From contig CATLLN010000001.1 of assembly GCA_950022695.1 (NCBI GenBank), forward strand, positions 186,001-250,000: a DNA stretch of 64,000 nucleotides, given 5' to 3'. The notes under the pieces are model-generated. The model was not told where the DNA came from and ran no database searches. It was given only the letters and a program-made list of their open reading frames with translations. Positions 1-64,000 of the stretch are shown here, in pieces. This DNA comes from an uncultured bacterium. GTDB lineage: Bacteria; Cyanobacteriota; Vampirovibrionia; Gastranaerophilales; Gastranaerophilaceae. Made by a program: the position numbers and the translations under genes. Numbering within the stretch: the stretch's first letter is position 1; each line of letters starts with the position of its first letter.

Positions 1-732
1 CTTGACTATCTTGACGAAAAGTTAAAATTATTAGAAACTAAAAATAGTATGGAAAATTTTAAATTAGTAATAGGTTTATTATTATTTTCAATAGTTTGTG
101 CAATGTTCCTGTCTTTGGGTTATAAAATACCTGAATCAGAAATAAGATATAAAATATCTGATTTTGAAAAAGAAAAAATTCCAATGAAAGATTTATACAT
201 AAAAAATAATATGGAATTTGAAAATTATAATTCGGAAATAATGTTAGAAAAATGTACAGGCACAAATACTGTTTTAAAAACTTATGATATTTTGAATTAT
301 TCAGAACCTAAAGCAAGTAAAATAATGGAAGATTTTGTATACAAAGACTTAGAAAAAAATATCGATGATGAAAAAGAGTTGAACAGATTACAAAATCTTA
401 TAAAAGAATTTTCTGTTAATGCGTTTGAATATGATTTAAATGATGATGGTATAAATGAAATAATAGGACTACCTCCTGGAATAATTTATTATTTTGGACC
501 TTTGGGCGGCGAAATTATTATTTTGCAAAAAAAGAATAATGAATATAAAAAAATAGAAAATCACTTGATATATACATTTGAAGACAAGATAGTCATTTTA
601 AAAGAAAAAACAAACGGATATCATCATATGCAATTTAGGAGAAAAGGACAATCCGAGCCAAAACATTTAATAAAATATGATAAAAGACAAAAAAGTTTTA
701 AATTTTATTTTTATGAATGTCTTGATAAATAG
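1..732 (+). CDS. Hypothetical membrane-anchored protein, probably 5'-partial
   Basis: Frame of the 49..732 ORF is open to base 1 (LDYLDEKLKLLETKNS-M...), so the CDS may start outside the window; hydrophobic segment FKLVIGLLLFSIVCAMFLSLGY. Confidence 0.55.
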   Translation, partial: LDYLDEKLKLLETKNSMENFKLVIGLLLFSIVCAMFLSLGYKIPESEIRYKISDFEKEKIPMKDLYIKNNMEFENYNSEIMLEKCTGTNTVLKTYDILNYSEPKASKIMEDFVYKDLEKNIDDEKELNRLQNLIKEFSVNAFEYDLNDDGINEIIGLPPGIIYYFGPLGGEIIILQKKNNEYKKIENHLIYTFEDKIVILKEKTNGYHHMQFRRKGQSEPKHLIKYDKRQKSFKFYFYECLDK

Positions 733-834
733 TTTTGTAAATATTTTTACTTTATATGTGATGAATCCTAAAAAATAAGTAATGAATAATTACTTATTAA
801 TGTGACATGAAAATTATTATAAAGGAGAAAAATA

Positions 835-1856
835 ATGAAAACATACGAAGAATTTTTGAAAGCACTTTGTCAAAGAGAAGCAAGTGGTAATTATAAAGCC
901 GCAAATCCTCTGGGATATAAAGGATGTTATCAGATGGGTGTACCAGCTTTGGCTGATATAGGTTATTATAAGGCGAATTCTGGTAGTAATATATATAATA
1001 ACAACTGGAATCAAGGTCATTTTACAGAAAAGAGTGGAATTAAAAACATAAACGAGTTTTTAAATAATCCTAAAATACAAGATAATGCTATTGGTGAATA
1101 TAAAAAACGACAATGGAATTATATGAAAGATGTACAGAAGTATGCAGGTAAATCTATAGGGGGAATTGATATTACAGAATCTGGGATGTTAGGTGCAGCT
1201 CAAATGGGACATGATAAAGTTATTAAATATTTAAAAAGTGATGGTAAAGTTATAGAAAAAGATGGGAATGGTGTTCCGGTAACAGAATATTTAGAATTAT
1301 TTAAAGATTATGATGTTTCTACAATTACCCATCCTAATCCCCAATCAACACCAAAACCAAATATACATCAGCAATATATGAATAAAGAAGTAAATCAAAA
1401 TTCAAATTTTAATGTCTTAAATAATTTATTAAATCCTGCATCGAAACTAAAACAAAATTCTATTATACACCCGCAGCACCAATAACGCAATCTTCAGCGC
1501 AGCAAGCAACATTTACTCCTGAACAAATAGGAAAAATGAGTCGAGAAGAGTTTGATAAAAACGAATCTTCTATAATGCACCAATTACAAAATGGCGGCTT
1601 TAATCAATCTGCATCAAGAGATTTTGGCGGTTATCAGAATTCACACTCCGGAGATAACCGAATTTATACCGCAGAAGATATCGGAGCTTTTTCGAGTGCA
1701 GAGTTTAGTCATCATGAACCTGCAATCAATGCTCAGATGAACAGTATAGGAATTCCGACCAATAATGATATGCAAAATTCCGGTGGAACAGTGTATGTTG
1801 CACCATATACCAGAAGTGACGGAGTTGAGGTTCGCGGTCATTATCGCTCAAGGTAA
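835..1856 (+). pseudogene. Lysozyme/transglycosylase-like protein split by a frameshift (835..1485 and 1536..1856)
   Basis: SD aaaggag before 835. N-terminal REASGNYKAANPLGYKGCYQMG resembles peptidoglycan-hydrolase folds. The frame of the second ORF is open from about 1425 (...YYTPAAPITQSSAQQATFTPEQIGKMSREEF), so one -1 shift in 1425-1485 fuses the two. Confidence 0.5.
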
Positions 1857-1865
1857 AATTTTATG

Positions 1866-1896
1866 GCAGAGGTATTTACCTCTGCTGTTTTTTATT
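1866..1896 (+). terminator. Rho-independent terminator
   Basis: GCAGAGGTA-tt-TACCTCTGC followed by a T-rich tract. Confidence 0.75.
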
Positions 1897-1963
1897 CTGT
1901 CCTGCTTGCTTTTTTTTTGTCATGATATTATAATTGAGTTTGTAAAAAGAGGATAATAAAAGG

Positions 1964-3304
1964 ATGAGTGAGTCGAGTCTGGGAATAATTATTTCCAATT
2001 GGTTGATAGTTTTTGTACTGTTACTTGTTAACGGTTTTTTTGTAGCCGCAGAATTTGCTATTGTTAGAGCTAGAAGAACTAAAATTGAACAACTTACTAA
2101 AGATGGTAATGTCGATGCAAAACTTGCTCTTAAAGCTCTTGAAGATATGAATTTCTTTATTGCAGCTGTTCAGTTAGGTATTACGATTGCAAGTATCGGT
2201 ATTGGTTGGTTTGGTTCTCCGACTATTGAGATGATGTTAAAACCGTTACTTGATGAATTCCCGTCTGCTCATGTTTACCTTGCTCCTTTGACTGCAGTTA
2301 TTGCATTTTTAACAGTAACTTTATTACATGTTGTCTTGGGTGAACAAGTTCCAAAGTGTATTGCTCTTCAATATCCTGAAAAAATTTCATTATATGTAGC
2401 AAAACCTATGGATTTATTCATGACGGTTTCAAGACCGTTTGTATGGTTTTTGAATGTTGTATGTAATGGAATCTTGAAACTTTTAAGAGTTCCTGTAAGT
2501 ACAGCTCGTGTTGTTCATACTATCGAAGATTTAGACTTACTTGTTGATACAAGTTATGATGAAGGTGTCCTAAACGAAACAGAAAAAGATATGATTCATA
2601 ACGTATTTAAGTTTTCTGATTTAACCGCAAGAGAGGTTATGATTCCTCGTACTGATATGGTTTGTGTACCGTTAGATATGACACTTGATGAACTTAATAA
2701 AGTCGCAACTGAAAATCAGTATACAAGATATCCTGTTTATGATGGTGATATTGACCATATTACCGGTTTAATCCATGTTAAAGATTTATATTCTCTTGCT
2801 CTAAAAGATGAAGTTTGTCCTATTGAAAAAGTTCAACGCACAGTAATGCTTGTTCCTGAAACTATTACAATGGATAATTTGGTTAGAGAATTCAAGAAAA
2901 ATAAAGGTCAAATGGCGATTGTTGTTGATGAATTCGGCGGAACTTCCGGTATTATTACTTTGGAAGATGTTTTGGAAGAAATTTTCGGCGATGTTCAAGA
3001 TGAATTTGATGAAGAAGCAGAATTCGATATAAGAGAAATTAAACCAAATCATTACTTAGCTAATGGAATGATGAGACTTGATGAATTGGCTAATTATTTC
3101 GATGTTCCGGCAGAAAGGCTGGAAGATGAAGATGTTGATACAATTGCTGGTCTTGTTGTTAAAGAGCTTGGACGATTGGCGCAATTAGATGATGTTGTAA
3201 AATACCACGAATTTGTTTTTACAGTTAAAGAAATTGATGGTGCAAGAATTACAAAACTTTTAATTGTTAAAGAAGAACCGGCAGAAAGCATTCAGGCAGA
3301 ATAA
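1964..3304 (+). CDS. CNNM/CorC (HlyC-type) family transporter with CBS domains
   Basis: DUF21-like TM region, AREVMIPRTDMVCV CBS motif and CorC_HlyC C-terminal domain. Confidence 0.9.
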   Translation: MSESSLGIIISNWLIVFVLLLVNGFFVAAEFAIVRARRTKIEQLTKDGNVDAKLALKALEDMNFFIAAVQLGITIASIGIGWFGSPTIEMMLKPLLDEFPSAHVYLAPLTAVIAFLTVTLLHVVLGEQVPKCIALQYPEKISLYVAKPMDLFMTVSRPFVWFLNVVCNGILKLLRVPVSTARVVHTIEDLDLLVDTSYDEGVLNETEKDMIHNVFKFSDLTAREVMIPRTDMVCVPLDMTLDELNKVATENQYTRYPVYDGDIDHITGLIHVKDLYSLALKDEVCPIEKVQRTVMLVPETITMDNLVREFKKNKGQMAIVVDEFGGTSGIITLEDVLEEIFGDVQDEFDEEAEFDIREIKPNHYLANGMMRLDELANYFDVPAERLEDEDVDTIAGLVVKELGRLAQLDDVVKYHEFVFTVKEIDGARITKLLIVKEEPAESIQAE

Positions 3305-3348
3305 GAATTTCATATAAATGCGGGGTTTACTTTTTTAGTAAATTCATT

Positions 3349-3942
3349 ATGATAAATAATATGAAAAAGTTTTTAATTGTCTGTTTATCTTGTTTTTTTA
3401 TTATGACTCCTGTCTTGGGAGATGATGTTGATTTGCCTGCAACCGGTGATTTATGGGATAATTGGGGTGCGGAACAAAATTTTTATGGGAATGATAAAAA
3501 TGTTTCAGATGAAGATTTTGATAAAGCAATTGATAGCCTTAAAAGTAAAAAAAACAGATGGGTAGACAGATTAAAGAAGAAGCAGATACCAAAAGGTGAA
3601 GAATTTAATCAATCAAATGAAACAGAAATAATTAATGAACAAGCTGATAAAGATACTTTACCTGTTGTAACAATACCTGTTGAAATTATATTAAAAGATG
3701 GAGTACTTCCTGTTGGTCACTATCAGTTGAAAGGTGAAAAAACAGATGATAATAATGTCGTTTTAAGATTATATCAGGCACAGTATATGATGGCGGAGTT
3801 ACCTGCAATTGAAACAGATGATGATTTTGATGAGGAAACAATAACTTTTGCGAAGTGGCTTTTAGAGGGAGAAGATAAAATAAAAATCATATATGGTTCA
3901 ATAGATTTAAATGCTTATTCAATTGTCGATATAAAAAATTAA
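3349..3942 (+). CDS. Hypothetical exported protein
   Basis: Signal peptide MKKFLIVCLSCFFIMTPVLG (probably from M at 3361). Confidence 0.6.
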   Translation: MINNMKKFLIVCLSCFFIMTPVLGDDVDLPATGDLWDNWGAEQNFYGNDKNVSDEDFDKAIDSLKSKKNRWVDRLKKKQIPKGEEFNQSNETEIINEQADKDTLPVVTIPVEIILKDGVLPVGHYQLKGEKTDDNNVVLRLYQAQYMMAELPAIETDDDFDEETITFAKWLLEGEDKIKIIYGSIDLNAYSIVDIKN

Positions 3943-3982
3943 ATTAATTATTACGAAATATTACAAAATCTGCTGTAAATCC

Positions 3983-4009
3983 TAAAGTTTAGTAAGAAAA
4001 TGCCGTAAA
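3983..4009 (+). promoter_or_regulatory. Sigma-28 (FliA/SigD)-like promoter
   Basis: TAAAGTTT-N11-GCCGTAAA; consensus TAAAGTTT-N11-GCCGATAA. Confidence 0.65.
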
Positions 4010-4055
4010 CATGATTAAGCAAACGAATGACTACATGTCGAAAGGATTACGAAAA

Positions 4056-6068
4056 ATGGGATTGGCAGCTTCACAAGCTAGATTTTTATGTATAACAGCA
4101 CGAAAAGCTGATTGTGAATACAAATCAACTGAACTTGCTCAGCAAAAACTGGATATAACCAAGCAGTTGGGTGCTATTTCTAATGAGTATTCTAATGCAA
4201 TGAATGCTACAAAATTGATGTGGTCAAATGATGCAGTTAATGGTAGTTATGGAATGACATACAGTTTAATGATGATGCCTTCAGCTGCAAATGATTTTAA
4301 CCCTTATATGATAACAACATCATCAGGGGCTATTGTATTAAACGGTCCTTATGCTGCCGCAGCAAAAGCTGCCGGTATTTCAAAATCAGGCGGAATTGGT
4401 TCTCAAGAAAGCAGAGATAAGTTTATTTCTGCGTTAGTTCCTTACGGTCTAATTACTGAAGATACTGCAAAAGCAATTACATTAAATGATTATGAATATA
4501 AGCTTAATGGTAATAACTTAGAATTGGATGAATCTTCCGGTACAATTGGTACTACGGGAGTAGACTGGGATCCTTCAGCAGGTATGGGAAGAGATCCGTT
4601 AAATAAATCTGCTAATGTTATGTCATTTGCAGACCTATGTTTGAGTGAATCTATGGGTTTACAAACTGTTGACTGGGCAAAAATGTTTGTAGGTGACGGA
4701 CAGTATACAGAAAAAGAGTTTAATAATGAAAAATCTCGTCTTAACAAGTTGGTTACTTCAGCCAATCAAGGTGTTAGAGGGATTACAAGTGATGTTATTA
4801 ATCAGTTAAAACGTGATTTGAATAACTATAAAAATAACTACACAGGAGATACTAACGATCAGAAATATAAAGATGAATGTGCAAGATTAGAATCATTAAT
4901 TAATAAAGCAGAAAATATATCAAATATAAAGGATAGTGATGAGCAGAAACAAATAATTTTAAGTATTCAAGCTCAGTTACAAAAAGATCTTGACTCATTT
5001 AATGAAAGTGTTTCAGCTGTAAGTATTGATTCAAAATTTAATACTTCTGCTAACTCTTTAAATAGCGATAAAAATGGTGGTAAGGAATTTTCGATTGTAC
5101 AAAGTGGTGTTATTAACCATTATAAAGATGAAATTACCAATATTACAATCGGAGATATTTTAGCCGGCGATGTTGTAATTATGTCTAATGCTGGCGGTAC
5201 AGGTAATGGCAGCGAGAAAAAATTTGCAGATCAAATGGTGAAATTATTAGATTCATTTGCTGCTGTTTTTGGTTATTCAAATACTAAAGATTTAAGCGGT
5301 ACAGGTTTAAATGTTGATGATGCTTCTGCAAAAGCCTTGAAATTTGCATATACAATGGTTAAAAATACATTTTTAAGAACAACTGATATGTCAAATATCG
5401 GTTCAAGAAAAAATGATCACTCAATGACTGAAAACAGTGCTTATACTAATGCGGCAACAAGCAATAGAATTGGTACAGATGATTCTCAACAGTATTATGC
5501 AGTAAGTTTAACAAATATGTTGAGTTCTTTCTTGACTTATTATGATAATGCTTTAAACGGCGCGGATTCAAATTTTGTTGTTGGTAAAACTACAGAAACA
5601 TCTAATTATGTAACTGATTATTCCGGTTATTGTTATGTTGCTCAAGGTGATCCAAATTCTGTAAAACAAGTTCATAAGAAGTCTGTGGATTTTTATGATG
5701 AATTATATAACAATATATTAGAGCACGGTTGGAGAGAAGATACTGCAATTGATGATAGTGAGTATCTTGAAAGTGCAATAAAAGATGGACGTTATTCAAT
5801 GAGTTCATTAAATAATGACGGATATTATTATCAAACAAGATATAATGAAACCGGTTATATTGTTGAAGTTTCAGATACTGATGCGATAGCAAGAGCAGAA
5901 GCAGAGTTTACGTCTAAAAAAGCTGAATTAACTTATAAAGAAGATTCTATTGATATGAAGACTAAAAAGCTTGATGCAGAAATTTCATCTTTGTCAACGG
6001 AATATGATACAGTAAAATCGTTGATATCAAAAAGTATTGAAAAGACATTTGCAATGTTCTCTAACTAG
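4056..6068 (+). CDS. Large lineage-specific protein, paralog of 48461..49789 at both termini; candidate flagellar-type export substrate
   Basis: ORF track starts at 4011, but ATG 4056 has SD AAAGGA (4041-4046) and matches the paralog start (MGLAASQAR vs MGISASQAR). C-terminus AIARAEAE...LDAEISSLSTEY...EKTFAMFS. Confidence 0.75.
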   Translation: MGLAASQARFLCITARKADCEYKSTELAQQKLDITKQLGAISNEYSNAMNATKLMWSNDAVNGSYGMTYSLMMMPSAANDFNPYMITTSSGAIVLNGPYAAAAKAAGISKSGGIGSQESRDKFISALVPYGLITEDTAKAITLNDYEYKLNGNNLELDESSGTIGTTGVDWDPSAGMGRDPLNKSANVMSFADLCLSESMGLQTVDWAKMFVGDGQYTEKEFNNEKSRLNKLVTSANQGVRGITSDVINQLKRDLNNYKNNYTGDTNDQKYKDECARLESLINKAENISNIKDSDEQKQIILSIQAQLQKDLDSFNESVSAVSIDSKFNTSANSLNSDKNGGKEFSIVQSGVINHYKDEITNITIGDILAGDVVIMSNAGGTGNGSEKKFADQMVKLLDSFAAVFGYSNTKDLSGTGLNVDDASAKALKFAYTMVKNTFLRTTDMSNIGSRKNDHSMTENSAYTNAATSNRIGTDDSQQYYAVSLTNMLSSFLTYYDNALNGADSNFVVGKTTETSNYVTDYSGYCYVAQGDPNSVKQVHKKSVDFYDELYNNILEHGWREDTAIDDSEYLESAIKDGRYSMSSLNNDGYYYQTRYNETGYIVEVSDTDAIARAEAEFTSKKAELTYKEDSIDMKTKKLDAEISSLSTEYDTVKSLISKSIEKTFAMFSN

Positions 6069-6103
6069 TGCTTGACCGCATGGGGCATACCGCTACTAAT
6101 TGC

Positions 6104-7528
6104 TTACTTCAATACTTCAATTACATCATAATCTGCGAGATAAGGAAGATGAGCTTCTGTAATAAGTTCTCCCGGAAGCAATATTGAAATTCCCGGCGGG
6201 CATTCTGCTACAACTTCACCGGATAATCTTCCGATGGCTTCTGATTTTGGAATAATTTCTTTTTCAGAAAAATATGCTTCACGAAGACTTTTTTTAATAA
6301 TCGGTGTCAACATTGGCATATGTTTTTTGTTTTCGAGATAGTAAATATCTTTGTAATCATGTGTATCAATTTTATTGAGACATTTTACAAGATATTCAAA
6401 ATCGGAACGCTTATTACCTATATTGCAAAGTAATAAAATACCTTCATCTGAAGCACTTTCAACTTCGATTCCAAAATCTATTTCCAATATAGATTCAAGC
6501 CTTTTACCTGATAAACCATCAGCTTTAATAAATACCTTTGTTACATCAGTTTTGAATCCAAAGCCTGGTTTTAGATGGTGAATTGTTTGCATTTTATCAA
6601 TTTCCGAACGCAGGTATTTTGCGTTGGTAATTGCTTTAGAAAGTTGTTTTTGTCCGCGTTGGCTTTGAAGGTTAGCTCTTGCTGCATCTAAACTGCCAAG
6701 AAGCATTAATGACGGACTTGTTGTATGTAAAAGCATTAAAGCGCGTTCAACATCTTCTGCATTGATTTTAGAGTTTTCGCTGATATGAAGCATTGAAGAC
6801 TGGCTCATTGAACCACCTGTTTTATGAAGTGAATGAACAACAATATCAGCGCCGAGTTTCAATGATGTTGTCGGAAGTTTGCTGTTGAAATTCCATAAGC
6901 ATCCGTGAGCTTCATCTACAATTAATGGTACATTATATTGTTTACAAATTTTTGCTATAGATTCAATATCAGATACTACACCTTCATAGGTAGGGTTAGT
7001 AATCCAAACCATAGAAACATCATCGTTTTCTTTTAATAAATCTTCAATAGATTTTGCGTTAATATTACCCCAAATACCCCAGTCATTAAGTTTTTCAGGA
7101 ACAACCCAAAGTGGTTCTGCTCCGGAGATTATAAGTCCTGTTAAAATTGAGCGGTGGCAATTTCTGTTAACAATAATTTTTTGACCTTTTTTTGTTAAAC
7201 CCATTGCGATTGCAAGGTTTCCTATAGTTGAACCATTTAACAAAAAGAATGTTTTTTTAGCACCAAAAGCTTGTGCCGCAAGTATTTCTGCTTCTTTAAT
7301 AGATCCTGTTGCCGGAGTGAGAGTCCCGAGGTTATCAAATTCATCTGTAGTATCTACCATAAGTGCTTTTTTGCCGATGAGTTTGCGAAAGTCAGGTAAA
7401 GTTCCAAGTCCTTTTGTATGACCTGGGATATGAAATTGATATGTAGGATTGTTATAAGCTGATTTTAGAGCTTCAACAATCGGGGCTTTAATTTTAGTAT
7501 GTTTTTCTATTTTAATTTTGTTCGGCAT
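6104..7528 (-). CDS. Orn/Lys/Arg decarboxylase (fold type I PLP)
   Basis: YQFHIPGHTKG, VDEAHG, DIVVHSLHKTGGSMSQSSMLH motifs. Confidence 0.9.
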   Translation of the reverse strand: MPNKIKIEKHTKIKAPIVEALKSAYNNPTYQFHIPGHTKGLGTLPDFRKLIGKKALMVDTTDEFDNLGTLTPATGSIKEAEILAAQAFGAKKTFFLLNGSTIGNLAIAMGLTKKGQKIIVNRNCHRSILTGLIISGAEPLWVVPEKLNDWGIWGNINAKSIEDLLKENDDVSMVWITNPTYEGVVSDIESIAKICKQYNVPLIVDEAHGCLWNFNSKLPTTSLKLGADIVVHSLHKTGGSMSQSSMLHISENSKINAEDVERALMLLHTTSPSLMLLGSLDAARANLQSQRGQKQLSKAITNAKYLRSEIDKMQTIHHLKPGFGFKTDVTKVFIKADGLSGKRLESILEIDFGIEVESASDEGILLLCNIGNKRSDFEYLVKCLNKIDTHDYKDIYYLENKKHMPMLTPIIKKSLREAYFSEKEIIPKSEAIGRLSGEVVAECPPGISILLPGELITEAHLPYLADYDVIEVLK

Positions 7529-7587
7529 AATAAAAATATACTACAAAAAATAAAAAAAACGATAAAATTATGTTATAATCTTAACAT

Positions 7588-8904
7588 ATGGAAAATTTCA
7601 TAAAAGTTTTAATGATTTTTTTAATATGTTCTGTAATTACACCAAAGGCTATTGCTTTTGATGAGATTGCGGATGAGTTGTTTGAGCAAAAACATAAAGA
7701 TGAAATTTTTCTTACTCTTGCTAATGATGAGAATAATGAAACCTCATTAGTTAAAGAAGATGAGATTCTAGAAAAAAGTCAGAAGAAACGGTTATTTAAT
7801 TTTGATTTTGATGATGATGACGATGGTTCAATGGATAATGCGGATTTTGACTTTGAGATTTTTAAAATTTTTGACAAAGAAAAAACTATAAGTGAAGAAA
7901 CATTATTTGGAAAGATTGTAAACAGTGATATAACAAGAACTGACGTTATGACATTTTTACTTCAAGATGATTTAACATTTAATTATGAAAAAGGTCCTGT
8001 TAGTAAAATTCACATGTACGGTGCATATCGCGGTGCATTAAACATGATGTGGGATTCAAATTATTCAACAGATTATGATAATAATACAACTCAATTTGGG
8101 GTGTATGGTTCATTAAAAAATCCTGATTATAAATTTAAGTTTGCTGCAAATCCTATTCCAAGAAAAGGTTTAAGTTATATAGACAGGTTTGTATCAGATG
8201 CTTATGTCGTAAATACAAGTCTTCCTAACCATCAGTTTGTTGCCGGATATTCAAGGGTTCAAACAAGTGTAGAAGGTGGTGCTTCAACTTATGTATTACC
8301 TTTTGTTGCCAGATCTCAGATTGCAAGAAATTTTAGTAATGTAAAATCCTTATCACTAAAGGCTATTGGAAACTACCAATATTTGGATTATAACTTATCT
8401 TTAGGAAGTGCCGGAAGATATATTTCAAGTGGTTTGCCGGGGGCAGAATTTAACGGCTGGGTAAATGTAAAACCATTTGGGAATAGAAGTAAAAAATTCG
8501 GTAAACTTGTTGTTGGCGGCGGTTTTAACGGTGGACATAACCGAATTGATTATGCTGTAGCAACGGGTTATATCGGATATCACCATAAAAAACTGTGGAC
8601 AAATTTCGAAGCTTCTGTTGCGGATGGTTATAGTGGTTCAAATGGTATCAGTAAAAATAAAGCCGGTGGGTGGGCTGCGACTTTAGGTTGGAAATTTAAT
8701 CCGCATTTTCAGTTGATTGGTCGTATAGACCAGTTTGATCCAAATAGAAGTGTTTCAAATGACTTGCGTAATGAATATACTGTCGGGATTAATTGGTTTA
8801 TAAAAGGTCAAGCATTAAAGGTTATGCTAAACTATGTATTTTGCGATAGTCAAAACAGGCATGACAGTCATAAAATTATATTAGCAACGCAGTTAGTTTT
8901 ATAA
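7588..8904 (+). CDS. Putative outer-membrane beta-barrel protein
   Basis: Signal peptide, acidic N-terminal segment, then repeated amphipathic strands to the C-terminus. Confidence 0.55.
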   Translation: MENFIKVLMIFLICSVITPKAIAFDEIADELFEQKHKDEIFLTLANDENNETSLVKEDEILEKSQKKRLFNFDFDDDDDGSMDNADFDFEIFKIFDKEKTISEETLFGKIVNSDITRTDVMTFLLQDDLTFNYEKGPVSKIHMYGAYRGALNMMWDSNYSTDYDNNTTQFGVYGSLKNPDYKFKFAANPIPRKGLSYIDRFVSDAYVVNTSLPNHQFVAGYSRVQTSVEGGASTYVLPFVARSQIARNFSNVKSLSLKAIGNYQYLDYNLSLGSAGRYISSGLPGAEFNGWVNVKPFGNRSKKFGKLVVGGGFNGGHNRIDYAVATGYIGYHHKKLWTNFEASVADGYSGSNGISKNKAGGWAATLGWKFNPHFQLIGRIDQFDPNRSVSNDLRNEYTVGINWFIKGQALKVMLNYVFCDSQNRHDSHKIILATQLVL

Positions 8905-8906
8905 TT

Positions 8907-9794
8907 TTATTTGTATTCGATATATTTTTTCCAGTAAGTATCAGAAGATGTTACATTTTTACCTTTAGCTGATTTTCCTCCTGGAGCGATATTATCTACA
9001 GGGAAATTCCACGGACAGTTGTCCAGTGCAGATTTCGCATTAGTATATTTTTGTGTTGCAGCATCCCAGGTAGGACGTGAGTTACCTAAATTATTGTCAT
9101 GCATAGCATCAATATTACAAAGAACTATTTGACCTGAATAATTATTTGGATGATCTTCATCATTATAAAGCCACTTTGCAACCATTTTTGAATTCATTGG
9201 AGTAAAAGCAAAAATATCTATATTATATCGATTAGGGTTTGCAGACCCATTAATATCAACACAGATAACAGCATTTTCATAATTGAAAGTCCAAATACGG
9301 CCTTTTGAATCTGACCAAATCTGTCCGTTATCACATAAATAATTAGTTCCGGCAAGTTTTTGCAAATTACCGGCACCATTTAGGGCAAAACGATAAGGTC
9401 CTGGGCTTCCGCCGCCATTTTTGTAGATATTTGCTAATTGGTTTGCTATAGCACCTACGCCCTGGTTTGTTTCAAATCTATTTCCGCCGTTGAGCATTGA
9501 CATAAATTCTGTTTGCCATTTAAGAAATTTATTTCCATCAAAGTTGACTGGTGTTAAACTATTAGCATATTCACCGACATCACCTTTTTGGTAGTTTATC
9601 ATTGTACCGATTTGCTTTATGTCACTGTAGGTTGAACGAAACTGTTCTTCTAAAACTTTTGCTCTGTAATTATATGCAAGTGTCGGAATTGTAATAGCTG
9701 AAATTGCTCCGATAAGTCCGAGTGTTACCATAATTTCTGCTAGAGTAAACCCTGATTTTTTATTTAAATTTAAACCAAACACTATAAATTCCAA
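8907..9794 (-). CDS. Prepilin-type N-terminal cleavage/methylation domain protein
   Basis: KKSG-FTLAEIMVTLGLIGAISAITIPTLAYNYRAK. Confidence 0.85.
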   Translation of the reverse strand: MEFIVFGLNLNKKSGFTLAEIMVTLGLIGAISAITIPTLAYNYRAKVLEEQFRSTYSDIKQIGTMINYQKGDVGEYANSLTPVNFDGNKFLKWQTEFMSMLNGGNRFETNQGVGAIANQLANIYKNGGGSPGPYRFALNGAGNLQKLAGTNYLCDNGQIWSDSKGRIWTFNYENAVICVDINGSANPNRYNIDIFAFTPMNSKMVAKWLYNDEDHPNNYSGQIVLCNIDAMHDNNLGNSRPTWDAATQKYTNAKSALDNCPWNFPVDNIAPGGKSAKGKNVTSSDTYWKKYIEYK

Positions 9795-9924
9795 TCCTCA
9801 ATTATCTATAAATTTATACATTTATTATAACGTATTTTTTACATTCCGTCTAGGGGGTAAATGTAAGAACATGTTCCCCTGAACTTTAAGAATTGTAGGT
9901 TGGGGTTTCTACCTCAACGAGTAA

Positions 9925-10890
9925 TTAATTCTTCAACAAAATTTTCAAAGTATCTTTTTCTTTATTCTTTTCAAATGCTTCTAAAGTATCATTAAAAGAA
10001 TATGTTCCTGAAATAAGTTTTGAAAAATCAACTTTCCCTGATTCTAAAAGTCTTAGTGCCGGTGAAAATTGTCCGCAGCGAGAGCCAAGAACTGTTATTT
10101 CATCAATAACAATCGGGGCAAGATTAAATTCTTTAGATGCTGCAACTGTACTTTTTAGAACAAGAACACCGCGCGGTTTTGTAAGTGCTAAAGCAGTTTC
10201 AAATCCGGAAATTGAACCTGTTGCTTCTACTACAACATCATATTTTTTCTCGATTGCAAAATCATTTAGTAAAGATGTTTTAACTCCTTGTTCTTTTGCT
10301 ATGTCAAGTTTATTTTGGTGTTTACCGACTAGTGTTACATCAAGGTTTTGTGCATTAAGTGCTAGTGCTGTAATTAGTCCTAGTTTACCATCACCAAGAA
10401 CAATAACTTTTTCAAACGGTTTAATATGGTGCTGTTCGGTAATTTCTAAGGCTGCGGCAAGCGGTTCTACAAACACAGCTTGAGTATCCGGAACATTTGC
10501 AGGAACTTCAAAAAGCACTTCAGTTGGCATTGTGAAATATTCACCAAATACTCCGTCTTTTCTCCATATTCCTAAAGTGTGGCGGTTAGGGCAGTGACGG
10601 TAAAGTTTTTGAGCACACCAGGAACAATTCGGATCTTTACAACCGTAGCTGATTTCAGGTACTACACGTTTTCCGATAAGTGATTTATCTTCTCCGTTTA
10701 CTTCTTCAACAATGCCGACAGCTTCGTGTCCTAAGATTCCTACGTAACCCATATAACCTTTTGTTATTTCGTAATCGGTATTACAAATTCCTGCCATTGT
10801 TACACGAACCAATGCTTCTCCTTTTTGTGGAACAGGTTTTTCGTAATCGTTTACAAGTTTCAGTTCTTTATCAAATACTACAGCTTTCAT
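9925..10890 (-). CDS. Zinc-dependent medium-chain alcohol dehydrogenase family
   Basis: GHEAVGIVEEV, structural-Zn cysteine cluster, Rossmann VIVLGDGKLGL. ATG at 10890 has SD GGAGAAAATA. Confidence 0.88.
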   Translation of the reverse strand: MKAVVFDKELKLVNDYEKPVPQKGEALVRVTMAGICNTDYEITKGYMGYVGILGHEAVGIVEEVNGEDKSLIGKRVVPEISYGCKDPNCSWCAQKLYRHCPNRHTLGIWRKDGVFGEYFTMPTEVLFEVPANVPDTQAVFVEPLAAALEITEQHHIKPFEKVIVLGDGKLGLITALALNAQNLDVTLVGKHQNKLDIAKEQGVKTSLLNDFAIEKKYDVVVEATGSISGFETALALTKPRGVLVLKSTVAASKEFNLAPIVIDEITVLGSRCGQFSPALRLLESGKVDFSKLISGTYSFNDTLEAFEKNKEKDTLKILLKN

Positions 10891-10900
10891 TATTTTCTCC

Positions 10901-12136
10901 TTATTCTTCAAGTTTTTTCCAATCCTGTGCGGCTTTATTTAAAATTTCTTCTGTTGAAGCTTTATCAAGAAGTATTTCTTGTGTTGCCGCATTTATAATA
11001 TTATTGATTTCTTTTTGATTCTTTTGGGTTTTGTATACCGGTTGAACTTTATTTAATTGTTTTGCGCTGATTACTCGGGCTTTTGCCATTAAATCATCTT
11101 TGTCATATTTTGTGTAAAATTCGTTTTGAAGTGTTGTTTTATTAACGGCTAAAACATTAGTAAGTTTTGCCAGTTCAAGCTGGTTTTTATCATTTGTCAA
11201 AAATAGTGCAAATTTTAGGGCTTCGTCTTTGTGTTTTGCGCGAAGCGGTATTACAAAATTCATCAGTGAAAAATCGTATTGTCCGATTGTTCCTGTAAGT
11301 TGCGGAGCTATGTCTGTTTTTGCATAAGTTGATGGAGCATTTTCTTTTATCATATTTAAGAAGTTTGCTCCTGCTCCAAGCATTACAATATTTCCTGACA
11401 TATATTTTTCTAATGATTCCTGAAGTGTCATTGTCACAGTTTCTTTTGGTATTAAACCGTTAGAATACAGGTATTTGAACATATCAAAAACATTAATAGC
11501 AGTTTCTGAAGTTAAAAGTTTTGATGAAGATGCTTCGAATTTATTTAGAATTTTTAGCATTGTATCGTTTTCTGTAAGATTTGGCAGAAGGATATATGCG
11601 TTTGTTTTCATTTTTACGATATGTGCATATTGTGCAATTTCCATATATGTTTTTGGAACAGGAATCCCTGATTTAGAAATTAAATCCTTGTTAAATATCG
11701 TAATAGCGCTTGTTGCATACCATGGAATTGAATAAATTTTTCCGTTGTATTTTAGTGAATTTAAAATTTCTTTGTAAAATTGTTCGGTACTTTCTTCTGG
11801 GATTTCATAAAGCGCGCCTTTATGCGCCAGAGTTGCTGAAAAATCAGGATTAAGGTTAACTAAATCCGGCGGATTATCGCTTAAGACTGAAGCCAGTGTT
11901 CGTTTTTCGCCTTCTGAAAACGGTACATCAACCCATTTTATTTTAATTTCAGGATTTTGAGTCTCAAATTCTTCAATTACACCGTTAATGTATGGTGCAA
12001 AATCGTTCATTTGCAAAGTCCAGAAAACCACTTCGTTATTTTTTAACTGTTCTTGCGGCTTATTTTTAAATATAAAATAAGTACCTGTAATTAAAATTAC
12101 TGCGGTTAAAATTGTTATCCAAAAATTTCTGTTCAA
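10901..12136 (-). CDS. ABC transporter extracellular solute-binding protein, family 1 (sugar type)
   Basis: N-terminal TM/signal, FETQNPEIKIKWVDVPFSEG, DLVNLNPDFSATLAHKGALYEIPE. Confidence 0.82.
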   Translation of the reverse strand: MNRNFWITILTAVILITGTYFIFKNKPQEQLKNNEVVFWTLQMNDFAPYINGVIEEFETQNPEIKIKWVDVPFSEGEKRTLASVLSDNPPDLVNLNPDFSATLAHKGALYEIPEESTEQFYKEILNSLKYNGKIYSIPWYATSAITIFNKDLISKSGIPVPKTYMEIAQYAHIVKMKTNAYILLPNLTENDTMLKILNKFEASSSKLLTSETAINVFDMFKYLYSNGLIPKETVTMTLQESLEKYMSGNIVMLGAGANFLNMIKENAPSTYAKTDIAPQLTGTIGQYDFSLMNFVIPLRAKHKDEALKFALFLTNDKNQLELAKLTNVLAVNKTTLQNEFYTKYDKDDLMAKARVISAKQLNKVQPVYKTQKNQKEINNIINAATQEILLDKASTEEILNKAAQDWKKLEE

Positions 12137-12204
12137 AATATTGTTTCCTTTATGTTAACTTCACAATTATTTGTAAAAATATTTACCCCTGCTATAATTA
12201 TACT

Positions 12205-13437
12205 ATGAATAATTTATTTACAGAACTTGAAAACCAAAATAAACAAATTCCTTTAGCGGAAATTTTAAGACCTAAAACCTTGGAAGATTTTTTAGGGCAA
12301 AGTAATGTAATATCTTCTCGCAGTCCGCTGTTGAATTTGTTAAAGACCAACAGATTATTTTCGTTAATTTTGTGGGGAACTCCGGGATGTGGAAAAACAA
12401 CACTTGCAAGACTTATTGCTACAAAAACCAATGCTGCATTTATTGAACTTTCTGCTGTTACATCCGGTGTAAAAGATATTAAAGATGCTGTAGATAAAGC
12501 AAAAGAAAATCTTCGTTCCGGTCAGAAAACAATTTTATTTATAGATGAAATTCACAGATATTCTAAAACTCAACAAGATGCGCTTTTGCCTCATTTGGAA
12601 AACGGAACATTGTTTATGATAGGTTCAACTACCGAAAATCCGTCTTTTCAGGTTGTTCCTGCGCTTTTATCCCGTCTTCAGGTAATCCGTCTGAATTCTA
12701 TTGATGATGATAGTATGACAAAAATTATTAAAAAAGGGTTTTCGTATCTTGCGACAAATTATACATTGATGGAATGTGAAAGCGGAGTCTTAGATTTTAT
12801 TATAAATCTTGCCCGTGGAGATGCCAGGTACGCTTTAAACATTACTGAAAACGCATATTTTGCAAGTGATTTACGTGATAATAAAAGACTTTTAACAGTT
12901 AAAACGATTGAAGAAATCTGTCAGCAGCGTAATACAAGATATTCACGTCAGGAACATTATGACTGTGCTTCAGCCTTTCAAAAAAGCTTAAGAGGATCAG
13001 ATCCTGATGCGGCGATATATTATCTTGCAAAAATGATTACAGCAGGTGAAGATCCAAGATTTATTGCGCGCAGGCTTATTGTCTGTGCATCAGAAGATGT
13101 CGGAAATGCTGATACGAATGCATTGAATGTTGCGGTTAATGCTTATAAAGCGGTTGAACTTCTCGGGCTTCCGGAAGGCAGAATCCCGCTTGCACAGGCT
13201 GTAATTTATGTAGCAAAAGCTCCAAAATCTAATGAAGCGGTTTGTGCGATAGGGGAGGCTATGGCAGATATCGCAAATGGTAAAGATTTCCCTCCGCCAA
13301 TGCATTTAAGAGATTCTCATTATAAAGACGCTTCTAAATACGGTTTTGGGATCGGGTATGTATATTCACATGACGCTCCTGAATTTGAACAGCAGTTTTT
13401 GCCTGATGAACTTGTTGGACGTAAATATACAAGATAA
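12205..13437 (+). CDS. rarA: RarA/MgsA replication-associated recombination ATPase
   Basis: RPKTLEDFLGQ, GTPGCGKTTLARLIA, FIDEIHR, STTENPSF. Start corrected to ATG 12205. Confidence 0.92.
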   Translation: MNNLFTELENQNKQIPLAEILRPKTLEDFLGQSNVISSRSPLLNLLKTNRLFSLILWGTPGCGKTTLARLIATKTNAAFIELSAVTSGVKDIKDAVDKAKENLRSGQKTILFIDEIHRYSKTQQDALLPHLENGTLFMIGSTTENPSFQVVPALLSRLQVIRLNSIDDDSMTKIIKKGFSYLATNYTLMECESGVLDFIINLARGDARYALNITENAYFASDLRDNKRLLTVKTIEEICQQRNTRYSRQEHYDCASAFQKSLRGSDPDAAIYYLAKMITAGEDPRFIARRLIVCASEDVGNADTNALNVAVNAYKAVELLGLPEGRIPLAQAVIYVAKAPKSNEAVCAIGEAMADIANGKDFPPPMHLRDSHYKDASKYGFGIGYVYSHDAPEFEQQFLPDELVGRKYTR

Positions 13438-13439
13438 AT

Positions 13440-14111
13440 TTATTTAATATCTTTAATAGCTTTTATGAAATAATCAGTATTAGATATTGCTTTATTTGTA
13501 CAGCCTACTCTGCTGTCATCATTGCCCTTAAAATTACATAGTGTATATTGTGTACCCAGTTGCCCCATAGCCTTGAATTGCCCGTCAACAAGCTGGAATG
13601 TAAATAAATCATGTCCAAATCTGTTTGGTTTTTTGTAATACCCGTTTAAATCAACAGTGATATATACCCTATTTGTGCTTCCTGGTGGATTTTCAAATAG
13701 AAATAATGTACCATCATTCAGAAGTAATATTCCATCATCAAGTATACTTTTAATAGGGTATTTACTTACATTAATACCGCAATTTGCATTACTTGAATTA
13801 CAGTTAGTTGTGCCAGTTAAATATTTCGCAAATGTTTTGACGAATGAACCGCCGCTGCCATACGAATTTACATCCAGTGAAATATCATCACCTTCCATTC
13901 TTTTAGCTGCTTGTTGAATTGTGGAATAAGATTTTAATAACCTGGAACGCAGCTGATGTGCTTTAAAATTGTTTATTAAACCGGGTATTGTAATTGCTGC
14001 AACAACTCCGATTATACCTAAAGTAATCAATGTTTCAGCAAGTGTAAAAGCAGGTTTTAATGTAAGTAAGTTAGTAGGTAAGGAAGTTAGGAAGTGATTT
14101 ACATTTTTCAT
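13440..14111 (-). CDS. Prepilin-like protein (module 1)
   Basis: FTLAETLITLGIIGVVAAITIPGLINNFK. Confidence 0.88.
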   Translation of the reverse strand: MKNVNHFLTSLPTNLLTLKPAFTLAETLITLGIIGVVAAITIPGLINNFKAHQLRSRLLKSYSTIQQAAKRMEGDDISLDVNSYGSGGSFVKTFAKYLTGTTNCNSSNANCGINVSKYPIKSILDDGILLLNDGTLFLFENPPGSTNRVYITVDLNGYYKKPNRFGHDLFTFQLVDGQFKAMGQLGTQYTLCNFKGNDDSRVGCTNKAISNTDYFIKAIKDIK

Positions 14112-14268
14112 ATATTCTCCATCTATACTGTGTTTTTATATTAAAATTACATTCTTAATTATAATTATTACAGTTAATACTGTTAAAAGTCAATATTATC
14201 ACAGAAATATTGTGTGTAAAATTTATGGGTTTTACTTTAGTATTTTTATATAAAACAGTGAGGTTTAT

Positions 14269-14586
14269 ATGGATACTAAGCATCTTCTGGGAAAACGTAT
14301 TAAAGAATTACGAAAACGTAAAAAACTGAGTCAGGAACAGTTGGCTGAGATGGTAGGTTTTGAAAGCTCTAATTCTATAAGTAATGTTGAAAATGGTTAT
14401 AATTATCCGTCTATACAAAACCTCGAAAAATTATTAAATGTTTTAGATTCTTCTTTTAAAGATGTTTTTACATTTGAAAAATATCAGGATGAGGATATTT
14501 TAAGAGCGGAAATTGAAAGATTATTGGATGAGTATCCTGAAAAATTACAGGATTTTTATAAAATTTTAAAAGCACTTACCGAATAA
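14269..14586 (+). CDS. XRE-family HTH regulator (module 1)
   Basis: GKRIKELRKRKKLSQEQLAEMVGFESSNSISNVENGYNYPS. Confidence 0.9.
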   Translation: MDTKHLLGKRIKELRKRKKLSQEQLAEMVGFESSNSISNVENGYNYPSIQNLEKLLNVLDSSFKDVFTFEKYQDEDILRAEIERLLDEYPEKLQDFYKILKALTE

Positions 14587-15369
14587 TTATATAATATTTG
14601 CAAAACTCAGGAAGTATTCTTCAATAATATTCATAAGCATAGGAAGAATCCAGACTAAAATAGCTGCTCCAAGTACAGGTTTGAACAGGAAGCTTAATTG
14701 GAATACGTTTACTTGCGGTGCTGTTCTTGAAATTACACCAAGAATAATGTCTTGCGCTAATGTTGCCAATAATATGGGAGATGCTATTTGAAGTCCCATA
14801 TATAAAGTATTTGATGACATTTTTATAAGTAAATCCATTTTTACAAGCTGTGAAAGCGGAACTTGAGCTGAATACAGCGGAAAAATTTCAAAACTTCGAA
14901 CCAATGCCTTAAAAAGCCAATAAATTCCACCAAGATGGATGAATATCAAAATCCCCATCAGCGAAATCATTTTGGTAAGAATTGAAACCTGCGCAGAAGT
15001 TGTCGGATCAAGAGCTGTAGCAGAAGATAAACCCATTTGCATATTAATCATTTCCGCGCCGCAATCAATTGCAATTGTAACTAATTGCGCCATATAACCT
15101 ATCATAGCGCCGACTACAACGTTTAATAGTAAAGACAGCATAAATGAATCACAATGAGTTAAAACTTTTTCAGGAGACAAAAAAGGAACAATAAAAATAG
15201 TTACAATTAGTGCAAGCGGAATTTTTACAAGGGATGGGATATCTTTTCTGTTAAAAATAGGGCAGAATCTGAAAAAACCTATCATTCTCGCAAAAACTAA
15301 CGCACCTGCCATAAGGTAGGTGTTTATCTTAGGAAACATTTGCATTATTGCTGTATAAATATCGTTCAT
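14587..15369 (-). CDS. fliR: Flagellar-type export protein FliR
   Basis: FARMIGFFRFCPIFNRKDIPSLVKIPLAL and AEMINMQMGLSSATALDPTTSAQVSILTK. Confidence 0.88.
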   Translation of the reverse strand: MNDIYTAIMQMFPKINTYLMAGALVFARMIGFFRFCPIFNRKDIPSLVKIPLALIVTIFIVPFLSPEKVLTHCDSFMLSLLLNVVVGAMIGYMAQLVTIAIDCGAEMINMQMGLSSATALDPTTSAQVSILTKMISLMGILIFIHLGGIYWLFKALVRSFEIFPLYSAQVPLSQLVKMDLLIKMSSNTLYMGLQIASPILLATLAQDIILGVISRTAPQVNVFQLSFLFKPVLGAAILVWILPMLMNIIEEYFLSFANII

Positions 15370-15372
15370 TTA

Positions 15373-15861
15373 TTATCTTCCGAGGATTTTTTTAGTTTCA
15401 ACAAGATTTGGTTTTGGCATTGCAGTTTTTGGTGCTGGTGTATATTTTGCACGTTGATTTTGGTCAATATACGGAACTTTGCCCGGATTTTTCATTATTT
15501 CATTAATGTTATCAATGTTTTTAAATTTATCTTTCATTTCGTGTTCAAAAGGTGTAGTGTACTTGTAATAGTTTGAATCAAGAACAAACTGCTCACTTTT
15601 TGGAACGGTGTTAAAAGCAAGCACCATACCTTCTGTAAACAGGTTAGTTAAAAGTTTAATAAACCCGACCCCGCCGATAATAATTACCAGAAATACCCCT
15701 AAGATTTTCGGTGCAGCTGCAATTGTTTGCTCCTGAACCTGTGTTACTGCCTGCAAAATCCCGACAACAAGACCGATACCTGCTGCCACAAGTACGCAAG
15801 GCATCGAAATTGATAACATTATTAAAAAACCTTTAGCTAAGTATTCCAGTAAAATTTCCAT
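15373..15861 (-). CDS. fliQ: Flagellar-type export protein FliQ with C-terminal extension
   Basis: GLVVGILQAVTQVQEQTIAAAPKILGVFLV is a FliQ signature; 162 aa, with a hydrophilic tail after the core. Confidence 0.85.
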   Translation of the reverse strand: MEILLEYLAKGFLIMLSISMPCVLVAAGIGLVVGILQAVTQVQEQTIAAAPKILGVFLVIIIGGVGFIKLLTNLFTEGMVLAFNTVPKSEQFVLDSNYYKYTTPFEHEMKDKFKNIDNINEIMKNPGKVPYIDQNQRAKYTPAPKTAMPKPNLVETKKILGR

Positions 15862-15873
15862 TTTTTATTTCCT

Positions 15874-16512
15874 TTAGTTGTAACTTGAAACAAGTCCCTG
15901 TACAATCAGTGCCCATCCGTCTACTGCGATAAATATTAAGAGCTTAAACGGCATTGAAATAATCGTAGGCGACAGCATAAACATCCCGAGTGCCAGCAAA
16001 ATATTTGCGACAACAAGGTCTAAAATGATAAACGGTACAAAGATTATAAAACTTATTTCAAATGATGTTTTTAATTCACTTATGATATAAGCCGGTGCAA
16101 CTTCCCAGATTGAAATCTCATCCGGTGATTGAGGTTTTGTTTTGTGGGCAAGCTCGACAAAGAATGTCAAATCGCTTTCGCGGGTTTGTTTAAGCATAAA
16201 TTCTTTTAAAGGTTTTGAGCCTTCCTGAATTGCTGCAATCATATCGTGATTTTTTTGATACGGAACAGAACCCATATCGTACATTCTTTGGAATGTCGGT
16301 CCCATTGTATAGAAAGTTAAAATAATTGATAAACCGATAATTACAATTGCCGGAGGAACTTGTTGTGTGCCCATCGCGGTTTTAAGCATTGCAAATACGA
16401 CAACGAATCTCAAAAAACTTGTCATACAGCAAAAAACAAACGGTAGTAATGAGAATAATGACATTACTACAAGCATTTGTAAAACAGGATTTAAGTTTTG
16501 TAATTGGTCCAT
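15874..16512 (-). CDS. fliP: Flagellar-type export protein FliP
   Basis: LLPFVFCCMTSFLRFVVVFAMLKTAMGTQQVPPAIVIIGLSIILTFYTMGP. Start at MDQLQNL with SD aagg; no obvious signal peptide. Confidence 0.9.
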   Translation of the reverse strand: MDQLQNLNPVLQMLVVMSLFSLLPFVFCCMTSFLRFVVVFAMLKTAMGTQQVPPAIVIIGLSIILTFYTMGPTFQRMYDMGSVPYQKNHDMIAAIQEGSKPLKEFMLKQTRESDLTFFVELAHKTKPQSPDEISIWEVAPAYIISELKTSFEISFIIFVPFIILDLVVANILLALGMFMLSPTIISMPFKLLIFIAVDGWALIVQGLVSSYN

Positions 16513-16607
16513 ATAGTTTTCCTTATTGTTGTTTTCTCTATTGAGAGTCAGGGTGTCCCCTGTCAAAACTAATCAAATTTAAAGCTGTCGGTAATAACAT
16601 TTACCCT

Positions 16608-17126
16608 TTATAATTCGTTAATTTTCATAGCCATTTCTTTCATTGTAGAAAATCCGCGGCTTTTTGGAGTGTCAAAATCAAGTGTAACTGATTTTGAAGG
16701 TTTTCTTTCTCCTGCACGTCTGTCTAAAGTAGGTTTGTTTACGTTAATTGGTTCAAGATGAACCTGTTGTTTTGGTTCTTTTTGAGGAATCTCAATTTCT
16801 TCTGCATGAAAAACAGGCTGTTCAAGTTCAATATTTCTGAATCTTTCAAGGCTTTCTACAGGGTTGTGTCTTGTGTTATTGTCAAGACGGGAGATAAGTG
16901 TTGTCCTGTCAACATCTGATGCTATAAGAAATTTTTCGTTTCCTGCTCTTACAACGTGAAGTGTTTTTCGTGGATTCAGGCTCATAGATTCTTCTACGCT
17001 TAAGAAGTTTGTTTCACCTTTTCGCATAGAACCGTCTGTGAATTTTTTGTACACAAATACCGCAAAACAGATTAATCCTGTCATTGCCATTGTATATACT
17101 GTGAAATTTGCTATATATCCGCCCAT
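16608..17126 (-). CDS. FliO-like protein
   Basis: One N-terminal TM then SVEESMSLNPRKTLHVVRAGNEKFLIASDVDRTTLISRL; directly upstream of fliP. Confidence 0.7.
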   Translation of the reverse strand: MGGYIANFTVYTMAMTGLICFAVFVYKKFTDGSMRKGETNFLSVEESMSLNPRKTLHVVRAGNEKFLIASDVDRTTLISRLDNNTRHNPVESLERFRNIELEQPVFHAEEIEIPQKEPKQQVHLEPINVNKPTLDRRAGERKPSKSVTLDFDTPKSRGFSTMKEMAMKINEL

Positions 17127-17166
17127 AAGTCTTGTATCTCCCCTTACTTAATAATTATTTTAATTA

Positions 17167-18423
17167 TTAAATATTTTCATCTTCAAGTTCAAAGTCGCTG
17201 TAATCAAATTCTTCTTCATCATTTGAAATTTCATTATCTTGTTCGCTGTAAGATTCATTTGATTCTTCATATTCAGAGTTTTCATCACTGTATTCGTCTG
17301 AAATCCCCTCATTATTGTAAGATTCTTCTTCGTAATTTTCTTCAGAACCATTTGAAGAAATCCCGCCGCTGCCTTCTGCGATTATGTTGTTGATTTTTAC
17401 TCCGTATCGGTCATTTACGATAACAAGTGAACCGCTTGCGATAGGTTTTCCTTCTACTTTTAGGGTTACGTTATTGTTATAAAGAGAAGTTAAATCAACG
17501 ACAAGTCCGTCTTCGATATCTTTTAATTCTCCGAGGCTTATTTTTACAGCATCAAATTCTGCATACATTTCGACTTCAATGCTGTCCCATATATTTTGAT
17601 GAGTTTCACTCATATTATCTCCTCCGTCATTTTCTTCAGGTATCAGTAAATCCATATTAGGATTGAGTTTTACGGGCAAATTTCCCCCGTTTATTGATAA
17701 TGTAAGATTTTCGATGTTACTGTTTTCAAACACAACAACATCATCATTTTCTAAATTTTTTAAATCATAAAGTGAAAATCTTGTGTTGCCGACATAGACT
17801 TTTGCCAGAGTTTCAGATGTCGGAAAACTGTTTTGAGAAAATTTTTCACCTGATGATGTGATTTCTTCCGGATTAAGTAAAGCTAAAGGTAGGGTTATAA
17901 TTACTTTACCTGTTTTTTTGTTGTATTCTTCAATTTCTTTAATTAAAAATGTTAAATGAATAAGGTCAAAATTACTACGCTTAAGCTCTGCTTGAGGTGG
18001 TTCTTGTAGAACAGATTTTAAATGCTCAAACATAAAATCGTTAAATGAAGTTATAACTTTAGCTTCAAGTTCTGATATTTTATTGATATTAAACTTATTT
18101 TTTGATTCTCCCAAAACCTTATTTAATATGATTGCAATAGCTTTATCAGTAAGCCTAAAGAACATATCATATTCTTCATCGATTCTGATTTTTGTTACAA
18201 AGCAGGATTCGTTATCCATAAGACAGTTGATATTTTTGCTTATTCCGATAAGTTCAAGTTTAAAATTAGGGTTAAAGAATTCGTCATAAGATTCCTGAAT
18301 CATTGCAGGAAAGACATTTTGAAACCAGTTGTATTCTTTAAACAACTGTTTTGTGGATATTGAATTTTGTAATTTATCTTCCATAACAACTATCCCTTGA
18401 CTTATCCCCGGAATATCAGACAA
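17167..18423 (-). CDS. FliM/FliY/FliN-like protein with SpoA domain and acidic C-terminal tail
   Basis: CheC/FliM-like N-terminal region; SpoA-like EMYAEFDAVKISLGELKDIEDGLVVDLTSLYNNNVTLKVEGKPIASGSLVIVNDRYGVKI; then an Asp/Glu/Ser/Tyr-rich tail. Confidence 0.72.
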   Translation of the reverse strand: MSDIPGISQGIVVMEDKLQNSISTKQLFKEYNWFQNVFPAMIQESYDEFFNPNFKLELIGISKNINCLMDNESCFVTKIRIDEEYDMFFRLTDKAIAIILNKVLGESKNKFNINKISELEAKVITSFNDFMFEHLKSVLQEPPQAELKRSNFDLIHLTFLIKEIEEYNKKTGKVIITLPLALLNPEEITSSGEKFSQNSFPTSETLAKVYVGNTRFSLYDLKNLENDDVVVFENSNIENLTLSINGGNLPVKLNPNMDLLIPEENDGGDNMSETHQNIWDSIEVEMYAEFDAVKISLGELKDIEDGLVVDLTSLYNNNVTLKVEGKPIASGSLVIVNDRYGVKINNIIAEGSGGISSNGSEENYEEESYNNEGISDEYSDENSEYEESNESYSEQDNEISNDEEEFDYSDFELEDENI

Positions 18424-18517
18424 TATTCCCCATAACTACAATATTACATATTTGGTATGATTACATCAATCTTTTAATGGATTTTTGTGAGTTGTCAATT
18501 TAAAAATATAAAATTAA

Positions 18518-20914
18518 TTAAATATCCAATCCTGTGAACATTTCAAGAGAAGTTACATTTTTTAGTGCAGGATATTGTTCAATGTCATAGTTATTTACAA
18601 AATCAATAGCTTCATTACGTGCAATTTCAAGGATTTTAGCGTCACGTACGATATCAGAAATAATTAAATCAGGCAGACCGCTTTGTCGTGTTCCTAAGAA
18701 TTCTCCCGGCCCTCTTAGCTGTAAGTCTTTTTCTGCGATAACGAACCCATCGTTTGTTTCGGTCATAATTCCAAGGCGTTCTCTGGTTTCTTGCGAACGG
18801 GAAGATGTTATCAGGACGCAATAAGATTGGAGCGAATTTCTGCCTACACGCCCTCTTAGCTGATGAAGCTGTGAAAGTCCGAAACGTTCGGCGTTTTCTA
18901 TCACCATAACTGTAGCGTTTGGTACATCAACTCCGACTTCTACTACTGTTGTTGATACAAGAATATCGAATTTACCTTCTTTAAATTCTTTCATAACTTC
19001 GTCTTTTTCATCGTTTTTAAGTTTTCCGTGTAAAAGTCCGATTTTATATTGTGGAAATACCTCATTTTGAAGTCTTTCAGCTTCAATTGTTGCGGCTTTG
19101 GCAGAAAGAGTTTCGCTTTCGTCAATCAGCGGATAAACAATGTAGGCTTGGCGTTCTGAATCCACTTCCTGTTTTATTAAATCCCACACGGCTTTATGAG
19201 AGCCTGTAAGTGTTGTTTTTATAGGTTTTCTGCCTTTTGGAAGTTCATTTATTACTGTTAAGTCCAAATCCCCGTGAACGGTTAAGGCTAAAGTTCGTGG
19301 AATTGGTGTTGCTGTCATTGTAAGCATTTGCGGGTTTTGCGATTTTTTCTTTAATACATTACGCTGTTTTACTCCGAATCTGTGCTGTTCATCAACAACA
19401 ATTGCTCCAAGGTTATTAAATTCAACATTTTCCTGAATCAGAGCGTGAGTTCCGACAGCAATATGTGTTTGTCCGTTTTTAAGATCGGTTTCAAATTTTT
19501 GTCTTATTTTTTTTCCGTGGCTTCCGAGGAATAAGCCTACACTTAAACCCATTGGTGTAAGCCATTCAACAAGATTGTTGTAATGTTGTTGTGCAAGGAT
19601 TTCTGTCGGCGCCATAAGTGCACCCTGATATCCGTTTTCAATTGCGGCAAGAAGCATAATTGTTGCAACAACGGTTTTTCCACTTCCGACATCCCCTTGA
19701 AGAAGTCTTTGCATTGGGGTATCAGAATCCATATCGTTTAGAATCTCATTTACTGCCTGTTTTTGACCTGATGTTAATTCAAACGGAAGATTATTTATAA
19801 ATTGCTGTACAAGTCCATCTTTATGAACTTTTAAGGCATATGAAGATGTATTTTTGGCAGTGTTTTCTCGTAATCTGATTAGTTTTAACTGTACAAGGAA
19901 AAGTTCTTCAAAGATAAGTGAAAATCTTGCGTGTTCCAAATTATTTATTGATTCAGGAAAATGGATTTGCTGAACAGAGTCCTTTTTATTTAAAATTCCG
20001 AGGCGTTCTTGAATTTGTTCAGGAATAATGTTTACTATGTCGTTTTTGTAAAGCTCAATAGCGTTAAAAATTGCACGGCGCAGAGTTTTTATACTTAAGC
20101 CTTCGCAAACTGTGTAAATCGGTACAATTCTTGCAACGTTCAGGTTTTGGGTATCCGAATCCTCCATAAATTCACCGCTCATAATTGAATATGTCGGTTT
20201 ATCCATTGTTAATTGATTGTTGTAGGAATTAAATTTTACTGTTCCTGAGACCATAATCCCCGCATTTACAGGAAATTGAGTCTTGGTGCGTTCAAGAAGA
20301 TATTTGTTTCCTTTTGCCTGAAAAAAGCTTAATTCAAATTTTCCGCTTTCGTCTTGAATAACAACTCTTATAACAGATAAATTATTTCTTGTATTGAATG
20401 CCGAAACAGATTTTATGTATCCGAAAACGCTTGTTGTCTGACCTTCTTTGAGATTTTTGATAAGCGTGCGGGAAGAATAATCGATGTGCTTTTTAGGAAA
20501 ATACATCATTAAATCCTGAGCAGTAAAAATTCCGAGTTTATTTAATTTATAAGCAACTTTTGGACCTACACCTTTAATATACATTACATCAACTTCGGAC
20601 GGGTGTTTTTGACGCTGAAGCTGCATTGTTTCTTCTTCCTCTTTTGCGGCTTTTTCCTGAGCTAAATCTGCTTTGATTGTTTTAATAAGCTGTTCAATGG
20701 ATTTTCTGCGTTCCGGAACTGAAGCGTAAGGGTAAACATCAAATGCTTCAACAAGTACTGCCCAGCGCGGATTTTTCTTTGATAATTTATAATATTTTTT
20801 TGCTTCTTCTTTTATAAAACTTGAAAATTTCTGCCTTTTCCCATGAATATCAATATAACGATATTTCACTTCAATATCAATCGCAGCTTTAATTTTATCA
20901 AGATTCTCAATCAT
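18518..20914 (-). CDS. recG: ATP-dependent DNA helicase RecG
   Basis: LQGDVGSGKTVVA, DEQHRFGVKQR, TMTATPIPRTLAL, QLHQLRGRVGR, LRGPGEFLGTRQSG. Confidence 0.96.
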   Translation of the reverse strand: MIENLDKIKAAIDIEVKYRYIDIHGKRQKFSSFIKEEAKKYYKLSKKNPRWAVLVEAFDVYPYASVPERRKSIEQLIKTIKADLAQEKAAKEEEETMQLQRQKHPSEVDVMYIKGVGPKVAYKLNKLGIFTAQDLMMYFPKKHIDYSSRTLIKNLKEGQTTSVFGYIKSVSAFNTRNNLSVIRVVIQDESGKFELSFFQAKGNKYLLERTKTQFPVNAGIMVSGTVKFNSYNNQLTMDKPTYSIMSGEFMEDSDTQNLNVARIVPIYTVCEGLSIKTLRRAIFNAIELYKNDIVNIIPEQIQERLGILNKKDSVQQIHFPESINNLEHARFSLIFEELFLVQLKLIRLRENTAKNTSSYALKVHKDGLVQQFINNLPFELTSGQKQAVNEILNDMDSDTPMQRLLQGDVGSGKTVVATIMLLAAIENGYQGALMAPTEILAQQHYNNLVEWLTPMGLSVGLFLGSHGKKIRQKFETDLKNGQTHIAVGTHALIQENVEFNNLGAIVVDEQHRFGVKQRNVLKKKSQNPQMLTMTATPIPRTLALTVHGDLDLTVINELPKGRKPIKTTLTGSHKAVWDLIKQEVDSERQAYIVYPLIDESETLSAKAATIEAERLQNEVFPQYKIGLLHGKLKNDEKDEVMKEFKEGKFDILVSTTVVEVGVDVPNATVMVIENAERFGLSQLHQLRGRVGRNSLQSYCVLITSSRSQETRERLGIMTETNDGFVIAEKDLQLRGPGEFLGTRQSGLPDLIISDIVRDAKILEIARNEAIDFVNNYDIEQYPALKNVTSLEMFTGLDI

Positions 20915-20947
20915 ACAAGTAATTTTACAACAAGATTGTAAATTTTG

Positions 20948-21733
20948 CTAATATTGAATTTTTAACGGATAATCGCCTGGGATTTTCCAACCGTTCTGTC
21001 TTATGAGTTCCGTGCAGTAATGTCCTACTTGAGCACAGCTATATTCAGTTCCATTGTATAAAGTTTCTTTTTTGCCGTCCCAAGCATACATATAAGGTTC
21101 TAAACCTTTACCGTAATGTGGCTGCCATAGTTTGCTTTTTTCAATAGGATGAAAAATGAAAGTAAAAGAACATCTGCCGGCTTGTTTTTTTTGCTTTAAA
21201 CATTTTTCAGGATTCTTAGGGAAAAAGCTAATATCTCTGGTGTCAATTCCTCTATAAGCAAAGGCACTGCCATCAGCTAATATATAAAGAGTTTTAGTTG
21301 CGTTCGTTGCTTCATTTCGGATGTGTTTTTTTAGCATAACTTTCATATGCGGTGCTAAGTATTTATCAAATGCTGCATCTACATTTTCAACTTGGTCAAT
21401 TGCACTTCCGTCTTCATTGTATGAATTTCCTGATGCTGCCCAGTAATCACTCCATCCTTCATATTCGTCATTTACAACAACAGAAAGTTTTATTGCCTGA
21501 TTAAAAAGGGAATAGAATTTTTTTAATCGAGTTTCTGTTATGTGTTTGTTATAAGCTGTCATTAGAGATGGAATTGTTATTGCTGCGACAACACCGATGA
21601 TGCCGAGTGTAATTAAAACTTCAGCTAATGTAAAACCTGTTTTAGAAAATACTGGTGGCATAGCATTAAACCATTTACACTTATTTTGCCAGAATTCGTA
21701 ATGTTGATTTAAATTTACCCCTTTACCTCTCAT
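20948..21733 (-). CDS. Prepilin-like protein (module 2)
   Basis: KTGFTLAEVLITLGIIGVVAAITIPSLM; C-terminal CAQVGHYCTELIRQNGWKIPGDYP. Confidence 0.88.
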   Translation of the reverse strand: MRGKGVNLNQHYEFWQNKCKWFNAMPPVFSKTGFTLAEVLITLGIIGVVAAITIPSLMTAYNKHITETRLKKFYSLFNQAIKLSVVVNDEYEGWSDYWAASGNSYNEDGSAIDQVENVDAAFDKYLAPHMKVMLKKHIRNEATNATKTLYILADGSAFAYRGIDTRDISFFPKNPEKCLKQKKQAGRCSFTFIFHPIEKSKLWQPHYGKGLEPYMYAWDGKKETLYNGTEYSCAQVGHYCTELIRQNGWKIPGDYPLKIQY

Positions 21734-21898
21734 TCTTAATTCTCCTTATCTCCGATTGCATAACTTAACATAACTAGAGTGTAACATAAAAATACGAAAA
21801 GTATCCTATTATCTACGAATATTAATATATTAATTAACATTGTTCACTGTATATATGTTGCGGGAAATTTTCTACAATTAAATCTAAAGGAGAATGTA

Positions 21899-22246
21899 GT
21901 GGCAAAAAGCAGTTTCGGACAAAAGCTCAAACAAATAAGGAAAGCAAAAAATTTGACGCAAGAAGCGTTAGCAGAACTTGCAGGAATTAATGAAAAACAT
22001 ATTTCAAAAATTGAAACGGGTGTTTATTTCCCGACATATAATACTTTAAATAAAATATTGAACGCTTTAAATTTAAAAGTTGAAGATGTCGGACTTGACT
22101 TAGGCTCTTTAAAAACTAACGATAGCCCTTTTTATATTAAATCTTTGCAGATTTTAAATGATGCAAAATCAGAGCAGGAATTGGAATATTACTTTGGGGT
22201 ATTAAGACAGGCACAAAAAGGAATAGAAATATTAAAAGAAAATTAG
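21899..22246 (+). CDS. XRE-family HTH regulator (module 2), GTG start
   Basis: [34 protein letters not shown] aaaggaga. Confidence 0.9.
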
Positions 22247-23316
22247 AACAAACTTTGTTGAGAAGATTCTGATTTAACCTTGTATCCAAGGTGTCTGTAA
22301 GCTTGCGGAGAAACTTTTCTGCCTCGCGGTGTGCGTTGTAAAAGTCCTGCTTGCAGTAAAAAAGGTTCACAAACATCTTCAATTGTTCTTGAATCTTCAC
22401 CGATTGCAGCAGCGATTGTTTCAATTCCGACCGGACCGCCATCGTATTTTTCGATTATAAGTTTCAAAAGATTTCTGTCAGTTGTATCAAGCCCGAATTC
22501 ATCTATTTTTAATATATCAAGAGATTCGTTTGCTATGTTTTCTGTAATTTTGCCGTTGTATTTTACAAGTGCGTAATCGCTTACACGCTTAATTAATCTG
22601 TTTGCAATACGCGGAGTACCTCGTGAGCGTCTTGCAATTGCGTAAGCTCCTTTTGTATCAATTTCGATATCCAGAATTCCTGCGGTTCGCTTAATTACCT
22701 GAGCTAATTCTTCATCTGTATAGAATTCAAGCCTGTGGATAATCCCGAAACGGTCACGTAATGGACCTGATAGTTCTCCGGCTTTTGTTGTTGCGCCAAT
22801 CAGGGTGAATTTTGGCAACGGAACGCGTAAAGTCTTAACTGTTTGGCTTTTTCCTGTTGTCATATCAAGGTAAAAGTCTTCCATGGCAGGGTATAAAATC
22901 TCTTCAGCTACTTTATTAAGTCTGTGGATTTCATCAATAAACAGGATTTCGCCGCCTTGAAGTGACATTAAAATTCCGATAATATCGCGAGGACGTTCTA
23001 ATGCCGGAGCTGATGTGATTTTTATATCAACACCCATTTCTTGAGCTATAACGCCGGCAAGTGTTGTTTTCCCAAGTCCAGGAGGTCCGTAAAATAGCAA
23101 ATGATCAAGCGGAAGTTCGCGTTTTTTTGCCGCCTGAATAGTTATTTTTAGAGTATCTTTTAATCCTGATTGACCGATATATGTATCAAAGGATTTTGGA
23201 CGAATGCAGTTTTCAAAATTTTTGTCAAGCTCAATTGCTTCCGGTTTAACAACCGGATTTTTCTTAACTGCAGGTGTGCAGCTTTTAAAATCATTATCGT
23301 CAGAAATAATACTCAT
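22243..23316 (-). CDS. ruvB: Holliday junction branch migration helicase RuvB
   Basis: [54 protein letters not shown]. Start likely at M4 (23316). Confidence 0.96.
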
Positions 23317-23451
23317 CTCAAGCATAATTATAGCATAAATTTTTTATTTATAAAATCTTCTTACATAAAAAGGAGAAAGTTGGTGCTGTAGAGAAATTTC
23401 CTCTTTTCGTATTAGTTTATATTTTAGGTGCTATGGTATAATTTATGTATT

Positions 23452-26400
23452 ATGGAATGTCCAAAATGCGGAGCAGAAATTAGTAAAAGTGCGATGGTGT
23501 GCCCGAATTGTAAGAAGGTACTTAAAATCGTCTGTCCTGTTTGTAAAACTGTTAATGAAAAAAATACCTGTCGTAAGTGCGGAGAAATTCTTGTTACAAA
23601 GTGCGCAAAATGCGGAAAAATTAACCTGCTCAAAAATCCTAAATGTATAAAATGCGGATATTCCAATGAAATCAGTGCAGTGCTGGGCGAATCCAATACT
23701 GATAGTTTTGCTGTTGTTAGAATCGATTTTCCAAATAGTGATGTTGTAAAGGCAAAGCTTGGTTCAAACCAGCTTTATCAGAAATTTAAGACAAATTTTG
23801 ATTCACTTATTGCTTCTTATGTACATTCCTTAAATGTAAGACGTCAAATTGTTAACGGTGATGTTTATATTATCAGGTTTAACAAGGATTATACGCTTTC
23901 TGCTTCTGCGAATTCTGCAATTCAGGCTACAATTGAGCTTTTGAATATGATAACCAAGCTTAATGTGAAATTATTGAAGAAAAAAGGTGTTGCTCTAAAG
24001 TGTAATTTTACAATTATGCAAAGGGATGCCGATAAAAACCCTTATGACATTGATTCAAGATTTCATGCAAATATGGTTTATCAAAGTTCTTCAAAAGAAA
24101 TGAAAGCGCTGGATTCTTTTCAGGTCATAACAGATGAAAGTTTTTATGATTACTATAAAGACCATTACAAAATGGAGTCTTTGAATTCTGCACTTGTTGA
24201 TGGGGTTATGAAAAGATTTTACGAAATGGATTTGAAAGAATTCGTAAATATCGGTGACTTTCTTCGTAATGAAGTTCAGAAAGAAAATGAAGCTAATGAA
24301 GATATAGAAATTCCGAACTTTGTACAGACTGCGCTTATTGATCAGGAAAAAATAACTCAAGATGCTTTAAAAGATGAAAATGAATTAACTGATGATGAAA
24401 TTTATGATATTGAAATGATTAATTTTGAAGAAATTAATTGTTCATTTATCAAGACCGAGAGTATTAATGTTTTAGATTGTGCCGTACAGGTTTTACAGCA
24501 AGTTCCGAAAGGTGTTTTAGCATTAAAGGCTTCTCCTATGTATCAGCCTTATACATTGAAACTTTTATCTGCAGTTGATGAACTTGGAATTTATGATAAT
24601 ATAATTCCCGTAACATGTAATGATGATATGAAATATTCTCCGTTCTCATTTTTTAGGGAATTGATTTCTGCGGTTTTCGAATATACGGTATCTCAAAAAC
24701 TTTTTGATACAAATGATTTTACAATGTTTTCTTCTGTTGATAATTCCGGACTTGTTAAGGATTTAATCAAGCTTACACAACGTCCTATGCAGAATATGGA
24801 AGATACCAGAGAAAACTACTGTAATGTATTTTTATCTATGCTTCAAGCTATTCCTAATACTTTAATTTATATCGAAAATTTTGAAAAAATTGATGACAGT
24901 TCTTTATTTGTTTTAGAACAGTTATTTGATCATATAGAAGAACTTAATATAAGTTATCTTGTTTCATATGATAAAGATTATTCACTTCACGGCGGTAATC
25001 TTCATTACTTATTATCAAGACCTTATTACACGGAAGTTACACTTGCTCCAACCCCGTTTGAGGTTATTGTAGGCGGTGATGTTAACTTCTATAAAAACAT
25101 CATGACAGATTTTTACTTCCAGAGAATCGCAAAATATGCTTGCGGAAGTACTCTGTTTTTGGATTTTGCAATTCAGTATTTGATAGAATCAGGAGTTTAC
25201 GAGTATACCGAAGATTCAATAATAATGGTGAATCCGAAAACTATTATTATTCCGTCAGGTTTGGATAAATTGATAAAACGCCGTATTAACTTATTAAAAG
25301 ATGATGCGCCGACAATAAAATTTTTAACAATGATTGTGCTTTTAGGAACAAGGATTGATGAACATACTATTAATTCTTTAGGATTTAAAAACTGGGAAAA
25401 AATAGCTGAAAATCTTGCAGGTATGGGATATATTTATTCTTATAATAATTGTATTTATTTCTCAAATTATAATTTACTTAGAAAGTGCCTGCTTGAGGTT
25501 ATTAAACCTGAAGATTTACAATCTGTCGCAAATGATTTATTTAATCTTGTTTATATAGATTCTATGCCAAATTCTGTAAAACCTTATCTCTATGATTTAT
25601 TAGGCAGAAACAAAGAAGTTATTTATGAGTGGGAAAAACTTGCAAATATAAACTTATCAATGGGAGATTTTTCATCGTATTTAAATTGTTCATCAGAAAT
25701 CTTAAAATCTCTTGATAAGTATTCAGCAGATTTTTCAGAAGATGAACTTTTGAAATATAAATTAACCTTGTATGAAAATGTTTCAAACAATATGTTTGAA
25801 TATGAACCTGATAAAACTCGTGCGCTTGCTGAGGAAACTTTAGAAAGTCTTAAAAAATCTCAAAGTTCTGAAAAATATATTTCGCTTTGTACAAAAATGA
25901 TTCAGGGCGCTATGGCAAACGGCGATTATTTGTATGCAATGAATTTGACACACAGCGTTTTATCTTCGCTTGATAAATCTTCAATTGATCCATCTTCACC
26001 GGATTTCAATTTGTATTTCTTATTGATGTCAATAATTTATGTGAAAATTTTGTTTAATATCGGGGCTTATGAAGATTGTCTTGATATCGGGTATAATGTT
26101 TTAAATGTCCTGGATTCGGAAAAAATCGAATCAATAACATATAATAATGCGCTTGTTTCAAAGGATGAATTTAAGTTTTTGGTTACTGAATGTGTCGGAT
26201 ACATTGCGCTTGTTGATGTAATTACAATGAAAGAAGATGTGGGTGAATTCTTAGATATTTCTAAAAAATTGTTGAATTTCCTTCCTGATTCGTATTCTAT
26301 ATTTGTTCAGCTGCAGAATTTAATTCAAGGAAAACCTGTTTCGCTTACTGCGAATATGTCAGGAGACGATATGTTTTCTGCAATTTTATATAATATTATT

Positions 26401-27033
26401 AGCGCGTTTGTATCTTATAAAGGTAATCCGGAAGGCTTTGCACAAGTTGTTTATAAATCAAAACTTATGGCAAAAGAATCTATGCTTCATTGTTTTGAAC
26501 TTTTTGCCGACCTTATGATAGGGTACGCTTATGTTGAACTGAATTCGTTTAAGAAAGCTTCTGCAATTATTTATAAAATTATCAAATCTGCTAAAGCTAG
26601 GGGGATGAATGCTATTGTTCATTCCGCATGGTATGTAATGAGTATTTTAAATATTAAAGAAGGCAAATTTGATATAGCATACGGAGTTTTAAATAACTCA
26701 AATATTCAAATGGAAAAAACAGGAATTATCAGCGAATATTTGACAATGTTAAATAAAGTTAATATGTATAAAGTTTTGATGTGTACAAAACAACCAGACC
26801 AGGCACAGATTTGTATGAATCAGGCAGCATTTATTGTCCAAAAATACGGACTGAATTTTAATCTGAATATTGACATTAAAAAAAATCTGTTGGAAAATTC
26901 AAGTACAACCGGAGTGGTACAGCAATCCCCTGTTGTGCCGAAACAATTGTCAGAACAAAGGATTGAGGAAAATGGTTCATTTGATGAAAACGATGGTGAT
27001 GTCGTTAATCCGATGGAATTTTTCTCAGAATAA
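23452..27033 (+). CDS. Multidomain zinc-ribbon / degenerate cyclase-STAND-like / TPR-like protein
   Basis: Tandem CPxC zinc ribbons at N-terminus; then a cyclase-like segment (FAVVRIDFPNSD...), a P-loop-like region lacking GKT (KGVLALKASPMYQPYTLKLL), a Walker-B-like LIYIENFEKIDDSSL, and a helical C-terminal half. Confidence 0.6.
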   Translation: MECPKCGAEISKSAMVCPNCKKVLKIVCPVCKTVNEKNTCRKCGEILVTKCAKCGKINLLKNPKCIKCGYSNEISAVLGESNTDSFAVVRIDFPNSDVVKAKLGSNQLYQKFKTNFDSLIASYVHSLNVRRQIVNGDVYIIRFNKDYTLSASANSAIQATIELLNMITKLNVKLLKKKGVALKCNFTIMQRDADKNPYDIDSRFHANMVYQSSSKEMKALDSFQVITDESFYDYYKDHYKMESLNSALVDGVMKRFYEMDLKEFVNIGDFLRNEVQKENEANEDIEIPNFVQTALIDQEKITQDALKDENELTDDEIYDIEMINFEEINCSFIKTESINVLDCAVQVLQQVPKGVLALKASPMYQPYTLKLLSAVDELGIYDNIIPVTCNDDMKYSPFSFFRELISAVFEYTVSQKLFDTNDFTMFSSVDNSGLVKDLIKLTQRPMQNMEDTRENYCNVFLSMLQAIPNTLIYIENFEKIDDSSLFVLEQLFDHIEELNISYLVSYDKDYSLHGGNLHYLLSRPYYTEVTLAPTPFEVIVGGDVNFYKNIMTDFYFQRIAKYACGSTLFLDFAIQYLIESGVYEYTEDSIIMVNPKTIIIPSGLDKLIKRRINLLKDDAPTIKFLTMIVLLGTRIDEHTINSLGFKNWEKIAENLAGMGYIYSYNNCIYFSNYNLLRKCLLEVIKPEDLQSVANDLFNLVYIDSMPNSVKPYLYDLLGRNKEVIYEWEKLANINLSMGDFSSYLNCSSEILKSLDKYSADFSEDELLKYKLTLYENVSNNMFEYEPDKTRALAEETLESLKKSQSSEKYISLCTKMIQGAMANGDYLYAMNLTHSVLSSLDKSSIDPSSPDFNLYFLLMSIIYVKILFNIGAYEDCLDIGYNVLNVLDSEKIESITYNNALVSKDEFKFLVTECVGYIALVDVITMKEDVGEFLDISKKLLNFLPDSYSIFVQLQNLIQGKPVSLTANMSGDDMFSAILYNIISAFVSYKGNPEGFAQVVYKSKLMAKESMLHCFELFADLMIGYAYVELNSFKKASAIIYKIIKSAKARGMNAIVHSAWYVMSILNIKEGKFDIAYGVLNNSNIQMEKTGIISEYLTMLNKVNMYKVLMCTKQPDQAQICMNQAAFIVQKYGLNFNLNIDIKKNLLENSSTTGVVQQSPVVPKQLSEQRIEENGSFDENDGDVVNPMEFFSE

Positions 27034-27072
27034 TTTTAAAATATCCGTTTAATATTCAGAAAGAGAGGAAAA

Positions 27073-28524
27073 ATGAAAGTATTATTTGCGTCTGCTGAAG
27101 TTGCACCGTTTTCGAAAGCCGGCGGGCTTGCTGATGTTGTAGGAAGTTTGCCGAAAGAACTTGAAAAAGATGCGGAAATTGCTATTTTTACGCCTCTTCA
27201 TGGATGTATTGATAAAGAAAAATACGGTATAAAAGAAGTTGAAAACTCTGAAATATGGCTTTCTTTCGGTAATCAACCGCATAAGTTTAATCTTTTTATG
27301 ACCAAACTTCCGGGAACAAAAATTAACGTCTTTTTTATTAAAAATGACTGGTATTTTTCATGTTTTAAGGAAGTTTACCCGAAATATTTAGACCCTCGAT
27401 ATGAACACGAAAGATATATCTCTTTTTCATTAGCTGTAATGGAATATGCTAAGGGATTGAATTTTAGAGCGGATGTTATTCACGCAAATGATTGGCACAC
27501 AGCTATGATTCCAATGTATTTACATTCAAATTATAAGTTTGATCCTTTCTGGGCGAATACAAAATGTGTATTTGAAATTCACAACCTTGCATATCAGGGA
27601 ATCTGGTTTGAAGATGTAATTGATTTTGCCAATATGAGAAAAGACATTGTTTACAACCAATGGGGATGTGAACATTATAACCGTGTAAACTGGATGAAGG
27701 GAGCAATTTTATATTCTGATAGAGTTGTTGCGGTTTCTCCTACTTATTCTCGTGAAATTTTAGGTTCTGAATATGGCGAAAATATGGATTACACACTCCG
27801 AGGTGTACAATATAAGCTTCGCGGTATTCTAAACGGTATTGATTACACTGTTTTTGACCCTAAGAAAGATAAGGCTCTTAAACAAAATTATGATGTTAAA
27901 GATTTAGAAAAAAATACAAAAAAAGAAGAAAATAAAAAAGCTGTATGTGAATATTTCGGACTTGAATATAATCCTGAAAGACCTCTGATTGCTTTAATTT
28001 CACGTCTTGTAGGACAGAAAGGTATTGATTTAATCCGTGATATGCAATATGAACTTCAAAACCTAGATGCGGATTTTATATTTCTTGGAAGCGGCGACAG
28101 TGCTTATGAAAACTTATTCATATGGCTTTCAAATAATACAAAAAATATAAGAACATATGTAGGATATGATCCGAAACTGGCTAATCTGATTTATGCAGGA
28201 AGCGATTTCTTCTTAATGCCATCAAAGTTTGAACCTTGCGGTTTGAGCCAATTAATTGCGATGCGTTACGGTTCATTACCTATCGTAAGAGCAACCGGCG
28301 GGCTTGAAGATACTGTTACTGGTTATCCTCTTGATAATTCAAACGGATTTAAGTTCTGGTCATATAACGGCTGGGATATGCTGAATGCAATTAAGTGCGC
28401 TTTATATGTTTATACAGATAAGTATGTATTTAATGCTATGAGAAAATCTGCTATGAAAGCTGATTTTTCTTGGAAACGCAGTGCTAAGCAATATCTTGAT
28501 ATGTATAGAGAAATCACTTGTTAA
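27073..28524 (+). CDS. glgA: Glycogen synthase
   Basis: VLFASAEVAPFSKAGGLADVVGSLPKEL; GLSQLIAMRYGSLPIVRATGGLEDTV. Confidence 0.96.
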   Translation: MKVLFASAEVAPFSKAGGLADVVGSLPKELEKDAEIAIFTPLHGCIDKEKYGIKEVENSEIWLSFGNQPHKFNLFMTKLPGTKINVFFIKNDWYFSCFKEVYPKYLDPRYEHERYISFSLAVMEYAKGLNFRADVIHANDWHTAMIPMYLHSNYKFDPFWANTKCVFEIHNLAYQGIWFEDVIDFANMRKDIVYNQWGCEHYNRVNWMKGAILYSDRVVAVSPTYSREILGSEYGENMDYTLRGVQYKLRGILNGIDYTVFDPKKDKALKQNYDVKDLEKNTKKEENKKAVCEYFGLEYNPERPLIALISRLVGQKGIDLIRDMQYELQNLDADFIFLGSGDSAYENLFIWLSNNTKNIRTYVGYDPKLANLIYAGSDFFLMPSKFEPCGLSQLIAMRYGSLPIVRATGGLEDTVTGYPLDNSNGFKFWSYNGWDMLNAIKCALYVYTDKYVFNAMRKSAMKADFSWKRSAKQYLDMYREITC

Positions 28525-28586
28525 GACTTGCTAATTTTTTATTTATATTATAATATAGATTTATAACAAGAAAAGTGAGGTTATAG

Positions 28587-28826
28587 ATGGATCAAATAAT
28601 TAAAGTAGCGTGGGATTTAAATGAAAATTCCGATAACAGATATAAATTAGTTTATGAAATCGCTGAACTTGCTAAAAAAATTGTAGATGAAAATCAGGCA
28701 AGAAAAGCTCGTGAAGATTTTGGTTTTGATGAAATGCACGAAACAACTTATACTAAAGAAAATCCTGTTGAACACGCTTTGATGGTTAAAGCATCTGAAG
28801 CTGATGATAACAGATTAGTAGGTTAA
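28587..28826 (+). CDS. Possible RNA polymerase omega subunit
   Basis: NRYKLVYEIAELAKKI and ENPVEHALMVKASEADD resemble omega subunits; short protein. Confidence 0.5.
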   Translation: MDQIIKVAWDLNENSDNRYKLVYEIAELAKKIVDENQARKAREDFGFDEMHETTYTKENPVEHALMVKASEADDNRLVG

Positions 28827-28896
28827 TTAGTTTTGAAGATACACAAGAGTCTATAAGGCTTTTGTGTATTTTTATGGGGTAATGAGGGTTAATGAA

Positions 28897-29700
28897 ATGA
28901 TGAAAGATACTTTGGATTACATTGAAACCTATACTGACGGTTTTAAGCCTGAAATAGGTATTGTACTGGGTTCAGGTTTGGGTGAACTTGCTGATAAATA
29001 TTGTGAATTTGCGATTCCTTACGATAAAATTCCGGGGTTTGCAAAGTCTACTGTTGAAGGTCATAAAGGACAACTTGTTTTTGCAAATATTAACGGCAGA
29101 AAAGTTGTAATGATGCAGGGAAGAAACCATTTTTACGAAGGTCATTCAATGCTGGAAGTGACTTATCCTATTAAGGTTATGAAAAAATTAGGTGTAGAAA
29201 CACTTATTATTACCAATGCTGCAGGTGCTGTTAATAAAAGTTTCAGACCCGGTGATTTGATGGTAATTACAGATCATATAAATATGATGGGTACAAACCC
29301 GCTAATTGGTCCGAATGACCCTGAACTGGGTACAAGATTCCCTGATATGTCTGAAATTTATAACAAAAATCTTATAAAAATTGTTGATGCGGCAGGTAGA
29401 CTGTTAAATCTTGATTTAAAACACGGTGTGTATATTGCATCAACTGGTCCAAGCTATGAAACTCCTGCCGAAATAAAAATGGCAAGAACGCTTGGTGCGG
29501 ATGCTGCCGGTATGTCAACTGTACCTGAAGCTATTGTTGCAAATTACTGCGGAATGAAAGTTATAGGTATAAGCTGTATTTCTAACTATGCATCAGGTGT
29601 TTCAACTAAAAAACTAACTCATTCGGAAGTTATAGAAACAACAAATAAAGTTAAATCTAAATTTAAAGAATTGATTTTACAAGTTTTGAAACATATGTAA
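28897..29700 (+). CDS. punA: Purine nucleoside phosphorylase
   Basis: GIVLGSGLGELAD, MQGRNHFYEGHSM, TNAAGAVN, GPSYETPAEIKM, GADAAGMSTVPE. Confidence 0.93.
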   Translation: MMKDTLDYIETYTDGFKPEIGIVLGSGLGELADKYCEFAIPYDKIPGFAKSTVEGHKGQLVFANINGRKVVMMQGRNHFYEGHSMLEVTYPIKVMKKLGVETLIITNAAGAVNKSFRPGDLMVITDHINMMGTNPLIGPNDPELGTRFPDMSEIYNKNLIKIVDAAGRLLNLDLKHGVYIASTGPSYETPAEIKMARTLGADAAGMSTVPEAIVANYCGMKVIGISCISNYASGVSTKKLTHSEVIETTNKVKSKFKELILQVLKHM

Positions 29701-29701
29701 C

Positions 29702-29738
29702 AAAAAAGCGGCGCCGGAGAATCCGGCGCCGCTTTTTT
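29702..29738. terminator. Strong bidirectional terminator
   Basis: AAAAAAGCGGCGCCGGA-gaa-TCCGGCGCCGCTTTTTT between convergent genes. Confidence 0.95.
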
Positions 29739-29739
29739 G

Positions 29740-30195
29740 TTAATCTTTATTTAAATTATCAATTTCTGCATTTAAGTTTTTTATTTGGACTTCAAGCTGT
29801 GTACGTTCATCAGCTACGGTGTTGAATGCTTTTTCAAGGGTTTTTATTTTAGCTTCAAGAACTTCAACTCGGGATGCGTTATTCATACCGGAGATTGAAG
29901 TTTTTTCAAGTTCTCTTTGGTAGGCTTTAACTTTTTCATTCTGTGCTGATAAGAACATGTAAACAGTTCCTGCACCGACAAAGATTCCTGATAAAAGAAC
30001 AAGAATGGTGTATGCTGACAGGCTCATTGTTTTGTAAAAATATGCTCCTTGTTCGCTCCAGCCTGCTTTAGTTTGCGCATCAAGCATATTACTGTATAAA
30101 ACATTTATATTTACCGGATTTGATGTGTTCATAAATGCAATATATAAGATTCCTAAAAGTAATAATATACTTATGATTAAAAATATTCTTTTCAT
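29740..30195 (-). CDS. LapA-like membrane protein with coiled coil
   Basis: Two TM segments then a coiled coil; FMNTSNPVNINVLY resembles LapA-domain proteins. Confidence 0.5.
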   Translation of the reverse strand: MKRIFLIISILLLLGILYIAFMNTSNPVNINVLYSNMLDAQTKAGWSEQGAYFYKTMSLSAYTILVLLSGIFVGAGTVYMFLSAQNEKVKAYQRELEKTSISGMNNASRVEVLEAKIKTLEKAFNTVADERTQLEVQIKNLNAEIDNLNKD

Positions 30196-30196
30196 A

Positions 30197-31111
30197 TTAA
30201 ACTCTCCTGTTTTTGAAATAAGTCAGAACCTTGGATAATTTTTCATCGGGTTCAATACTTAATTCAATTATCTCCGGTGAAAACGGTTTTGCAAATCTCA
30301 GGTAGAATGATTGCAGTACCTGTTCATCTGTTTTAATTTTTCCCTGTCCGGCACCGTATAAAGTATCATTATAGACAGGATGTTTTTTGAAGCTTGTGTG
30401 AACTCTAATTTGGTGTGTTCTGCCTGTAATAAGAGTTAATTCAACGTATGTAGCTTCTTTGAATCTTTCAAGAACTTTTAATATTGTAGTGCTTGGTTTC
30501 CCATCAGGTGAAACTGTCATTTTATGCGGCTGAGTTTTATGTCTTGCAATCGGTTCTTCTATTGTTTCAGAATCAAGCGGGTAATCTCCTTTTAACACTG
30601 CTTGATATTTTTTTGTAAGATTATGGTTTTTAATCATATCTGCAAGATATTCGTGGGTTTTGTTGTTTTTTGCTATCATCAAAAGTCCTGAGGTATTTCT
30701 ATCGAGCCTGTGCACTATTCCGCGGCGAAATTCCCCATTCAGGTTTGATAAATTTTCTCCAAACTTATATAAAAGTGCATTAACTAATGTACCTGAAGTT
30801 TCAAGTGGTGTCGGATGGGTAAGCATTCCGGACGGCTTGTTAATCACCGCCATATTTTCATCTTCCCAAACTATTTCAAGCGGAATATTTTCAGGTTCAA
30901 TTTTTAAAACAGTATCAGGAATAAGGTTTTCGAATTCAATTTTATCACCTTCTTTTAAGATGTAAGATGGTTTTTTATTTTCTGAATTAACAGTAACTTT
31001 TCCTGATTTTATTGCTGATTGGATTTTTGAACGTGAAATGCCTTCATAAAGTTCTGATAAGTATAAATCAAGTCTTATTTCATCGTTGTTTTCATCTATT
31101 ATTAGAAGCAT
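30197..31111 (-). CDS. RluD-family pseudouridine synthase
   Basis: S4-like N-terminus, KPSGMLTHP, GIVHRLDRNTSGLLMIAK, ITGRTHQIRVH. Confidence 0.94.
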   Translation of the reverse strand: MLLIIDENNDEIRLDLYLSELYEGISRSKIQSAIKSGKVTVNSENKKPSYILKEGDKIEFENLIPDTVLKIEPENIPLEIVWEDENMAVINKPSGMLTHPTPLETSGTLVNALLYKFGENLSNLNGEFRRGIVHRLDRNTSGLLMIAKNNKTHEYLADMIKNHNLTKKYQAVLKGDYPLDSETIEEPIARHKTQPHKMTVSPDGKPSTTILKVLERFKEATYVELTLITGRTHQIRVHTSFKKHPVYNDTLYGAGQGKIKTDEQVLQSFYLRFAKPFSPEIIELSIEPDEKLSKVLTYFKNRRV

Positions 31112-31114
31112 AAA

Positions 31115-31579
31115 TTATCTTCCTTTGTAGAAAAGTAAGATTCCGACAAGTGCGATAACTCCGATTGTAATAAAAATATCTGCAACGTTAAATATCGGGA
31201 AGTTTATAAAATTTAACTGAATATAATCTCTGACAAAACCAAGAACAATTCTTTCGTGGCAGTTGCTCATTATTCCTGCACATAGTAGTGAAATAAAAGA
31301 AACCGAGATTAAATGTATTCCTCTGATGTTGTTGTGAACATATAAACATAACAGAGTTGTCGCAACAATAGAAACAATGATTAAAAATTCTCTTGCGTTT
31401 TGCAGAAGACTGAATGCAGCCCCTGTATTTTTCAGGTAATGCAGATTAAACAATGCATTTGAATAATGATGACCTGAAGTCAGATTATCTACAATAAGCT
31501 TTGATGAGAATAAGGCTAAAAACAGCCAGAATATAAAACATAATATGAAAAATAAATATTTACCAATTGATGTATTCAT
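31115..31579 (-). CDS. lspA: Lipoprotein signal peptidase
   Basis: HYLKNTGAAFSLLQNAREFL; RDYIQLNFINFPIFNVADIFITIG. Confidence 0.93.
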   Translation of the reverse strand: MNTSIGKYLFFILCFIFWLFLALFSSKLIVDNLTSGHHYSNALFNLHYLKNTGAAFSLLQNAREFLIIVSIVATTLLCLYVHNNIRGIHLISVSFISLLCAGIMSNCHERIVLGFVRDYIQLNFINFPIFNVADIFITIGVIALVGILLFYKGR

Positions 31580-31581
31580 TA

Positions 31582-32478
31582 CTAATCCTCGATTTTTATG
31601 TGATTGTTTTTAGGAATTACGTTAACTCTTTTCATAATACAAGCAAGTCCTGCCATATAAATCCTGAAGTTTTCTTCGTTTACGTTTTGTACTTTTGAAA
31701 TAGCCAGTGATGCAACAGCATATTCATTGATATTATCAGAGTTTGATGTGAGTAATCTTTCAAGAGTTTGAGTTTCTGTGTTTAATGCTCGCATTTTAGT
31801 TTCAGGAGTAGAAGATGGATATGTTACGGGATCTGAGTCGATTGAACCTATAATAAAAGTATCTTTATCCGCATCTACTTTTAATGAAACCGTGTATGTT
31901 TCTCCTGCCGCAACCTGGTTTGGAGCTTGGAGCTCAATATTCATAAACCTTGCATCACCGTATAATAAAGATGATTCTTCGTCTAATCCTGTTTCGCCTG
32001 TTATATACCAGTTTTCGTTTATTTTAGATAAATGGTAAATACCTTTTGCTGTTGAATGAATTTCACCTGCAAGTGTCATATCTCCAATATGTTCAGCCAC
32101 TGTTCCTGATGCGGTTTCAATTACATTTACATTTGCATTGTCTCCGTTAATATCTATTGATATAACTCTTGTATCATAAGTTAAATCATTACAAGATTCC
32201 CAAGTTGATTCAACACTTTTGAAATATGTTTTTTTATTAAAGCCGTCATTATTCATATAATTGTCTGAATAAAGCGGTTTTAAGTTGTTTATATCGTGTT
32301 TATTTGCATAGAAGTTATGGCTTTTGATAAGCTTTTTAATACTTGCGATATCTTGTTTTTGAATACGTTTTTGTTCAAGCCTGTAACTTCTGTCAGAAAT
32401 CAATGAGGCATCAGCACTCAGATTGACAGAAGGAATAACTAATGCTGTTAAAAGTAATGTAAATATAATCTTTTTCAT
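31582..32478 (-). CDS. Exported protein with NTF2-like region
   Basis: Signal peptide; KLIKSHNFYANKHDINNLKPLYSDNY...WYITGE pattern. Confidence 0.5.
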   Translation of the reverse strand: MKKIIFTLLLTALVIPSVNLSADASLISDRSYRLEQKRIQKQDIASIKKLIKSHNFYANKHDINNLKPLYSDNYMNNDGFNKKTYFKSVESTWESCNDLTYDTRVISIDINGDNANVNVIETASGTVAEHIGDMTLAGEIHSTAKGIYHLSKINENWYITGETGLDEESSLLYGDARFMNIELQAPNQVAAGETYTVSLKVDADKDTFIIGSIDSDPVTYPSSTPETKMRALNTETQTLERLLTSNSDNINEYAVASLAISKVQNVNEENFRIYMAGLACIMKRVNVIPKNNHIKIED

Positions 32479-32626
32479 AAGTTAAGTATAGTTTAAAATT
32501 GTAAAAAGTTTAATAGTATAAATAATGGATTTTGTTAATATTTCTTAAAGAGATGTAATTCTTGCTTATAAAACGGGTTTATTATTCATGTCGGATATAG
32601 AATTTTTGGTGAGGATATAAGATAAT

Positions 32627-32806
32627 ATGGAAATTGCCCTAAAACAAGGTTTAACATTGGATTTAGCTGAAAGAATAAGAGTACTGAGTAATATGTGCAG
32701 GATTTCAAACATTGAAAAAATACTTTCTGATTCTTTTGAAGCAATGCCTGAAAGCCGTGGTTTACATTATATTGGCGAACTTAATAAAAATGATGTAATG
32801 TTATAG
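32627..32806 (+). CDS. Small 59-aa hypothetical protein (below ORF-track cutoff)
   Basis: MEIALKQGLTLDLAERIRVLSNMCRISNIEKILSDSFEAMPESRGLHYIGELNKNDVML; gagg upstream. Confidence 0.45.
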   Translation: MEIALKQGLTLDLAERIRVLSNMCRISNIEKILSDSFEAMPESRGLHYIGELNKNDVML

Positions 32807-32863
32807 TTTTATTTCTGAACTTTTCATGATATCATGATACTGTTATAGTAAAAGGAAGTAAAA

Positions 32864-33868
32864 ATGAGTTTAACAGTATATTTAGGGATAGATGTAGGTT
32901 CAGTAACCACAAAATTAGCTTTAGTTGATGAAACCGGTAAATATGTTGACAGTATAATGTTGAAAACAGCCGGTAAACCTGTTATGGCTGTTCAAACAGG
33001 TTTGAATAAATTATATGAAAAAAGAATTACAGATTATGATGTAAAAGGTGTTGGTACAACAGGTTCAGGCAGAGCTTTAGCAGGTTCTTTGGTCGGTGCG
33101 GATATCGTAAAAAACGAAATCACCGCGCACGCTGTTGCTGCAAGTACTAATATTCCTGGTGTTCAAACAATTTTAGAAATCGGCGGTCAAGATAGTAAAA
33201 TTATTATCCTACGTGACGGTATTGTAACTGATTTTGCCATGAATACGGTTTGTGCAGCAGGTACAGGAAGTTTCTTAGACCATCAGGCTCAAAGACTTAA
33301 TGTTCCTATTGAAGAATTTGGTCCGACAGCTTTGAAATCAACAAACCCTGCCCGCATTGCAGGACGTTGCGGTGTATTTGCTGAATCCGATTTGATTCAC
33401 AAACAACAGCTTGGATATCCTGTTGAAGACTTATTATATGGTCTTTGTCAGGCACTTGTTAGAAACTATTTAAGTAACCTTGCATTAGGTAAAGAATTAC
33501 TTCCAACAGTTTCTTTCCAAGGCGGTGTTGCAACAAATACAGGCATGGTTAAAGCTTTTGAAGAAGCTTTGAATACTAAAATTGTTGTTCCGGAAAACCA
33601 CCAGACAATGGGGGCAATCGGGGCTGCGCTTTTAGCAATGGAAAACCACCAGTATACAGAAGTTCCGACTAAATTCAAAGGCTGGAATGTCGCTGATATG
33701 CATTTCTCATCTATAACCTGTGCTTGTACAGGTTGTTCAAATAACTGCGAAGTTATTACAATTGTTGAAGGTGTAAATGAAGTTCAGCATGTTGAAAAAA
33801 TCAAAGATGTAAAAGGTAATATCATAGCGCGCTGGGGCGGAACCTGCGGACGTTGGGATATTAGTTAG
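32864..33868 (+). CDS. BadF/BadG/BcrA/BcrD-family acyl-CoA dehydratase activase-like ATPase
   Basis: YLGIDVGSVTTKLALVD, EIGGQDSKII, NTVCAAGTGSFLDHQA, GRCGVFAESD. Confidence 0.92.
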   Translation: MSLTVYLGIDVGSVTTKLALVDETGKYVDSIMLKTAGKPVMAVQTGLNKLYEKRITDYDVKGVGTTGSGRALAGSLVGADIVKNEITAHAVAASTNIPGVQTILEIGGQDSKIIILRDGIVTDFAMNTVCAAGTGSFLDHQAQRLNVPIEEFGPTALKSTNPARIAGRCGVFAESDLIHKQQLGYPVEDLLYGLCQALVRNYLSNLALGKELLPTVSFQGGVATNTGMVKAFEEALNTKIVVPENHQTMGAIGAALLAMENHQYTEVPTKFKGWNVADMHFSSITCACTGCSNNCEVITIVEGVNEVQHVEKIKDVKGNIIARWGGTCGRWDIS

Positions 33869-33877
33869 GTAAAATTT

Positions 33878-34549
33878 ATGCAAAGTTTTGGGCAAAATAC
33901 TCAACGAACTTCTATATTAAAGGAGTTGTCCGGCGCTAATGCCGAACTTGGAGAGGCTTTTGCCCTTATTATTAACGATATGGTCGTTCAGAGCGGAATT
34001 ACAAACCCGAATGCTGAAATGTTTGATGTTGTTCCGAATTCCTGGAGAAAGCTTGCCGATAAACCGGATAAAACACCTGATGAAATTAAAGAATTGGACG
34101 AATCTTTTAAGGCAGAAGTTTATTCTCTTGCAGAATCTTATCTGCTTTTTATGGCGCGTGAAGTTCGTAATCTTACCGGAAAACTTGATTACACACAGTA
34201 TGAAATGTATATGTTGAAATATCGTTTTGGACATTACGATGTCATGAATAAGCCGGAATATCTTAATAAAGTTAAGGTTCAGATTCGAAACGCTTTTAAT
34301 AAGATTTCAGCGCATGGTGAACCAACCGGTGACAATCTTATTGATAAACATGATATGGCGGCATTTATCTATGCTATATCAACTAAATCCAGACGTGATG
34401 CAAATGGAAATTTTGCAGGGTTTGAAATTAACGGGCTTATAAAACCTGAAGATTATGCGGTTAATGAAAGCAATCTTTTTACCGCAGATGATAATCTTTT
34501 CTCTGTAAAACTGCGTATTGCATATAAAATGTTGAATAATAAATTATAA
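33878..34549 (+). CDS. Hypothetical protein
   Basis: Full-length ORF in a tight + strand cluster. Confidence 0.6.
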   Translation: MQSFGQNTQRTSILKELSGANAELGEAFALIINDMVVQSGITNPNAEMFDVVPNSWRKLADKPDKTPDEIKELDESFKAEVYSLAESYLLFMAREVRNLTGKLDYTQYEMYMLKYRFGHYDVMNKPEYLNKVKVQIRNAFNKISAHGEPTGDNLIDKHDMAAFIYAISTKSRRDANGNFAGFEINGLIKPEDYAVNESNLFTADDNLFSVKLRIAYKMLNNKL

Positions 34550-34558
34550 GGAAATTAT

Positions 34559-35230
34559 ATGAAAAAGTTTTTTGTATCATTATTTATTTTATTAGCTTTT
34601 GGTTGTTTTCAGAATGTTTTTGCAGTTGAAGATATCGTAAGTCTGGATGAAGTTGAACAGGTTGAGGAGGTTAAAATTAAAGAAAATGAACCTCTTGAAC
34701 TTAAAGTTGTATTTGATTGGCTTGATATTACTCAGGTTCAACGTGATGAAAATATTGAAAAATATCACAAACTTTTGTTTGATGATAATACAAGCAGAAT
34801 TTATTTTACAAAACAAGAATTTAAGACACAATTTGCAAATTATTTTAAGGATCGAGATTTTAAACATCATTATTTCCTGACAAATAACGGGGTGACAGAA
34901 GATGAAGAAGCAAAATACTGTGCGTTTTTCTATAAGAAAAATACCCTTGTAATGTATGCAATCCAATATAAAAATAATCCGACAAATGCCTTTTATTACA
35001 ATGCGTTTGGAAAGCTATATTATACGGATGTAATTTCAAAGGAATACCCAAATTTTCCTTATACTTCTATGCAATATAATCGTAAAGGTGACATAAAAAG
35101 CGCGATTTATTTTGTATCCCGTGATATTCAGTACATGTTCGGGCCGGAAAAAGAGTTTCAAGGGGTTTGGTACAAAGATAAAATGTATGACAAAAACGGC
35201 AAGCAAACACTAATCAGAAATAATTGGTAA
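34559..35230 (+). CDS. Hypothetical exported protein
   Basis: Signal peptide MKKFFVSLFILLAFGCFQNVFA; SD aagga. Confidence 0.65.
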   Translation: MKKFFVSLFILLAFGCFQNVFAVEDIVSLDEVEQVEEVKIKENEPLELKVVFDWLDITQVQRDENIEKYHKLLFDDNTSRIYFTKQEFKTQFANYFKDRDFKHHYFLTNNGVTEDEEAKYCAFFYKKNTLVMYAIQYKNNPTNAFYYNAFGKLYYTDVISKEYPNFPYTSMQYNRKGDIKSAIYFVSRDIQYMFGPEKEFQGVWYKDKMYDKNGKQTLIRNNW

Positions 35231-35236
35231 TAGTAT

Positions 35237-35926
35237 TTACCCCTTCCAAGGATAGTCTTTTGAAATGTTCCAACCATCGCGTCTGATTTTTTCTGCACAG
35301 CAGTATGGATTTGTACTTGTACATCGAGTTTTAATATTAGCTTCTGTGTAATTATAACATTCAGGTTGAATAAATCCGCCTTTTTTATCATCTACGTACC
35401 TGTTTAAAAGAAATACATCACGTCCCATAATATTTGGACCTTGTTCTCCATTTATGTCAAGGTATATGTTTGTATTTATTATAACACTATCGGGGTTACC
35501 AGAATCAACCATAATCATATAAAAAAATCCGTCAAAAGTATAAAATTTTGCTCTGGAGTTATTAACAGCTACCGCAAGAGATGCACCTGAAGGTGTTTTA
35601 TATGGATTATATCTATTATATCCGCAATCATTGTAATTTTTACAGTATCTGGCAACTTTTATGTAAGGTTCCCAATATTTTTTGAAATATTCATCAGCAC
35701 CCATATCTTTAGCTTCTTGTGCTGTAGCTTCTCCGTTTTCATCGTAAGAAAGACGGTATGCCTGATTAAGTATTGAAATTGCGCGTTGAAGTTTTGTAAC
35801 GGTGACTTTTTTCTGGTGGGTTGTAATCAGCCCTGGAATCGTTATAGCTGCAACAACACCGATTATGCCTAGAGTGATTAAAACCTCGGCAAGTGTAAAA
35901 CCATAAGATTTTCTAAGGATATTCAT
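35237..35926 (-). CDS. Prepilin-like protein (module 3)
   Basis: YGFTLAEVLITLGIIGVVAAITIPGLI; C-terminal RCTSTNPYCCAEKIRRDGWNISKDYPW. Confidence 0.88.
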   Translation of the reverse strand: MNILRKSYGFTLAEVLITLGIIGVVAAITIPGLITTHQKKVTVTKLQRAISILNQAYRLSYDENGEATAQEAKDMGADEYFKKYWEPYIKVARYCKNYNDCGYNRYNPYKTPSGASLAVAVNNSRAKFYTFDGFFYMIMVDSGNPDSVIINTNIYLDINGEQGPNIMGRDVFLLNRYVDDKKGGFIQPECYNYTEANIKTRCTSTNPYCCAEKIRRDGWNISKDYPWKG

Positions 35927-36062
35927 TTTTTACTTCTCCATGTATTACGTCAATAAATTAGAATAATATTACTATATTACATTAATATTATTAATGCAAC
36001 ACATCAAGATTATGATGTAATACGCACTTAATAAGAATAACTAATAAAGGTTTAATAACTAT

Positions 36063-36380
36063 ATGGATATAAAGAAAAATTTTGGTACAAGATTAAGAGA
36101 GTTAAGAATACAAAGAGGCTTAACTCAAGAAAAAATGTCTGAAATTATAGGAATTCAACCTGAAAATTATTCTAGAATTGAAAATGGGGTATCATTCCCA
36201 AAACCGGATAATATTGCTAAGATGGCATCAGCGTTGAAAGTCGAATTGTCTGAATTATTTCAATTCAAGCATCTTGATAATTATGAAGAAGTTCTTGCAT
36301 CTTTGATAGACAAATTACAAACAGACAAAGAATCAACGGTTTTGGTTTATAAGTTTTTGAAAAGTTTGGGAAAAATTTAA
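36063..36380 (+). CDS. XRE-family HTH regulator (module 3)
   Basis: GTRLRELRIQRGLTQEKMSEIIGIQPENYSRIENGVSFPKPD. Confidence 0.9.
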   Translation: MDIKKNFGTRLRELRIQRGLTQEKMSEIIGIQPENYSRIENGVSFPKPDNIAKMASALKVELSELFQFKHLDNYEEVLASLIDKLQTDKESTVLVYKFLKSLGKI

Positions 36381-36395
36381 ACGGTTGCAGAAAAA

Positions 36396-36429
36396 CAAAT
36401 ATTCCGGCATTTAAGCCGGAATGTTTGTC
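36396..36429. terminator. Hairpin terminator between convergent genes
   Basis: ACAAATATTCCGGC-atttaa-GCCGGAATGTTTGT. Confidence 0.7.
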
Positions 36430-36431
36430 TG

Positions 36432-39014
36432 CTATTTTGTAACTATTGATAGTATGTAATTATCTGTAAAGTATTTGTTTGCAACTTCAATAATATCGGC
36501 ATCAGTTACGCTATTGATGAGTTTTTCGTATTTATCTTTGAACTCGTATCCGCGGGTTGAAGCTTCGTACCATCCGGTATTGGAAGCTTTATCAAGGTTT
36601 GTTTCAAGTCCTATTACATAGTTTCCTAAAAGTTTTTCTTTTGCGTCTCTTAGTTCTTTATCTCCGACATATTCGGTTTTTAATTTTTTTATTTCTTCAA
36701 ACAAACCAGTTTTTGCTTTTTCAAGTGTTGCAGGGTTTGTGCCTATGTAGAGCATGAAGCTTCCACGAAGTACATTTGGTGAATATCCTGAACCTAGCTG
36801 ATATGCAAGTCCTTCTTGCTCTCTTAGGTCTTTAAATAACCTTGAACTCATTCCTGAACCAAGTAATGAATCAATAACCTGTAGTGTTGCATATTCTTTT
36901 TCTTTTAATACGCCGTCAACCTGCCAACCTAGTAAAATCCATGCGGTTTCTGTATCCATATTTAATGTATTTGTACGCGGTGATGTTATATATGGAATTT
37001 TACTGTTAAAGTTTTGATAATTGAACGCGGCAGTTTCTGCTTTCGGTGTGAAAATTTTATTTAATTCCTGAATGGTTTTTTCTTTATCAATATTTCCGTT
37101 AACAGAAATAACCATATTTTCAGGGTTAAATATATTATTATAATATTCGACAATATCTGAGCGTTTTATATTTGGAATATTTTTTTCAAGAACTTTTGCT
37201 GAAATTGAGTAAGGTGTATTTTTATAAATCAGATCGCGATATTCTTCAACTGCCTGCTGAAGTGCAACATCTTTATTACGTTTAATTGAATTAAGTTTAT
37301 CAGATTTAACTTTTTCGATTTCAAAATCATCAAATGTTGCGTTATTAACAATTTCGTTTAAAAGTTCAAGAGTTTTATCGTACTCATCTTTTGTTGTTAA
37401 TACAGTGATAGCGAAGGTATCAGCGGTTGTTGACGGGGCAATTTTAATCCCGTTATCTTCAAGAACCTGTGAAAGTTCAAGTGAAGTATAGTTTTTTGTA
37501 CCTTTAAGCATGGTTGAGGCTGTCATATTTGCAGTACCTTGAATTCTATCTGCTAATTGACCGCCTTTTGCATAAATACTCATTGCAATGATATCATTTG
37601 ATGTGTTTGGAGTATATAAAAATACAGCACCGTTTGAAAGTTTATATTTTTGAGTTTCTTTATTTTCGCTTATAAACTCTGCAGTTCCTGTATTTTGTGT
37701 AATATTTGCGACAGGAATATTTTTAGCATCTTCCGGTAAAAGAATAGATACGGCGCTTTTATTTATTCCTAAGTATTTGATTGCGGCTTTTTTAACCTGT
37801 TCTTTTGTGACATTTTTAATATTTGCAAGATAGTTGTCATAAAATTTTATATCATTAGTAAGCGCCATGGTGTAGCCGATTTCTGTTGCAATATTTGTAA
37901 TTGATTCACGTGAATAGTAGGTGCTTCTTTCAATAATATTTTTTGCAAGATTTAACTGCTCATCTGTAACACCTTTTTCCTGAATTTTTTTAATTTCTTC
38001 GTATATTGTATTTTGAACCTGTTTGCACTTATCCGGTTCAAAGTTTGCGCTTACATAAAATATTCCGTCATCGCGCATAGTTGAATTCCCTGCATCAACT
38101 GAAAATGCTAAACGTTTTTTTTCTTTTAAAACTTGATAAAGAACAGATGAACGTCCTTCACCTAAAATGGTTGCAAGAACATCAAGCGCGTATGAATCAC
38201 TATCATCAATAGATACGCCGCGGAAACCTATTACCATATAACCGGATTCGGTTTTAATATATTCAACTTTTTTCTGCTGCTTGGTAAGCGGTTGTTCTTT
38301 TTGGTAAATTATTTTAGTTTGTTTTTTGTTTTCTGCGTTAAAAACTTCTTTTACCCGTTCTAAGGCGTAATTTGTATCAACATCTCCGATTATAACAGTA
38401 ACCATGTTAGCCGGAGCATAGTGAGTATTATAAAAATTTAAAACCTGATCACGTGTAATTGTTTCAATAACATCACTTCTGCCTATTACTTTTCTTTTAT
38501 ACGGGTGATTAGTATAGAGCATGGAGTTTAAGTTTTCTTGCAAAATTCTTGTTGGAGATTTAAGATCTTTATTTATTTCTTCTAAAACGACTTTGCGCTC
38601 TTTTTCCATTTCGTTACGCGGAATAAGCGGATTCATCATCATATCGGCATGAAGCTCCATTGCAAGATCAAAATCTTTTGATGGAATTGTTACATAGTAA
38701 TGTGTAAAATCTTTGCTTGTAGCGGCATTTGTAATAGCGCCTTTTGTTTCTAGGATTTTATCAAATTCACCGGGTTCGTGGTTTTTGGTTCCTTTAAAAA
38801 ACAAGTGTTCCAAAAAATGTGCAACCCCGTTATTCGAATCATCTTCATCAATTGAACCTGTTTTAATCCAGGTATCAATTGTCACAATAGGGTTATTTCG
38901 AACTTCCTGAATCACAACAGTTTGCCCGTTATCAAGTTTGAACATTTGAGCACCGGCTGCAAAAACGGTGTTTCCACAAATTATAATCGCTGCAAGTAAT
39001 ATATATTTTTTCAT
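36432..39014 (-). CDS. M16 family zinc peptidase, two-domain
   Basis: Inverse zinc motif HFLEHLFFKGT; second M16-like half. Confidence 0.93.
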   Translation of the reverse strand: MKKYILLAAIIICGNTVFAAGAQMFKLDNGQTVVIQEVRNNPIVTIDTWIKTGSIDEDDSNNGVAHFLEHLFFKGTKNHEPGEFDKILETKGAITNAATSKDFTHYYVTIPSKDFDLAMELHADMMMNPLIPRNEMEKERKVVLEEINKDLKSPTRILQENLNSMLYTNHPYKRKVIGRSDVIETITRDQVLNFYNTHYAPANMVTVIIGDVDTNYALERVKEVFNAENKKQTKIIYQKEQPLTKQQKKVEYIKTESGYMVIGFRGVSIDDSDSYALDVLATILGEGRSSVLYQVLKEKKRLAFSVDAGNSTMRDDGIFYVSANFEPDKCKQVQNTIYEEIKKIQEKGVTDEQLNLAKNIIERSTYYSRESITNIATEIGYTMALTNDIKFYDNYLANIKNVTKEQVKKAAIKYLGINKSAVSILLPEDAKNIPVANITQNTGTAEFISENKETQKYKLSNGAVFLYTPNTSNDIIAMSIYAKGGQLADRIQGTANMTASTMLKGTKNYTSLELSQVLEDNGIKIAPSTTADTFAITVLTTKDEYDKTLELLNEIVNNATFDDFEIEKVKSDKLNSIKRNKDVALQQAVEEYRDLIYKNTPYSISAKVLEKNIPNIKRSDIVEYYNNIFNPENMVISVNGNIDKEKTIQELNKIFTPKAETAAFNYQNFNSKIPYITSPRTNTLNMDTETAWILLGWQVDGVLKEKEYATLQVIDSLLGSGMSSRLFKDLREQEGLAYQLGSGYSPNVLRGSFMLYIGTNPATLEKAKTGLFEEIKKLKTEYVGDKELRDAKEKLLGNYVIGLETNLDKASNTGWYEASTRGYEFKDKYEKLINSVTDADIIEVANKYFTDNYILSIVTK

Positions 39015-39082
39015 AATTTAACCATAATCCTCTTTTTAGAACTGATAATATTTCCTGTAAAAAAAATCAATCCCCGCTTGAG

Positions 39083-39862
39083 CTAGGAAACGGCTGCGGG
39101 AATTTCTTGTAAAATCTCTGTTGATTTAAATTTTTTCGGAGATTTCAACGTTATGTATTCTTTTAGAACTTCAAAAGTTACAGTACAAACTTTTTCATTT
39201 GCTTTTGTTTCGTATTCTCCGATTTCATCAAAATCATTAATTGACATTTGTTTGAAAAAGTTTCTTAATTTATATGGAAGCTGTTTTTTATTGTAGTGGA
39301 TTCTTGAAGCGCAATCAGCACAAACCATTCCTCCGAGGTTCGGGACAAAATACATTGTCTCTTCTTCAATTCCTTTATGGCAGCACAGACATGAATCAAG
39401 TTCTATTGAAAACCCTGATTCAATCATCATTTTTAATTGGAATTTAATAACCGCAATAAGAATTTCGACTTTATTTTGAGCTGAAGATATTGTGTTAAGT
39501 GTTTTATAAAGAAGTTCATAAATAACTTTTGAGCACGGATCTTCTTCAATCCCGAAATTGTGAACAACTTCTGTTACATACATTGAATAGCAGATTTTAT
39601 CTATATCCTGCCTAGTTTTATAAAAAGAATTAACAACTTCAGCCTGACAAATTGTATCAAGGTTTCTGCCTTTGTGAAGCATTAAAGTATTTGCAACAAG
39701 CAAGTCCATACGGGCACCAAGCTTACTTTTAGGTTTTTTAACCCCTTTTGCTACCCCTCTGATAAGTCCTTTTTCTTTTGAATACATAACAATAATTTTG
39801 TCTGATTCGCTAAGATTGTAAGACTTTAAATTAATTGCGTCTGTCACAAAGCTATTTTGCAT
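39083..39862 (-). CDS. recO: DNA repair protein RecO
   Basis: TDAINLKSYNLSESDKIIVMYSKEKGLIRGVAKGVKKPKSKLG; Cys cluster CLCCHKG...CADC. Confidence 0.88.
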   Translation of the reverse strand: MQNSFVTDAINLKSYNLSESDKIIVMYSKEKGLIRGVAKGVKKPKSKLGARMDLLVANTLMLHKGRNLDTICQAEVVNSFYKTRQDIDKICYSMYVTEVVHNFGIEEDPCSKVIYELLYKTLNTISSAQNKVEILIAVIKFQLKMMIESGFSIELDSCLCCHKGIEEETMYFVPNLGGMVCADCASRIHYNKKQLPYKLRNFFKQMSINDFDEIGEYETKANEKVCTVTFEVLKEYITLKSPKKFKSTEILQEIPAAVS

Positions 39863-39870
39863 TTTATATT

Positions 39871-40968
39871 TTATTTTTGAGCGCTTGTACCGTGGTAAAT
39901 ACCTCTCATAAGCTGTTCAAGTTCTGATTTATTATCAGAATAAGTAAGTGCAACTTCCTGAGTGATTTTACCTTCGTTATATAGTCTGTATAATGACATG
40001 TTCATTGTTGTCATGTTGTTGAATGAACCTTTTTTAACAAGTTCATAAATTTGTTCCAATTCGTCTTTTTGTATAAAGTCTTTAACAGTTGGTGTAACAA
40101 CAAGGATTTCAGCGGCAGGAACACGTGTTCCGCCTTCAGCCATAGGAACAAGTTTTTGAGAAATAGTTCCACGTAATGTATTAGCGATTTGGCTTCTGAT
40201 AAATGGTCTTTCATTTGGATCAAACAAGTTTATAATTCTGGCAACTGTTTGAACCGAATCGTTTGTGTGGATTGTTGATACAACAAGGTGACCTGTTTCT
40301 GCAGCTTTCAATGCTGATTCAACAGTTTCTCTGTCACGAATTTCACCGATAAAAATAACATCAGGATCTTGTCTTAATGCATATTTAACCCCATCAGAAA
40401 ATGAAGGAGTATCAATTAACAGCTGACGTTGTGAAACTATTGATTTTTTATTTGAGAAAATAAATTCAACCGGATCTTCAATTGTTACAATATGTTTAGA
40501 TGTTGTTGCGTTGATGTAATCAATTAATGATGCAATAGTGGTTGATTTACCTGAACCTGTAGGGCCTGTTACAAGTACAAGACCGTTATTAAATGAAGCA
40601 AAATCTTCTAAGGTTTCAGGCAAATATAATTCTTTAAAAGTTTTAATATAATATGGAATTGCACGAATTACCATTGCAGTTTTGCCTAATTGTCGGCTCA
40701 TGTTAATACGAAATCTTGAACAGCCCGGAATTTCGTAAGAAAAATCGATATCAAAGAATCTTGTAATTCGGTCTTTTAAGTGAGACGGAGCAACTGTTCT
40801 TATAACAAATTCAAGGTCTTCACTTGTAAGAGGTGGAAGATTGATTCTCATAATTTGCCCTGATACACGAATTGCAGGTCTTTCTCCTTCGCAAATATGC
40901 GCATCAGATGCTCCTACAGAAACTGCCTGTCTTAAAAAGTCTTCTATATAGAAATCATTATTACTCAT
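39871..40968 (-). CDS. pilT: Type IV pilus retraction ATPase PilT
   Basis: LVTGPTGSGKSTTIASLIDYIN, IVTIEDPVEFIF, ALRQDPDVIFIGEIRDRETVESALKAAETGHLVVSTIHT. Confidence 0.94.
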   Translation of the reverse strand: MSNNDFYIEDFLRQAVSVGASDAHICEGERPAIRVSGQIMRINLPPLTSEDLEFVIRTVAPSHLKDRITRFFDIDFSYEIPGCSRFRINMSRQLGKTAMVIRAIPYYIKTFKELYLPETLEDFASFNNGLVLVTGPTGSGKSTTIASLIDYINATTSKHIVTIEDPVEFIFSNKKSIVSQRQLLIDTPSFSDGVKYALRQDPDVIFIGEIRDRETVESALKAAETGHLVVSTIHTNDSVQTVARIINLFDPNERPFIRSQIANTLRGTISQKLVPMAEGGTRVPAAEILVVTPTVKDFIQKDELEQIYELVKKGSFNNMTTMNMSLYRLYNEGKITQEVALTYSDNKSELEQLMRGIYHGTSAQK

Positions 40969-41061
40969 AAAATCTCTTCCTCACCATCCACCATGTAATA
41001 TAACATATTTTTCAGTTTTGCACAACAACAATTGATATGGTATCATTCATGTGTTGGAATT

Positions 41062-43458
41062 ATGAAAAAATTTGAAAAATTAAGGGATATTATTCAAAAT
41101 AAGAATTTTGTGATGTTTTTTGCATCATTAATTTTCATGTGTGGTATCTTGGCAAGTTTTTACGGCTTTGCAATTGTTTATTGTGCTGTTTTTACAATTC
41201 TCATGCTTGTTCTTTTATACTTAAGATTATTTGATATTCGTAAAGTTTTAATATTTGTATTTGTTTTTTATTTTGGCTTTTTCTTAACATTTTGTAAAAT
41301 TAAAAATTACGATGAACTTTTACATATTGTGCCTGTTGATATAAGTTTATCCGGTAGAATTGTAAGTATTCCGGAAGGTAAAGATGATGGGAAATTAAAG
41401 TTTTTCATGCAGGTTGAAAAAGCCGGAGATAATGAAATTGATGCGAAAACCTTTGTAACAGTAACTCAAACAGAAAAAATTAGCGGAAATTTAAACATTG
41501 GAGAAAAGGTTTTGATGAAAGGAAGATTGAGAAAACCTTTTACATCAACAAATCCTTCTCAATTTGATTACAGTTCATATCTGAGGAATTTTAATACATT
41601 TACTACGTTTTACGTTGCCGGTAATGATGTAAGTATTCTTGAAGATAATCCTGATTTTAGATGGAAGTTTTTGCGCGGTTTGAATAATACACGAAACAGG
41701 ATTTTAAAGGTTCACTCTAAGTATTTAAAAAGTCCTAATTTAGAAATATTAGGTGGAATTGTATTTGGAGATGATGCGGTTTCTCCTCCTGATTATATAA
41801 AAAGTTCTTTTATAAATTCCGGACTTTTACATATTTTAGCGGCATCGGGGATGAATGTTGCGTTTATATTTTCGTTTTGGTTTGTAATTTTGAAGTTTTT
41901 AGGGGTTCCGTACAAGCCAAGAGTTTTGTCGGGGATGTTGGTTGTAATTTTATATACGCTTATGACCGGACTCGGACCATCTGTAATTCGGGCTGCGCTT
42001 ATGCTGTTATTTGTCTTAGGCGGAAAACTGATTGATCGGGATACTCATTCTGTGTCGCTTTTATCTTTGGTTGCTGTTTTAATGTTGATTTATAACCCTG
42101 CATATATAAATAATGTCAGCTTCCAATTATCTTTTCTTGTAACTTTAGGACTTTTAACTACGGCAAATATTGTTTCGCAAAAACTTACAAAAATACCTGA
42201 TTGGATTAAAATACCTGTACTGATTCCAATTGTAGCTCAAATATGGGTTGCACCTATTCAAATGTTTTATTTTAATACTTTTAGTTTGTATTCGGTTCTT
42301 GCTAATATTTCAATTGTAAGTATGTTGAGTGTAATAAGTTTTGGCGGGTTCGTAAGCTCTGTTCTTGCTGTATTTCCGCCAATTGCAGATGTCGTGTGTA
42401 AGGTTTTTGATTTCTTTTTAAATTATCTGCTTACAGCGCTTGTTTTTGTATCTGACTTTTTCTCAAATATGAAATATAGTCTTTTACAAACAACACATCC
42501 TAATATTATTCAGCTTCTTTTATACTATGCAATGCTTATGAGTGTTACTGTGTTTATTAAATTTGATAAATATAAACAAGTTGTTATATCAATTTTTGTA
42601 GTTTCTCTTTTGTTACTGGGAACGACTATAAAGCCGGCAAACCATGAACTTGAAATCATAGTATTTGATGTTCAAAATGCGGATTCTTTTTTGATAAAAA
42701 CACCTGAAAATAAATATTTTATGATAGATACAGGAAAAGCTCCGTATGACAGCGGAAATTCTCAAGCAAAAATTATTATGCTTAAATATTTGAAAGATCA
42801 TGGAATTAAAAATCTGGAAGGTGTAATTGTATCTCACTTTGATAATGACCATTCCGGCGGTGTTACGGATGTTATTACAAATACAAAAGTCAAAATGTTA
42901 TATTTAAATTCTACTAATGTTGAAACCAAAACTGCTTGGAAAATTTTTGATACATCAAAGAAAATCGGACAAAAATACGAAGTTATCAGTTATAAAAAAC
43001 AAATACATTTCGAAAAGGATTTAGATATTAAGTTGATAAGAGCTGATGTCAGCGGAAAAAATGAAAGTAATGAAAATTCAATAATTACGCTAATATCTTA
43101 TAAGAATTTTAATATGTTATTTATGGGTGATGGCGGACTTGAAGCGTTTAACCAAATTAAAAAAGATTTACCGCGAAATATAGATGTACTAAAAGTTGGG
43201 CACCACGGTGGTCCCAGGGTCGTGAGTGATGAAATGATTGAATATCTTGGTAATAAAGTTTCTTTAATCTCAACCGGAATCAATTATTTTGGTCATCCAA
43301 ATAAAGGTACTCTTGATATTTTACGTAATACTGAAATTCTACGTACGGATTTATTACATGCAATAAAAATTTCATCAGATGGAAAAATTTATAAAGTTTA
43401 TTCTTATGATACCCATGAAAAAGATTTCAATTTACGTGAAAAATTTGAAGCAAAATAA
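41062..43458 (+). CDS. comEC: ComEC/Rec2 DNA-uptake channel with MBL-fold C-terminus
   Basis: GLLHILAASGMNVAFIFSFW, VIVSHFDNDHSGGVTDVI, LKVGHHGGPR. Confidence 0.93.
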   Translation: MKKFEKLRDIIQNKNFVMFFASLIFMCGILASFYGFAIVYCAVFTILMLVLLYLRLFDIRKVLIFVFVFYFGFFLTFCKIKNYDELLHIVPVDISLSGRIVSIPEGKDDGKLKFFMQVEKAGDNEIDAKTFVTVTQTEKISGNLNIGEKVLMKGRLRKPFTSTNPSQFDYSSYLRNFNTFTTFYVAGNDVSILEDNPDFRWKFLRGLNNTRNRILKVHSKYLKSPNLEILGGIVFGDDAVSPPDYIKSSFINSGLLHILAASGMNVAFIFSFWFVILKFLGVPYKPRVLSGMLVVILYTLMTGLGPSVIRAALMLLFVLGGKLIDRDTHSVSLLSLVAVLMLIYNPAYINNVSFQLSFLVTLGLLTTANIVSQKLTKIPDWIKIPVLIPIVAQIWVAPIQMFYFNTFSLYSVLANISIVSMLSVISFGGFVSSVLAVFPPIADVVCKVFDFFLNYLLTALVFVSDFFSNMKYSLLQTTHPNIIQLLLYYAMLMSVTVFIKFDKYKQVVISIFVVSLLLLGTTIKPANHELEIIVFDVQNADSFLIKTPENKYFMIDTGKAPYDSGNSQAKIIMLKYLKDHGIKNLEGVIVSHFDNDHSGGVTDVITNTKVKMLYLNSTNVETKTAWKIFDTSKKIGQKYEVISYKKQIHFEKDLDIKLIRADVSGKNESNENSIITLISYKNFNMLFMGDGGLEAFNQIKKDLPRNIDVLKVGHHGGPRVVSDEMIEYLGNKVSLISTGINYFGHPNKGTLDILRNTEILRTDLLHAIKISSDGKIYKVYSYDTHEKDFNLREKFEAK

Positions 43459-43709
43459 TTAGTATAAATGTCCGAATCTTGACAAATTTATCGTACTTTT
43501 TACACTAATTAACAATTTTAAAAAGCCTCTTATAACGTGGGTTTTGCCGGGTTTGGCTTTCTAAATATTTACCCCTGGGGTTGAAATTTTAAATTTTTGT
43601 AATATTATGATTACATAATCACATTCAAAAAAGACGAAAATCTTATCAAAAAATAAGAATAAAAAAGTAGTTTTTGGCGAATTTCAATTTACAACTAGAG
43701 GATTACATT

Positions 43710-44354
43710 TTGAAAAAATTATTACTATTCACTATTGCACTAGTGTTCATGTTGTTCACGCCGGTGCATGCAGCCAATGTAAGTACAGTGAAGGCAGCGA
43801 TAGTAAAACATTCTATCGAAATGGGTGTAGATCCGGCAATTACTTTAAGTATTGCGAAAACAGAATCAGGTTTCAGACACGAAGCAAGAAGTGCACATGG
43901 TGCAGTAGGTGTCTTTCAACTGATGCCTTCTACCGCAAGAAGAATGGGCTTAAACCCTTATTCACTTGATGATAATATCAAAGGCGGTATTATGTATTAC
44001 AAATCTATGTACAAAATGTTTGGTTCTATGGAATTAGCATTAGCCGCATACAACGCAGGACCGGGAAATGTTAAAAAATACCGAGCTATTCCTCCGTTTA
44101 GTGAAACAAAAAGATTTGTAGCAAAAATTATGGCTGATTACAGACAATTCAAAGCTCACCCTGATCCTGCGATGATCGCAGCGAAAAAAGGAACTCCGAC
44201 AGCTATCACTGGAGCTCAAGTCTTAGCTCAAACTCCGGGGAAACAAGTTCCTTTACCAATGGTAAAAATCGAGCAAGCAAGGAATTTAAATGTTGAACTT
44301 ATTAAAGAAATTCCTATGGAAGTTGAAGTTAAGTCACAATCAGTTGCAATTTAA
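43710..44354 (+). CDS. Exported lytic transglycosylase (SLT domain), TTG start
   Basis: SD AGAGGA then TTG opening signal peptide KKLLLFTIALVFMLFTPVHA; SIAKTESGFRHEARSAHGAVGVFQLMPSTARRMG. Confidence 0.9.
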   Translation: MKKLLLFTIALVFMLFTPVHAANVSTVKAAIVKHSIEMGVDPAITLSIAKTESGFRHEARSAHGAVGVFQLMPSTARRMGLNPYSLDDNIKGGIMYYKSMYKMFGSMELALAAYNAGPGNVKKYRAIPPFSETKRFVAKIMADYRQFKAHPDPAMIAAKKGTPTAITGAQVLAQTPGKQVPLPMVKIEQARNLNVELIKEIPMEVEVKSQSVAI

Positions 44355-44375
44355 ATTTTTGGTTATGAAAACTTT

Positions 44376-44404
44376 AAAAACAGACCCAGAGGGTCTGTTT
44401 TTTT
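44376..44404 (+). terminator. Rho-independent terminator
   Basis: AAAAACAGACCC-aga-GGGTCTGTTTTT. Confidence 0.9.
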
Positions 44405-44537
44405 ATTCCTGTTAATATTTGTAAACTTATTCACTAGAACTAGTTAAATAGTATTATATTTTTTACCCGTTTGTGGTATATATAATTTATACATAAATGA
44501 ATTATATTTAATATAGTTCAGTAGATTGGAGGCAAAA

Positions 44538-46262
44538 ATGGCAGTAGGTCAATTCGTATTTATGTTACATAGTCACCTTCCATATTACCGCAAAGCAGGG
44601 ATGTGGCCGTTTGGTGAAGAAAACCTTTATGAATGTATGGCAGAAACATATGTTCCGCTTTTAAATGCAATTTCAGAATTGTATGATGAAGGTATTAAAG
44701 CAAAATTAACTGTCGGTATTACTCCGATTCTTGCTGAACAACTTGCTGATGAACACTTAAAACACGGATTTGTTGAATATTTAGATTCAAGAATTAAAAG
44801 TGTTTCTAAGGATTTAGACAGATATCCGGATCCTGAAGTTCCTCATTCTCAGCATTTAAAATATTTGGCTAAGTATTATTTTGATTGGTTTAACAATATC
44901 AAAAACTCTTTTGTTAATAAATATGGAATGGATTTAATTGTAGCTTTCAAAAAATACCAAGATTTGGGTTGTATTGAAATTACTACATCAGGTGCAACTC
45001 ACGGTTTTTCACCGCTTCTTGCAACAGATAATAATTTGAATGCTCAGTTTAAGGTCGGTTCAGATACAACAAAAAGATTCTTTGGTAAGAAAGCAATGGG
45101 ATGTTGGTTACCGGAATGTGCTTATCGTCAAGGTTATGAATATGTAGGTAAAGACGGTCAAAAACACTGGCGTCCGGCAATTGAATTAACTCTTCAAAAT
45201 AATGATATTGAGTATTTCTTTACAGAATCACACGTAATTGAAGGTGGAAACTCAATCGGTTGCCGCCGCGTTGTAGGAGTTTATGGAAATATTGAATATA
45301 TTCCGCTTCCAGAACGTGAACCGACCGGCTATGATACTTATTCTGCATATTGGCTTCCAGATGCTCAGGTTGCAGTTATGGGAAGAAATGATAGAGCAGG
45401 TTATCAGGTTTGGTCTGCAGCTGACGGATATCCTGGTGATGGATGTTTCAGAGAATTCCACAAAAAAGATGATAAATCAGGTATGAATTACTGGAGAATT
45501 ACTTCTGCAAAAACCGATTTGGGTGATAAAATGCTTTATGATCCGGTAATTGCATTAAACAAAATTAATGAAAATTCTGATCATTATACAACAATGCTTT
45601 ATCATTTATTGAATGATTATAAAAATTCTCATGATGGTAAAGAAGGTTTAATTATGGTATCTTTTGATACTGAATTATTCGGTCACTGGTGGTTTGAAGG
45701 TGTGGAATTTATTAAGCAGGTTATTAAAAAATTCCACCAATATATTCCGCAGGTTGAACGTATGACAGCCGGTGAGTACTTGCATGCTCATCCGCCGACA
45801 GAAGCTATTCAAATTCCTGAATCTTCTTGGGGACAGGGCGGTCACTTCTATGTATGGAATAACCACTTAACTGAATGGATGTGGCCTATTATTCACTCTT
45901 GTGAAAAACGTATAACATCAATTGTAGATAAATATCAAACAGTGCCATCAGATAAGCTTTTACATAGGGCTTTAACTCAATTGGCAAGAGAAAATCTTTT
46001 ATTGCAAAGTTCAGATTGGCCTTTCTTGATTACAACATGGCAGGCTAAGGACTATGCAACAGATAGATTCAGAGAACATGTTGAAAGATTTGAACTTATC
46101 GCAGATATGATTGAAAACGGAAATATCAATGCAGAAGAATTAGAAAAAATCGAAAGTATAGATAATTGCTTCCCGGAAATTGATTACCGTGTATATGTCT
46201 CAATTGAAGAAGGTGTAATTCCGCAACAGTCTAAGAAATTAGCACCTTTATACAAAGATTAA
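44538..46262 (+). CDS. GH57 family glycosidase, probable 1,4-alpha-glucan branching enzyme
   Basis: GQFVFMLHSHLPYYRKAGMWPFGEENLYECMAETYVPLL; GCWLPECAYRQGYE; SFDTELFGHWWFEG. Confidence 0.9.
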   Translation: MAVGQFVFMLHSHLPYYRKAGMWPFGEENLYECMAETYVPLLNAISELYDEGIKAKLTVGITPILAEQLADEHLKHGFVEYLDSRIKSVSKDLDRYPDPEVPHSQHLKYLAKYYFDWFNNIKNSFVNKYGMDLIVAFKKYQDLGCIEITTSGATHGFSPLLATDNNLNAQFKVGSDTTKRFFGKKAMGCWLPECAYRQGYEYVGKDGQKHWRPAIELTLQNNDIEYFFTESHVIEGGNSIGCRRVVGVYGNIEYIPLPEREPTGYDTYSAYWLPDAQVAVMGRNDRAGYQVWSAADGYPGDGCFREFHKKDDKSGMNYWRITSAKTDLGDKMLYDPVIALNKINENSDHYTTMLYHLLNDYKNSHDGKEGLIMVSFDTELFGHWWFEGVEFIKQVIKKFHQYIPQVERMTAGEYLHAHPPTEAIQIPESSWGQGGHFYVWNNHLTEWMWPIIHSCEKRITSIVDKYQTVPSDKLLHRALTQLARENLLLQSSDWPFLITTWQAKDYATDRFREHVERFELIADMIENGNINAEELEKIESIDNCFPEIDYRVYVSIEEGVIPQQSKKLAPLYKD

Positions 46263-46318
46263 AGCATTTTTTACAATTCATTTTATAAGCCTTGGTGATA
46301 AACCAAGGCTTTTTATTA

Positions 46319-46784
46319 TTAATTGTTCATAAATTTTCGTTTTGTGTTTTTGAATATAAAATCCGGATATTTTTTTGTAAGTTCTTGAATTTGTTGTGGT
46401 GATAAATTCAGTTTTTCACTTTGTTCGAATTCTATTGGTGAATTCTTTGAAATGTAAAAGTGGTCTTTAAATAAATTTTTATAATGGGGGGTACATATTT
46501 TTTGCGAAGTCGGTTTTGCCTGCCCAGTTATCAATAATTATAGTGGAATTGTTCACTGTACCGTTAAATTGACTTCCATCTTTATTAAATATACATACAA
46601 CGTGATTTAATTTTTCCCCATTTATAAAATCAGCTTTATTTCTAAAGCTACCAAGTTGAGAGATAATTTGTTTGGAATAATTTAGTAGATTAGAGTTTAT
46701 TGTATGACAAACCCATTGAGCATCTTTGATATATTGGTTTCTTGCGGAAAATGTAGTAGAATTATATGTGGATAATGTTTTCAT
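46319..46784 (-). pseudogene. Protein split at a G6/C6 tract; candidate papain-like Cys-His-Asp fold
   Basis: ORFs 46479..46784 and 46319..46534 become one ~154-aa frame if one base is removed from the G6 run at 46487-46492. Segments WVCHTINSN, LNHVVCIF, IIIDNWAG. Confidence 0.45.
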
Positions 46785-46919
46785 ATAATTAGAATAAATG
46801 AAAAAATAATAAAATATATTGAATAAAATGAATTATTAACACTTTTTTACAAAAAAATAAAAAATTATGCTTGCAAAAAAAAAATCAGCAAATATAATAA
46901 AGAAGTAGCCAAAACAGAT

Positions 46920-46997
46920 GGGAGCGTAGCTCAGTTTGGTTAGAGCGCATGCCTGTCACGCATGAGGTCGCGAGTTCGAGCCTCGTCGTTCCCGCCA
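46920..46997 (+). tRNA. tRNA-Asp (GTC), CCA encoded
   Basis: GGGAGCG...CCTGTCACG loop...GTTCGAG...CGTTCCC-G-CCA cloverleaf. Confidence 0.96.
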
Positions 46998-47040
46998 TTT
47001 ATAAAAAAATGAAGTCCGCTTGTCGGGCTTATTTTTTTGT
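46979..47040 (+). repeat. Direct repeat copy 1: tRNA-Asp 3' end plus terminator
   Basis: AGCCTCGTCGTTCCCGCCATTTATAAAAAAATGAAGTCCGCTTGTCGGGCTTATTTTTTTGT. Confidence 0.92.
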
Positions 47041-47193
47041 TAGGAATTGTGTAATAAAGAGGTGAGAACTCACAGGTCGAAGACCTGTCAAAGTTCGAGC
47101 GCGAACGAGCTGAGGGCGAAGGAGCTTTCTTTGAAGCAAGCAAAGCGAGTGAAAAGAAAGTCCGTAGACCCGTTAAACGCGAGTGAGCAAGAC

Positions 47194-47254
47194 AGCCTCG
47201 TCGTTTCCGCCATTTATAAAAAATGAAGTCCGCTTGTCGGGCTTATTTTTTTGT
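47194..47254 (+). repeat. Direct repeat copy 2
   Basis: Matches copy 1 except for one C-to-T change and one A deletion. Confidence 0.92.
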
Positions 47255-47526
47255 AAAATTCTTTTACTGGTCGGGTGTAAATGTAATTGCCTCCTCATCT
47301 TACTCCTCTCACGAAGCTAAGCCCTATAAATGGAGTATCTATTTTTGCTTCTTGTTATAAATTTTGTTGTTTGAATTCTAGGTGAAAATCAAGTTTAAAA
47401 TAAAATGTAAAATGTTAATTTTTGTAAACTTATAGTATTTTTATGGCAAATTTTAATAAGATTTTTATTTTTTTTAATTGTCAAAGTGTAAATTAGTTAG
47501 TAGAAAAATGAAAGGAAAAGGTAATT

Positions 47527-47910
47527 ATGACTTTATCTACACGTATGATTAGACAAGTTAAGAATATTGCATCGCCGTACTCAGATTATTCTATGAAATT
47601 GACAAAATGGACTCCAAATTCTGCTAAAAAACCTCGAATTGAATCTATGGCTTTTACAATAAATGGTAATACCAATAGTACTTATTCCAAACGTGTATCA
47701 CAAAATGGTGTAGTTTTTGAAATATTCAAATCTAATAATGAAGTATTAAAAATTCTAAGAGATAGATTTGGCAAAGTTTTAGGTTATAAATCTAATTTCA
47801 AAATTCCTTTAGATGATGTAAATAGAGTTTACGATAATGCAAGTAACATGATGCGTTCTCGTTTAAGTTCATTATATACTATACCTGCAGGTATTAGAGC
47901 TCACAATTAA
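47527..47910 (+). CDS. Hypothetical protein
   Basis: SD aaaggaaaagg; followed by a palindromic terminator. Confidence 0.6.
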   Translation: MTLSTRMIRQVKNIASPYSDYSMKLTKWTPNSAKKPRIESMAFTINGNTNSTYSKRVSQNGVVFEIFKSNNEVLKILRDRFGKVLGYKSNFKIPLDDVNRVYDNASNMMRSRLSSLYTIPAGIRAHN

Positions 47911-47961
47911 AATAGATTATGTAAGTACTCAGTATAGTGACATAACTTTTTATATAAAAAA

Positions 47962-47985
47962 AAAAGACTGCAATTGCAGTCTTTT
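47962..47985. terminator. 24-bp perfect palindrome terminator
   Basis: AAAAGACTGCAATTGCAGTCTTTT. Confidence 0.85.
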
Positions 47986-48045
47986 ATTCTATCCTAATTC
48001 CTTAATTTATTTTTTATTCCTTTAAATTCCTTAATTCCAACAAGT

Positions 48046-48222
48046 TTATGCGATGAAATTTGTACCGAATCTGTTTGCTCCGTGGAAAAATGATTGTTTC
48101 ATCATTTGAGTCAATGTTTTCTTTACAACTTTTTTATCGCTTAAATCAACTTCTTTTAAAGCTTTAGATGTATCTTTATATGCACTTGTAACAGCATCAG
48201 AAAATAATAGCATTGTAGCCAT
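48046..48222 (-). CDS. Small 58-aa hypothetical protein (below ORF-track cutoff)
   Basis: MATMLLFSDAVTSAYKDTSKALKEVDLSDKKVVKKTLTQMMKQSFFHGANRFGTNFIA; SD AGAGGA. Confidence 0.6.
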   Translation of the reverse strand: MATMLLFSDAVTSAYKDTSKALKEVDLSDKKVVKKTLTQMMKQSFFHGANRFGTNFIA

Positions 48223-48396
48223 TTTTTTATCCTCTCTTTATTTAAACTCTTTCGCATTGCTCGCTTTAAGCTCGCTTGCTCTTTTTCTTTAATTGTCTCT
48301 TACATATATATAAAAACTTCCTATAAAAAAATATTGACTTTTTATATTCAATTTATATAAAAGTTGTTACATAAGTTAACAATTGACTGGATTTAT

Positions 48397-48424
48397 TAAA
48401 GAAATACTTAAATTAAGCCGATTA
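48397..48424 (+). promoter_or_regulatory. Sigma-28-like promoter
   Basis: TAAAGAAA-N12-GCCGATTA (TAAA-N16-GCCGATTA in SigD spacing), about 30 nt upstream of ATG 48461. Confidence 0.5.
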
Positions 48425-48460
48425 CAATAGTAATAAGTTATGAAAGGATTGTTCTAAGAA

Positions 48461-49789
48461 ATGGGTATTTCAGCATCACAGGCAAGATTGTTGACAATAA
48501 CTGCAAGACTGACTTCTAACGAGTACGAGTCTCAGCAAATTTCTAATGCTAAAATGAGACTTGCAATCAAATCAGAACAGGCAAGTAGTGAATATATTGC
48601 TGCGCTAAATAAAAAACAATTTATGTTCACAACTTATGATGCTAAAGGAAATGCAACTACCGCTCAATTAACAGCTAATGTGTTATATCAATATGCTGAT
48701 ATGAAAAATCAATATGCATTAATTAACTCAAGCGGTCAAATGCTTGTGGCTTCTGCTGATGCGAAAAACTTTAAATTAGCTGAAAATTTAGATGAATTTT
48801 TAAAGTTAAATGGAATTGATAAAGAATATAAATCAAATACATTATCTGAGTGTGCAAAACGATTAAATGCTCCTAGCGCTGAAGGCGGTTTGAAAAATTA
48901 TTATACTGATTGGGAACAAGCTGTTGAAAATGCTAAAATAGCTACTTATACTGATGAATCAGGGAAAGAAATTTCATCTGATGAACGTTTCAGAAATGAT
49001 AAATATAATAATTTTCAAGCATATAATATTGCATTAAGAGATTATGAAGAAAAAGTTGCATTATATAATTCAGGTTTGACAAGTACTGATATAAAAGGAG
49101 CATTGGCAACTTTAAATTCAGCTAAAGAAGCTTATTCTCATTGTGTTAATTTTGATGAATGGGCAAAATTCCAAGTGAAAAATCAAAAACCAGAAATTTA
49201 TGAAAATGTAACAGAGTATTATAGAGTTTTGGATGATTTCTTGTCAGAGGCTGAGGATTTAGGTTGTACTTCACTTCAAGATACATACACTTATTCTGAT
49301 GCGACAAAAGCTCAATGGTATACAAATTTGTGGTACAGAATGAACGGAGCTTCTTCTGAGAAATCTGCTCAAGGAAATAATGAAACTAATTTTGCGATTT
49401 TAGACAGTAAACTTGCTTCAAGTAAAGATTGGCTACAAGATGCGTTGGGACAAGGTTTAATTTCTCTTGAAGTTGCATCAAATGCATTAGCAACAAATCT
49501 TATTCCAGACGAAAGTAAGCCGTTAAATGTTATTCTTAAGGGAATATCTTGGACTCCTACTGAGTATGGTTCTTGCAAGGATTTTACAGAGCTTGATGAT
49601 GACAAAGCTATTGCCAGAGCAGAAGCTGAATATCAAAGAAAAAATAATGAAATTTCTTCTATAGATAAAAAATATGAGAATAAAATTAAAACTTTAGATA
49701 CTGAACACAATTCCTTACAAACTGAATATGAATCCGTTCAATCGGCAATGAACAAAAATGTTGAACGATCATTTAAAACCTTTTCATAA
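48461..49789 (+). CDS. Lineage-specific protein, paralog of 4056..6068 at both termini
   Basis: MGISASQARLLTITARLTSNEYESQ...; KAIARAEAEYQRKNNEIS...LDTEHNSLQTEYESVQSAMNKNVERSFKTFS. Confidence 0.78.
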   Translation: MGISASQARLLTITARLTSNEYESQQISNAKMRLAIKSEQASSEYIAALNKKQFMFTTYDAKGNATTAQLTANVLYQYADMKNQYALINSSGQMLVASADAKNFKLAENLDEFLKLNGIDKEYKSNTLSECAKRLNAPSAEGGLKNYYTDWEQAVENAKIATYTDESGKEISSDERFRNDKYNNFQAYNIALRDYEEKVALYNSGLTSTDIKGALATLNSAKEAYSHCVNFDEWAKFQVKNQKPEIYENVTEYYRVLDDFLSEAEDLGCTSLQDTYTYSDATKAQWYTNLWYRMNGASSEKSAQGNNETNFAILDSKLASSKDWLQDALGQGLISLEVASNALATNLIPDESKPLNVILKGISWTPTEYGSCKDFTELDDDKAIARAEAEYQRKNNEISSIDKKYENKIKTLDTEHNSLQTEYESVQSAMNKNVERSFKTFS

Positions 49790-49875
49790 CTTAGACTTAT
49801 AAATATTTTTCCCCTACAAATTTTTACATCCCTTCAATTTATAGTATAATAAACTAAAAATGGAGGGTTTTTATT

Positions 49876-50868
49876 ATGCACAGAATAACCTTGATAAATG
49901 GTGACGGGATTGGTCCTGAAATATCTGAAAGTGTTATGAAAATTATTAAAGCTAGCGGCTTATCAATTGATTGGGATATCCAAACCGCAGGAGCTGATGT
50001 TATAGAAACAGAAGGAACACCTTTGCCACAGAGAGTTTTAGAGTCAATAAAAAATAATAAGGTTGCATTAAAAGCTCCGGTTACAACACCTATCGGGAAA
50101 GGTTTCAGATCTGTAAATGTTCAGTTACGTAAAGATTTGGATTTGTATGCAAACCTTAGACCGTGTAAGAATTTACCTGGAATTGAAACAAGATTTAATG
50201 ATGTAGATTTAGTTGTTGTAAGAGAAAATACAGAAGATTTATACGCAGGAATTGAAGAACAAATTGATTATGATACAGCTCACAGTATAAAAATTATTAC
50301 GAGAAATGCATCTGAAAGAATTTGCAAATTCGCGTTTGAATATGCCGTGAAAAATAACAGGCATGAGGTTTGCTGTGTGACAAAAGCAAATATTATGAAA
50401 TTATCTGACGGGTTATTTCTGGAATCTTTTAGAAAAATTTCTGAAGATTATCCAAAAATTACCCCTCGCGAAATATTGGTTGATAATCTTTGTATGCAGC
50501 TTGTACAAGATCCTTCAAGGTTTGATGTTCTTGTTTTGCCAAATTTGTATGGAGATATAGTTTCAGATTTAACTGCAGGCTTAATCGGCGGTTTGGGGGT
50601 CGCTCAGGGGGCAAATATCGGTCTTAATTGTGCTGTATTTGAACCTGTACATGGTTCAGCTCCGGATATAAAAGGACAAAATAAGGCTAATCCGACAGCT
50701 CTTTTAATGTCTGCTATTGAAATGCTTAAATATATTGGTGAAAATTCTTATGCCGAAAAAATTGAAAAAGCATTGTTTAAAACACTTGCAGATGGGAATA
50801 AAACTGCAGATATCGGCGGGAAATTATCGACTACAGAATTTACGGATGTTGTTATAAGTAATCTTTAG
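49876..50868 (+). CDS. Isocitrate/isopropylmalate dehydrogenase family, NAD-IDH-like
   Basis: INGDGIGPEISESVMKII, VVRENTEDLYAGIEEQ, LYGDIVSDLTAGLIGGLG, EPVHGSAPDIKGQNKANPTA. Confidence 0.92.
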   Translation: MHRITLINGDGIGPEISESVMKIIKASGLSIDWDIQTAGADVIETEGTPLPQRVLESIKNNKVALKAPVTTPIGKGFRSVNVQLRKDLDLYANLRPCKNLPGIETRFNDVDLVVVRENTEDLYAGIEEQIDYDTAHSIKIITRNASERICKFAFEYAVKNNRHEVCCVTKANIMKLSDGLFLESFRKISEDYPKITPREILVDNLCMQLVQDPSRFDVLVLPNLYGDIVSDLTAGLIGGLGVAQGANIGLNCAVFEPVHGSAPDIKGQNKANPTALLMSAIEMLKYIGENSYAEKIEKALFKTLADGNKTADIGGKLSTTEFTDVVISNL

Positions 50869-50878
50869 CCACTTAGGG

Positions 50879-50907
50879 TTGACAAAATTTGTAATATCGT
50901 AAATAAT
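50879..50907 (+). promoter_or_regulatory. Candidate antisense promoter
   Basis: TTGACA-N17-AATAAT, reading toward the minus-strand peptide gene. Confidence 0.5.
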
Positions 50908-50965
50908 AATGGTGTAGGGCGTAGCTCCTAAGAGTTTAGCGTTCCTTAAGAGCTTTCTTCGCACC

Positions 50966-51040
50966 CTACGGTTTTAATAGTTTTAATGCTACTAATAGTA
51001 TGTCAAGTACGATTAGTAGTATTATTATTTTGTCAACCAT
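50966..51040 (-). CDS. 24-aa hydrophobic peptide, candidate type I toxin
   Basis: MVDKIIILLIVLDILLVALKLLKP; SD AAAGGAGG 7 nt upstream; promoter TAGACA-N17-TAAAAT at 51121-51149. Confidence 0.55.
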   Translation of the reverse strand: MVDKIIILLIVLDILLVALKLLKP

Positions 51041-51120
51041 AGCTCTGCCTCCTTTCGTCCAATTTCTTCGTAAATTGTGTGTGACGGAAGTTAGCGTATA
51101 ATGCTAAGCCCTACAGCTCA

Positions 51121-51149
51121 ATTTTACACTAACATTGTGTATTTGTCTA
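51121..51149 (-). promoter_or_regulatory. Candidate promoter of the 24-aa peptide gene
   Basis: Minus strand TAGACA-N17-TAAAAT. Confidence 0.55.
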
Positions 51150-51184
51150 TATTGTTAAAAATAATTCCATTTCGCGGAGTATTT

Positions 51185-51216
51185 GCAAAAAAAGACGCTT
51201 AAGATTATTAAGCGTC
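51185..51216 (-). terminator. Terminator of the TPR gene
   Basis: GACGCTTAA-gatta-TTAAGCGTC with a minus-strand T run. Confidence 0.8.
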
Positions 51217-51244
51217 ACATTACCTCATTAATATAAATATATCC

Positions 51245-52912
51245 TTAGATTTCAAACAGACTGTGAAGCCTTGCTTGTATATCTTCTTCTTCAAGTTCTT
51301 CAGTTAATCTGTTTAAGTCTATTGCCATTTGATAATAATGGGCAGCATCATTTGTAAAGCCCATTTCCTGACTTGCACGGCCTGCATTAAAATATGCTAG
51401 TGTGTAATTAGGGTTTAGCGCAATTGCTTCTTCGAAGTATTCCAGTGCTTCTTCTGCGTTCATTAGACCATCAAGGTATAAAATTCCTAAATTGTTTTGT
51501 GCAAATTCGTTATCAGGTTTTAATTCAACGGCTTTGTGGTATGCAACAAGTGCTTCTTCAAGGTAATCTTTTTCCCAAAGTGCTATACCAACTTTTGAAT
51601 AAGCTCTAAAATCTTCAGGGTTAAGCGTAATTGCATCACAATATGAACGGATAGCTTTATCTAAATCATAATCAGCCATATAAATATCGCCTAAAGCTAC
51701 GTATAAATCATAATTTTTTGGATCAAGAATTATACCGGCTTGATATGTAGAAACAGCTGCTTCAATGTTGCCTTTGTGTTCTGCGTAAATCGAACCCAAT
51801 GCCTGACAAACAATTGAAGTCCACTCTGCATCAGGATTTATTGAAATAGCTTTTTGATAATGTTCGATTGCATCATCGTAAAGTTCAGCTTTTGCGTAAG
51901 CATATCCAAGAGAATTATTGAAAAACGGGTTTTCAGGTTCTCTGTCAACTGCAAGTTTGAATGCACTTACGGAATTTAATTTATCATCTTTTGACATATA
52001 TAAATGTCCAAGTTCATAGTATATTTGAGCTGTATCTATATCAAATTCCAAAAGCTTTTCATAACAATCAATAGCTTCTTCTGTATTTTCAGGGAAGTAT
52101 GTTTGCATAATTGTTGCAAGTTTAACAAGTATCTCGCGATTTAGTGGGTTTGCTTCAAGAACTTTTCTGTAGCAGTTTACTGTTGTTTCAATATCCTTGT
52201 TTTTTAAAGCTAAATCACCAATTTTGTTATAAAAATGTTCTGAATGTACGGTATTATCGATTGCTTGCTTGTATAACTTCTCTGCAGAATCGTACATTTT
52301 AAATTTTTCTAAGAATTTTCCTACTGTATTGTATGAAAATATAGAAACATCATTTGTCATGTTTTTATAAAACATTTTCATTGTAGGTCTATCCCAAGCA
52401 AGCATAACGCTTCCTGTTAAAAAATAATATAAAAATCCGACATAGTCTTTATATGTACCGTTTTGGGTATTAATTTTTTGTAGAAGCGATTGTGATAGAA
52501 TCATTCTCGGGCGACCTGAAGTCAGCGGATTCATAGAAATCGCTGATTTAAATTCTTTTTCGGCTGCCTGATAATCCTGCGCTAATTGCATAAAATATCC
52601 GGTATAAAGATGTGCATCTTTATTATTTGGAGATAGAGAAATCGCGGTTTTGCACTGCTCAATTGCTGTATTAACACTAATTTGTCCCTGTTCCCACATT
52701 AAAGTCGCAAGACGGTAGTAGGTTTCCGGGATAGTCGGGTCATACTTAACCGCATCTACATAGTGTTCCATAGCTTCTTGAAGGTCATGATTTCTTTGAC
52801 CGATAAGATATTTTTCATGAGCGATTCTTGCTTTTTCTAATGAATCTTTTGCTCTTTCTTTATTTTCTATGCTGTCTGTGCCTATTATCGGCATTAAAAC
52901 TTGTTCTGACAT
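51245..52912 (-). CDS. TPR-repeat protein
   Basis: Many TPR motifs (e.g. AIEHYQKAISINPDAEW); start at MSEQVLMP with SD GGAG. Confidence 0.9.
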   Translation of the reverse strand: MSEQVLMPIIGTDSIENKERAKDSLEKARIAHEKYLIGQRNHDLQEAMEHYVDAVKYDPTIPETYYRLATLMWEQGQISVNTAIEQCKTAISLSPNNKDAHLYTGYFMQLAQDYQAAEKEFKSAISMNPLTSGRPRMILSQSLLQKINTQNGTYKDYVGFLYYFLTGSVMLAWDRPTMKMFYKNMTNDVSIFSYNTVGKFLEKFKMYDSAEKLYKQAIDNTVHSEHFYNKIGDLALKNKDIETTVNCYRKVLEANPLNREILVKLATIMQTYFPENTEEAIDCYEKLLEFDIDTAQIYYELGHLYMSKDDKLNSVSAFKLAVDREPENPFFNNSLGYAYAKAELYDDAIEHYQKAISINPDAEWTSIVCQALGSIYAEHKGNIEAAVSTYQAGIILDPKNYDLYVALGDIYMADYDLDKAIRSYCDAITLNPEDFRAYSKVGIALWEKDYLEEALVAYHKAVELKPDNEFAQNNLGILYLDGLMNAEEALEYFEEAIALNPNYTLAYFNAGRASQEMGFTNDAAHYYQMAIDLNRLTEELEEEDIQARLHSLFEI

Positions 52913-53030
52913 TTCTGAAGCTCCAATATAAATATATAGATTTACATGACATGTCGGGCGTGAATTTTTCATCTTTAATTATTGTCAGAAAATCTCATCT
53001 ATTTATATTAGACTTTTTGGCAGAATTTTA

Positions 53031-54005
53031 TTAATGTGTAGAGCCAAATCGTATATAATCAACCGTAATTGCACACATGTCATAAACCGTAAGAGCTTCA
53101 ATCGGATTACATTTGCTCAACATATTTGTGTCAAAAGTCTCTTGGAAAAGGTTTTCCTGATTAAATTTGTACAATTGTGAGGAATGTCTTTGAAGGATTT
53201 CTTTAATATAGTCATTGTAAGTAAATGAAATTTTTTCATGGAATGTAATATTTTGATCTGCCGGATTATACCAGTTCCATGCGGCATGCTTTGCCTGACG
53301 CAGAGAATAATACGGCGAGTAATAAACCGAATGATCTTCTTTATAAGCAATTCTTGTTTGCAGGTACTTAATATTGTATTCTGCAATTCCCATTGGTATA
53401 GCATCTCCTGTCGGGATTACTGCAAAGGCGTAGACATGTGGATGTCTTTTGCCTTTGAGATCGTATGCTATACTGTGCGGTCTGTTCGGATCATCTTTTC
53501 CGTTTAAATCCACGTATATCATATAAAATTTCAGTGTGAAATCAGGATTCTCCTCATTATAATAACTTCTGTCGGTGTTAGGAATAATATCGTCAGTAAT
53601 CAATTCGGAAATATAAAATTTCATTCCGTTTAAAGCTGTAAAATTCGGGTCTATTGTTCTGAAATCAAAATTTTCATCCTTCATATATGCAACATTATTT
53701 TTTATAGGTTTGCTGCAGTTTGTGGTTTCAGTATTAATATATTCGGTTAACCCTTTGCATAATTTTTTAAATCCTTTTTTAGGATCATTATTTATTTTTA
53801 AGAAAGGATCAGTGTTTTCTTCTTTACCCATATCATAAATAGCAAGATTTAATGCTTCATATGCGGCTGCATATTTATATTTAACATTTTTATCTGCAAT
53901 AACTTGCTGCGGTTTTATAGTAGTAAAAAGAATTGATAACAAAACTGCTACTACCATAAAAAATAGTGCAATCTCAGCAAGAGTAAAAGCCGGTTTTAAT
54001 TTCAT
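53031..54005 (-). CDS. Prepilin-like protein
   Basis: KPAFTLAEIALFFMVVAVLLSILF. Confidence 0.82.
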   Translation of the reverse strand: MKLKPAFTLAEIALFFMVVAVLLSILFTTIKPQQVIADKNVKYKYAAAYEALNLAIYDMGKEENTDPFLKINNDPKKGFKKLCKGLTEYINTETTNCSKPIKNNVAYMKDENFDFRTIDPNFTALNGMKFYISELITDDIIPNTDRSYYNEENPDFTLKFYMIYVDLNGKDDPNRPHSIAYDLKGKRHPHVYAFAVIPTGDAIPMGIAEYNIKYLQTRIAYKEDHSVYYSPYYSLRQAKHAAWNWYNPADQNITFHEKISFTYNDYIKEILQRHSSQLYKFNQENLFQETFDTNMLSKCNPIEALTVYDMCAITVDYIRFGSTH

Positions 54006-54013
54006 ATATACCT

Positions 54014-54589
54014 CTATTTTGAAATTTTTCTTGTATTTTGTAAATATTGTTGAGCAATAGTCCCAGGAATAGAAATTTTTCCGTATTTATTAATTTCTAT
54101 ATCAAAGATATCAGGATTGTCGCAATTAGTGTCTCCTTCTTTACAATTAGGAAGATTTTCAATACCGTTAACATCAACGGTAATTTTTTCTTTGCCTGTA
54201 AATTTGCCGGATGTTGTTTTAGGTGGAAGATACCAGGCGATACCGTCAAGTGTTGTGAAAGTCGGAGATTTATCATTTTTTTTACAATTAACTTCTTCAG
54301 CGGTATTTACGAAACTTGCAAAAACTTTGCAAAATTTTTGAGTTCCTTGCGGATATTCATTTTCAACTTTTTCGCTTGTTTTTGTAAGTTCGCTTAGCAA
54401 ACCGGTTTCATAGTATGCGGCAGATTGAAGCATTTCATAAACATTAGTTGATGTAATATTATATGCTTTTCTAAACATAACCATAGTTGAATTTGGCTTA
54501 GCATGGGTTGTTGATAAGAACAAAACAACTAAAACTGCCATTATACTTATACATATTAACATTTCACTTAATGTAAAAGCTTTTTTCAT
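54014..54589 (-). CDS. Prepilin-like protein
   Basis: KKAFTLSEMLICISIMAVLVVLFL. Confidence 0.82.
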   Translation of the reverse strand: MKKAFTLSEMLICISIMAVLVVLFLSTTHAKPNSTMVMFRKAYNITSTNVYEMLQSAAYYETGLLSELTKTSEKVENEYPQGTQKFCKVFASFVNTAEEVNCKKNDKSPTFTTLDGIAWYLPPKTTSGKFTGKEKITVDVNGIENLPNCKEGDTNCDNPDIFDIEINKYGKISIPGTIAQQYLQNTRKISK

Positions 54590-54600
54590 AATTTATTTCC

Positions 54601-56120
54601 TTATTTTTTGTGTTCTAACTTTTTAATTTTTTCAGAAAGATTTTCAAGTTCCTGTTGTTGTTTATTAAGTGTTTTTGCTTGAGTTTCGATTTCTGTTTGT
54701 TGTTTGTCTACTTTAGCTTTCAAGTCAGTGAGCTCTGTAGTAAACTCTTGTAGTTTTTCTGAGAGCGCAATAACTTTATCATTAAGTTCTTTAATTGCAT
54801 TAATTGCAGAATAGAACATTTCATCCCATCTGATTTGAAGCCATCCATCTTTGTTTTTTGTTACAGCATTAGGGAAAACTTTTTGTAAGTCTTGAGCCAT
54901 AATCCCTACTTGAGGTTTTTTATCTTTATCATTTTTGAAAGTGAAATGGTAGAACTTAAGTTTATTTAATTCTTCTAGTCCGCCTGAGAACGTTTCGCTA
55001 ACATTTTTTAAACGTATATCTGAGTATATTAGTTTGTTGTCTATACTGGTATCTACGTAGCTGCAGTTCCCCTTGCTTATACGTCTCCAGTTGCCATTAA
55101 TGCTAGGGGGGCAAATCTTTTGGTTGTCTCCCATATCTCCCCAGCTTGTAGGTGCAAGAAATTTATATTCACCCAGCTGTACTCCCGGTTGCCTATCTCC
55201 ATTAATTGCAACAGCCCAATCGCCTCCGCCTTTATAATCGTCAGCCCAATGCCGTTCAAGTAGATCGATAGCATCGGTTATAGCTCTTCCATCGCCGTCA
55301 TGGCCGTAGTGGGCTTGGATATAAAGTGGATAAGCTTTGCCGTCTTCTACAGATTTTGCACCTACAAATGTAGTTTTGCCGACAATTAGGTTTCCAGGAA
55401 TATAAACGGTATCATCTTCTGTACCAAGAACAACTGAATGAGAATATACAGCTTTTGCATTATATCCTATTGCTGTAGATGATTGTGCAGTTAGAGCAAC
55501 ACTTGCATTGTAACCAATTGCGGTAGACCTGGATGCTTTTGTGTGTGCGTTATAGCCGATAGCAGTGGAATATCTAGAGTGTTTGAAAACCATGCTACTT
55601 GGTTTGTTAACTTTTGCGTTATTACCAATTGCAATTGAGCCGTCATCATCAGCGACAGCATTATAACCTATAACTACAGTATCTTTACTGTTTTGAGTAT
55701 TAAAACCAATGCCTACAAAATTAACCGGATATTTAGATGTATCATATTTGTTATTACCAAATAGAACAGAGTTGATAGGTATCTTATCTCCGCTTTCTCT
55801 GATTCCTACATAACCATTAGGTCTTGAATTCATAAAAATACGCTGATTTCTGCCTTTTACATATTCAACTGCATTTGCAGGATCAGAATTCAGCATATCA
55901 AATATTTTATCTGAACGTTCTCTTGATATTTTTCTTGTTATCATTGGTGCTGTTGCGGCAAGCACAATTGCAACAATAAGCAGTACAACCATCATCTCAG
56001 CTAAAGAGAAACCATTTTTTCTTTGTTTTTTTATAGTTAAGGTAAGCTTATTTTGCCTAAAACTCTCTACTGGTGCGGCTTTCGCCCCCCCCCGAACTGG
56101 TGGGTATTGTCTTTTTTCAT
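54601..56120 (-). CDS. Prepilin / YadA-head-like / Peptidase_S74 chaperone fusion, 5' end out of frame at a G9 tract
   Basis: KNGFSLAEMMVVLLIVAIVLAATAPMI; STAIGYNAHTKASRSTAIGYNASVALTAQSSTAIGYNA; SDIRLKNVSETFSGGLEELNKLKFYHFTFK...PQVGIMAQDLQKVFPNAV. ATG 56118-56120 with AGGAGG is in frame only if the G tract changes by +1 or -2. Confidence 0.8.
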
Positions 56121-56179
56121 ATTCCCTCCTTTTTTATACCCCAGTATTTTATCATATTTAACATAAGTTATGCAAGAAT

Positions 56180-56923
56180 TTAATTATTTCTGCTTTGAAG
56201 TTTTAATAAAAGATTGAGGATTTCAATGTACATCCAAATGATTGTAACTAAAAGCGAAAATCCAAAATACCATTCATAGTTTTTATTTACTTTGTTTGAA
56301 AAAGTTTCAATGTTGTCAAAATCTATTATTAAATTAAATGATGCAATTGCAACAATCAGTACACTAAATCCTATTCCAATCGGGCTGTTTGAAAAGATTT
56401 GCGGGATTACAATATTAAAAAATCCCAGAATAAATTGCACAAGATAAATCCCAAAGATTGCAAAAGTGGAATTTATAATAACCATGCGAAATTTATCTGT
56501 AGCTTTAACCATGCCTGTTTTATATAAGAAAAACATGCCAAAAAGAGCGAACATTGTACCCAATGCTGCTTGAGAGGCTACTCCCGGAATAATTTTGTTT
56601 ACGTAAGCAGAGAAATACCCTAATACTAACCCTTCGCATAGAGCATAAAGTGGAGTAGTAATAATAAGAGATTTATTTTTTGGAGCAAAACAAATAAATA
56701 TTGCAAGAATTAAACCTCCAAAAATTCCTCCTTGATAAAGCATGACGGCTTTATCTCCGAATCCGGTTAACTGTAAGTACCAAGTATAAGCAAACGTAAT
56801 AAACATCAAAAAGCCTAAAAGGCATGTTTTGAGTATGGTGCCATTAATTGTCATAACATGGTTATCATCAGAAATTTCAAGTGAAGGTTGTAAACTTCTG
56901 TCATTAAGAGTAGGATTAGCCAT
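56180..56923 (-). CDS. Bax inhibitor-1/YccA family membrane protein
   Basis: Multi-TM protein; PLYALCEGLVLGYFSAYVNKIIPGVASQAALGT. Confidence 0.88.
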   Translation of the reverse strand: MANPTLNDRSLQPSLEISDDNHVMTINGTILKTCLLGFLMFITFAYTWYLQLTGFGDKAVMLYQGGIFGGLILAIFICFAPKNKSLIITTPLYALCEGLVLGYFSAYVNKIIPGVASQAALGTMFALFGMFFLYKTGMVKATDKFRMVIINSTFAIFGIYLVQFILGFFNIVIPQIFSNSPIGIGFSVLIVAIASFNLIIDFDNIETFSNKVNKNYEWYFGFSLLVTIIWMYIEILNLLLKLQSRNN

Positions 56924-57088
56924 AATATAAAACTCCTTTTTATTGTATAATATCGCCTAATTCCCTTATATAATACCATATAAAATATAAATCTCAATTG
57001 TACATATGAAAAAAAATAAAAAAAGTACTTTACAATAATTTTTTTTTGTTATATATTAAAGGAGTCGGCACATTTGCCGCAGCAATAT

Positions 57089-57160
57089 TCCTCAGTAGCT
57101 CAATGGCGGAGCATTCGACTGTTAATCGAAGGGTTGCTGGTTCGAGTCCAGCCTGGGGAG
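57089..57160 (+). tRNA. tRNA-Asn (GTT), CCA not encoded
   Basis: TCCTCAG...GACTGTTAATC...GGTTCGAGTCC...CTGGGGA-G. Confidence 0.95.
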
Positions 57161-57163
57161 AAT

Positions 57164-57195
57164 AAAAAGAGACTAACTTATGTTAGTCTCTTTTT
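57164..57195 (+). terminator. Terminator after tRNA-Asn
   Basis: AAAAAGAGACTAAC-ttat-GTTAGTCTCTTTTT. Confidence 0.9.
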
Positions 57196-57284
57196 ATTTT
57201 AAGGAAATATTTTAAGAAAGGTATATTAGATAATTAATTCTTAATAGGGTTGACAAGTTTGGCATCATAATTTATTCTATATAT

Positions 57285-58085
57285 ATGAGGATTTCTGTAC
57301 TGGTTGATAATAATACAAATATGGGTAACACCCTCACTCCGGAACACGGGTTGTCATTTTATATTGAGGATGCTGATAAGAAGCTGGTCTTTGATTGTGG
57401 TACAACAGATGCGTTTATAAAAAATGCATATAAAATGGGTGTTGATTTAGAGCATGTAACTGATATTATTTTATCTCATAGTCATAGTGATCATGTTGGC
57501 GGATTTTTAAAATTACAGCTACTTTATCAAAAATTTCAGGATATTGGTCTTGAATTTGGACCGAAGAATATTTTTTCTCATCCGGATGTATTCATGGAAA
57601 ATACTATAGACGGACTTTTTGAAGAAGAGGAAAATATACATTTTAACAAGGATACACTTGATAGCTTTTTTAATCTGGTCTTAGCAAAAGAACCTAAAGA
57701 AATTTCTGAAAAGTTATATTATCTAGGAAGTATACCAATAGAAAAAGCAGTAAAGCTTGATTATGCACCGGATGAAACTGCCCTGGCATATAAATCAGAG
57801 GAAGGTTTGATTATTATTTCAGGTTGTTCTCACAGCGGAGTCGAAAATATAATTGAACATGCAAGAAGAGTTACCGGAGAACATAAAATTAAAACATTAA
57901 TTGGCGGAATTTATTTAATTAATAGGTCTGGTGAAGAAATCAATGAGCTTGGAAGATATTTAAAAGCTCAAGGTATAGAAAAAATTTATCCTTGTCATTG
58001 TACAGATTTAGAATCCCGAATTATACTTTCACGCTATGTTAAAATAGGTGAAGTAAGTGTTGGTAGAGCGTTTTCTTGGAATTAA
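57285..58085 (+). CDS. MBL-fold metallohydrolase
   Basis: DIILSHSHSDHVGG, ISGCSHSGVENI, IYPCHCTDLESR. Confidence 0.88.
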   Translation: MRISVLVDNNTNMGNTLTPEHGLSFYIEDADKKLVFDCGTTDAFIKNAYKMGVDLEHVTDIILSHSHSDHVGGFLKLQLLYQKFQDIGLEFGPKNIFSHPDVFMENTIDGLFEEEENIHFNKDTLDSFFNLVLAKEPKEISEKLYYLGSIPIEKAVKLDYAPDETALAYKSEEGLIIISGCSHSGVENIIEHARRVTGEHKIKTLIGGIYLINRSGEEINELGRYLKAQGIEKIYPCHCTDLESRIILSRYVKIGEVSVGRAFSWN

Positions 58086-58233
58086 ACTGACATAAAATTA
58101 TAGTTATCTAAAACGCACTTGCACTTGAAAATTATTTTGGTACAGCACAAGATTGAGGGTGGAATCAAGGGTGAAGATATTTATTTTTGGTAAACCAGAA
58201 ATATTGTAAAAAACTAATATTCCTAAAAGTGAT

Positions 58234-58791
58234 TTATTTCCAATCAGGAAAATAATATATTGTTATAACATCTGTCGTTTTTATTTTAGCATGCCCACCC
58301 ATTATTAGGTTTGTAAGCGAACCAACGAAAGGTATTAGAGTTAAAGACCACTTCAGAGGATATACCCAAAAACATCTGTTTTGACCTTTTTTGGTGTAGT
58401 TATCAAGAAGTTTAGAGTTTTCTATATTTGGGATTTCAAAATCTCCTAATATTATTTCTGCAGGAAAACCATTCATTCCACTTGTTATTACTGTTTCAAT
58501 TTTACCGGTTATAATCTGATCTTTTTTTAAAATGGTTTTTCGTTTGCAGTATGTATCTTGCAAAACTTTAAACTTAATAACCTGTCCTTCTGTCAGGGTA
58601 TCTTTTGTTGAAATCGGCTCAATTATCCCCAGTTTGACAGGAACACTATATGTGCTTTCAAAATTATAAGGAAGAACTTCAGTTTGTACTATTTCGACAT
58701 CAGCATTTTCAGTCGGTAAAGTATTTTCACAATATCCCGCAACCGGATATATTAAAATCAGAAATAATAATACAAATAATAATTTATTCAT
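58234..58791 (-). CDS. Hypothetical exported protein
   Basis: Signal peptide KLLFVLLFLILIYPVAGYC; overlaps the upstream gene by 8 nt. Confidence 0.65.
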   Translation of the reverse strand: MNKLLFVLLFLILIYPVAGYCENTLPTENADVEIVQTEVLPYNFESTYSVPVKLGIIEPISTKDTLTEGQVIKFKVLQDTYCKRKTILKKDQIITGKIETVITSGMNGFPAEIILGDFEIPNIENSKLLDNYTKKGQNRCFWVYPLKWSLTLIPFVGSLTNLIMGGHAKIKTTDVITIYYFPDWK

Positions 58792-59482
58792 ATTTTAACT
58801 CCTCGTAAGATTTATATCTGATTTTTTCTTCAAGTTTTTTACGATTTTCAATTGATGTAAGTAAAAAATTCTGATAATATTTGTTATTAATGTATTCATT
58901 ATTTTCAAGGTATTGCGGGTATTTATATGTGATATATTCATAGATTCTTGCTAAGCGTTTTGATGTAAGATTATGTCTTGAGAATTTATCAAATCTTTTT
59001 TGCGGGCATGTTTTATTAATATAAACAATTAAGGCTAACGGGTTGTAACCTGTATTTACCATAAAATCAACGGCTCTTTTATCAGCCGCGGTTTCAAACT
59101 TTTTAGAACTTAGCGCAACCTGAATAGAATCAATTGTTCCGCCCCATACTCCATCATATGACTTTATTACTGTTGAAATTTCTCTTGATAATAATGCCGC
59201 AAGTTCATCATCTGTTTGAACAGAATTATAAAGTCCGTCATAAATTATTATTTGTCTTTTGGTTAAAGCTTTATCAGTGGTTAGTTTTTTCTTTTTTGTT
59301 CTTTTGTCGTATGTAAATACTATTCTTCTTGTTATTTTGTTATTATTTAAAATATTTGTGCCGACATTATCTATTCGTGTTTGTACAGCATTAATTTCTT
59401 CAAGATTTAAATCTTTTTCTTGTACTGCTTCACAAGCCATAGGAGTAAACATTAATAAGAATATTGCCAAAATTTTTTTCAT
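58784..59482 (-). CDS. Degenerate M48-peptidase-like exported protein
   Basis: DDELAALLSREISTVI in place of HExxH; AADKRAVDFMVNTGYNPLALI similar to M48 exEADRxA region. Confidence 0.55.
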   Translation of the reverse strand: MKKILAIFLLMFTPMACEAVQEKDLNLEEINAVQTRIDNVGTNILNNNKITRRIVFTYDKRTKKKKLTTDKALTKRQIIIYDGLYNSVQTDDELAALLSREISTVIKSYDGVWGGTIDSIQVALSSKKFETAADKRAVDFMVNTGYNPLALIVYINKTCPQKRFDKFSRHNLTSKRLARIYEYITYKYPQYLENNEYINNKYYQNFLLTSIENRKKLEEKIRYKSYEELKYE

Positions 59483-59633
59483 AAAACCCTCAATTCCTTA
59501 TTTTATTATATTTAAAAAGATATATTTCGACAAATTGTAAAGTTAAAAATTATAGACAAGTGGGTATATATTTTACTTGATAAATCAGAGATTTTTTTAT
59601 AAAATAGATCTATTAGGAATTAGGAGTTTGAAG

Positions 59634-60917
59634 ATGAAAAAGTTAATTATACTGATGCTTACGCTGCTCGTGCCATTAGGCGCATGCGCCAAAAAAACAT
59701 ATTTGGATATTCAGCTAGATGAAGTTAAAAAAAGTCAACAATATAATACTGTAAATAAGTTTAAAGGAAATTCTCAACAGCTTCTAATAGATACGGATAT
59801 AACAAACAGACAAGCAGGTATGGTAAAAGATCCGGGACTTATTCATATCCCGACAACTGAGCCTATTGATGAAAAAAAATATGCAAGTAAGCTTGCTAAA
59901 GATGAAGAAACTTATAAAAAAGTTAAATCAAGATTTTCATCGCGTAATTTTGATGGCTCCGGCGTAAATTATTACAGAGTATACAGGATTGCCGAAAGAA
60001 TTATTCGTGCCAACAATCTTGATTATGTAAACTGGCGTATTGCAATCAGAAAAACTCCGGTGCATAACGCATCTGCCAGTGAGGGTAATTTTATATTAGT
60101 AAATACCGGAATGTACGATACATTAGGTGATAATGATGATGCTTTAGCCTGGATTTTAGCACATGAAATGTCACACTTAATTTTAGGGCATATATCACGT
60201 TCTAGAGATTTAAGAGCTACATATGAGTACAATAAACAAGTTTATAGAGGTATGAGAGCATCTGCCAGTAAAGATATTCTTGATGTAAGAATTAAAATAC
60301 AGCAAAATAATATTTTAAAAGAAGAACGTAACATGGAATATATGGCCGATACTGAAGGTTTAAATTTGATTATAAAAGCCGGTTATTCTCCTGAAAAAGC
60401 AATTGAAGCAGTGAATTTATTAAATGCATTATCAGGTAATTATGATTTTGGTGGTGATCATCCTCACGCTGCTTTTCGTCTTAGTAATTTTAGGGATACT
60501 TTAATGATTGCCAATCCAAACTGGGTGAATATAGGCAGAGAAAATATTTATAATGGTGAAGTTTTGCCTTGTAAAATGGGTTCAGATAGAGTTTCTGTTA
60601 TTATTCCAAAAGCCAAAAAAGCTAAAGCCTCTTATCAATTAGAAACTCCGGAAGAACGCATTATCAGAATGGCATATGTTACTTATAAAAAAGGTTATTT
60701 AGGTTCAGCCAAAAACTATTTTAAAAAGTGGATAGAATTAGATAAAGGAAATTATGTACCTTATTTATACATGTCATATGCAAATGAAGTTAGTTATGAA
60801 GTTTTAAAAAATTCAAAATATCTTAGACTAGCCAAAAAAGCTGCCAAAAAAGCTTATGAATATGCACCGTATTCACTTGATGTTCAAGCTCAAATAAAAG
60901 AATTAGAAAAATTATAA
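59634..60917 (+). CDS. M48-family peptidase lipoprotein
   Basis: Lipobox LTLLVPLGAC; WILAHEMSHLILGH; MEYMADTEGLNLIIKAGYSPEKA. SD ggag before ATG 59634. Confidence 0.88.
   Translation: MKKLIILMLTLLVPLGACAKKTYLDIQLDEVKKSQQYNTVNKFKGNSQQLLIDTDITNRQAGMVKDPGLIHIPTTEPIDEKKYASKLAKDEETYKKVKSRFSSRNFDGSGVNYYRVYRIAERIIRANNLDYVNWRIAIRKTPVHNASASEGNFILVNTGMYDTLGDNDDALAWILAHEMSHLILGHISRSRDLRATYEYNKQVYRGMRASASKDILDVRIKIQQNNILKEERNMEYMADTEGLNLIIKAGYSPEKAIEAVNLLNALSGNYDFGGDHPHAAFRLSNFRDTLMIANPNWVNIGRENIYNGEVLPCKMGSDRVSVIIPKAKKAKASYQLETPEERIIRMAYVTYKKGYLGSAKNYFKKWIELDKGNYVPYLYMSYANEVSYEVLKNSKYLRLAKKAAKKAYEYAPYSLDVQAQIKELEKL

Positions 60918-64000: not shown

Follow-up and report, generated by a model that had tools for sequence, protein, structure and literature searches.

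A poly-G tract places a pilin-like surface gene out of frame and recurs before prepilin genes in related uncultured gut bacteria

A G9 tract separates a start codon from a prepilin reading frame

Does a run of nine guanines immediately behind a start codon act as a switch for the surface protein encoded downstream, or is it an accident of one gene or one assembly? This question arose from a 64,000-nucleotide stretch of DNA (here called the window; positions are given within it) from the genome of an uncultured gut bacterium whose named relatives are Gastranaerophilales ('Melainabacteria'). An earlier note on the sequence had proposed that a G9 tract lying between a strong Shine-Dalgarno/ATG and a prepilin/YadA-head/S74 fusion makes a possible phase-variable pilin-like adhesin. 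Inspection of the minus strand confirmed the observation. A Shine-Dalgarno sequence AGGAGG (56130-56125) lies 4 nt before an ATG (56120-56118), the only start supported by such a sequence, and the first leader codons KKDNTHQF (56117-56094) are followed by the G9 tract (56093-56085; C9 on the plus strand), 27 nt after the A of the ATG. Read from this ATG, the G9 frame ends as MKKDNTHQFGGGRKPHQ* at a TAG stop (56069-56067), giving a 17-residue product. The long reading frame is open back through the tract (...KAAPVESFRQNKLTLTIKKQRKNG-FSLAEMMVVLL) and would be joined by a tract one base longer. This frame has no ATG, GTG or TTG between its upstream in-frame stop and the prepilin motif, and its first start is the ATG at 55995, which lies inside the membrane helix and past the cleavage site. 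No in-frame start skips the tract.

To determine what the long frame encodes, its translation was searched against protein family profiles. In the prepilin frame, a second leader segment (AKAAPVESFRQNKLTLTIKKQRKNG, 56084-56011) ends at the predicted G|F cleavage site (KNG|FSLAE) and leads into a prepilin N-terminal methylation motif and membrane helix (56025-55951), with matches to N_methyl (PF07963, 29.4 bits) and TIGR02532 (26.2 bits) that were both over cut-off. The leader is unusually long for a type IV prepilin or pseudopilin (about 30 residues). Two copies of YadA_head were detected (best stretch 55572-55504), followed by a Peptidase_S74 (chaperone of endosialidase) domain (55023-54859; 51.6 bits over a cut-off of 22) containing an SDIRLK motif that is invariant in 4 homologues, and a C-terminal helical (coiled-coil-like) tail (54828-54601) running to the stop codon. 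N_methyl, YadA_head and Peptidase_S74 were all above Pfam cut-offs. The YadA_anchor domain of YadA-type trimeric autotransporters was not found; only head repeats were present, and the protein ends in S74 plus coil. Assignment as an adhesin is an inference from domain content only. No sequence relative was found in the PDB, and an AlphaFold model built from 4 sequences, in which the tail is helical, was of low confidence (mean pLDDT 43.7) and was not used for a fold search. The gene is followed on the same strand by a 191-aa prepilin-like protein (N_methyl) without a tract (54589-54014) and by a 324-aa protein with a prepilin-like N terminus (54005-53031; no Pfam hit at 0.001).

The same tract lies before 18 prepilin-like genes of the genome

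To investigate whether such a tract could have arisen by chance, the window was compared with dinucleotide shuffles. A 9-base run was expected 0.03 times per window, and 2 of 100 shuffles contained one. We next examined the whole genome (1.95 Mb in 37 contigs, AT-rich), which contains 22 G/C runs of nine or more, every one exactly nine, with no exact G8 and no G10 or longer. In about 139 kb of its sequence the G/C runs number 175 of length 4, 15 of 5, 2 of 6, none of 7 or 8, and 22 of 9, while A/T runs fall off smoothly to 10. The tract codons are rare here (GGG 9% of Gly, CGG 1% of Arg), indicating that the G run itself is kept.

Eighteen of the 22 runs lie between a Shine-Dalgarno-preceded ATG and a prepilin-like ORF, in 17 of them 27-28 nt from the ATG, and at G9 all 18 are out of frame. 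One further run belongs to a decayed prepilin 5′ end that still keeps its tract and leader (locus L021; contig C5, 128300), and three are elsewhere. The genome has 68 matches to the N_methyl family, so about a quarter of its prepilin-like genes carry the tract. Genes for pilus/secretion ATPases are clearly present, although the match to a prepilin peptidase (23.4 bits) was under the Pfam cut-off of 26.5.

The arrangement is widespread in one family and its frame is maintained

To determine how far the arrangement extends, genomes of the order were searched for eight or more Gs located 20-50 nt before codons for FTL(A/S..)E(V/I). The pattern was found in 87 of 393 genomes and in 14 of 52 genera, and all but one of these genomes belong to the family of the window's genome. 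The reversed pattern, used as a control, gave next to nothing. Viral contigs held no instance.

Across 263 distinct tract loci, the prepilin frame is open from tract to motif in 262, whereas the other two frames are open in 30 and 22. This is expected only if translation is meant to pass through the tract. Tract lengths run from 8 to 13, rarely more, and the in-frame (ON) and both out-of-frame (OFF) registers occur, also within single genomes. Orthologous genes of the window's genome and a sister species differ in tract length: one pair (L010/L088) carries G9 and G11 with near-identical flanks, and another (L012/L090) is G9-OFF and G10-ON. For the window gene itself, the sister species has a poly-G at the same place, but its copy begins at a contig end and its tract length is uncertain.

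These observations bear on whether the genes might be pseudogenes, or might be translated from another start with the short ORF serving only as a leader peptide. A short ORF of 12-20 codons does result at most loci, and one decayed copy exists. However, nearly all loci have no ATG, GTG or TTG between tract and motif, the ends of the short ORFs vary between paralogues, and the OFF genes keep intact ORFs (98-99% at least 150 codons). Moreover, substitutions between orthologues fall 489/199/124 at codon positions 3/1/2, indicating purifying selection on the gene bodies and that genes silent at consensus are expressed at times. We consider this alternative very unlikely. A test for peptide constraint on the segment between tract and motif gave no third-position excess (412/756/619 at codon positions 1/2/3), so no claim is made that this segment is conserved as peptide, only that it stays open.

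It was also considered that the true tracts might be one base longer and in frame, the genes being ordinary and the consensus wrong. Homopolymer consensus is error-prone, all 22 tracts of this genome share one length, and several tracts of the sister species lie at contig ends. Against this, A/T runs of up to 10 are present in the same assembly, and two C9 runs inside coding frames on the other strand (L009/L091 and L013/L051) are in frame at exactly nine in both sister species. Furthermore, OFF tracts in both directions occur in MAGs from several projects, some with contig names typical of SPAdes and MEGAHIT, which a single-assembly error does not explain. Assembly error thus appears improbable.

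Most tracts are out of frame at consensus

With strict start calling, 30 loci were ON and 208 OFF, against one third ON expected at random. Shuffling lengths among the loci of each genome predicted 22.5 ON of 112, whereas 13 were observed (P 0.0004); because loci are related by duplication, these probabilities are indicative only. The OFF excess exceeds simple random switching, leaving two readings: either selection keeps most pilins silent in most cells, or expression partly comes from recoding at the tract.

In the second case the tract would be meant to be out of frame, and transcriptional slippage or ribosomal frameshifting on the G run would give low steady expression without DNA change. 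Consistent with this, G9 is uniform in the window's genome, G GGG GGG is a potential -1 slippery run, and leaky recoding at poly-G contingency loci is reported in Neisseria (Johannessen 2012, cited in PMC9187656). However, the shift needed is one base more in the window's genome but mostly one base fewer in that of another species (G007), and both registers occur within single genomes. In addition, about one locus in eight is simply in frame, tract lengths differ between orthologues, no Shine-Dalgarno-like stimulator precedes the tract and folding around it is unremarkable (z -1.35). Recoding is not excluded, but it seems an unlikely basis for the system.

Taken together, the data support the interpretation in the earlier note, and we favour with good confidence the model that the G9 tract is a contingency (phase-variation) locus. 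In this model the ATG at 56120 starts a prepilin leader, slipped-strand mispairing of the G run during replication changes its length, and only lengths in frame with the FSLAE motif give a membrane-targeted, processable pilin-like protein, the gene being OFF at the assembled length. Replication slippage and switching between cells of one population are inferred here from the comparison of genomes, without reads or a second strain of this species. The exact G9 of all 22 tracts, tighter than in the sister species or G007, is unusual for freely slipping tracts and is the observation least easily reconciled with the model. Loss of mismatch repair was considered as a background for hypermutation but was not supported, as MutS1 is present.

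The tract leader appears to be a movable module

Homologs of the window gene in three other species (G026, G027 and G007) have ordinary short leaders without a tract, suggesting that the tract is an added module rather than a structural need. Within the window's genome, genes L017 and L018 have identical leaders but differ upstream (67% identity) and in the body (62%), and L004, L008 and L020 behave similarly. The tract leader thus appears to be gained and shared between prepilin genes. A more speculative possibility, which we regard as tentative, is that the family runs an antigenic-variation-like system, in which dozens of prepilins carry a shared leader module that spreads by recombination and the default is silence, with only a few pilins in frame per cell at a time, such that surface identity is drawn stochastically from a silent repertoire.

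Relation to known poly-G switches

The kind of switch is known. In the gut commensal Bifidobacterium breve UCC2003, a G10-G11 tract lies in the coding sequence of a sortase-dependent pilus gene, the annotated length is out of frame, a one-base change fuses two ORFs, lengths vary in the population and the ON length rises in mice (PMC9187656). Those are sortase pili of a Gram-positive, generally with one or two clusters per genome. Here the genes are prepilin (type IV-like) genes of an unrelated lineage, the tract lies between the start codon and the prepilin signal, and 18 to about 40 loci are present in the genomes examined. Intragenic G-tracts of Neisseria glycosylation genes and phase variation in C. 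jejuni are also mentioned in that work. Poly-G/poly-C contingency loci of Neisseria, Campylobacter and Helicobacter appear likewise to toggle the frame of surface-structure genes at many loci per genome, with lengths mostly of 8-12. In Neisseria, however, the phase-variable pilus gene would seem to be the tip/biogenesis factor PilC, with the pilin varying by recombination, whereas here the prepilins themselves carry the tract in a repeated leader module. Use of such a switch on the prepilins themselves, at this scale and in this lineage, was not found in the literature searched, which was partial.

Gastranaerophilales are common but mostly uncultured non-photosynthetic relatives of cyanobacteria in animal guts, and little is known of how they meet their host. 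A genome-wide set of mostly OFF, switchable prepilins suggests strong selection on surface variation (immune pressure, phage or niche attachment). Annotation pipelines probably call these genes as truncated or with internal starts, and the repertoire is likely overlooked.

Other tracts and prepilin architectures

In the sister species, a LysM-like protein is split by an out-of-frame G10 (L089, contig C29), so poly-G switching may reach beyond prepilins. In G007, a large repeat protein resembling polymorphic outer-membrane/autotransporter proteins has an in-frame G10 (L127, contig C63). In both the window's genome (L015, contig C4, 30535-30543) and the sister species (L057, contig C2), a G9 run lies at the 3′ end of one gene, directly before a gene that by eye resembles an acylneuraminate cytidylyltransferase, a possible switch on a surface-glycan pathway.

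With respect to the prepilin bodies, a cluster of large prepilin-S74 proteins was found in the window's genome (contig C3, 153155-160521), with similar clusters in most genomes of the genus, and prepilin-S74 fusion seems a standard architecture here. Finally, the tract-bearing prepilins L002, L010 and L016 match DUF6613 (PF20318; L010 only below its cut-off), indicating that part of this family of unknown function consists of pilin bodies.
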